Assembly: GCF_900496995.4 (NCBI RefSeq)
Contig: NC_044019.1
Coordinates: forward strand, 806,001 to 870,000
Direction of reading: 5' to 3'
DNA: 64,000 nucleotides
DNA from: Aquila chrysaetos chrysaetos
Taxonomy: Eukaryota; Chordata; Aves; Accipitriformes; Accipitridae
Shown: in pieces, positions 1 through 64,000 of the stretch
Numbering within the stretch: position 1 is the stretch's first letter
How the letters are laid out: each line of letters begins with the position of its first letter
Program-made: the position numbers and the translations under genes
Notes under the pieces: model-generated
What the model was told of the DNA's origin: nothing
The model's database searches: none
The model's input: only the letters and a program-made list of their open reading frames with translations

Positions 1-141
1 TGATCTCATTTTTTGACCTGGTACTTCGGAGTCCCCTTTGCTTTCCAATATAGTGAGAACAGTAGCTGCTCAAATGTTCAGAACTGTAGTAATCCTGTCT
101 TTCTCTATGAGATGTTAAAAAGATGTGCTATTTCTTAACAG

Positions 142-3100
142 TTACACTCTGACAAGAAACAGATCAGCGTGGGTTTCATTGGTTATCCAAATGTTGGCAA
201 AAGCTCAGTGATCAATACATTACGATCTAAGAAGGTCTGCAGTGTGGCCCCTATTGCAGGTGAAACAAAGGTAGGAAGAGATCCCTACATTAAAGATAAA
301 AATTAATTATGTAAGTGCATTGTCAAAGGCAGAATTCATGGAAAAATTAGCTCAGTGATGTTTTCAAGTCTTAACACTTGGAACTGTACAGGCTATGTGA
401 CCCTGAGTTTGAGGAGTGGCTGATCGACAGGCATTGCTCTGAAGCACTGCTACTGGAAGCATTCCTGAGTTCCCACTCTACCTGTACAGTAGCACTGTGA
501 TCTGAATGCTCAGCTGCCCTGACTCAGGGTCTGCATTTTCCCCAGTCACATTATTTGGTATGTTTGTGCTGTCAGGCTCTGTTAGTGCTGGTTTTCTAAC
601 TCTGTTCTTCAAGAATGTGACCGTAAACAAGAAGACAAAGTTACAGGAATCTTCTTTGCTAGCCTGTTCATTTTACTCCTAAATATCACTACAGTCAAGA
701 ATCATGGAAGAGGAAGACCACAGAATATCAGAGTTTGTTGTGATTGTAGTTTCCTCACCTTGGTCCTGTGAGTTAGTAGTTTGGTGCAAAACCTTAGGGA
801 TAGCATTGGCTGGTTCAGAAAGAGAAAGGTGCAGTATGTCTTGGCTAGCTAACAAAAATGCCAGGTTATATTCCGTTGTCTGTTAATGCCAAGTTCCTAA
901 GATGAATCCTGTGTGTTAGAACTGTGCATTTAAAAATCAGAACAGAGAGCTGCGTGGAAGGAGGTAACATGGGGAACTACTGATCTCTTTCAGGTATGGC
1001 AATACATCACCTTGATGCGGCGGATTTTTCTCATCGACTGCCCAGGTGTAGTTTATCCCTCTGGAGACACAGAAACAGACATTGTGCTGAAGGGAGTGGT
1101 ATGTATCTGCACTAAATGCTGGAAGATCTTTGCTGTTGTCAATATGATGGGTTCAAAGAAATGAATGCACACTTCCCAAAGGGTTGATATTCTACCATTC
1201 ATTTTCAGGTTCAAGTTGAAAAGATTAAGAGCCCTGAAGATCATATTAGTGCAGTGCTGGAAAGAGCCAAACCAGAGTACATCAGAAAGACGTACAAGAT
1301 TGATTCCTGGAAGGATACAGAAGACTTCCTTGAGAAACTTGCTTGTAGGACTGGAAAACTGCTAAAGGTGTGATGACTTTCTGCATTTGCAGGCTGGAAG
1401 GGCATGTGGCCTGTTACTGAACATGGGAAATACAAATGTTTCTGTTGCTTATAGGTAATGGAAAGGTGGTATGCCCTGCAAATGTGGACATAAACTGTTA
1501 CTGGGTTCTTTCAGGGTGGTGAGCCTGACCTGCAAACTGTGAGCAAGATGGTTCTCAATGACTGGCAGAGGGGCAGAATCCCATTCTTTGTGAAGCCACC
1601 GAATGCAGAAACAGGTCCCCAGGTGAGAACGTGATGCTCGTGCCTCTTCTTTATGTTATTCAGTTCTCCTAATGGTATTCACTGTTCTTTTTCCCAGAGT
1701 GCCATGTAACTTGGGCAGTGCATGTCTTGGACTCTGCCCAAATCTGGTGATTCAGGTGGCACTTGCTTCAGTTTGGTGAGGATCAGGTAGCAGTGCTCTT
1801 CACAGAGATGTCTGAGCCATTTTACAATCATCTGACTACCAGAAGTGTCAGTAATCCTCCCATTGTTAGCCTGTTATCTTAGACTTTTTCCAAAGAGATA
1901 AAATGGAAATTGCTCTCAGAGATGGTGGGACAGACTTTGTGGATAACACATCCATTATGCCCTTTCTTGTAGCCTCCTGCATTGGAAGTAGCTATGACAT
2001 CAAGCCAAGATAATAATGAAGAGAAAATCTCTGAGTCGGTAACATCAAGTGTGGAGCCAGCAGAAGAGAAGAATAATACAGACACTGAAATTAAGCAACT
2101 CATGTCACATGTTCGGCAGAACTTTGGGAGGATTAATGTGGCACCTCAGTTCTCGGAAGAAGACCTGGTTCCTGTAGATGTGCCAGGCTTTGATGAAACA
2201 GACAGTGATTCTTCTGGAGAGGAGGAGCAGGAAGAGGAGAAAGAGGAAAATGAGCAACATCAAGATTCAGTGGAGGAGGAATCGCAGTTGGCTGTACCAG
2301 GTGCCAGGGAGAGCTCTAAGGCGGTTCTTAAGGCTTTGGAGGAGAAGATTGCAAAATACAAAAAATTTCTGGATAAAGCCAAAGCCAAGAGATTCTCAGC
2401 AATAAGGTATCTGAATCTGTTCACTGACTCAAGTGTTTCTCAGGGGGGAAAAGAGTTAATGCGGTTCTGCTGTGGTTTCCCTCCATTCATGATTCGCTTG
2501 ACTGGTTCCTCTGTGTTGCCACCCACAAGTTGCCACAACTTATCTAGCTTAGCCATAAATATTTGAACTTTGGCCAAGCAGCAGTTTGTTTTTGAAAGAT
2601 TATTCCAAGAAGTCCTGTTTACCAGCCTAACTAAAAATGTTCTCGCTTTTGGAGAGCTGCCTCTTAAGCTGTGGATTAGAAATCTGTTGGTATTCTGGGT
2701 AGCAATATTGCATCCTTGGATGTCTCCTTGATGCTGGGTTCTTTCTTGAGCAGTACCAAGGCTAATGCTCTACCTGGATATGCCGGCTGGTCTCCATGCA
2801 TGTACCTGAGTATCCCAGCTCATCCAGCAGGCCCAGTTTTAGCAAAGCTTATCCACCAGCCTTGTGAGGACTAAGATTTCAAGGTTAAGTGTTATATTTT
2901 GTCCCTTTGTGCAGCGCACAAGCCCAGTAACTCCAGAGACAAGATTACTGTAATATGTTTTTGAGGTACAGAGGCTGTGGCTTTGCTGCTGACAGGCTAC
3001 TGGGATCTGTTGGAGACTGATCACTTCTCGGAGATGGTTACATTTTGTGTTATGACATTCTTTTATTGCTCATTTTATCTTTTGTAGAATCCCTAAGCAG

Positions 3101-5017
3101 CTGAGTGAAAAAGTGTTTGCAAAATCCGTGCAGAAGTCTGAAGAACCCAAAGAAACTGAAGACAGAGGTAAAACAAGATTAGCAGATGTTCTTAATCTAC
3201 ATTTGGAGATCCTGTAAGGAAGAGAAGAGAGGGAGCTAGGGGGGGAAGCGTTCATTAGCTCCTGATTGCAAGTTTTTTTTCCCCTAAAGCTATTTAAATG
3301 TTTCCATAGCTAACCTAAGAGCTGACCGATGATGTGCTGTAGCCTTTCTACAGAACACCTGTCTGTATAGTAAGGTATGTCCCTCTACTAGTGAATGAGG
3401 GTAAAGTGAAGACAAATGTTGTATTTCCAAAAGAATGGTGCTACGGGCAGATTGCAGTCTGAGCAACTTCCGTTCCACACGGTGTAATATTACACAGAAG
3501 GGAGTGGAAGGGGTTTATGACATTATAAAAGCACAGAGCTACTTCAGGCTGTAGGTTTTATTGGAGTGATTTCAAGAGTGTGGCTTCAGTTTCCATAGTA
3601 AGTTTGATTAAAGGCTAAATGGTGGGACAACCCTCTTCCGACAAGACTATGAAATTCTTCTGGACTTGCATGAGACTTTAAGCAGTCTGCTTCTCAAGAG
3701 CAGTTTTCATAGTAATAGCGAGTGATTCTCTGGTAAGGACCATGCATGTTGTTTTGGTAGAAGCTATTAAAATATGACCAAAGGAATGCTTTGCTGAAGT
3801 AAATGGGATGGTGACCCCAGTCTTAAGTGCTGCAAAAGAGATGCGTGGTTTGGAAGATGCCCAAGTATGTGATCTCTGCTGTTTGCAGGCAGCACAGAGA
3901 AGAAAAGAAAAAGGAAAGGAGAAGAGGAAGATGATGATGACCTTTTGGGTAAACAGCCTTGCAAGAAACTTACATCCAAAGAGGTAAGTGTGATTTCTTG
4001 TAGTACAACAAATGAGCTGGCTTTTTTTTATACATAGATTTCCCATTACCACTTAGGAGCTTTGAGACTGGGTGCTAGTAGGAGGGAGAGACCGTGGGGA
4101 CTGTAGCTGAGGTAGGGCGAATGTGAAGACAGGGTGACTTGCTGCTGACCTGAGATGTGACAGCAGCATGTTCCAGCTGAGCATGGACCCATAAAAGGGT
4201 CCAGCAGGAACCACAACAGAAGGAGTGTTGAAGGGGAGAATCCTTTGTGGGTAACCGTTCTGCTTTCAGCATTAGCTTGCCCACTGATGCTGTTAAGAGA
4301 GCAGGGTTCTAAATGCTGGGAGATGGGAGAATTTGGAACTAGATGGGCAGGACTATTCTGTCTTGAAAGAGAGCTGCTGCTGCTATTTTCTATTCATGTT
4401 AGTCAAGTCTAAACAATTCTTCTAGAGTAACTTAAATACAAAGTGAAATAGTCTGTCTGTAGGACTTTGAAAGTGATTTGTAAGCAAACTTGTACAGCAA
4501 GGGCTTTTTGGAAAGGGGAGCAGAAGACTGGGGAGAGGGGAGGAGAAGACTGAATTCCATTTATGAACGTTCTGTCACATCTCCTGTTAAAGACCTCTTA
4601 CCTGACTATGCCCATCAGGTTGCTTCTTGTATCTTGTTTACTACTTCTGTAAAGATTAAAGTGTATTTTCCTTTGTAACATTTTAAGAGCATGGGTGGGT
4701 GGGTTCCGTATCAATGTCCATATATTCATGTCAGTAATGTTTTGTTTGAAATTATTTATTTTACTTAAGGCATGTGGAATGCAAAGTGAACAACATTTGA
4801 AAGAATGCAAACAAATTCAGGCTATGGATACTGTGGATTTGCTAATGTGTTTTGTGTGTATTTGCAGAGAAGACGAGCTGAGAGGCAGCAGCGCTCCAAG
4901 AAAGTTGGAGTCCGGTATTATGAAACTCACAACGTGAAAAATAAGAATAAGAACAAGAAAAAAACTGGCTTGGAGGAACAAAGATCAAAGCACAAAAAAT
5001 ACAAACATAAGCAATAA
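142..5017 (+). CDS. GNL2: Nucleolar GTP-binding protein 2 (NOG2/Nog2p), 3' half, 5' end outside window
   Basis: GNL2 is a nucleolar GTPase that acts in late assembly and export of the 60S ribosomal subunit. Eight exons are visible: 142-270, 994-1098, 1209-1367, 1515-1622, 1973-2406, 3088-3167, 3889-3983 and 4868-5017. All have GT-AG borders and matching phases. The first carries the G1 loop GYPNVGKSS and the GETK switch. The second carries the G3 motif DCPGV. The family has a circularly permuted G domain, so the G4/G5 motifs should lie in exons before this window. Exon 1973-2406 encodes an acidic Glu/Ser tail; the last exons are Lys/Arg-rich, as expected for a nucleolar protein, and end in TAA at 5015-5017. 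The order and wording of the exons match the human protein closely. The four introns longer than 600 bp (271-993, 2407-3087, 3168-3888, 3984-4867) show no RNA gene or repeat that I can recognise. Confidence 0.95.
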
Positions 5018-5028
5018 CTGCTTATTCT

Positions 5029-5034
5029 ATTAAA
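5029..5034 (+). terminator. GNL2 polyadenylation signal (ATTAAA)
   Basis: ATTAAA lies only 12 bases after the GNL2 stop codon. The 3' UTR would then be only a few tens of bases long. It is the common variant of AATAAA, and no better hexamer follows closely. Confidence 0.55.
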
Positions 5035-5264
5035 TTTTACATAAAACAGCTCTAGTATGCAGTGGCTTTTTTTAATATAAAACTTGTAGTTCCCATTCAA
5101 AGCCTAGTTTGACTTGTCTGTCTTGTTCCCAGGAGTAGCATCTCACTCTTTGTTTCTGCATCATCTGAAAGTTCTTTATGCAGTTGGAGACCGTGGTATT
5201 TCCACATCACCATCTAAGGCCAGTAAACACTGCATTGGTAAAACATATCCTGAAGTGTTATTCA

Positions 5265-5326
5265 GTGGTGGTGGTTTGTTTGTTTTGTTGTGTTTTTGGG
5301 GTTTTTTTTGTTGGTTTTTTTTTTTT
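5265..5326. repeat. T/G low-complexity tract
   Basis: Runs of 4 to 12 T are broken by one to four G. The tract sits in the roughly 700-bp gap between the convergent 3' ends of GNL2 and DNALI1 (5035-5750), which otherwise shows nothing I recognise. Similar tracts occur at 21397-21460 and 39052-39140, and as A/C on the + strand at 18341-18375 and 29963-29988. Confidence 0.7.
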
Positions 5327-5750
5327 CTGGAAACTAGCTTTATGGAGTTTTTCATATGACTACAGTGAATTATCTTTCCCACGTCTGCTTGCTATGTATA
5401 ACCAGCTAGTTACACAGGTATCTCAAGTAAAGATTTCTTTTGCTTCCACTGAGAAGCGATGCTTGGAATGGTATCATACCCCTCTTTCATTAGAAATAGC
5501 CACGTAGAGAGCATTGGTATTGCTCATCCTAGGTTACTACTACCGGTTCTCACAAGGGATTTTGATGTACAATTAACACCGACTTGCACATACTCAAGGA
5601 AATACCCTCCAAACACCTGTCCAAGAATTACCTGCAATTTGATTCTTAGTGAATGTGACTTACATTTATTGTAGACACTTCATATGTTGTTTCTGAATTT
5701 TCTACATTTTCAAAGTAATAATGTTACAGAGATGCTTGCATTTAAGAATG

Positions 5751-5756
5751 TTTATT
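5751..5756 (-). terminator. DNALI1 polyadenylation signal (AATAAA on minus strand)
   Basis: TTTATT on the + strand reads AATAAA on the minus strand, about 300 bases past the DNALI1 stop codon at 6050-6052. It is the first good hexamer after the stop. It places the ends of the convergent DNALI1 and GNL2 transcripts about 700 bp apart. Confidence 0.55.
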
Positions 5757-6049
5757 AGTTTACTGCTTTGAAGGTCATGTAATGTATTGCTAACAGGCAA
5801 GTCCCAGACAGGTTCACTATTTAAGGAGCTGAGTGCTGAGGTGGCATTGAAAGAGAGTGCAGTAATTAATGAAGCTCTTGAATTTCAACTCTCCAAGAGA
5901 AAAAGGAAGAAATAATACAATTACGCTGCCTTCAGTTACTGGTAAGTGAAAATTCAAGATTGCTTTATGAAGACAAATCTTTGTCACTAATTGCAAACTT
6001 CTTGCTCTGACAGCTCTTCTGAGCACTGCCTGGAGAACAGCAAAAAAAT

Positions 6050-9000
6050 CTACTTGTTTGGTGCAATGATGCTTTCAAGTTGGGCCTGAAAAACAAATGA
6101 GACAGTACGTCAAATTAGATTCAACCTAAAAAATAAACCCGCGTTGCTGTAAAGTGATAAATTGTTAGATATTCAAAGTGAGGAGCTGAGGGATGCTGCA
6201 ATACTTCAAGAGAAGCAGGCCAGGGTTTTTCTCCCTAGCTATTCCATTCCTTACTACATGTTTTATAAATTAGCTTTTCATTCTTGGCATACACACTTGT
6301 TGCATTCTGAGAAGAAAAGAGCTGGCCTTGGTTCCATACAATGAAAGACTCGTTTTATAATGTAAAGCATTGAAGAGGAAATTAAATAAAAGCTGTTGAA
6401 ACAGTGGTCTGAATTGCCTGACTTCAGGCTGGACTATGTTAGTTAAATTAAATATTTGGCTCTCGCATTTGGAACACAAACTCTGACTCTGGGACAAAAG
6501 TAGCTGGGAACAGCAAGTTTTTCAGTTGCTGAGACAACTTGACGCCCAATTAGTAGATTGATCGGAGAGCTACCCATGCTTAGGGAGCGTGTAGCGCATG
6601 AAGCTTCCAGGACTCTTAGATTGTCCTCTTCCTAGAGGTGCCATCAGAACAAACTACAACACTAGTATACACACAGCTGTTAAGAATAGTTGTACTTCAA
6701 GGAAGAAACATGGATTCAGTGGCAACACATATTTGATCTAACAGTTATTCCATTTTGTACCCTGAAAGATTTCAAGATGGCCTGAAGACGTCAGTGGTTT
6801 AGAAAGGAGAAACTGTAGGAACAATGAAGATGAGGAAAGCAGCTCAGTGTAAAGGAAATGTTTTTAGCGGTAGCCAGAAACATTTAACGTTGTTTATGGT
6901 AACATTTTTTCTTTACTCACAAGATGTGGGGATTTTTTTCCTTTCAAAATCAAAGTAACGAGCAGAAGTGCTGTTTTCACCAAAGCAGCATGCACAAAAT
7001 TACTCCTGTAATTATGCAGTCTGTACTGCATAAGTACACAATTGTTCTTATTAGGTAATATTTAATGTTAAGTCATGTGTCTCGTTATCAGGGAGTCAAC
7101 TTTAACGGCCAACGGCAAAGAAACAAAATTTCTTAATTTGCCTTCACTAGATTTTCTGTTTTGTAGTTGAGAAGGGGTGCTAACCATTACAACCTTACAA
7201 TCAAGTTATGCAGAAATAGATTCCTGGGGTATCAGTGAGGTTTGAAGCCTCTGCATTTGGGGTTCGGCTGCATGCATCTGCTCTCCTCCAGCTGACTATA
7301 ACAATTTATCATTTTCTGAACAAATTCAAAAAATCTCTCCCTGGCGAATGTGTGTATGACTCAAATTCAATCTGACCTGTTGTTTGCATCATCAGGTTTA
7401 CTAGTAATGACCAACTGCTGACTGAGCAAGGAAGTAGAGAATGCAAAAGTGCTGTTTTCCCATTTCATTAAAAATTTAGAGAAAGTGGAACGTTAATACA
7501 AATGCGTCATAAATGTAACACTTTTAAAACTGTAAGGAGAAAGATATTTTTGTATCTTTCCAATTACAAAATGAGAAGTTTTACCATTACTATTTGGAAT
7601 TGCATTTTTTTAACTAACCTTCAGCTGTTGATTTGTTCGTTTCAGGAACTGAACCTCTTCAGTGTGTTTCTTTTCTTCTATCTGTTGCCTTTCACTTTCA
7701 CGTTTTTCAATGGCTTCACATTTAGCTTTCTGTTCACTCACTTGTCTTTCCAGCTGCCGCTTTTCCTCTTCTAGCTCTGCAATCTTGGAAAAGAGCACAG
7801 ATCTCTCAAGTTTTGTTTGTTAGTAATCAATTTTCAGTTAAGATTTTCAGTTAAGATGGAACAAAGTTGTATGTTGTACAGTCTTTAAAATGTTCCAGAT
7901 AGAATAGCACATAATTTATGAAGTGCAATTAAGCCCTAGGAAAACAGTAAGACAAGCGTTTTGATGATCTCCACTGCCATCCAGTGGAAACAGAGATAAC
8001 TGATTTCCGATAAAACTTTTAATGTAATATCCTTATGCTGTATCATGTGCAGAAAACTACATTATGGGGTTAACAGCCCAACTTACTCTTTTTTCCATGT
8101 CAGATTTGCCCTGCTCAGCTTGTAGTGCCTTCCGCATGCCAAACGCAACACTGCTCTCGTACAGTGTCTGGTAAGCAGCAATTGTCATTTGGATTTCATC
8201 CCTGACTCGAAGCAGCAAGAGTCCTCGCTCTGCACAGTTAATTGTAGTTTCACGGATCAGTTCATCTTTAAAGAAAGATTGTGACAATCTGGTTAGAGTA
8301 GCTACTGTCCTCTGGGAATGCTGCTGGATACATACAGGGTCCAGAGATTGTTGCCTTTTACCTATTCTCTGCACCACGGAAGCAACGTGGATTTACCAGA
8401 GATAGTCATAATTTATTTTTCTCTTTTTTGTTACATTACAGCTATAACATCGAGTGCTAGCAAATGAAAGCAGAGTGGTGGTACAGAACCTATGGTAACA
8501 ACAGTGATACTGATCTGCTAAAGCTGTAACGGCAAACACCTAAAAATTTGTAACAATTTTTGCAGTTATCGGGAAGCCTCCAGGAGAGTCGAGAGCCTCC
8601 AGAAGGATCCTGCTCAAACCAGTGGCGATCTCTTGCATTTGGAAGACTGGCAGCAGGTCATCAGGGTCTGTAAGAGTGCTTAACAGTTATACAGTGTTTT
8701 AAGTTAATTTAAAATAACTGTTGGGTTAAGGACAACTAAGAGAATTTGCCTCTTTTACCGTTATGTATGCGTGTCTCTCGAGGGTCAGCTTTATGAGTGA
8801 CAAGGCAGCGTAAAGCGTTGTGTAAAGGCTGGCGGCGTGGGTCGGGGTCACACCCCTCTGAGCTGCAGAGCACGCAAGAGCTGTGGGCCGGCAGCAAAGG
8901 CGGGAGCAGCACGGCTGCCGGAGCAGCAAACCCTCACCCTGCATGGCCAGCACACCTCAGCCAGCCCTGCCCGGCGGGGACCAAGGCCATGTTAAACCTT

Positions 9001-9636
9001 CTGGAAGGAGGCATGCTGGGGTGAGGAGCAGCGATGCTTTCCGCGTCGCCGGTTTGGGCACTGACCGAAGCACTGCGTGTAGAGCTCCCTGCGCACCGGG
9101 CAGATGCCGGTCTCCCGCGCCTGCCTCTGCTGCAGCCGCAGGTCCAGCTGCTCCTGCAGGTGGACGACGTCCAGGCGGGTGCTGGGCGCGCTGGACACCT
9201 CCTGCACCCACCGCTGGTTCTCCTCCTCCCACTCCCTGTCACGACACAGCACCGGGCCTTACTGGGTGCCCCCCGCCGGCCCGGCCGGGCTCTGCCGGGC
9301 AGGGGCGGGCCCGGGCCCGGCCCCGCTCACCGCGGCGGCAGGATGGCGTTGAGGAGCTCCTGCGGCTGCTTCGCGGACTCGGGGGGGGCAGGGGCGGAGG
9401 GAGGGGGGGGCGGGCGGCGGGGCGGGCGGCGGCGGGGTCAGTTGAGCGAGGGGTGCGGAGAGCAGAGAGCGGGAGGCGCGTAGGTGGGGCGGCGGGTAGC
9501 CGAGGCGCGTCGCCGGCCCGGCCCCGCTCACCCCGGGGGAGCGCTTCTCCGTGCGGCGAGTGACGAGCACCGGCGGGTTGTACCGCAGCAGCGAGTCCGG
9601 CGGCGGGATCATGGCGGCCGCGGCCGCTGTCGCCAT
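6050..9636 (-). CDS. DNALI1: Axonemal dynein light intermediate chain 1 (p28 family)
   Basis: DNALI1 is the p28 light chain of single-headed inner-arm dyneins in motile cilia and sperm flagella. Six minus-strand exons: 9532-9636, 9331-9377, 9066-9235, 8087-8265, 7619-7783 and 6050-6085. All have GT-AG borders and consistent phases, giving 233 residues. Exon 1 encodes MIPPPDSLLRYNPPVLV, matching the family start. An extra in-frame ATG eight codons upstream gives a short Ala-rich leader, so the true start could be the second Met. Exon 3 holds VVHLQEQLDLRLQQRQARET. Exon 4 holds INCAERGLLLLRVRDEI. Exon 5 is a Glu/Lys/Gln-rich coiled coil. Exon 6 encodes only AQLESIIAPNK and the stop. The protein is about 25 residues shorter than human p28 (257-258 residues) because exon 2 (47 bp) lacks the proline-rich linker. 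The 1.5-kb last intron (6086-7618) shows nothing recognisable. Confidence 0.93.
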
Positions 9637-10240
9637 GGCGACGGAGTCTTTGTTGCCCCCTCTCGTGCGCAGGCGCAGAAGCGCCCGAGGGCGGTGCCGG
9701 CCGCCTCGGCGGCGGAAGCGCTTCCGCGCGCGGGCCGGAAGCGGCGCGCACTTCCCTTTGTGGCGGCCGGCGGCGCCATGGAGGAGGCGGCGGCGGCCGA
9801 GCGGCGGCGGGAGCGGCGGCGGCGGCGGGAGGTGGCGGTGAAGGCCGAGAAGCGGAGCCCCCGGCGCTCCGCCTCCCGCTCGGCGCGGGGCAGCCAGTCG
9901 CCGCCGGCCGAGGAGCGGCGGGGCCCGGCCGGGCCGCGCCAGGGCAGCCGCGGCAGGAGCAGCAGGTAGGGCCGCCCGGCGGCTGCGGGCCCCGCGCTGC
10001 GCCCGGCCCGGCCGCGGCTCACGGGGCTCAGTCTTCCTCTCGTTGTTTTTAAGATCGCCCAAGAGGAAGAGCAAGTCCGGGCGGAGGAGCCGGTCCCCGC
10101 GGGGCAGGAGGAGCCGGAGCCCGCACCACGCCGCCGTGAAGGTGAAGCAGGTAAATGGCGCTGTCGGTAGCAGCGAGGCCCGGTCCTGCCCGCCGAGGGG
10201 TTCGCGGGGCCGGGCGCTCTTCCCGGCTCCGCAGCGACAG
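8960..10240. promoter_or_regulatory. CpG island over the DNALI1/SNIP1 divergent start region
   Basis: This stretch is dense in CpG and G+C compared with both flanks. It covers the first three DNALI1 exons and the first two SNIP1 exons. The boundaries are judged by eye and may be off by 100-200 bp. This is the expected form of a shared housekeeping-type promoter. Confidence 0.75.
9629..9777. promoter_or_regulatory. Bidirectional promoter core with X-box-like, NRF1-like and ETS sites
   Basis: Only 141 bp separate the divergent ATG codons of DNALI1 (9634-9636, minus) and SNIP1 (9778, plus). Motifs seen: GTCGCCATGGCGAC at 9629-9642, one mismatch from the RFX X-box and overlapping the DNALI1 start codon; TGCGCAGGCGCA at 9666-9677, one mismatch from an NRF1 site; GCGGAAGCGCTTCCGC at 9712-9727, a perfect palindrome holding two opposed GGAA ETS cores; and another CCGGAAG just after it. 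There is no TATA box. The gene order and motifs fit a shared promoter serving one ciliary and one housekeeping gene. Confidence 0.75.
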
Positions 10241-12232
10241 CCGTTCCTGTGGGACTCGGGCGCGCGAGGTACGGAACACGACTTCTCGGCCGGCAGTTGT
10301 TTTCTTCTGGTCCTTGTGGTGCGGCGTGTGAGGAAAAGGAGGGTCTTGGCCGTTTACGGGCTCGTGCTGCCCACCTCAGGCTTTGCCCTGAGGGCCTGGG
10401 TCTCCACACATGCGTGTGAACCTGGCCTTTGCTGCTTAGGCAGGCTGTCCCCGCAAGCTTCTTCGCGTGCCCAGAGCAGATGACGCGTCACGCTGTTTCT
10501 TGATCTTGCTTTATTCGGCGTGAGTCGTAGGAATCCAAATAGTTTGGCAAGGAAATAAGTTTCCCTCGCATTGTGTTAGCTCTGCCCACGACACGTCTGG
10601 GTAGGCGTTTTCCATGTGTAGGATTGCGATTTTCTTAAAAGCTGAGGTGCAGTTGCTGCTCTCTTGTTCCAGTTCTGAATTCGTCACCATAAGCGATTCT
10701 TCCTTACAGGAGCGAGATGATCATTGTCGTAGAGTAAACGAGGAGCGAAAGCAGAGATACCCATCAGAACAAGAACACAGGAGAGAGAGAAGTGGTGACA
10801 GAGACAGACACAGAGACCACTCAGACAGAAGGAAGAATCCAAACGAAAGGCCTGGAGTTCGAGGCCACGAGCGAGAGAGGGATGTTCAGAACATCCGTGA
10901 GCAGCAAGCAGAGAGGGAGTTTTATAACGAGAGAAGACGAGAGCATCGACAAAATAACGAAGGCAGTGGTGTTGACCAGAATCCAGAACTCGGTCACTCT
11001 GATAACAAACCTAAAGAAAAAGCTTCTGTAAACAAAGAGAAGCCAAGCTTTGAACTGTCTGGTGCGCTTCTAGAGGATACCAACACTTTCCGAGGTGTTG
11101 TGATTAAGTACAGCGAGCCCCCCGAAGCTCGGATTCCAAAGAAGCGATGGCGCCTCTATCCTTTCAAAAATGACGAGTTTCTCCCAGTCATGTACATTCA
11201 CAGGCAGAGTGCTTATCTTCTGGGCAGGCACCGCCGAATCGCAGATATTCCAATTGACCATCCCTCCTGCTCAAAGCAGCACGCTGTGTTTCAGTACCGG
11301 TAAGTATTACTCTGCCTGCTGGTGAAACGGGATTGTTCAGGAATTTCTGAAGAAAAAAACAACCAAACAGAAAAACCCTGGGTATGCACAGTTGAGAGGT
11401 ACGAGTTTGCTGTAAGTATGTTAGAGAGAGATGGAATTTATGTTTGACTGCTGCATATCATCCTAGCAGTAACCAAAAATATCTGTAATTCCTCTCATTT
11501 AACCACAGGCAGCCTTTTAGTAAGACAAATAACACAGCAGGGTTAAAGACGGAACTGTGCGTATATCTGAACTGGAATAAACCGGCAGGTGTAACTGGCA
11601 GTAAAAGTATTTCAAGGAGAGGTTTTATTTATTTGGTCTTTCACAACAAAGTCTGCTGATCTCCTCTGAAGCAGCAGGGGTTGCCTGCTGCTGGAGACAA
11701 AGATGCTTTCTTAGGGAACAGCCATCTGTTCTGTTGTAGGAATTACTGTATTACATCATCAGAAGTTTCAGAAAGTGATGCAGTCTGTCAGAATCCGCTC
11801 AGTCTCACACAGTTTCTCATTGCTCTCATCAGACCTGTTTGGATCTCTGCACGTACAGCTCACTGGTAACTGCAGCAGGGCTCACGTGTTGGAAAACCCG
11901 TCTGCTTTTGGAGTACGTTTTCTGTCTCGCACTGTTGTGATTGAATCAGTGTTCTTTGTTTTGCTAGGCTTGTGGAGTACACTCGTGCCGATGGTACCGT
12001 TGGCCGCAGAGTAAGGCCCTACATAATCGACCTGGGCTCTGGGAACGGCACTTTTCTAAATAACCAGCGGATTGAACCTCAGCGTTATTACGAACTAAAG
12101 GAAAAGGATGTACTGAAGTTTGGGTTCAGTAGCAGGGAATATGTTCTTCTCCATGAATCTTCAGATAAATCTGAGGCTAACACAAAGGACGATGATGATG
12201 AGGAGGAGAAGGAGGAAGAGTCTGACAGTTAA
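9778..12232 (+). CDS. SNIP1: Smad nuclear-interacting protein 1, FHA domain
   Basis: SNIP1 is a nuclear FHA-domain protein linked to the spliceosome, to TGF-beta/NF-kB co-regulation through p300, and to microRNA processing. Four exons: 9778-9965, 10054-10150, 10710-11299 and 11968-12232. Phases agree, giving 379 residues (human 396). The N-terminal third is Arg/Ser-rich (RSRSPRGRRSRSPHH), diverged in sequence but alike in composition to the mammalian protein. The highly conserved core starts at KPSFELSGALLEDTNTFRGV. The FHA domain shows its diagnostic residues: GR in YLLGRHRRIADIPID, then SCSKQHAVF, then DLGSGNGTFLNN. The C terminus is acidic and ends ESDS, as in mammals. The start lies in a CpG island in a weak Kozak context; no upstream in-frame ATG fits better. 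Introns of 559 and 668 bp show nothing else. Confidence 0.95.
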
Positions 12233-13523
12233 CAGATGAGGAGGAAATTGGGGGGGCGGGGTGCAAGGGAGAGAAATTCTTTGCAGTTGAACCTGCATTG
12301 GGATGTAAAGTGTTGGAGCATCGCAGCACTGATGCCTCTTATTGCCTTAAAGTCCTTTTTCTGTTGCTGGTCTGTTCTTGTAGTTTATTTTGGGGGACTT
12401 CACTGATCATTCATCTTTCACAGTTCTGCATATCAGGAAATACAGCTTTTTTTTTTCTTTTTTACCCCCTGACAAGCGAAAGAGCACCTGGATGTGAAAG
12501 CTCTGATGCTGGAAATATTCAACATTGACTGTCCTAGGAAACAATGTAAAACATAGCTGGCATATTTTAAATTATTTTTATTAACTGTTTTGTCATTAGC
12601 CCTTTGAAAATGCTACTTAACTGAAATATTAGCTAGAAAGTAACCCGATGCATTTTGTAACACGTCTTGTTTGGTAGAGTTTGCCAAATTCCTTTGCCTG
12701 TTACGAGGTCTAGATGGGAAAATTTACCTGGCTCGCCACTAAAAAGGCAGAAATGTTGCAAAGCCCCTCTTGTATTTGTATGTTTGGGGTTGTCAGTTTG
12801 CCTTGTGATGACTTTCAGGGAGGGGCATTTCACTGGAATAGGCTACCTGAAAATTACAAGGTAATTTGACACAGAAGTTAAACGCTTCCTGGGATTTTAG
12901 GTGACAATACTGTGATTTGGGGTGAGGTCTAGGTCAGCGTCTGCCCAGTACCTGTTTCAAACAAACCATGCTGAAACTGTTACTGGATGTGGAGTGTCCA
13001 GCTCTAAAGCTGGGGCCTTTATTTCTGATACCACCCCTGCCCCATGAATAACTCCTCTTTGTTTTTGTTTGTATTACACATAAGTACCTTTTATGTGGTG
13101 ACATGTTTTAACCAGTTTGCACTATTTACGTTTTCTTTTTATAAAAAGTTACGCAAATCACTTGTTTAAAATAGTCCTTTCCCCTGTAGAAGAAAACAAC
13201 CCTTTAGGAAGAGAAAAAACCAATTCCACTCACTGAAAGCGCTTGCATATTTTTGGATGTCTTTTCCCTGTTGCTTTATGGTATAAGAAATGTGCATTTT
13301 CCACACTGTTTACTAATTTGCCTGGGTGTTTGTTCTGTGGTCACAAGCTATTCATACCTGCTGTGTATATACATTGTGTATACAAGTGTTGCAGATTGTA
13401 TACACAGGCTAGAACATTTATGGTGTAAATACGGGGCATTGATGTAGGTTTTCAAACAGAGGGTAGAATGAGTTTTGACTAGGAGGATGTCCTTTATATA
13501 TACTCCCGGGGTTTTTAAATAAA
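12233..13523 (+). other. SNIP1 3' untranslated region with AATAAA at 13518-13523
   Basis: About 1.3 kb of AT-rich, non-coding sequence follows the SNIP1 stop codon. It ends at a canonical AATAAA (13518-13523), just before GC content rises into the MEAF6 promoter. No other gene is visible. The UTR extent is inferred from the hexamer. Confidence 0.6.
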
Positions 13524-13689
13524 GAATTTGTAAATTTAGCCCTAATCACTTGTAATATTTTTCTAGTGTTCCTTTTTTTCCTCTTTATGTTCCTTGAAAT
13601 AGATGAACCTTCAGTACTAATTTCTGTATTAAGGACACCAAACATGTTAAAAAAAAATTTAAAAATTGCACAATTGGTGTACTTGAGAG

Positions 13690-20973
<7,284 letters not shown>

Positions 20974-21755
20974 ACTCATCAGTGGTGATGCTTCCGGGAT
21001 TTAGGTCTACATGAATCCCCACTGAGAAAAATGCCAGTCGACTGAATGAGCACGATGGCAGCTCTCTGGCCAAGTGTCTGCACATGGGAGTGGCTCACTC
21101 TAAAGAACTTAGATGGGAGAAAATCTTGGACCATGTACTTGCATCATTTTTAAATCACCTGAGTTGCAGGAAGACTAAGGTGTAGTAGTAGTAGTAGTCC
21201 TGAGTTCCTGACTGTTCTGTGCTTCCACCTCAGTCAGGAACTTCCCCAAAATTGGCTGATCTTGCTGCCGCCACCCCTGTCATCTGCAAACCCATGGAGA
21301 GGTATTTCTTTTTCCACTGGAACTAGGGTATGATTCAGTATGTCCCATCTATGTTGTCAGACTTAGATTACTTTTGTTGCTGATAATTAGCATTGTAGTT
21401 TTGGTTTTGCTTTGGTTTTTTGTTGGTTTTGGTTTTGGTTTTTTTGTTGTTTTTTTTTTTAAACCAAAGTGTATAGTTAACAAATTGCCTTTGGGTTTCT
21501 TTGTTTTAATCCATGTAGAGTGGAAAGTTCTTCATTTTGTGGAACAGCTTATTTTGATTCTTACTCGAGCAGAGAAGAAGGTGGTTAAGCCTTTTCTCTA
21601 ACTTTAATTTTAAACACCATCCCCTAAAATTTACACAGTGCTTTTAGATGCAGGGAAGGCTGGAGCTCCAAAGCCATCTTGCTCTTTGCTATCTTTGAGG
21701 TTGGGTGGATTCTCTTTTTAATACAAACTTCTGTCATTTGTACATAAACAATAAA
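20974..21755 (+). other. MEAF6 3' untranslated region with AATAAA at 21750-21755
   Basis: Non-coding sequence follows the MEAF6 stop at 20971-20973. AATAAA at 21750-21755 is the first strong polyadenylation hexamer. The region includes a short (GTA)n run near 21183-21200 and a T/G tract at 21397-21460. Confidence 0.55.
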
Positions 21756-24177
21756 ATTACATGTTTGTCTCTCTTCTCATGTTTTGTTCAGTCCAAAATT
21801 TGACTCCTAGTGCCTTTTTATTCTCCATGTGCTTTTTTATTCTCCATCTGCTTTATGAGGACTTTGCTGGAATTCTTCTACTTCTGCATAGTAGCTCTTC
21901 CTTGTCTCGTGACCCTTCTTGTGCTTTCTTTCCTCTGGTAGACATAACATTGACTACTTGAAAGGATTGCCAGGCACTAATCTCCAGCTGCGTTCCAACT
22001 AATCCCGCTTCAAGGCAGGACTTGGATGTAAGTCAGTTCTTGCTGATACTGGCAGAATGCCCGCAGATAAGGAATGAGCAGTCTGGATTGCCACTGGTTG
22101 AGTACACAGAGAGATGAGTGTTAGGTGCTTTTCACAGTCGCCAGGTCAAGATATCAATGCTGATGTTGAAGTAAGCTTTGCTTTTCTCAAGGTGGTAAAT
22201 AGCTTTTGTTACCAGTGCTGTAATGTATTTGTGTCTTCTTAATGAGTGCTGTGGGAAAAGTTGTATCGCTCGCCTGACAGCGCGCCCAGTGCGTGCATGT
22301 GCACTTGTTACAGCTGAGTGTTCATTCCGTTCTGCTACACCTCTGCTTTCCTGGTGTCTTGGGTCTTTTTCAGCTCCCTCCAGGCAACCCAGTCAGTGCA
22401 GAGCGGTACCGAAGAGTGAAGGCAAATGTGTAGGGCAAAGTTCTCCCTTGTTCTGTTGTCTGGTTCAGGGATCAAGGCAGCTGTGTATTTGTTCACAGTG
22501 GGAGCTGGCTTATCCCGCAGTAGAGTGAGCAGCTGGCACTCTGCTGTCAGGGGCCGATGGCTGCTTATCTGCAGGGGGGTGTCGGGATGTAATGGCTTAA
22601 CGGGAGAGCAGCAAAGCTGTCCTACTTTTTTGTGTTTTAAGTTACAGAGGTTAAATACAGGGGGGGTGGAAGATCTAGGAAACAGCATAAATTCCTAAAA
22701 GGACTTGCTTTTCCATAGTTCTGGAGAAAAGAAGTCATAGCTGATGGTTTTTGATTACTTGGCCTTGGTACAAAAGCAGTTTTTCTCCCACTACTGCTGC
22801 TGTTCCAAAGCAAGGATTGCAAGAGCGCCTGAACTTCAGAGAGTAAAAAATCTTTGCTGCACCTCGTTGACCTCAAGGAAAGCTGCTGTACCTTTTAGGC
22901 CAGAACATTTACCTGCAGAGAAACAGCAAAGGGCTCGTGTAGCCTTGCTCGGAGGCCTGTGTGTACAGGCGTTTTTTGTGGCAAAGTGTCAATCAATCAG
23001 CTCCACTTTCCCTGTGATAGGCATTAGGGGTGCTGCAGGGACAAGGGGAAAAACGCAACCTTTCCTGCCTCCGGCAGTGTTTGTCACTAAAGGAAGGGGA
23101 CAGCCTGTTCTGATGAGCACAGTGTCTGATGGCAGCAGCCCTGGGGAGCCAGGACACTGATCAGGGCAGAAAGCTAAATGGCAAACGCTTGGTTCACAGT
23201 TGAAGGCACCCTGTTCTGCTGATACGCAGCTCTTCCCTCCCAGGTCCTGCTGATGGGCAGCAGCCCTTTGGCTGCCATGAGACAGGTGAGATTAAGAGGC
23301 CGTGGGGCTCTGCGCGGTCTGCCCCAGCTTGTCCCAGAACAAGCACTGATGGCTGAAGCTCTGCAGCAGCAGCTTCCCCGCGGTGTTACTGTGGGGCGGG
23401 GGGGAGGACGGTGGGGGGGGTCTCTGATCACTTTGGGGACATAAGCACCATCACCTACAAGAGTGTCATGAGATGGATGCTGGAGTCTGACTCTGGCAGT
23501 TGTGCCTAAAACTTCTATTTTATTTCTGAAGACTTCTGTTTTAATTCCTAAACAGCCTGAGTGACTAAAGATCCCCAGGATAGCCAGTGCCTGGCCTTGG
23601 ACACAGGAGTCAAAGTGCGCTGCACGGGCTTTTACCTGAATGCTAATGAAAGCTAGAAGTAGTAGTTAAAAATAAATCACAAGTCCTTTGCTTGTAGAAG
23701 ATGAATCTTGAGCAGAGCGAATGAGGGGTGGCAGAGCAGCAACCGTCCTTATGGCCACCAAAGGTAGAGCAGGAGAAACACTAATCCCCTGCGCAGCCTC
23801 GTCACCAAGAGGATTAGGCAGGATTTTATCGAGCCCAAGCAAGCGGCAAGCAGCAGCCGAGAGCTGACACCACGCAGGAGGGGCAGCAGCCACCTGGGCC
23901 ACGTCCAGTGGTGCATCGCCGGGTAAGGGGGCACAGCCAGGGGGGAGCGTGTCCCTGCTGAACACGTGTCCCACCTGCTGGGGTCTGGCCCATGAACGCT
24001 CACCCTCCCTTTTGCGAGCCTGGCACTCGGCGAGCCGGGCTGGACACCAGCATGTGCCGGTGCACCCCGCGGCTGCCACGCGTCCCTCCAGTGTGCGGAG
24101 CGTGGCGCGTGAGCGAGCCAGTGGCTCCCAGGGCCGTGGGCACATCACCGCTCCATCTCCTGGTCTGCAGGGTCCCC
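21756..24177. other. Intergenic, no gene recognised
   Basis: This is the gap between the MEAF6 3' end and the unnamed gene beginning at 24178. G+C rises steadily after about 23200. An 18-19-bp duplication (TTTTTATTCTCCAT units) lies at about 21815-21855. The overlapping open frames on both strands at 23666-24350 look like by-products of high G+C. The last few hundred bases may hold the promoter or 5' exon of the next gene: an acceptor-like CTGGTCTGCAG lies 8 bases before the ATG at 24178. Confidence 0.5.
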
Positions 24178-25887
24178 ATGGGCAGGCAGCGTGGCCCGCC
24201 GGTGCCGAGGTGGAGGCAGCTCCTGCGCGCCGGGTGCTGGCGGCTCCTCTCGCTCTCTGGGACGGTGCTCCGGGGGCTGCGGTGGCTCTGGAGGCTGGTG
24301 TGGGTGGGTACCACGAGGGGTCCCTTCCCCAGGGGCCTTCAAGCACTTGTGTCGGCTCTAAACGTGGCGCGTGCCCAGAACCAGGTGCCGGGGCGTGGGG
24401 TCAGGGGTCTGCCGGGGGTGTACCGCTCTGTACCCGTGGTGCCGGGGGCTGTGGTTCGGTGCGGCCGGGGCAGATGGGGGAGGAGGTCACCACGCCGTCC
24501 GACAGCGTGGCTGGAGGATCGGGACCCTCGTCCTCGGGAGTTGGCTTGAGGCACTGTATGGTTCTGCCCACCGAGAGTGCTGGGGACGTGGGGAACGTTG
24601 CTCCGGGCTCTGCCCTCCCTGGGGCAGGTTTGAGCCTGCCGCTCTCACCACGCGGCTGCCGTCCTCTTCCCCAGTACCTGCTGTTCTGCTACAAGAGCTG
24701 CTGGGACGGCGCCTTCCAGGTCACCGAGGAGGTAACTAACTCACTCCCCCAACGTGCCCCCACGCCACAGGGGCTGCGGAGATTTCTGACTCCCCCCGGG
24801 AGATGGCTGAGCCTGGTGACACGGTCCGTTGGGTGGCCCTGTGGCACCGGCGGGGCTGTAGGTCCCCAGGTCACGGCATGGCAGGGTTCCCCGGTCAGGG
24901 TCGGTGCCAGGGGCCAGCCGGGCTCGGCTGCCCGTGGATATGTCAGTCCCCGCTGTCCGTGGCGGCTTTCAGCTCGGCGTGGTGCTGCAGGCGAATCTGG
25001 AAAGTGGCAGCCAGGGGAGCGAGGAGGAGGAGGAGCAGGATGGGGGCTCCACTTCTGTGCTGGAGCCTGGGCAGGCAGGTGGGTCCCCGGCACGGCGGTG
25101 CGGGTGGGCGGGCGGGGGGTGTCCCTGGTGCGGAGGCCGGGGGGGGGGGGGGGTGTCGCAGGGCGCTGGCGGGAGCTGAGCTGTGGTGCCAGGGCAGTGG
25201 CAGAGCGGCGGCGGTGCGGTGACGCCAGCGAGGCCGTGCTGGAGAGGTTAGAGGCGCTGGAGGCCGACGTCCGCTTCCTCTGCACCGAGCTGGGCGCCGA
25301 GAAGCTGCTGTGGAGCAGCCGGTTCCTGGAGCTGCTGCGGGAACAGCAAGGCCTGCGCCAGCGGGTGAGTCCCCCATGGGGCCCCCAGGCCCCCCCCCCA
25401 GTCCCCTCTGGTACCCTGGACCCTCATGCCCCGTCCCAGCTGCAGGAGCGCCCGCGGCGGTGGGACAGCGGTGACAGCCCCAAGCTGCTGGGGGAAGCGG
25501 AGGACCAAAGTGCCAGTGGGAGCGAGGGAGAGAGCCTGGCAGGTAGCGGCTGGGGGCATTGGGGGGGATGGAGAGCCAGTGGTCAGGGAGGGGGGCCCTG
25601 CCACCTGCAGCCAGAGCTGGGGATGGGGCAACATGTTGAGCTCTGCCACTGGGCAGCACTGGGAGGTACCTGGGAGGACAGGGTGCCAGGGAAGGCTCCC
25701 AGTCCTCTGTACCAGTTGCCAGCAGGAGCCCGGCTGGGCGCTCCTGCACTCAGCAGAGCTCCGGCCATCACTTCCCCTCTCGCCCTTTTGTTCTGTTTAA
25801 GCACGCCAGTGGATGGAGCCACGCTGGCAGCCAGCCCCATGCCCAGGCAGTCTTTTGGGGCCAGCAGCTTCACGACAAGCAGAAAAC
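24178..25887 (+). CDS. Unrecognised small coiled-coil protein gene, six predicted exons
   Basis: I do not recognise this gene. Six open segments join in one frame through GT-AG borders: 24178-24303 (or 24297), 24675-24731, 24973-25078, 25162-25364, 25440-25542 and 25802-25887. The joined frame is 227 residues, still open at the end. Residues 12-55 are rich in Trp/Leu/Arg (LRGLRWLWRLVW, then YLLFCYKSCWDGAF) and could be an amphipathic or poor membrane segment. Residues 74-84 are acidic (GSEEEEEQDGG). Residues 118-168 form a coiled coil with regular Leu spacing (ERLEALEADVRFLCTEL, then RFLELLREQQGLRQR). A Ser/Glu-rich stretch follows. The 3' end is unclear: exon 7 may start at 26084, or the frame may read through to a stop at 26206-26208. 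Small single-pass coiled-coil proteins such as CCDC107 have a vaguely similar layout, but I cannot show homology. Strong points are five matching intron phases. Weak points are the extreme G+C and one poor acceptor. Confidence 0.5.
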
Positions 25888-28800
25888 GTAAGCGAAGGTG
25901 TAAGCGGGGTGTTGGTGAGACGGGAAGGAGCCACATCTCCCTCCCTGCCCAGGCACTGCAGGACACAGGCCAGGACGGCGGAGTCCTGGTTGTGTTCCCA
26001 TGTCCTTGTATGTGCCTCCATCCTTCAGTGCCAGCCAGGCCCTGCCCCGTCCTGCCCCATCCTGCCCAGCCCTGCCTGTTCAGCAGAACTGCAGCCAGTT
26101 CCCAGAAGCAGGAACCAGCCGGGAGGCAGCTCAGGGCAAGCCGCTGTCTCCTGGGCTGCCCAGGGCAGGTCACAGTCACCCCTTGCCCGGGGCCACCCCT
26201 GGGACTGACTGTGCCCTGGGCGGGTTGTCTCTGGTGGAGTCCAGCAAGGAGCATCTTCCTGACCTGCCGCAACTTGTTGGGAGCTTCCAGGAACGAGGAG
26301 TAAGGTCACCGCCAGCTCCGTCACCTTGCACAAGCTGGCGACACCATGGCCACGGATGGATTGCAAAACTCAAGCGCTGCCCCGTTTACTTCCTCCTTGG
26401 CCAGTTGAGCCCCTCTGTCAGCTGCTCCGCATGCATTGCAACTCTCGGCCGGCTCCTTGTGTCAGCTCTCAGCGGCCGGGCGGGGAGGGGGAACCCTCTC
26501 TCTGGGGGGGGGCTGAGGGGCCCTCGTCCCCAGAGAATGGCTCAGCCGGGGATGCTGTGCCGCAGGAGTGCCAGCCCCGAGTGGAGCAGGCTCTGAGCTG
26601 CACGGGCCACGTCTGAGCAAACATGCCTCTGCCCCTCCAAAGCGCTGTGTTGGGTCCGTCAGCCCCCAGCCCAGCAAAGGCAGAGGAAGCAGCTGGGGGC
26701 GGGGGGGACTGGAGGAGGGTGCTGAACCTCCCACCCCCAGGAGAGCGGACCGAGCAGGGCCACAGGCCGTCCAAATGCGACAGGATCAGCCTTGGGCTCC
26801 CATGCAAGACCTGCGGGTGAAGGGCCACCCTGTGCCCAAGCCCTGGTCCAGCATCAGGGGGCTGCGTGGTGGCTCCCACCCTGCCACAGGCTCCCCCCGC
26901 CACTGCCAGCCACTGCTCTGCTGCTGTAAAATACAGGCGGCCACTTTCCACTTGGCTGTGTGTGCTTGGTCTTTCCGCTGCACGGGCTGGGACAGCTGCA
27001 CCACTGCTGCTCTGCAAAGACCCCGGTCCTGCAGCTCTTTGGGGAGAGGGTGCGAAGACGAGCTCTTGCTGAGGCAGATTGGGGACCGGTCCCCACCCCA
27101 TGGCAGCTGGGGCACGGAACGGTGTGTACCGCAGCGGTGATTCAGTCAGGGAAGCGTGCATTGCAAACGTGAGCCGTGCTGCTGAAGGGAGCATGTGGCA
27201 GCAGCACTTCCCGCCTGGGAGATAATCCTGCCTTGCGAGAAGGCTATGCAAACCAGCCGCTCCTTGCCCAGAGATGGGCAAACGCTTTTCATCGCTGTTC
27301 CCACTGCTTAAAACACATCTCGCCAGCCCTGTGTGTGCAGCCCTTCCCTGCAGGCCCTGGCACTGCACTGTCTGCCACCATCAGCTGCCTGCACCTGGGC
27401 AGCAGTGACCCCGCAAGTGCCAGGTGAAGGGGGAACGAAGGACTCGTTGGCAACTGGCTTATGGCAAAGGCTGCAGCTGCCCCTGAGAGAAGGCAGCCAC
27501 TAATTCAGGGGCATCTGCCCTCTGGCACAGGCAGTAGAAGGCTCCTGCCATCACTGCCCGCGAGACCCACAGGCGCAGCTCTCCGGGAGCCCGGCGATGC
27601 CACTGCACACCTACACCAAGACTTGGCCCGTGCATTAGGCAGGGAACAAAGCGCTGAACAAATCTGTGTCCAGGACTGCTGTGCCCTCCCCAAGCAGGGC
27701 AGCTGCCCTGATCCACCACACAGGCAGGCGTCTTCCTCTGGGACAGGCCAGAGGAAACTCCAGTTTCTCCTGCCTTCTCTCCAGCTGGTGCTGGTTTTCA
27801 CTTGGGGCAAGTGCAAAGAGCCCCCCATGGCACACAGCTGAGGGTCTGCTAGTGACCCTGCTCCTCACAGTCCTGCAGCCCTGAGAACTGACCTCCAGGC
27901 CTAAGGCTTTTTTTTTTTTTTTTTTTTAACTTTCATTCTGGTTTTGTTGCCAGCACCAGGTAGACTTGTCTGATGCTGCTTGGGAATTAACCCCGCAACA
28001 CTGTGGAATGGCTGCCATTAACCTCATCCTGCTGCCATCCCCAGAGCCCTGGAGAGCACATGGAAACCATCTCCACAGCCCCAACTGCAGCCTCTGCACC
28101 CACCCCACAGGGCTGGCTGGGTGCAGGGACTGGGGACAGGCTCCTACAGTGAGCAGGGATCGTTCCTCCCAACATGCCCATGCAACACCCCACATCAGGG
28201 AACTGATGCAATGCAAATAACAGCAGCCTGACTCATCCTGCACCAACCTGGCTCCTGCACGGTGTTTGAGGTGGGACAGCCCCACGCTTCATAGAAATAC
28301 CAAAATAAATCAGGTCCTGCAAATGAGCCACTCCTGGGTCCCTGCTGCAGCAAAACCCCAGCTCCAAACTGACCATCCCCTCTCCTGCAGAATCACAGCA
28401 GCATCCACGCAGAGAGACCTCAGGAGCACCAGTGATGCCAGGCAGCAGCTTTGCAGCGAAGTGACAAGGTCCCGGCCCTGCTGCAGCCGCAGCTCAGCTC
28501 TCCTGAAGCAATCCACAGGGCTGTGCTGGAAATCCCCTGACAGCAGCTCAGCCACTCTGCCCTGGACAGGGTTTAGGAGGTGGAGGGTGAAATAAAGCAG
28601 CATTAGCTACGTTCACCGGCTCTTCCTCCCCACTGGAGCAGCCCCCCCCGTGGGTGGGCAGCCCCCGCTGCAGCACTCTCACCACGCTGCCTCTGTGTGA
28701 GGCAACAGCTGCCCCACAGGCTGAGGAAACCTTTCCCCTGGGCCAACACGCCATGCAAATCCTCCTGACCTATTGCTCAACCAGATGCTGTATTTACTCC

Positions 28801-31800
28801 AAAACATTTGTGCAACGCAGGCCTTCAGGGGCGCGGGGGAGGCACTGCGAGCCACGGGGAAGTTTGGGGCTGCTTCTCACTCGTGGCCTGTGGCTGTGCC
28901 AGGAGGGCTGAGCTGGGAGCCGCTCCCCCCAGTCGCTGCAGCAAGGGGTTTAGCTTTGCTCGGGGCCACCTGCTCAAGGGGAAGCTGAGACAGCAAGAAA
29001 GCACTTCTGCTGCCCTCGTGCAACTCCTTAAGGGAAGACTTTCCATGGGCAAACCCTGGCCTGAGGGAGCGCAGGGGCATTCAGAGCCTAAACCCCAAGG
29101 CACTGAGGAAGGCTGGTGACAGGTGAACTGAAAAATGCATGGCTGGAGGGTGAGCACTGACAGGTACCTGCACAGGCAGCACTCCGCCATCCCCAGCATA
29201 CCACCAGCCTCCCTGCCCCTGCCTGCTTTCCTGCCCTCTGGTAGGACCCAGACCCTCTCTAGCTGTTGCACCTTTCTGTCCGCTTTGGTGCAACGTTTAC
29301 TCTGTTGAGTTACTCACTTTCTGCATTTCTGTCTTACAGCAAGACTGTACCCCAAACTGCCTCAGATACGCAGTGCGGAGCTGCTGCTGTGCTCAGGACA
29401 CCTCTCCCTACCTGCAGGGAGAGAAAGAGCCCTGCAGCCTCAGAGTTGGGCGAAAACAGAGATTTGATGCTGAACCTGCTTGCTTGTAAGGTGGCCTGCC
29501 CCGGACAGGTGGTATCGCCGCAGCCCCCACGTAACCCCACACGTGTGTATGCTTCTATTACACAGCAGCCCCTTTCCCACGGCCCGTACAGGAGCCGTGG
29601 GTCAGATTCCTGCCTCTGGAAATGCCTTAAAATGTTAAGAGTTGAGCTAGCCACATCCTGGAAATCCCCCGATGGGAGGGAACCAGATGGGTTCAAACAA
29701 AAGTTCAGCAAGCAAGAAGGGCACAAGGCAGCTGGTGCAGGGGAGGGGTGAGCAAACCCTGGAGAACAGGCTGCGGCCCCGCAGACATTGGGTGCCCGAC
29801 CCCTCTGGGCTGGGAGCAGGGGGCTGCGTCCACCGCCCAGGGCCCTTCCTGGATCACCAGCCAGCACAGGGGAAGGAGAGACAAGAATCCAGCAGTCTCT
29901 ACCCTGACCTCTGCCACAGCACAGCTTCCCATTTCTTCCTTCCCTCTTTTGAGTATTGATTTTAAAAAAAAACAACAAAAAACCACAAAGTCAAGATATC
30001 CTGCAGCACTGACTTCTGAAGGCAGGCTCTTCCCCTGCCTGTTCACCCTTTCATTGTGCAGTGGGAGCAAAGCCATTCCTTTGAGGATATTTAATTACCT
30101 TTGCCATCTATTTCTAGCATAACTGGGAAGGCAAAGAGGAGACTGTTCTTCTCTACCCCCAAAACACACCAGTGGACCCCTCATTCCTCTTCACAAGCAC
30201 CTTCACTCAGCCTCCTCACCTTCACATCAGAGTTTTTCCTACCCCAACCCACCCTCCTTGGTTCCCTTTACCCTGCCTTGTGCTTTTGGGGAGGATGCAG
30301 CCACAGCAATCTCCTCATGCTGAGAGCAGGCACCTGGCTCAAGCAGGAAGCAACACAGATGACAAGTGAGAATGACTTGACCACTGCCAGAGGGTGAAGG
30401 ATAGCACGCTTGATTTGGAAGGAAAGAGCTAGCAATGGCTGGGCTCACCAGACTTGTTTTGCAGAACTCACAGCCGTTCAGCCAGCTCCCATTGGCCCCA
30501 CTGTCCAACAGAAACAGCCTTGGGTCATCTTAGCAATTCCCCTTCTCTTTCCCATTGTTATGCCCCGACTCTTTCCAGGTGCCTTCTGCACCCCGTTCTC
30601 CAGCTCAGCCTGGGAGCTGCCCCTTTCGAAGAGAACAGCAGCCATTCCTCACCCTGACAGGGTAGGAAAAGCTGCTCAGAGAGGAGCGAGCCTCCTGCGG
30701 GGCTCAGCACAAGGCTTTACCAACTGCACAAGGCCAACAGGATGAAGGCAGGGCAACCCCGCTGAAGTACAGGAAACTTTCAACAGAGTGTCTGTGTGTG
30801 ACCTCCTTAAACTTCAGTAGATCAGTAAGCTGACAAGAAGATCTAACCTATTTTAAATGGATAAGAAACACAATGCAAATGCAGAGCAGTCATGACAGGT
30901 CCTCCCCGCCGATGCACCCCAAGGAAGTGGTAAGCCACAGGATGTGTCTTGAAAATTCCACAATAACAGCACAGCGAGAGCCTGCCCAAGCACAGCAGCC
31001 CGCCATGTGCAGGTAGGCAGCTCCTCTGACTCAGTGCAGACAACTGTGTGGGGCAAAAAACCAGGCAGCCACGACAGTTCTGGTCAGTATTCCCCACGCT
31101 TCCTGAGCTCCCGGGCACCGCAGTGAACCGGCCCACCGGGATGCATGGCACACAAGAAAGCGGTACTTACACTCAAACAGACAGGATGCTCCAGGGGCAG
31201 GAGGCGCAGGGTCACTCAAGCAGAAGCCTTGCATGAGAGAATGAGAGAATTCAGAGAAACAGTGGCTGGATTTTGGCTGGGTTTTCTGGGTGGCCTAGCA
31301 GCACACACAGCAGCAGTTTGTGGGAATAATTTTGACCAGATTTGTATTAGCAACTGACCCTCCCAGATTGCTTCGTGTGCCACCAGGACTGTCACTGCAA
31401 TAGAAGAGGGCCATTAACATCATAACCAAACTAAGTCACCACCAGGTCTTCCTTTTCTGGTTATGGTAAATGAACCTCTATGCTTCTGCACAGATTCCTT
31501 TAGTTGTGTCGGTCCAGCTTTGATAGAAATAAAAATAAGCATTCCCCCCACACCTACACATCCTGCAAAACTAAAATTAGCTATTAAGGTATTTTACAGG
31601 AAGACCGGCCTTAAAATCCTGCAGCATTTTTCAACTACAGACCCCACTACAAACAGCAGAAAAGTCTTCACCTGGTTAAAAGGTCTGATCCAAATCTATG
31701 ACACATCACTTAATCCCCTCCCCACCAAGACCCCAGCCATCATACAGGTACAGAGCCACATGAGCTTACTGTCACTTCAGATGACATCCTCCAGAGGGTT

Positions 31801-32688
31801 CCTCTCCCACAGCCAATAAATGACCTTTCAGACTGTGAGGCTCCAGATTTGCTTTTTGAAACAAAGGACTATCTCTGGGAACACCTGCCTCCCTTGTTTT
31901 TGATTAACTAGAAATAGTCATTGCCCTGTATTAAATCAGGAGCACAAATTTGAATAAAGACTATAAAGTTATTTAGCAAGTCAGATAGGAACATGCGGTA
32001 CTGCAGTATAGCAGGTGGGAGGGGAAGATTCTTACACAGAAATGTGAGCACTGATATTCTACTGCATTTCCCTCCCAGTTCATAACAAAGCTTTAGAGCA
32101 AAGTCTTGACATGTTAGAGTTCACATATTATCATATGATCATGCTTGACATCTGACACAGATGTGCTATACAACTGGCTAAAATACATATTTATTTCCAG
32201 ACTGTACTGTGGAGCTGCCCATTAAAACTGAAGCACAGCCCACGCTGTTTATTCCAAAATTGTTTGAGTGTACTATTCTTTAGCACCCGAGACATCCAGC
32301 ACCATTGTGGTTCTCATACTGCAGTTAGAACCACATGCCAGCACACCACTGCCTCACTGCACCTCGACTGCCAGTGCATCCCCTATGCAGTGAGCTAACC
32401 TCAGTAATGCCAAATAAACAGTAAACACTGGACATGCTATTATCTGCTACAGCAATTTGAAGTGATTTTTTTTTTTTTTTTTGACCTGTCACACTGCATC
32501 AATTCACAAGCCTGTCAATATCCAGCCATCAGGCTGTTGCTGCCACTAGACTGTGTATGAAGATCTAAGATTGTCAGAGGAACCCCAGGGAGGAAGGATA
32601 ATTCCTCTGACTTTCCTGGAAAGCCAGCCAAAATGTTGAATGGTCTTCCAAAAAGCCACCAGAGACCAAATAACTCAACTCAGCAGTT
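25888..32688. other. Intergenic region between the unnamed gene and ZC3H12A
   Basis: The first 700 bp may contain the 3' end of the unnamed gene. A short CCTGCCCCRT repeat (about 26038-26080) precedes a good acceptor at 26081-26083. Beyond that I see no convincing gene: open frames of 100-300 codons occur on both strands but have no familiar motif and reflect the G+C. Simple tracts are T20 at 27908-27927, A/C at 29963-29988 and T17 at 32466-32482. AATAAA hexamers near 28299 and 28590 could end the unnamed gene's transcript. Confidence 0.5.
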
Positions 32689-34685
32689 TTTATTCATATA
32701 ACACAAGTTCTTACTTTGCCATGGCTTTCACATGGCTGCCTCCATTCAAGTACATAAACTATATACTGCATAATGATACAGAAAGTTCAGTAAAATGTCA
32801 GCTTGTGAGTATAAAATGTTAATCTTCTGATTGCAAGAGAAGAAGCATATATCAGCATTCCACCAGAAAAACAAAAACCACGATGCCAAGTAACACAATG
32901 GCTGAGTCAAGACTAGTACTAATTAAAAACAGCATCAAGCAGCAAGTTGCTGGACAATAACATTAAAAACCATTTTTCCTGTAATTTACAAATATGCAAA
33001 GTATCAGGTTACTTAAAATTAAGAAGCATTTTGCTTACTAACATGAAACATTACTAATTTGTAATGTATCATAATTAACCAGGTATACAGGTTTCTGTGT
33101 CCCTGTGGTTTTTATGGCACATGGTGCCAGTTTGGGTAGGTCACTCCTTGGACAGTCAGAGGGAAGAACAGTAATAGACAAAACCATTCCTGAAGAGGGT
33201 TCTCAGAAACAGCTGTATTCCACTCTCCCCTTCATAGTTTGCCACTCAACAACCTTGGTTTAACCACAAGATGGACATATTTAAAAAACATAACAGAAAA
33301 CACAGATACAATGTGTATCAACAAATCAACTGCTTCTGGCCTGCAAGTGCAAGAAACATCTTTGCATTCTAAGCACAGTGAAATTCCAGGACCAGAACCA
33401 ATTACTACAGCAATTGGGTTTGCATATTTAAAATTGTTACAGTATCTACAGTAAAAAACATCTTACAGAGTAAGAGGGAATGAAAGGGGAACAGTCTTAC
33501 CAAATAAGTCTTAGTCTACATTTTTGGATGCTGCTATAGATTGACGAAGCTGAAGGGGACAGGAAAACATGAGTAAGAAGATGAAGCAACAGCTTTACAG
33601 AGAAAAATACTAAGGAATCCTCAGGAACAGTACTGGCAGCAGTCCAGACATGACTACAGCTGTTTTACTGAATGCTCAAAACTATTGCTGTCTGAAAACA
33701 AAAGGCACAACATCATAAATCCTCCTTGTCAGTGTTGTACAGAGATAGCCTAAGACAGGTTACCAGGCAAGGTCAATGTTTTAGAGCAGCATCAACAGCG
33801 TGGTCATCCACGTGTTCTGACAACTGCATTTTTCAGCAAATGCCAAACACACAACTTGCATGTAGCTTTGAAGCAGTGTCAGGCCTCTCATCCTGAGAAA
33901 GGATTGCACTCCTAGCTCCTCTTATTTCTGGGAGCTGAGCAGCTTGCTAAGCACTTGTGCTACATATTGGAGAATGACCTCATCTCAGGAAGGTAACCTT
34001 AAGTGGGAGGGGTATGGGAAGCATCATTAAAGAAGTGCACCAATAAAACCAAATTAAAGTCAATAAAACCTAGCTTCATACTATATTTATAAACCAACAT
34101 TTTCCACAGATCTGCATGGCAGTAGTTACTAAAGAGGCTTAGTTAAGAGCTAAGAACAGCCTTGACAATGCATTTCAGTCTTCACAAATAAGCCTCACGC
34201 CACTGCAAAGGTAGTACCCCCTTATCTTTCACAAGCCCCCCCCCCCCCCCTCCCGCCCCGGGAGTCCTCCCTCCATATGCCTGATAATTCACTAAGCCAT
34301 CTCAAAACTGAAGCTAATGGGAGGAGCAAGGTCACATTCAGTTCTGAACAACTGTAGGAATTTAGGGTGTGTCTGACTCACCACACAATCCCAAAGGAAA
34401 AATCCTGCTCTGAAGCTGCAGCCTCTTCTCCTGTTCAGCACCCAGAGCCTCTTCAACAGCCTCTGGGGAAGATGGGACCCTAGGGTGCTCTCACCTCTCT
34501 AAGAGGGGCACACTGTCATGTCTAGACCAGAATTTGCTGTGAGCAAATCTGGTATCCAGCCTCCAACTGGAGCCTGGTATTTCCAAGGAAAAAGGAGGAG
34601 CCCTCAGAAGGCATCTACGGCAGCTACAGAGTGCAAACACTGCCTCTCAAGCTTTTCACATGCCTGGCTGCCCTCAGCTTCTGCC
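32689..34685 (-). other. ZC3H12A 3' untranslated region, AATAAA at 32689-32694
   Basis: Two kilobases of non-coding sequence follow the ZC3H12A stop on the minus strand. It ends at TTTATT (32689-32694), read as AATAAA. A C15 run sits at 34236-34250. An inverted repeat GCCATG-N7-CATGGC lies near 32719-32737. Mammalian ZC3H12A mRNA is controlled by Regnase-1 itself through 3'-UTR stem-loops. I did not find a convincing pyrimidine-purine-pyrimidine-loop hairpin by eye. Confidence 0.6.
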
Positions 34686-41449
<6,764 letters not shown>

Positions 41450-41693
41450 GGCTCCCCGCGGGGGACTGCCGGCCTCCGCTCACGCCACGGACCTGCGGGC
41501 CAAGACGGGCGTTAGCAGCGGGCCCCGGCCCGGCCTCCGCGGGGCCCAGCCGGGGCCGGGCCGCGGCGTGCCGGGCTGGGCCGGGCCCCCCCCTCCCCGA
41601 AGCCGCCCGCCCCTCTTACCGGCCTGCCGCCGACGGGCCGCCGCTGCGCCTCCATGGGGCCGGAGCGGGCCGGGCGGCGGCCGCCGCTTTATA
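41450..41693 (-). promoter_or_regulatory. ZC3H12A core promoter with TATA box and 5' UTR exon
   Basis: TATAAA on the minus strand (41688-41693) sits inside a CpG island. A non-coding first exon would run from about 41660 to 41620, ending in CCG|GTAAGAG. The acceptor at 41493-41495 (CAG) opens the coding exon with a 43-base leader. TATA boxes are typical of inducible genes, which fits the NF-kB/cytokine induction known for mammalian ZC3H12A. The transcription start is inferred from TATA spacing. Confidence 0.65.
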
Positions 41694-42180
41694 CCGGGGC
41701 CCGGGCAGCGCCGCGCCAAGGCGGAAGGGCAGAGCGGGCGGGGGCGGAGCGGCGGCCGCTTCCCGGTCCGCCCCGCGTCCCGCCCGGCCCCGGCCCCCGG
41801 CCCCGGCGTGCGGCCTCGCCTGGGACCCGCCGCCGGGCCTACCGCTGCCCGGGCGAGCAGAGCGGCGCGGGGCCGGCACTCGGCCGCCCCCCCCGGCCCC
41901 TGCGGTTCCCTTTGGTCCCCTCCCAGCCCCGCCGATGCCTCCTTGCGGAACAACCCCGGCAGGGGCAGGTCCCTGCCGCAAACACCTGGGCTTTATGCAA
42001 ATCGTGTTGCAATGCGGGCAGATTTGCCCCGACAAGCGCGGTCCGTAGGGAAACGCTCCCCTCCGCTTCCCGCTCCCCGCCCCCCCCCGGGGCCGGTCCC
42101 CGCGGCCCGGCAGGCTGCCCGGCACGGGGGGGGGGACGAGCGGGGCGGGGGCCGCGGCAAAGGCCCGAGTTGGCGAAGGC
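41694..42180 (-). promoter_or_regulatory. ZC3H12A upstream CpG island with an octamer site
   Basis: The CpG-rich sequence of the ZC3H12A island (about 40620-42180) continues upstream of the TATA box. A perfect octamer ATGCAAAT lies at 41995-42002, about 300 bp upstream, followed by TTGCAAT, a C/EBP-like half site. I found no perfect NF-kB decamer by eye. Function is inferred. Confidence 0.45.
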
Positions 42181-45100
42181 AGGCAGGTCCTGCGTGGAGG
42201 AGGGCGAGGCGGGTGGAGGAGATGGTTTCTCGGAGGGTTTGCCAGCGAGTCCCTGGCTGCTGTCGCTCTGAGGTTAAAAGCGTTAAAACATGAAAACTCC
42301 GCTCCCGGCCCTTTCTTTACTTCCCCCGCCACCGTCAGAGGTGGATGTCCAGTGGTAATTGAGTCCCAGAGCTCCCGAAGCGTGTGCTCGGTGCTTCCCG
42401 AGAGAGCGCGCATCTCCTGACCGGTACGGGGTGTAAGGTGGTACCAACCTGCTGCCCCTCACCATCTTAAAGACCAGGCTTTGGCACAGGAGCTGTCAGG
42501 AAAACATCGCTCCAGCCCCGGTGCGCTCAGCGCCCAGTCAGAAGGCAGAGCAGACCCGCGAGCTGAAACTGGAAAGGGAGGAAAATGGGACGCAGGGCAG
42601 GGGACGGTGGGTCGTGTCAGGTGCAGGGACAATCCTGCAGTCACCAAGGAGTCGCTGAGGATGCGCTGCTGCTGTTTAAGCCAAGCCTAAGCTGTAGGCA
42701 TCTTTAGGCAGAAGGAACGTGCGAATGCGCAACCGCAAGCTTCGGGCACATCAGCGAAGGTGCTCCGTGTATTGTCGTGTTCTGTATGAGCTGCGCTTCC
42801 AGCGGCAGGTGCTTGGACACAACGTACGGTGACACTGAAGCCACCTGATGGGTGGACATGGCAGAGCGCGGTCGGGGGTGCTAGGCTGCTTGCTAGCTGC
42901 GGCTCCTGGCGTGGTGGCCCGTCCTGCGCCGGCGGTGACCAGCCCAGAGGTTGCCCACACAGGCTGCACGCCGGGCGTGCACCGCGCAGGAGGCTGGAGT
43001 CTCTGACACACGCCTCTTGCACCACTTTGATCCTGGTGTGATGCAGGTGGCTGTGATTCAGCCGGTGGAGGCTTATCAGCCCCGGCTTTTGGAGGAGGTA
43101 AGAGCCAACAGGAAGCATCTGTCAGCCACCCGTACCTGTCCCCCGACTATTCACTGAAGCCACCCTTGCACGCTGTACGCAACTGCAGGAATTGAACTAA
43201 CATTTCACAATGTGCAAAAATTTTACATCTCTGACTTCTGATTAATCATTCCTAAACGGTTTAATGAAGGTAGTTGCAAATTTGCTTTCCTGAGGCCACG
43301 TACCAGCGCCCAACTTAAGAGCAAGGGAACTCTCCCAGTTACAGGAATACATTTGCATTCATCTTCCTTGTGGTTACCCTGAAACAATCATTTTTTCTTG
43401 TCTCTGGCCATGTCTGAAACCGCACTGTGTACTCAACAGTAACACACACACAGAGGCTAGATTCAGATCAGAGATAATATCCTTAGTCAGTACTTAAGTA
43501 GGTGCTTTCCCAACTCTTCTTTCCCTTGGAATCTACTCCAGTCAGCATGAATCTAGCATTGTTTGTGTGCTTTTGCTTCCAGGCTAAAGTCTATTGCATC
43601 AAAAAGTATGGCCACAGATGTGCTTTTTATAGGAATTACCCCAAGTTAAGAGCCACAAAGCTGGATCTTCTGATTTATGCAAAGCAGTGACAGCAACTGC
43701 ATGCTGCCTCTTTTGATTTGGTAAGAAGAGAAGCCAGGACAGAGAGAGGGTCTGTTGGCTTCTCCACCCTAAGGGTCAAAAGGGGTCATATGCTGGCCAC
43801 ACCCCAAAATTCCCAGTGGTTACTTTTGATTTTTTTTTCCTTTTTCACATTTGCAAACTGCTTTGAAGAGAAAGTGCTTCAGTTATTTGGCATTGCAAGG
43901 GCCGTTGTGGAGGCTGCAGCTTCTGAGGATATGAAGATCTCCAGAGCCAAGCCTCTGCTAGGATCACTGGTACACCGAGACCCTTCGCTACCATGTACAG
44001 GCAGGAGACTTTCTTTCTTCCCTGAGGCACACGAAGGGTCCCCTGCGCAGGGAGAGGGGCTGGAAGAGCAGAGCTGACCCACAGCTGCTGGTGAGGAAGA
44101 CTCCTACGGCTTCTCAGTTCCAGAGCAAGAAACCAGCTCTCACTTAATTGCTGTGATTTGAAAGTGTATTGACCCGCTCCACTACGCAGCACAGAGGAGG
44201 AGGTATTGTGGTTAAATTCCTTGTGCAAACAAGCCTGGAGTGTTTTCAGGGCCAGTCACTCCTCGGCTCCACTGTCCCCTGGACCTCATAACGGCGCGGC
44301 TGCTGCGGTGCCGCCTGCGCGGTGGTTTCCAGGAACCAGCGGCCGTCCTGCTTCCTCCAAACGCACCCGAGGGTCCCTGCCCCTCTCCGCTCACCCGGGG
44401 GTGTCATATCCAGCAGGACTTCAGTAAAGCCACTGCCCAGGGAACAGTACCCTGCAGAAAACCATGATCGCAGCAGCCTGCTGATACCGAGTTTGGAGCA
44501 GCGAGTTGTTCTGCAGTGGGGAATGCCAGAGGAGCTGCAGAACAGAGAATCGGTCTGAGGGGAGGGAAGGGAGCCATATTCAGAGGAGCCTAAATAGCAC
44601 CAAGTCTGCCAGACACATGCCAACAACCATTTTGTGGATTTCGTAAGGGGTACTGAGCACCTCCATGGTGTTTCGCAGAAGCGCTTTCCAACTTGCACAC
44701 GCCGCTTCTGTGTCCAGATACCAACAAACACCACTTTGTTTTGGGAAAGGCATCTTGCACAGCTGATTTTTTGTGTTGTGCACCAGAGGTCAGGCCCTCA
44801 TCTCACAGCGATCTGACTGACTTTCTGCTGGGCTGGTGGGGTTGGGTGGTGTGCCTGGGGACGCAGCCCCGACACCCGGGCTGAGGCGTCCGGTGGGGCT
44901 TGCTGGGGAGGCTCGGCTGGGGAGCAGCGGGGCTGAGCAGGAGGGAGCACCGTGCCAGCAGTCGGGCGGCCGCCTTGTCCCCTTTCTGCCGCGGGACGGG
45001 CCGTCCGCGGGCACTGCTGGGCTGCCGAGCGGTGCTCGTGCCTCCGTCCTGCCGCAAGATATCCGCGCCCACAGGAAAGCGGTGGAAATCCCCTCTGCAG

Positions 45101-48100
45101 CGCACGCATGCACGGGGCCTTTCCTGAGGAGGAACTTGTGAGAGCAAAGGGGGGGACAGCGGGCAGGCAAGACCAGATGCTAGACCACAGGATGTGCCCA
45201 GCTGCACCAGGCTGGGTATCAAGGGCAGCCAGCAGCGCCTTGTGCTGCTGAAGGGTTATCTGTCTGAATCAGGGCTTCTAGTAAGCGAAAAAGGGAACAA
45301 AAGCTTGCAGGGGCAGCCATGACAGCGAGGTAGCCTGTGATAGCAGGAGCCCTGTCCTGGGGATGGGCTCCGTGCCTCCCAGTCCTCTGTGTCCTTCCAC
45401 TTCTCTGCTGACTCAGCGTAAGCTTTCCACCAGTCTGGTTCCTTGCTCATGAACAAGTCTCGTAAAATCCTGACATCACATTTTTCTAGGGATTTTTCTA
45501 GGGATTACCACTCCCATGTCCTGGATTTTAAAGGAAGAGCTCATCCTCTGGCAAAGCCTTTCATCTCCCACTCGCACATTTAACGCAGTCAAAATAGGTG
45601 GTATTCAAGGATCTTATTATCCGCTGGCGGGGAAGAAGCTGGCCTCGTGCCAGTTGCTTGGGAAGAGATGCCAACGCTACAAAACTATTGCTAACCAGCC
45701 TCAATCAGGAGCCTTGTCAGCAAAGTGGCCATGGACCTGGCTTGCCTACCTACGGAAGCTCAAGGCAGCTAACTTGCTTTTAAAAATGGGCTAATTAAAC
45801 CTCATTTATAAATACCTACATGGGACTACTTAATGTTAATTAAGGACAATTTAAATGGCCTTATTTAGTAGCATTTGGGAGTAAATTAAACTGAATTAAG
45901 GCCACTTTAATTCTGAATGAGAGTTTTATGCAGAATTTTAATGCTCTTTAATCCACTTTAGATTTAGTTACTTCAATTTAACTTTCTTAACAGTCCTGTG
46001 TAGGCAAGCCCTGAGCAATGAGGGGCAGGTATCCGTACCTGCTCAGAGCCTGAGCTCATGCCTACAGCCTGTCTGGGTGGGGACGGGGCTGGGGCTGGCT
46101 GTCTTGGGATCTGTGCGTTCCCGACAGCGTTGGGATCGAAAATCCCCTGCTCATCTGCGGAGTGACCTAATGGCTCGTCTCACCGCACTTACCAACGTGT
46201 GCTCCTGGGTGATGCGAACAATACCCAGTAGATGAACTGAATCCTCCCATCACCTGCAAAGTAGGGATTCAAGAGGCTGGCAGAGCTGCACCTGAATTTT
46301 CTTTTACAGTGGGCAGTATAATTTATTACACAGTACTGAGCACATCCAGGAATTAAAGGAAAAAACAAGTGATGATTTATGCCCTTTCTTTGGAAGAGGG
46401 TCACCATGCCTCACGAGGAAAGCCGAGCAATAATGCTGGAAGGAAAGCTTAGCAACATCCCGTTATAGCAGTTTGCTTTTATAGCTGCAACCACTCACAT
46501 TTATGGAGATGCTGATTGAGAGACCATCTGCTTCTCTTGCTTGCCTCAATAAAGATGTCTCTGATGGCAGCATCATAGCTCGTTGCTAGAGTGAGAACCC
46601 ATCAGCTGATGCATCGCTCCAGTCTGGAAGCGTGCCCAGCGGAGGCACCAGTGGGAAGGTCACCCCCCCCCCTCGCGCAGGCCAGCTCCGCTCCTGTGCA
46701 CGCGCGTTGGGCAAGAGCTCTTGGCCTCCCGACCCTGGTGCTACGTGCCTTAGTGATTCAAGAGGAGAAAAGGTAGCTCAAGTCTTCCCAGAAAAAAGGA
46801 AAATGTAGCAAGGGAGAACTAGAGGAGAAGCTAAACAAGGATTTGCAGAACTTACATTTTGAGCCTGTATGCCCACAGTACTCACCGCATTGCTTGCTGT
46901 CTTCCCAGTGCCACCTTCATCCACGAGCATGGGATTCCTTTGCAGCTGCAGACAAATAGACTGATTTTTCTCTGAAATATTCTCTCTTGAACTTATTCCC
47001 TGGCTTTTAAGGAGATCCTCACAAGCACTCTGCAGAGTAACTTACTCCCTGTGTAGCCCGAGGGCTCCCTGCAGAGTAGATGTGTTTCGGAGGCTATCGC
47101 TTGCTCTGGAGGAGAGCACACACTCCTGAGGGACCACGCCAGAGTAATTTATATGGCTGTCACTGTGACTGCCTGTGTGCCTGACTAGACACGGCCTTAG
47201 GTACTACTCCGAGTAAGCAGCCTTGATCTCTACCTTTGGTCTTAGTGAATGATGGCATTAAGTTATAGGAGGACGGGCTTATTTCCTCAGTGACAGATGG
47301 ATCAGGCACACCCTGACTATTTTTTTCTCTTGCTCTTCCATCACAGAAAAGAGCCATCCTTTCAAGGTCTTTTTGACTATAAGTCTGTTATTGTTGAGGG
47401 TTGGAGTGACAGAGACAGCAGAAGCCTTACCATCACCCAGGCTGTCCCAGGTGCAGCATGCGGTGCTGCGCGAGTGTGTGAGGTCTTGGCTGACCAGCCG
47501 GGGATGGTGACCCTGCAAGGGGGCTGCGAAATGAATCCTCCCCGTCTGTCCCACTCTAGGGCTCTGCAGCTCGGTGTGCATCTCCTGAGGTCTTCCATGA
47601 AAAGTAAAATTGCACACCAGCAAGGCACTGACAGACCACGGCTGGTCTCAGACAAGTCCCAGGAAATCCTGCCGCCGACCATCCTGGCAGCAAGGAAAGC
47701 GCTTGGCTGGACCTGGGAAAGCGGTTCCTCCACACCTCTGTGCCAAAGCCAGGGAGGATTGGTCGCACTGCCCCTGCCCTGGATGCATCAGTGACTCGAT
47801 ATCTGGATAATTCCTCTCTGCTGTGATCACCTCATCCCAGCAGATGTGTTTAACAGAAGTACCCAGAGAATTGGCACTCAGGTAGTACCCTCTCCTTTCT
47901 GAAGCAGCACTCCTGACTTACCGGGTAACCTCGGGTTTACCACAGCAGAGTCAAAAGCAGAGAGAAGCAACAGACTCAACTAATAAATAATGATGGGGAA
48001 AACCAAGCAGTTACGCAAGTGTCTGTGACAGCAGCTATTTACCGTTTTGCTAAGCCGTTCCCAGTCACAGCCCCTCTGCCGGAAAATGACAGCTGTCCCT

Positions 48101-51100
48101 TTCTCCAGAAACATCCCTGCCTGCTCAGCCCAAGTTTTGTTCAGATGCAGCATCAGCAGCCACAGATTTGCTCTACTCTGACATGCCTGGGAGCGTTTAC
48201 TACTTCAGAGCTAAAAGAATAATAGAAGTTGAACAAACATTTCATGGTATTAACATAAGATGTTTAAATAGACAGTCACAGAATATTTTATCCCACCCAG
48301 AGCAATGTGAAGAGCAGAAGATTTATGCCTATTGCTGAGCAAATACCTCTCAAGAAGTCACTTCCATCTGGGAAGCAGTTTTTGTTCTAAGGAACTGAAA
48401 GCAGAGCACACCTGAGACAAGCGAGCGGCAGGCAGCAGTGCCGGGAGCTCTCCTGCTCTTCCCCTCCAGGGATAACGGAGGATCCTACAGAGCAGACCTC
48501 ACCTGGGGGCAGGAGATGCAGAGCTCACCGTGCCTACGCTATGGGCACGCAGAGGGGAGACGGCACAGCTACACCTCCAGAGCCCCAGCCCCCAGAAGAG
48601 CTGGCTAGGGATGCCCCTCACTCTGCAGGGAGAAGGGAGACATACGCTCTTTCCCTGTGCCCTGCACGTGTCGGGGCAGGGGACAAAGCCTCCTAAACCA
48701 TGCAGGGCTGAGATCACTGCAGGTCCCGAGGGAGAGCCCCGGTGCCCACTCACAGTCTCATGGCAGCGTGTCCATCACGTGCCTCCGGCTTGCGGGCGCG
48801 TGGTGACGTTGAGCCCCAGCTCAGCACATGGGCTGGGAGCGAGCCAGGTCAGCAAGGCTGGCTTCGCAGCGAGGCACTGAGACAGCACAGTGTCGTGGCT
48901 CATAGCTGTTAATCATCTGTAGGCACGTCTCCGGGATGAATGGAGACATGTAGCAAAAACCAGAAGTGTCAAATGCTTCATGAGAAAAGGGACACACATC
49001 CTCGTGATGTCTGCTCTGTGGTTTGTTGTTGCGTTTCCAGCCCTGAGAGCAGGAACATCCCTCTGAGTCACGGGGACATGCTCTCACCTGGCAGCTCTTG
49101 GTGCCCGCAGCAGGAGGGAGCAGCAGAGGGGCAGCCTGGGCCCTCAACTCCCGCGGCCGAGGGCACCGGTGCCAGCAGCTGCTCTCCGACAGGCCAGTCC
49201 CGAGCCGCTGCACACGCTGGTGAAGCCACCACCGTGCAATGGGAGCATTACAGGGAAGAAGGCTCTCCATCCGGGAGTGATTTCCAGATGTTCCCAGGCT
49301 GGAGTGTCTGCCCTGGGCACCCAGGAGGTCAGGGAAGGTCATCTCCAGTCCTTCCCTTATGAGCCCTGCTGAAGTCTACAAACCCAAGGGGTTAACTCCT
49401 CCACAGCAGCTTTGGGACTTCTTGTGCTAAGTGGGCTCATTGTGAACCTCTCGGGACACAGGCTGGGTCTCCCCAGTGCTCCTGTTAAAGCTGCGCGGAA
49501 TGGGAGGTCCTGGCTCTGCCAGGCACCGAGCTGAGCGCACATTGCCCATCAGGAAACTCATTTCCTCCTTTTCTGGGCCAGGACGGTGGGGTCAGCGTGG
49601 ACCCCAGACACGGGGGCCGGGTGTCACCATCGGGACTGTGCCGATGCCTGCCTGCGCAATGCGGGACAGTGCTGGCTACCCCAAAGCCCTCCCACGAGAC
49701 GGATGTGTGTCACCGGGGCAGAAAGACAAACAGACTGCACAGCTCTCCCCTCACGGCTCCCATGATGTCAGTGGCAGTGGGAGCCGCTCTGTTTGCCGAT
49801 CTGATATGACTCAGCCTGTGTCAGCGTGGCAGCTGGCAAAGCCGGCAGGCAGGGTCCAAGAGGTGGTTTCCTACCTGCTCAGGCTATAACGTAGAAAAGG
49901 TGTTAACTGCCCCACGGATCAGTGGCAAAGCTCATTCCCAACGTTTGGCAGATAGCCACAAGCGCAGACAAGGACTGAGCTGTCTGGTATTGGAGGAAAG
50001 CTCCGTGTTTCGCACACCTCGCAGCGGTTGTGCAATGTGCACAATGCAGAAGTGCAAACAGGGCTGGCCTCTCCCTCCACTTACGCTGCTATTAGAGCAG
50101 CCTGTCTCCGTGAGGCAAGACTGTGCTTTCGCTACCTTTGGCTGGGGATTTCCCCAGTGCGAGGAGTGCCGTGCTGGTGTGGAGCTGGAGCAGCCTCCGG
50201 CTGTGCCGGGCTCTGGCTGCTCCTGGGGAGCTGTGGATTTCTGCAGCATCCAGGGCATGGGGAGCTCCCTCTGGCACAGCACCGTACTCAGGATGCTGCG
50301 GCTGGTGGCTTGGGCCCCTGCCACCTCCTGTGCTGCCCAGCCCCGATCCTGGTCTGTTCAGTCCTGCTGATGTACTGCAGTGGGAAAGCACAGCCAGGCC
50401 CCAGCCTGTCTTTCCACTTTTACACAACAGTGTACAAAAGAAGTGATGTATTTATTGCAAAACAGCATCTGGAGCAGAAGACTCAAGAGACACAATACTC
50501 AGGAACAGCACGTGGGATCTGAGGTCTGTTTGTCAGACTATTTCAGTTAAGACTCGCAAGCCTTCGACAACGTCCTCCCAACCCACATGCCTGATTCATG
50601 TCTGACATCAAGTAAAGACGGTAAAGAAGTGGTTGCACTTTTAGTTTTGCTCTTTGGGACAAACTACCCCTTTTCTAATAATTAGATTTGTTTTCTCAGC
50701 CTTCCACCTAGAGGACTGAACGAGGTTTTACAATTTAGTCCAAAGTTTCTGATTGATTGTGCCCAGCACTGTGGAATAAGCATTTGGGATGAAAAGGACG
50801 ATACGATACAGCAAGTAGGTTATTGAGAAGCTAAGGCCTGGTTAATGCCATCTTCCAATCATGCTGATAAATGTGTGTTGCATTTCTGGGCTTGTCTGTC
50901 CAGTCTTATGTGCGGAAATGGAAATGTTTCCTTTGGTTTATAATCTTGAATTCTCTGTACAGTAAACACCAACAACTTCCAATCACTTAGAGCAGAATAA
51001 AACTGCTGTGCCTCTCCCAAGCTCCTGTTTGCTATCCTGCCCATTTGCAGACTTGACAGAGCAGCACATCCTTCTCTTCCTTCCTGATCTATGCGCAGTG

Positions 51101-51399
51101 TTTCCGTGAAGGGTGGAAAGTTGGCTGTTTACCAGCGATAACTGCATTTTGGTAGAAAACAAGTTTTCATGAAAGTAGGAGCCTGGCTTTCGGTTTCTGT
51201 TTAGCTTTGCTTTAGCGATGACTCTGCTCATTAATGCGCTGTTGAAATGAAGGGAAAAACCTGTGCGTGCAACAGCTCCTTAAGAAATATGAACAGTATG
51301 AACCCAGTGGTCTAGTCTAACTTCTTGCTTGGGTCGGACTCCAACTTCCTCGCCCAAATACCTAAGGAGGCATCGTGTCTCGCCAGCTCTCCCAGTGCC
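42181..51399. other. Intergenic upstream flank of ZC3H12A, no gene recognised
   Basis: Nine kilobases of mixed composition. No exon series, RNA gene or mobile element is recognisable. Noted within: an AT-rich TTAA-dense island at 45780-46000, AT-rich stretches at 43180-43460 and 50560-50900, and a tandem duplication of TTTTTCTAGGGA at about 45481-45505. Open frames up to about 160 codons look random. Confidence 0.5.
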
Positions 51400-52220
51400 T
51401 GGTCTTGCTGTCAGCGCACGCAGCGATGCTCCCCGTGGGGCTGGGGGCAGCTCGTCCCGCCGAGGGTCGGCGGAGCCGGCCTGGCGCTTCCCAGAAGGAC
51501 TGTGGAGAGCTGCAGCTCGGGCGGCGTGTCAGTGGGAGGCGAAGTGGGGGGGGGACACGACGGAGAAGGATTTCAAAGGCAAGTGCCCCGGCTGGCCCGG
51601 ACAGCCCTGCCCTTGAGGGGATGGATGGTGGCCCGAGAGAGCCGTCGGTGCGGTGGGAAGGGCGGAAAGCCCGATATTGCTGCTTAGCCCCCGGTGCCCC
51701 CCCTCGGGACCCCAGACCCGCTGCCGGGGACTCGGCCGGGCCCCGCTTCGCCCCGCGGCCCCGGGGAGGGGGGGGCCGGGGGTGCCCGGGGGGGCTCGGC
51801 GGAGCCGGAGGGCTCCACGCCGGATTCCTGCTCCCAGGCTCCCACCTAGAGGAGCGAGACGGGTGTTGCAGCCCCGGGCAGCTCGCCCGGCGCTTTGGGG
51901 GGGCCGGGACTCGGCCCGGGGGAGCGGGAGGGAGATGGGTGCTGGGGGGGGGGGGGCAGGAGGGATTGCGAGAGCCTTACCTCTGGTCTGGCTACAGCCG
52001 GCAGCCCGGGTCTGGGAAACCCGGTCTGAAATTCCCGGCGAAATGTCTCGGAGTATTTTCGAAGGGAGCAGCGTGGAGCAGGAGCAGGAGCCAGTCCCCC
52101 GCCCCGTCCTGCCCCCCCCCGGCTGCAGACCCTGCCGGGCAGCCCCGCTGCAGCCAGCCCCCGCGCTGCCACCAAACCACCCACGGGATGAGAGAGTCCG
52201 GTGCGAAGGCTGCCGAGGTG
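51400..52220. promoter_or_regulatory. Orphan CpG island
   Basis: A compact CpG- and G+C-rich block, including a G13 run near 51944-51956, stands isolated about 10 kb upstream of ZC3H12A with no recognised gene beside it. Overlapping open frames of 230-300 codons on both strands are expected from the composition. An AT-rich, conserved-looking stretch follows at once (52240-52480). It could be the promoter of an unannotated non-coding transcript or an enhancer. Boundaries are judged by eye. Confidence 0.55.
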
Positions 52221-55200
52221 TGCTCAAGCGCAAAGCCGCAGAACCGAATCTGTTTAACAGGACCATAAAAATATCCATGCTAATAACCTGTTGCAGCTTA
52301 AGGCATTTAGACAATTCTCTACCTTTTCGTAATTCTTTGTGTTAATAATTAAATGACCTTTACAATGGCAGTGGGTGGGAAATTTCAGTAAAGCTGAATA
52401 GCAATTCGGCAACTGCTAAAGAATATTGAAAATCAAGATGAAAAAAACTGACTTCGATGTTAAGGGATGAGGAAGAAAAATCAAGTGTGAAGCTGGAAGT
52501 TTGTTCTTCGTTTGCACTGATTTACAGATCTTGTTGGGCAGAATAAATATGGGAGCACTAAAAACCCAACAGATCAGTGAACGACCCCCCCCGTGCACAG
52601 GAACCTCGACTGGCCTCAGCCCCCTCTGTTCTTTATACCCAACGGTCAGAACATCTGCTCCAGAGCAAGGGACTCCACAGCAAGGCAGGTGACACAAGGT
52701 TTGCTTAACAGGGAACTTTGCCATGACCAGCAGCTGTTGGAGAGCGGCTGGACTGGGACTGCCGAGGGCTTAGGTCCTTCCTGAGAAGCCGGTTAAATCG
52801 TCTGTGTGTGCTCACAGACCAGGTCTGAAAAGCCAGGGATGGAGAGGAAGGTGCTGGTCCCTCTGCCCCGTATCCACTTGCCAAGCAGCAAATGTCCCCT
52901 CTGCCCTTCTCGCTTTGGGCACTGATTTCCCTCTCACCCGTGCAACACCGGGGCGCCTTCACGACTGACCGGAGGCCGTGGCAATGGTTTCATGGTGCTG
53001 GCCATCGTCAGGGCTCAACGAGTATCCTCACACCTGGGCAAAAGGACCACTCTCCTTTTGTCAGCACCCCTGCTTGCCAGGGGGGACAGCACGGCCAGGG
53101 ACAGGGCTGGAGGACATGGAGCTGGAGGACACGGGGCTGGAGGCACATGCACCCTCCCGCGTGCTCTGCAGCGGGTCCCGGAGGGAAGCAGCGGGTGGGT
53201 GGCAGAGGCCAGGCCAGGCAGAGCCCGTGCTGTCCTGGGAGAGGAGCTATCGCCGCGCAGCGCTGCCGGCCGCCAGCCCAGCCTCCCTCGCCAGTATCGC
53301 CGCTTTGCAGCCTTGCGTTGGATTTGATCCCCTACAATACATGGGATTTATCTCTCTCACTTTCATGTGCCTTTAAGGAAACACCACTTTTTATCTCGTT
53401 TCTGCTGCTTTTTATCATCACAAAGGGTTTTTAATGAAACGAGAAAGCGTCTGTTTCTGCAGGCCGGGGAGCAGCGTGGGTAATTTCAATATAAAACAAA
53501 CAAGGCGGCTTTCAAAATTAAAATTTTATGTGTGGCATTTTCTCATTTAACGGAATGCACAAAGATGGGCAAAACCAATTAACAGGAGGTTGAGACTCAG
53601 CACTCGGCAAAATTAAACAACGGGACTCTGCAAAAGGAATGATTTGTTCAAAGGGAACTGGAGAAAGGGATGGAGAGGAGGAGAGGAAGCAAGGCTGCTC
53701 TTGAAAATTCACCACCTCTTAAAAAAATAAATGCAAACAAATCTGCATCTTACCTCACATTCCTCAGATGGGCTTCAGAGCCCCACAGACCAGGTGGAAA
53801 CACTGGGGAATGGCAAAGATAAGTCTGGGAACGCCAGCTTCAGGGACAGCTGGCAAAGTCCTAAGTCAGGGGTCAATTGCTGCGAGCAGCGGGAGAGGTC
53901 GGCTCCCAAAATATACCTGCCCCAGCCAGGCAGCTGACGCAGGGTGCAAGGCTCCTCCGGACACCCTTCAGGAGAGTGCTGCTTCCTTCCCCAGATTTCC
54001 CTCTGCTTCCAAGTCCTCTCCCACTAAGAAAAAAAATAATCAATTCCAGCAGAAGTTACACTGGAGACAAAAAGGAAACAACGGTGGAGAGGAAGAAGGT
54101 GGCTGAGCAGGAGAAGAAGGGCAGCGATGCTGCCACCTGCCCCATGCATTCCCCGGGCAACCGCGCTGCTCCTGTGCAGGGCTGTGATTAGCAGTGCGGT
54201 GAGTGACACCGTGGGGGGCTCCAGATGAACCATCTTAAAAGAGCGGAAGAGGTGGAATTAAGGCTAATCACTCATTATCAACCTGGGGGCTGTGCCTGCA
54301 GAGTTCAAGATTTACAGTCCCTGGGAGCAAGTCTGAGTCGGAGTCTGATTGCTGCAATCACTGCAAAATGGGGATGGGGCTTATTTGCCTGTTTTGCACA
54401 TAATTTGTGGGGTGAAGTGCGGAATTCTTTAAGGTGGCAAGGTGTCTGGACATATTTAACCAGCTATTTAGCCCTGCTGGGCCAGAGCAGGGGCTGTGAG
54501 TCCTGCCTTGCAGCATCACACAAGGGAGCGAGTCAGGCGTTTATTTCAGGTGTGCCGCCCTTTGCCGGAGCAGCAGAGATCACAGTGGTAGAGAGTCCCT
54601 CTGCCTGCTGAATAAAATATGGAGCAGCATTATTTACTGTGCTTCCAGCTCTGGTTTCCACAGAGCGACCGACAGAGGTGGCAAAAGTCACTTGTCAACA
54701 AGGGGCAGCAGCAGTCCAGCCCCAGGCAGGAGCTTGCTCCTTGCATGTAGCAGCTCTCAGCTCCATGCCTTGAAAGAAGAGGTGATTCCTAGGAGGAAGA
54801 ACTCGGGAAAGGATGTGCTGAGCAGCTGTTTGGTGAACCCACAGCAGCCTGGGCAGAAAGAGGTTATTAGTGTTTTACACCCACTTATGTGGGAGACAGA
54901 GCTAGTGTAGCACTATTTCAGCCCAAAGCTATTCATGACCGACGGTCTGGCGGTGCCAGATGAAAGCGGGGAGCCCCAGGCCTGGGTTTGGAGGGGAACA
55001 CCAGCTCCCAGCCAGCCTGCTTGCTGCTGCCAGGCAGCCGGGGAATTGTCTGAGGGTGCTGGCAGGCGCCAGCCCAGCCTGGCCACAGGAGCACCAGAAG
55101 AGCCGCACGGGGCTTGAGGCGTGCTGGGGCACGGGCACGTAGCAGGAGCTCTCCTGTGCCTGGGAAATGAAACTTTTCACTGAAAGGAGAGAAGAAAGCA

Positions 55201-57360
55201 AGCCTGTGGAAAGAGAGGAGTAAGCTGCCAAGCCAGGTAATCCATCTCTGGAGCGTCTGTGTCAAGATGATTCATGTCTTCCAATTTACTTCCAGCTCAA
55301 ATCTAAAGTAAATCAGCCCAGATTGTTCCCCGCCCCGTGCAGCAGGACACAACACCGGGGTGCGGAGGAACATCCCACCCATCCATCTCGCTGGTCTCGC
55401 AGCTCCTGACTTTAATGCTTGTCCTACGCAATTAGAGCCAAACTGTTTGTTTGTTGATAGGTGAAGGGAGGAGAGGAGGTGCCCTGGGAAGGGAGATGGG
55501 ATGTGAAAGGGGATGATGAGAATGGATTTTTTTTTAATATGCTGTTCAGTTGCTTTTCTGCAGCAATTCCTTTCACATGAGAATAGCCCAGGAGGAAAAT
55601 TATCAGTATTAGTTCCCACCTGTAATAAGAAAGTTGTCCAAAGTCTTAATTACCTTTTTGAACTACTTACAGTGCTCCTGCCTCCTTACCGTGGCCTTTT
55701 TGTCAGCCCTGAGCCATGCCCACACCACCTCTGCCAGCAGCCCAGTGCCAGCCCCCAGTGCCGCAGAGGGATCTGTTCCACCGGCGTGGAAGGGCAGCAC
55801 CGGAGCGGCTCGGTGTGCTCAGGACATCCCTCCGCAGAGCCGCTGGCAGGGAGCCGGACAGCACCTGTGCCCGGCACCCCGGCACAGCCTCCCTGGCACA
55901 GCCCGCTCTTGCCCCGGGGATTCCGTTGCGTGTGGGGGACTGACACCCTGCCCGGCCCAAACCGCGGGGCTCTGTGCCCACCGTGCCCCGGGCGCAGGAG
56001 CGGGTTGATGCAGGTGGAGGGCTGGGAGCCCCGTCCTGGCAGCTCCCCCGGCTCTCGCCTCCCCCAGGTGCCTCTGCTCTGTTTCCAAAGAGCCCACGGA
56101 AAGGAGTATAGTGTATAGTATAGGAACTATATAGGTTCCTATCCGAACCGCTGCTGAGGTGATGCCCAAATGCAGCCCCCACCTGCGCTGCCCGGCTGCG
56201 GGAGGCGGATGGGCCCTGGCACAGCCCCAGCCCCGCTCCCCGTGTTTGCCCCGGGAGGTGGGTGTGCGGGCGCTGGGCCCCTGCGTGACACGGGGTGCAG
56301 GACACGCTGCGGGAGGGCACGAGCAGAGAGGTGATGCCGGTGACACTGTCCCGGTGTCCCATCCCTGCGCAGCCCAGGGTGGAGATGCCCTGCTTTGGTG
56401 AGAGGCCATAAATCCATCCAGGGACTTCTCGAAAGGAGAAGCTGCAAAACAAAACAAAGCCAGGCGGCTGCTCCCCGGCCATTTCCTTATACTGACATCT
56501 TGCACTTTGTTACAGATAATTACTGACGAAGGGGCCCGGCAATAATTTGAAGGCAAGGTATGAGGTCCCCCAATCCCACCTTCAGTGGAAGCAGTCTGGT
56601 TGGGTTAATTTTTGTTTATAATCAGTTTGAGGGCAATTTCATTTTCAAGTTATTGATTTGAATTTCATGGCGTTTGAAAAACACTGGAAAAAAGATTTTA
56701 TCTCTTTAAGGAAAAATGTTGAAAGAATGCATGCCTTGGCCTCAGGGCTTTTAAAAATAAGTTTGTTTACATATAAACTGGGAATTTTGGGCTAAATATG
56801 AGCTGACTGTAACATCAGTAATTTTGCAGTATGCTGAATGTAAAACATGACCCACGAGGGTCACACGCACGCAGAATTTCCCAGGTCTGTGGTCGGTGAC
56901 AGGGAGATTTAGCCATCTTGCTGCAGAAAGCTGAGGGAAAGACAAGCAACAGAAGAGGGTTTAGGGGATGCAAGGGAGTTTCAGCTTCATCTGCTGAACT
57001 CGCCTCCACTCCACAGTCATTTAAATGTAAAAATTTGTAGGTCTGACTGTTTCTCACTGGTGTGAAGCACCAGCACCACTGAGCCCGGTCAGGCTGCTCC
57101 TGTTCTCATTTTCTGGCTATCGGGAGTAATTGCGGCTGCACAGTTTCGGCCATGAGTGGCAATCAGCCACAATTGTCTGCACGGAGCGCAGGCTGGAAGG
57201 GTCGAAGCCACCAGCCCTGCAGCAGCTGCCCATTGACAGTGTCTGTGGTAGCAGGGCTGGGAAAAACCAGCGTGGGACGGAGGGTCACCAGCCCTCCCCG
57301 AGGCATCAGCCCCACAGCAGCCTGAGCGCAGGCAGCAGAGAGCGAGGCAGAGCTTGCCTC
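52221..57360. other. Intergenic, no gene recognised
   Basis: GC-rich and AT-rich blocks alternate. AT-rich islands at 52240-52480, 53330-53620 and 56570-56850 have the look of non-coding regulatory elements. A G+C-rich block lies at about 55700-56060. A small overlapping inverted-repeat structure lies at 56106-56150. No gene model can be supported. Confidence 0.5.
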
Positions 57361-57931
57361 AGCTCCCGAGCCCCCCTGGCACCCCTCACTCCAGCCCCCG
57401 AGTCCCCCGGCACCCCTCGCCCCAGCCCCTGAGCCCCCCTGGCACCCCTCACTCCAGCCCCCGAGTCCCCTGGCACCCCTCGCTCCAGCCCCTGAGCCCC
57501 CCTGGCACCCCTCACTCCAGCCCCCGAGTCCCCCGGCACCCCTCGCTCCAGCCCCCGAGCCCCCCTGGCACCCCTCACTCCAGCCCCCGAGTCCCCCGGC
57601 ACCCCTCGCCCCAGCCCCTGAGCCCCCCTGGCACCCCTCACTCCAGCCCCCGAGTCCCCTGGCACCCCTCGCTCCAGCCCCCGAGCCCCCCTGGCACCCC
57701 TCACTCCAGCCCCCGAGTCCCCCGGCACCCCTCGCTCCAGCCCCCGAGCCCCCCTGGCACCCCTCACTCCAGCCCCCGAGTCCCCCGGCACCCCTCGCTC
57801 CAGCCCCCGAGCCCCCCTGGCACCCCTCACTCCAGCCCCCGAGTCCCCCAGCACCCCTCGCTCCAGCCCCTGAGCCCCCCGGCACCCCTTGCTCCAGCCC
57901 CTGAGCCCCCGGCACTTCTCGCTCCAGCCCC
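57361..57931. repeat. Minisatellite, 63-bp unit made of 32- and 31-bp halves
   Basis: The marker GAGTC recurs with its AGTC at 57401, 57464, 57527, 57590, 57653, 57716, 57779 and 57842, exactly 63 bp apart each time. Each unit contains two related halves: GAGC6TGGC... ending CACTCCAGC5 (32 bp) and GAGTC5GGC... ending CGCTCCAGC5 (31 bp). Variants also recur at 189 bp: CGCCCCAGCCCCTGAG at 57419 and 57608, and GAGTCCCCTGG at 57463 and 57652. This shows a three-unit block was duplicated. The last copies are shortened and diverged. The unit is 21 codons long, so frames stay open on both strands. All C-runs are on the + strand. Confidence 0.95.
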
Positions 57932-60900
57932 AGGAGCACGACTGCCCCAAATCATGGGCCATGACCTGGCAGCGCTCCGCTGCCTGCAGAGCTGGCTCTG
58001 GGGCTGAGGCGGCTGGGGGGGTCGAGGGGCTGTGTCCCCCCACCCCAGCCTTTGGTGCTCCCTGCGGAAACCCTTGGCCGGAGGTGCTGGGCGAAGCGGG
58101 TCGTGGCTTCGCTGCAACTCTGCCCAGTTCTGCAGCCTGGGGGAGCTCAGCTGATTGGCTTTGCTGAAGATGCGTATAATTAAAAGGTTTGGCTGGCAGT
58201 CCTGGAAACAGTGACAAAGTGCAGTAAGTCTGCTAATGAGCCTGACACACTTTAAACACTAATTCACTTTATGATGAGAGCACTGTTGCTGTTCAGATTA
58301 AGTATTTATCTACTTGTTGAATACAAATCAATAAATGAATAACAGTTCGATGGAAGTGACATTTGTGGAACTCCGCAGTCATTTGTAGCTCATGTTTTAA
58401 TGTCTTTTCTAATGAGCGATACTAGCTCTACACAGCTCAGGCCATGCGCTGAAAGCAATGAACCCGAGCAGACCACCCTCAAGAGCTTCCCTCGGCGTGC
58501 TGGCCTGGGGAGCACGTCCACTTTTGCTTTCCAAGTCCCCTCCTTTCCCTTTGGCAGGAGCAAGCCAAGAGGGCCGTGATCAGCCTGCCAGCAAGAGTGG
58601 GAGGCGAAGCCAAGCTCCAGTGAGGTCTCAGCCTAGTGTTGACATGGGCTGGGAACCGTTTTGACTTGTTCTCTACCAACTCCGCTCTTTGCAGGAGCTG
58701 GAAGAGTTATCCCTTAAAGCCTTATTTTCATTTTGCTCCTATTATTTTGAGCCAATGGGTTTGGAAATTCTTGGAAAATGGGACTTGCCTGCATGGATAA
58801 GATGGGACTCTGCAGGGCCCAGTCATGTGTCGCAGGCAAGGCCAGTGTCTGGGTGGGAAAATGCAAGAGAGAGTCAGGGAATTTCAAAACCAGTGAAGGG
58901 AAGGACACCAGGGCACCATCTCAGCCCTCACCCGGCTCTGGGCCCTGTCCACCCTGGCTCTGACAGACGTTTTTAGGGCAGTTCCTAAAAGGATCCCTGA
59001 AGGAGATTTTTTAGCTGCTCTTGGGCAGCCCCTATCACTTAGTATCCTGCAGACTTGGTTTCTGGAGCTGTGCCTCCAAAGTGTCCTAGAAAGGGTCCCC
59101 AAAAGAAATAATTATCCAGGAAGGCTGGCCTTTATGCACTCCAGCCATGTTTAATTTGCTGAATATTTCATGTTGTTGTGTTTGGTAGCTCTTCTAACTC
59201 CTCAACAGTGAGAAGGCAAACTTCTAAATCTATTGTCTTGGGCCATTTTGCATCTGTTACCCCATGGCTGCAGTCCCAGTGCTAGAGGCACCATATGGCT
59301 CGCATTGTTACTAGAAAAGCAGCATACACGCAAAGAGCAGCAGGACTGAAAAAAAATGGTCTGGAATTAAAATTCACCTTGTTGCTAACTGCAGACTAAA
59401 TGACTAAGCGAGAGGGACTGGGTTTCTCATTGCAGTGGTTAGAGCAGTGTTTACTTCTCTTCTGAAGGAGCCCCAAAGTATTTCTATATTGTGTCTGATT
59501 TAAAAACACAAGAGTCACTTCCACTCGAAGTGCAGCGCAATGCTTCCTCCTATGGCTAATGAGAGTTGCGCAAATACAAGAGTGGTAAAACAGGCCCTAA
59601 ATAGTACTTAAATTTTTCATGATATGGGAAATAAGAGTGTCCCTGAAGGGAGCTGCTTCTGTCAAGTACCGGCATGGTGGAAATAATCCGTTCATGTAGC
59701 AAACCTGCAATTAGATAGCTACCTGGGTGAGCTGCCCGTCATCCTGCAGCAGAACATGCCTCAGCCCGGTGTAATGAGGCTGCAGACCGGGGCCTCCCGG
59801 ACTCTGCCTCCGAGTCCTTTAGCAACAAATGTGCATGGCAGAATAACACATGTCCAGCCTCTGTCTTTGGGCTCAGCCCTTTCCCCGGGAGCCGGGGGTC
59901 CCCGTTCAGCCTCTGCCGCGGGGGAGCGCATGCCCCGTCCGAGGAGCTGCTGGAGCTGCAGCGTGGTGAGGTCTGGTCCCAAACTCCCGCCCGCTCGCCC
60001 AGCGCCGTGCGGCAGCACCGTGCGGGGGAGACGTGCGAGGGGCTGGGAGAGCTATTTTCTGACCCAGTGAACACAAATAACCTGTGTGCATGTGGGTCTG
60101 TGACGCATGCGCCAAGACAGCTGTGCCTGAATTTCTGTTTCCCTTGGGTGCCGTTGGGGAGGGCAGCAGGGAGGAGGTAGAAATGCTCATGTGATGAAAG
60201 GCAGGAAGATCCCCAGCCCCTGCTCTGCGGTGGGTATGGACAGGTAGTTTTCCATCTCTGCAGCGAGGAGACAGGCAGCAGGCTGCCGACACAGCTCAGC
60301 ATATGCTTGGGTAAAAACTGCAGCCCAGACCTCTCTCGTCAGAGGTAGTTGCATCTCCCCAGCCCAGCCTGTCCGCGGTGCTCCCCTTTGTGTGCAGGGT
60401 ACACATTTCTCTATGCTTTGGGTTGAATGTTTGAGCAGACCTGGGTTCGACAACCACCTTATGGTTGGAGGATGCTTCCTACTAATGAGATCTCTGAGGG
60501 TTTCTGCTTTCACCTTTCTCTGCTCTCCTCCATGTTTGTAATGGCAGCCGGGCTGGCACTGCCATCAGCATCTCCTGCTACCACGCATCTCTCAGGTGCT
60601 CGCAAAGGGAATTTGCTGCGGAACTTGCTCTGCAAGCTGAAATTTGGCATTAAAGGGTCTTCCTTCCTCTTTGAAGTTGAAGCTAATAGCAGGTTAGAAA
60701 TGTGGTGGTTTGAGGAGGAAGCACAGAAATTAACAAACTCCCAAGCTGTGCCGGCATTCTCCACACTGGGCCAAACGGATCCCAGGATCAAGTGGATCCC
60801 TTCCCCTCCCACACCGCCCCGGCCCTGCACTCTCCGAGCCGCTCCCCAGCGTGTCCAGGCTGAGACATCCTGAACTTGTGTAAAATGCAGAAACCCTGGC

Positions 60901-63900
60901 AGGTGAGCCCGGACCTCACCAACCCACCAGGACTGCAGAGCTCTGTGGAAGCAGCATCAGACCTTGCCTTAAATGTTCCTTATCAAACAACAGCCTGGGT
61001 GTTTAAAGGCTGCCTGCCCCTCTGCCCCCAGGGAAGGCAGCGCTGCCGAGTCCTCGCGGCTGTAGGTGAGAAAAGGCCTTTAGCAATACAGCTGCCAACA
61101 CCAACCATATATAGAAACAGAAGCTGTTTTCTTTAGGAGCTGTGCTGGCAACGTTATCTGCTCTTTTTGAAGAAAGAAAATACTGCTGCCTCCCTTGTGC
61201 CCTTTTGATGGTACCCATGTCCCAGCGGCCCCCCGCAGCACTGAGTGACCTCTTTGTGTCCTCCCCCAGCCAGGCTCTGTCTGGACAGGACAGGGCAGGA
61301 CTTGGATTTCAGCTCTGATTTCCTCCGCTCCATTGTATGCCTCTGCATGGAGGTTTTTTCCAAGCCTCGTAGCTGTCTTTTTGATCTCAGAATATTGATG
61401 TAAATATTGTATGATCCTGCCTTAGCCTCCAGGAAACCCAGATGTTCAATTGATTAGATCTTAACATCGAGTTCAAGAACTCTGAAAAGCACATGAAATA
61501 ATAAACTTGTTCCAGTGTGAAGTTTCTCTGTTCAGGATCAAATTCAGGGTTAATTCATTATTCTTGACAGCTATTGCAGGAGACAGAGCAGTTAAGTAAA
61601 CTAATTGCGGGGTAGATTCTGCATGAGCTGAAGTCAACAGGTCACATACAATTAGTATTCAAATCAATCTGACGCAGAAAGGCATAATATGCTTCTCATA
61701 TCTGTGGACTGTGTGCAACCTGTGAGAAAGATTGAAGCGTCTAACAGGAGGAATCGGGAGGACCTGAGGACTGAAGCAGGGAAGCTGAGATGACATCTAA
61801 TTGCAGCCACTGTTCACGTGCATCCCTCTGCAGCCAACAAGAGGTTCTGTTGAACACTGTCACTTCTGATGGCCAAGATAGGTGGAGCTTGCTTGGAGTA
61901 TCCTCATGCATAAGCCCATCTTATATTTCAATGGCAGGGAATCCAGCTTCCTATTTATCTCCAGAAGAGACAATGAATCATTTTTGGTGTTAGGAGAATG
62001 ATGTTCTTCCCCCCCAACACCTGAAATGCTCGTTAATGGACAGTAGCAAAAGCTGTCTCTTACCTCGGTGGGAAGTGTTGGGGTTTGAGTCCCTGTAGCA
62101 TTAACCCTTCTGACAAGGGAGGGGTCCCACGACAAAGGGAAGTGGAAAAAATTAGGTGTTAAGAGTTACAGTCATTTTTTTTTTAAAGCCCAGCCAGGGA
62201 TGACTGTCTTCAGGCTCATCACAGTCAGACAGGCAGTGAAATTACTTGTCTGCAGCTGCAGCAAGTGCAGTAAATAGGTCTGTGGCAGATCACGACTGTT
62301 ATAGAATAGGGAACCGAGTTACAAAGAAAACAACGTATTAATGAAAGTCATCTCTGGTTTATGTTCGAGCGGGGGGCTCTCCCTTGGCGCAGGTGACCCA
62401 GCGCGGGCGGCTGCCCCCTCCGGGCCCCGGGTCTCTTTCCCTGGGGCTCTTCCCAGCCCCTGTCCTCCCCCGCACCCTGTGGGGTCCCTGCTCATCCCCA
62501 GGCTCTCCTGGCTGCTCAGCCCTGTGTACAATAATCCCCCCGACCCTGCTGCAGTCCCCAGCTTTCCCCTGCCTTTCCTGCTCTGTGCTGGTGTCAATAC
62601 TGGCAGCAGGTCTGTGTGTGCTCTGGCAGGAGCCTTTCTGTTGTTTAAGCATTTTAATATCCTGTCCAGGGACAGGATTTGGGTGTTGCAGCCCCGTGTC
62701 TGGGTGCCAGGGTCCCGGTGCCCTGGTGCGGGACATATCGCTGAGGTTACGGGAGATGGAGGGACCTTTCCCCAGCTCACGTGCTGTGGTCACCAGGAGC
62801 ACGAAGTGGCTGGGGACAGAGGTGCGTGGGAAGGCAGCTGCCAGTTGCTGCTCTGTCACTTTTGAAGAGCAAGGAGGTCTTCGTTCGACTCGAGCCATTG
62901 GCAGCAGGGACCTTTGTTCTGCACTTTCCTCAGCTCGTGGCCCTGCGCCATGCAATGTACTGCCTCGCGCTGGTGCCATCCCAGTGATTACGGCGATCAG
63001 AAAAGTGAAATGAAATGAAAGCTCTGTGGCTTTGCTGGATGCGGGCAGCGGTCTGCAGGAACGTGACCTCGCAGGGGTGTTTATTGCTCCTTACGCCTGC
63101 ATTTGGAGATAGCAGGATGATGAATAGCATGCTTAATTGTGGCAGCAGTGACAGCCTAAATTATATCATGTCTTACTGGTTACGCCGGCTTTTCTAATTA
63201 CCAGGGAGCACTGGCGAGGTGCCAAGACAGGCAGAAGTCAGGGCTGACCTCCGAAGCGCCCGTTGCCCGGCTCATGCGAAGGGCCAGGCGGAGATACCGA
63301 ACCGCTCCATTTGCCGCCTGCTGAGCGCCGAGGATGGGCTCGCTGGGGCAGCGCTGATGGTTTCCATGTCCCAGCCCAGCGGCAGCGCTTGGGGTGCTGC
63401 TGTTTCGGCAGCCCGCAGCAGCACGTTGGCTGTTCATGAAGGCTGGGGGTGCCAGCGCAGGGACCCCCTTCCCTGCAAGGGCAGATAAGAGGAGCCACTG
63501 AAGGTGCTGCAGTCCCCAGCCCCATCTGAGGAGCGAGGGGCCATGGGGCCGTTACGATGCTGAGCTGCCTCCCAGCATGGGCACAGTGTCTGGACAGGGA
63601 GACCGAGGTCTGGGGCTGGGTCAGGGCAGCAGCAGTGGAGCGGGAGCGGGGCTGGACCCTGGCACGTCGCTCGGCATCCCCACCCGGCCGGGATCTCTGA
63701 TGGAAAGCTGAGTAAGGCTGAGCCCAAGTTTTCCTAGAGTTCCTCGTGCTGTTGTTTAGATAAGTTTAAATGAGCTGTGATTAAGCTAATTTCAAGCTAA
63801 TTAACTCAGAAAGATATCCTCCACTTTTTAAAATTCTAAGTGGTTGTTCATTAGGAGCAAGCGAACGGGTAAAAGCTGCGTCACTGCAGCACGAGGAGCT

Positions 63901-64000
63901 AAATGCAGAATAAGCAGCAGAGTCATTACGGAAATATGAATATTTGTTATCTAATTAAATGGCATAATTAATGGACTGTTACTGTACGGCTGCTGTGGGG
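57932..64000. other. Intergenic, no gene recognised
   Basis: No exon series, RNA gene or mobile element is recognisable. AT-rich islands at 58140-58420, 61420-61720 and 63720-64000 are rich in TAAT cores and stand out from the GC-rich surroundings. Open frames at 62340-63020 lie in GC-rich sequence on both strands and have no familiar motif. In mammals the next gene on this side is GRIK3, hundreds of kilobases away, so a long regulatory desert is expected. Confidence 0.5.

Follow-up and report, generated by a model that had tools for sequence, protein, structure and literature searches.

The closest described parallels to the locus reported here are the 'hidden' GC-rich genes of birds, such as those for chicken leptin and TNF-alpha. 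To judge from the portions of that literature consulted, these genes resemble our candidate in having short, very GC-rich exons and introns of the kind that annotation misses. They differ in that their vertebrate orthologues are known, whereas none can be named for the candidate, and in that the candidate lies in a window (the whole 64,000-nucleotide stretch of Aquila chrysaetos chrysaetos DNA analysed here, from whose first base positions are counted) without assembly gaps, on a 30.6 Mb contig of a genome of 1.234 Gb in 144 contigs. A second parallel is the descriptive class of small membrane-anchored coiled-coil proteins, whose parts come in the same order as those of the predicted product; against this likeness, the candidate has no sequence match in Pfam or the PDB, and the hydropathy of its hydrophobic stretch is low for a segment that spans the membrane.

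The locus carries a coding signature and a complete, splice-compatible reading frame. Our preferred reading, to which we assign a probability of roughly 0.6, is that the interval between MEAF6 and ZC3H12A contains a real single-copy gene on the + strand, with five coding exons and a predicted product of 181 residues that would be a membrane-associated coiled-coil protein. The surprise is moderate, since GC-rich genes without a name have turned up in birds before. If the gene proves to be expressed and conserved, an unnamed protein would join the bird gene set beside the immune regulator ZC3H12A, and the result would suggest that finished bird assemblies may still hide orphan genes in GC-rich intergenic stretches.

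Genomic setting and database searches

The placement claimed in the original prediction was confirmed with Pfam on both sides. MEAF6 lies upstream of the candidate on the + strand (NuA4 match at 14723-14848) and ZC3H12A lies downstream on the - strand, where pieces of its RNase domain and its C-terminal domain were matched. Farther upstream is DNALI1, on the - strand (axonemal dynein light chain at 9061-9240). Within 9061-9700 this gene and the start of a + strand gene, which we take to be SNIP1, stand head to head within a single GC-rich island, a layout that resembles a shared promoter. In a table of human OMIM genes, ZC3H12A, MEAF6 and SNIP1 are successive entries; human LINC01137 is reported to have a promoter in common with ZC3H12A and so sits on the other side of that gene. 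Around the candidate (24000-25249, in 250-base steps) G+C runs at 0.65-0.75 and the CpG observed/expected ratio at 0.61-0.72, and a search of the bird's own genome found 23690-24177 to be unique. Rfam at gathering scores matched nothing within the window. Two tandem repeats lie well downstream, one of a 63-base GC-rich unit at 57360-57931 (9.1 copies, 95% matches, several frames open) and one of a 15-base unit at 53106-53149 (2.9 copies).

Pfam yielded no family for the candidate at E<=10, and three control proteins from the window were all recognised in the same kind of search. The PDB held no relative, its single match (E 0.54) being taken as chance, and the genome itself held no second copy, two weak off-locus matches (E 0.11 and 4.6) being read in the same way. 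Pattern searches with exon 4 gave 593 matches in bacterial and archaeal contigs and 81 in viral contigs, none of which was confirmed. Five peptide strings from the candidate did not occur in a literature search, publications that name its neighbours do not describe a gene at its place, and the main text of those parts of the literature on hidden GC-rich bird genes that were consulted names neither MEAF6, ZC3H12A nor SNIP1.

These results bear on the strongest alternative, which is compatible with our own explanation: that a real gene is present without being a new one, either because bird annotations already list it by a LOC number or some other name, or because it is the unrecognised orthologue of a vertebrate gene. 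Automatic annotation pipelines commonly predict genes of this kind, and the candidate may already carry such an annotation. The missing Pfam and PDB matches say little here, since vertebrate protein sets lay outside those searches; they nevertheless count to some degree against a known relative, as does the silence of the literature on the neighbours. We give this alternative somewhat less than even odds. Rather unlikely, in our judgement, is the proposal that we are dealing with an orphan gene for a small membrane-associated coiled-coil protein kept in birds, and perhaps in reptiles generally, which is absent from mammals, belongs to no described family and was overlooked through its extreme G+C.

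Coding signal and unguided exon chaining

All six segments of the original prediction are present where it put them, with AG/GT borders, one open frame and intron phases 0,0,1,0,1. The argument drawn from them, that such phase agreement is unlikely by chance, did not hold up. When 23900-26100 was shuffled 200 times by dinucleotides, 139 of the shuffles allowed chains of at least six in-frame segments, and the real sequence of this region allows in-frame chains of eight segments on the + strand and three on the - strand. Stops are rare at the locus because its G+C is so high (a single stop-free frame extends over 811 codons, from 23868 to 26303); with six-segment chains so often available in shuffles, phase agreement is therefore hardly evidence.

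Better evidence comes from a codon-position test that was not part of the first reading and that we applied to segments 1-5 in their proposed frames. These comprise 185 codons, with G+C of 0.72/0.50/0.88 at their first, second and third positions. Five background pools (local flanks, local introns, the window from 44 to 64 kb, 40 kb of adjoining DNA, and loci L009 and L010) were sampled 20,000 times each, and no draw reached this contrast. A second measure, the frame contrast, adds up over the five segments how far the log-likelihood of the proposed frame exceeds that of its best competitor. It amounts to 117 bits under a noncoding model trained on local sequence, a value that 0 of 4,000 draws reached in each pool. 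In 8, 24, 10, 14 and 14 of 4,000 draws, pool by pool, every one of the five segments was best in frame. In GC-rich coding sequence of this genome, G+C is high at codon position 3 and low at position 2: eight kinase matches have 0.72-0.93 and 0.30-0.44, respectively. The two highest-scoring + strand stretches within 23800-26300 are segments 4 (25.8 bits) and 2 (14.6 bits); the top stretch of the - strand, with 15.3 bits, lies antisense to segment 4.

A program that picks the best exon chain unguided, and so allows for freedom in the choice of borders, gave mixed results. A first run used generic amino-acid frequencies, its background being trained on the very sequence under test, and missed the candidate: it scored 23900-26100 at 10.9 bits, and the best of 200 shuffles reached 15.1. 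A second run, for which the eight kinase matches supplied base frequencies per codon position (4,482 bases), rebuilt exons 1-4 at the claimed places, differing only in an end of exon 1 six bases earlier (24297), and continued to 25802-25887. This chain scores 45.0 bits, compared with maxima of 26.3 bits in 1,000 shuffles, 28.1 bits in a further 5,000, and 37.9 bits in 2,996 order-2 simulations (4 of 3,000 yielded no chain). The second run weighs less than a planned test would, because its model was chosen after the first had failed.

For comparison, a benchmark was scored with the same program: 318 window-strands, each 2,201 bases long, of which 54 had G+C of at least 0.58. The candidate's top score, obtained for a chain with proposed upstream exons, was 47.0 bits, which is near the 47.2 bits of a benchmark window that we ascribe, by its place, to the first exons of ZC3H12A, and below the 64.6 bits of DNALI1. 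It is far lower than the best kinase windows, which reach up to 169 bits under a model trained on those same kinase exons. Seventeen other windows scored at least 28.9 bits, and they comprise kinase loci, MEAF6, DNALI1, the putative ZC3H12A first exons and a stretch of locus L049, presumably the start of GNL2. Two of the kinase-locus windows are antisense to the coding strand (L028; 41.6 and 31.6 bits), and the candidate stands just slightly above the first of them.

On this evidence we consider it improbable that the locus contains no coding gene and is instead a GC- and CpG-rich stretch, or a noncoding transcript, with chance frames and splice-like borders. The ease with which open frames and in-frame chains arise here would suit that explanation, as would the miss by the generic chainer and the weak splicing signals of exons 1, 4 and 5, but neither the codon-position signal in draws from the five pools nor the chain score in shuffles and simulations was matched. 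Segments 1-4 look like real coding exons and are best explained by a multi-exon coding gene.

Proposed exon structure and gene boundaries

The multi-exon gene of the original prediction is thus retained in its first four segments, which carry both the codon-position signal and the unguided chain; its fifth is uncertain and the frame given for its sixth is not supported. Segment 6 scores -22.5 bits in that frame against +3.2 bits in the one ending in TAA, and given the better frame, segment 4 must join the last exon directly. With segment 5 skipped in this way, the frame is complete from ATG to stop and encodes 181 residues, or 179 with the other donor of exon 1. The proposed gene would thus consist of exons 1-4 and the last exon of Table 1.

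Table 1. Exons of the candidate gene and one further segment (window coordinates).
Feature	Position	Strand	G+C at codon positions 1/2/3	Frame	Remarks
Exon 1	24178-24303	+	0.67/0.64/0.95	best by 15.4 bits	starts with ATG; basic N-terminus rich in Trp, Leu and Arg
Exon 2	24675-24731	+	0.47/0.37/1.00	best by 28.6 bits	YLLFCYKSCWDGAFQVTEE; hydrophobic stretch ends here
Exon 3	24973-25078	+	0.81/0.43/0.77	best by 20.7 bits	acidic linker
Exon 4	25198-25364	+	0.78/0.45/0.91	only stop-free frame of three	predicted coiled-coil helix
Segment 5	25440-25542	+		best of three by 13.1 bits	possible alternative exon, uncertain
Proposed last exon	25802-25891	+		phase 0 from exon 4; +3.2 bits	TAA at 25889-25891; acceptor 5.5 bits

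The junctions are of uneven quality when scored with a simple matrix. Exon 2, which was found unguided, has good sites on both sides (acceptor 4.6, donor 5.0 bits). The donor of exon 1 is weak (0.1-1.2 bits), and the alternative in-frame donor is the one that gives the end found by the chainer. Exon 3 (acceptor -1.4, donor 4.6 bits) belongs to the unguided chain and is lost under stricter acceptor limits. The acceptor of exon 4 is very poor (-8.2 to -8.9 bits) and its donor reaches 4.8 bits; a start at 25162 was rejected, its acceptor scoring -14.4 bits. The intron preceding this exon contains a run of 15 G (25139-25153), in which a sequencing error in length is possible. The chain depends here on the acceptor limit. 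At -12 bits exon 4 begins at 25252, whereas at -6 and -3 bits it is either shortened or lost and exon 3 disappears as well; 25290 is the other start obtained for exon 4.

Segment 5 was left out of the unguided chain. Its coding score is -1.5 bits and its donor scores about 0.0 bits, and its inclusion pushes the last exon into the frame at -22.5 bits; it may be an alternative exon. Of the last exons listed to follow it, 26741-26820 alone totals above zero across more than a handful of codons (+2.7 bits; AATACA at 26930), and we did not adopt it. A last-exon start at 25810 in phase 1 was also rejected (-12.4 bits).

The gene ends are not fixed, as wider searches add further exons on both sides: 23253-23285 and 23768-23922 at the 5' end and, in one search, 27385-27423 at the 3' end. 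The added upstream exon at 23768-23922 is open, with a GTAAGG donor and G+C of 0.50/0.58/0.78 by codon position, and has no match in Pfam.

More improbable still than the absence of a gene is the possibility that a former gene is decaying in this lineage, with its codon signature kept and some junctions and the 3' end nonfunctional. The poor acceptor of exon 4, the weak donor of exon 1 and the unclear last exon are what such decay would leave, but exons 1-4 contain no in-frame stop and join into the complete 181-residue frame, and weak acceptors also occur in functional short GC-rich introns. That the exons are an alternative downstream end of MEAF6, with which they share a strand and whose C-terminal exon we take to lie at about 20453, seems very improbable even though the open frame extends upstream of the ATG to 23962, given the candidate's own ATG in exon 1, an AATAAA at 23671 that could terminate MEAF6 earlier, and the increase in G+C and CpG near 24000, which is like the start of a separate gene. 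A separate, intact gene remains our preferred reading, with the generic chainer's miss, the exon 4 acceptor, the exon 1 donor, the unfixed ends and the lack of a family match as the points against it; its transcription, like its exact ends, we infer.

The predicted protein

By charge, the predicted product has a basic N-terminus rich in Trp, Leu and Arg (residues 1-61, net charge +7) and an acidic stretch (residues 62-96, net charge -8). The product would run from this N-terminus through a short hydrophobic stretch and an acidic linker to a coiled-coil helix, and the order of these parts suggests a membrane-surface anchor joined to a dimerising coil. Most likely, the N-terminus would rest on the membrane and the coil would pair with itself or with a partner, making the protein a small tether or scaffold. 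Against such a reading stand the top hydropathy value, which over 19 residues is 0.94 (residues 29-47, with a basic flank) and thus low for a membrane-spanning helix, and a break in the predicted fold of exon 4. Exons 2 and 4 offer short, distinctive probes for other genomes. The exon 4 product is plausibly a coiled coil: folded as a single sequence it is predicted to be mostly helical (mean pLDDT 77.9), with the break at about residues 31-40, and 67% of the a and d positions in the heptad register of the helix are hydrophobic.
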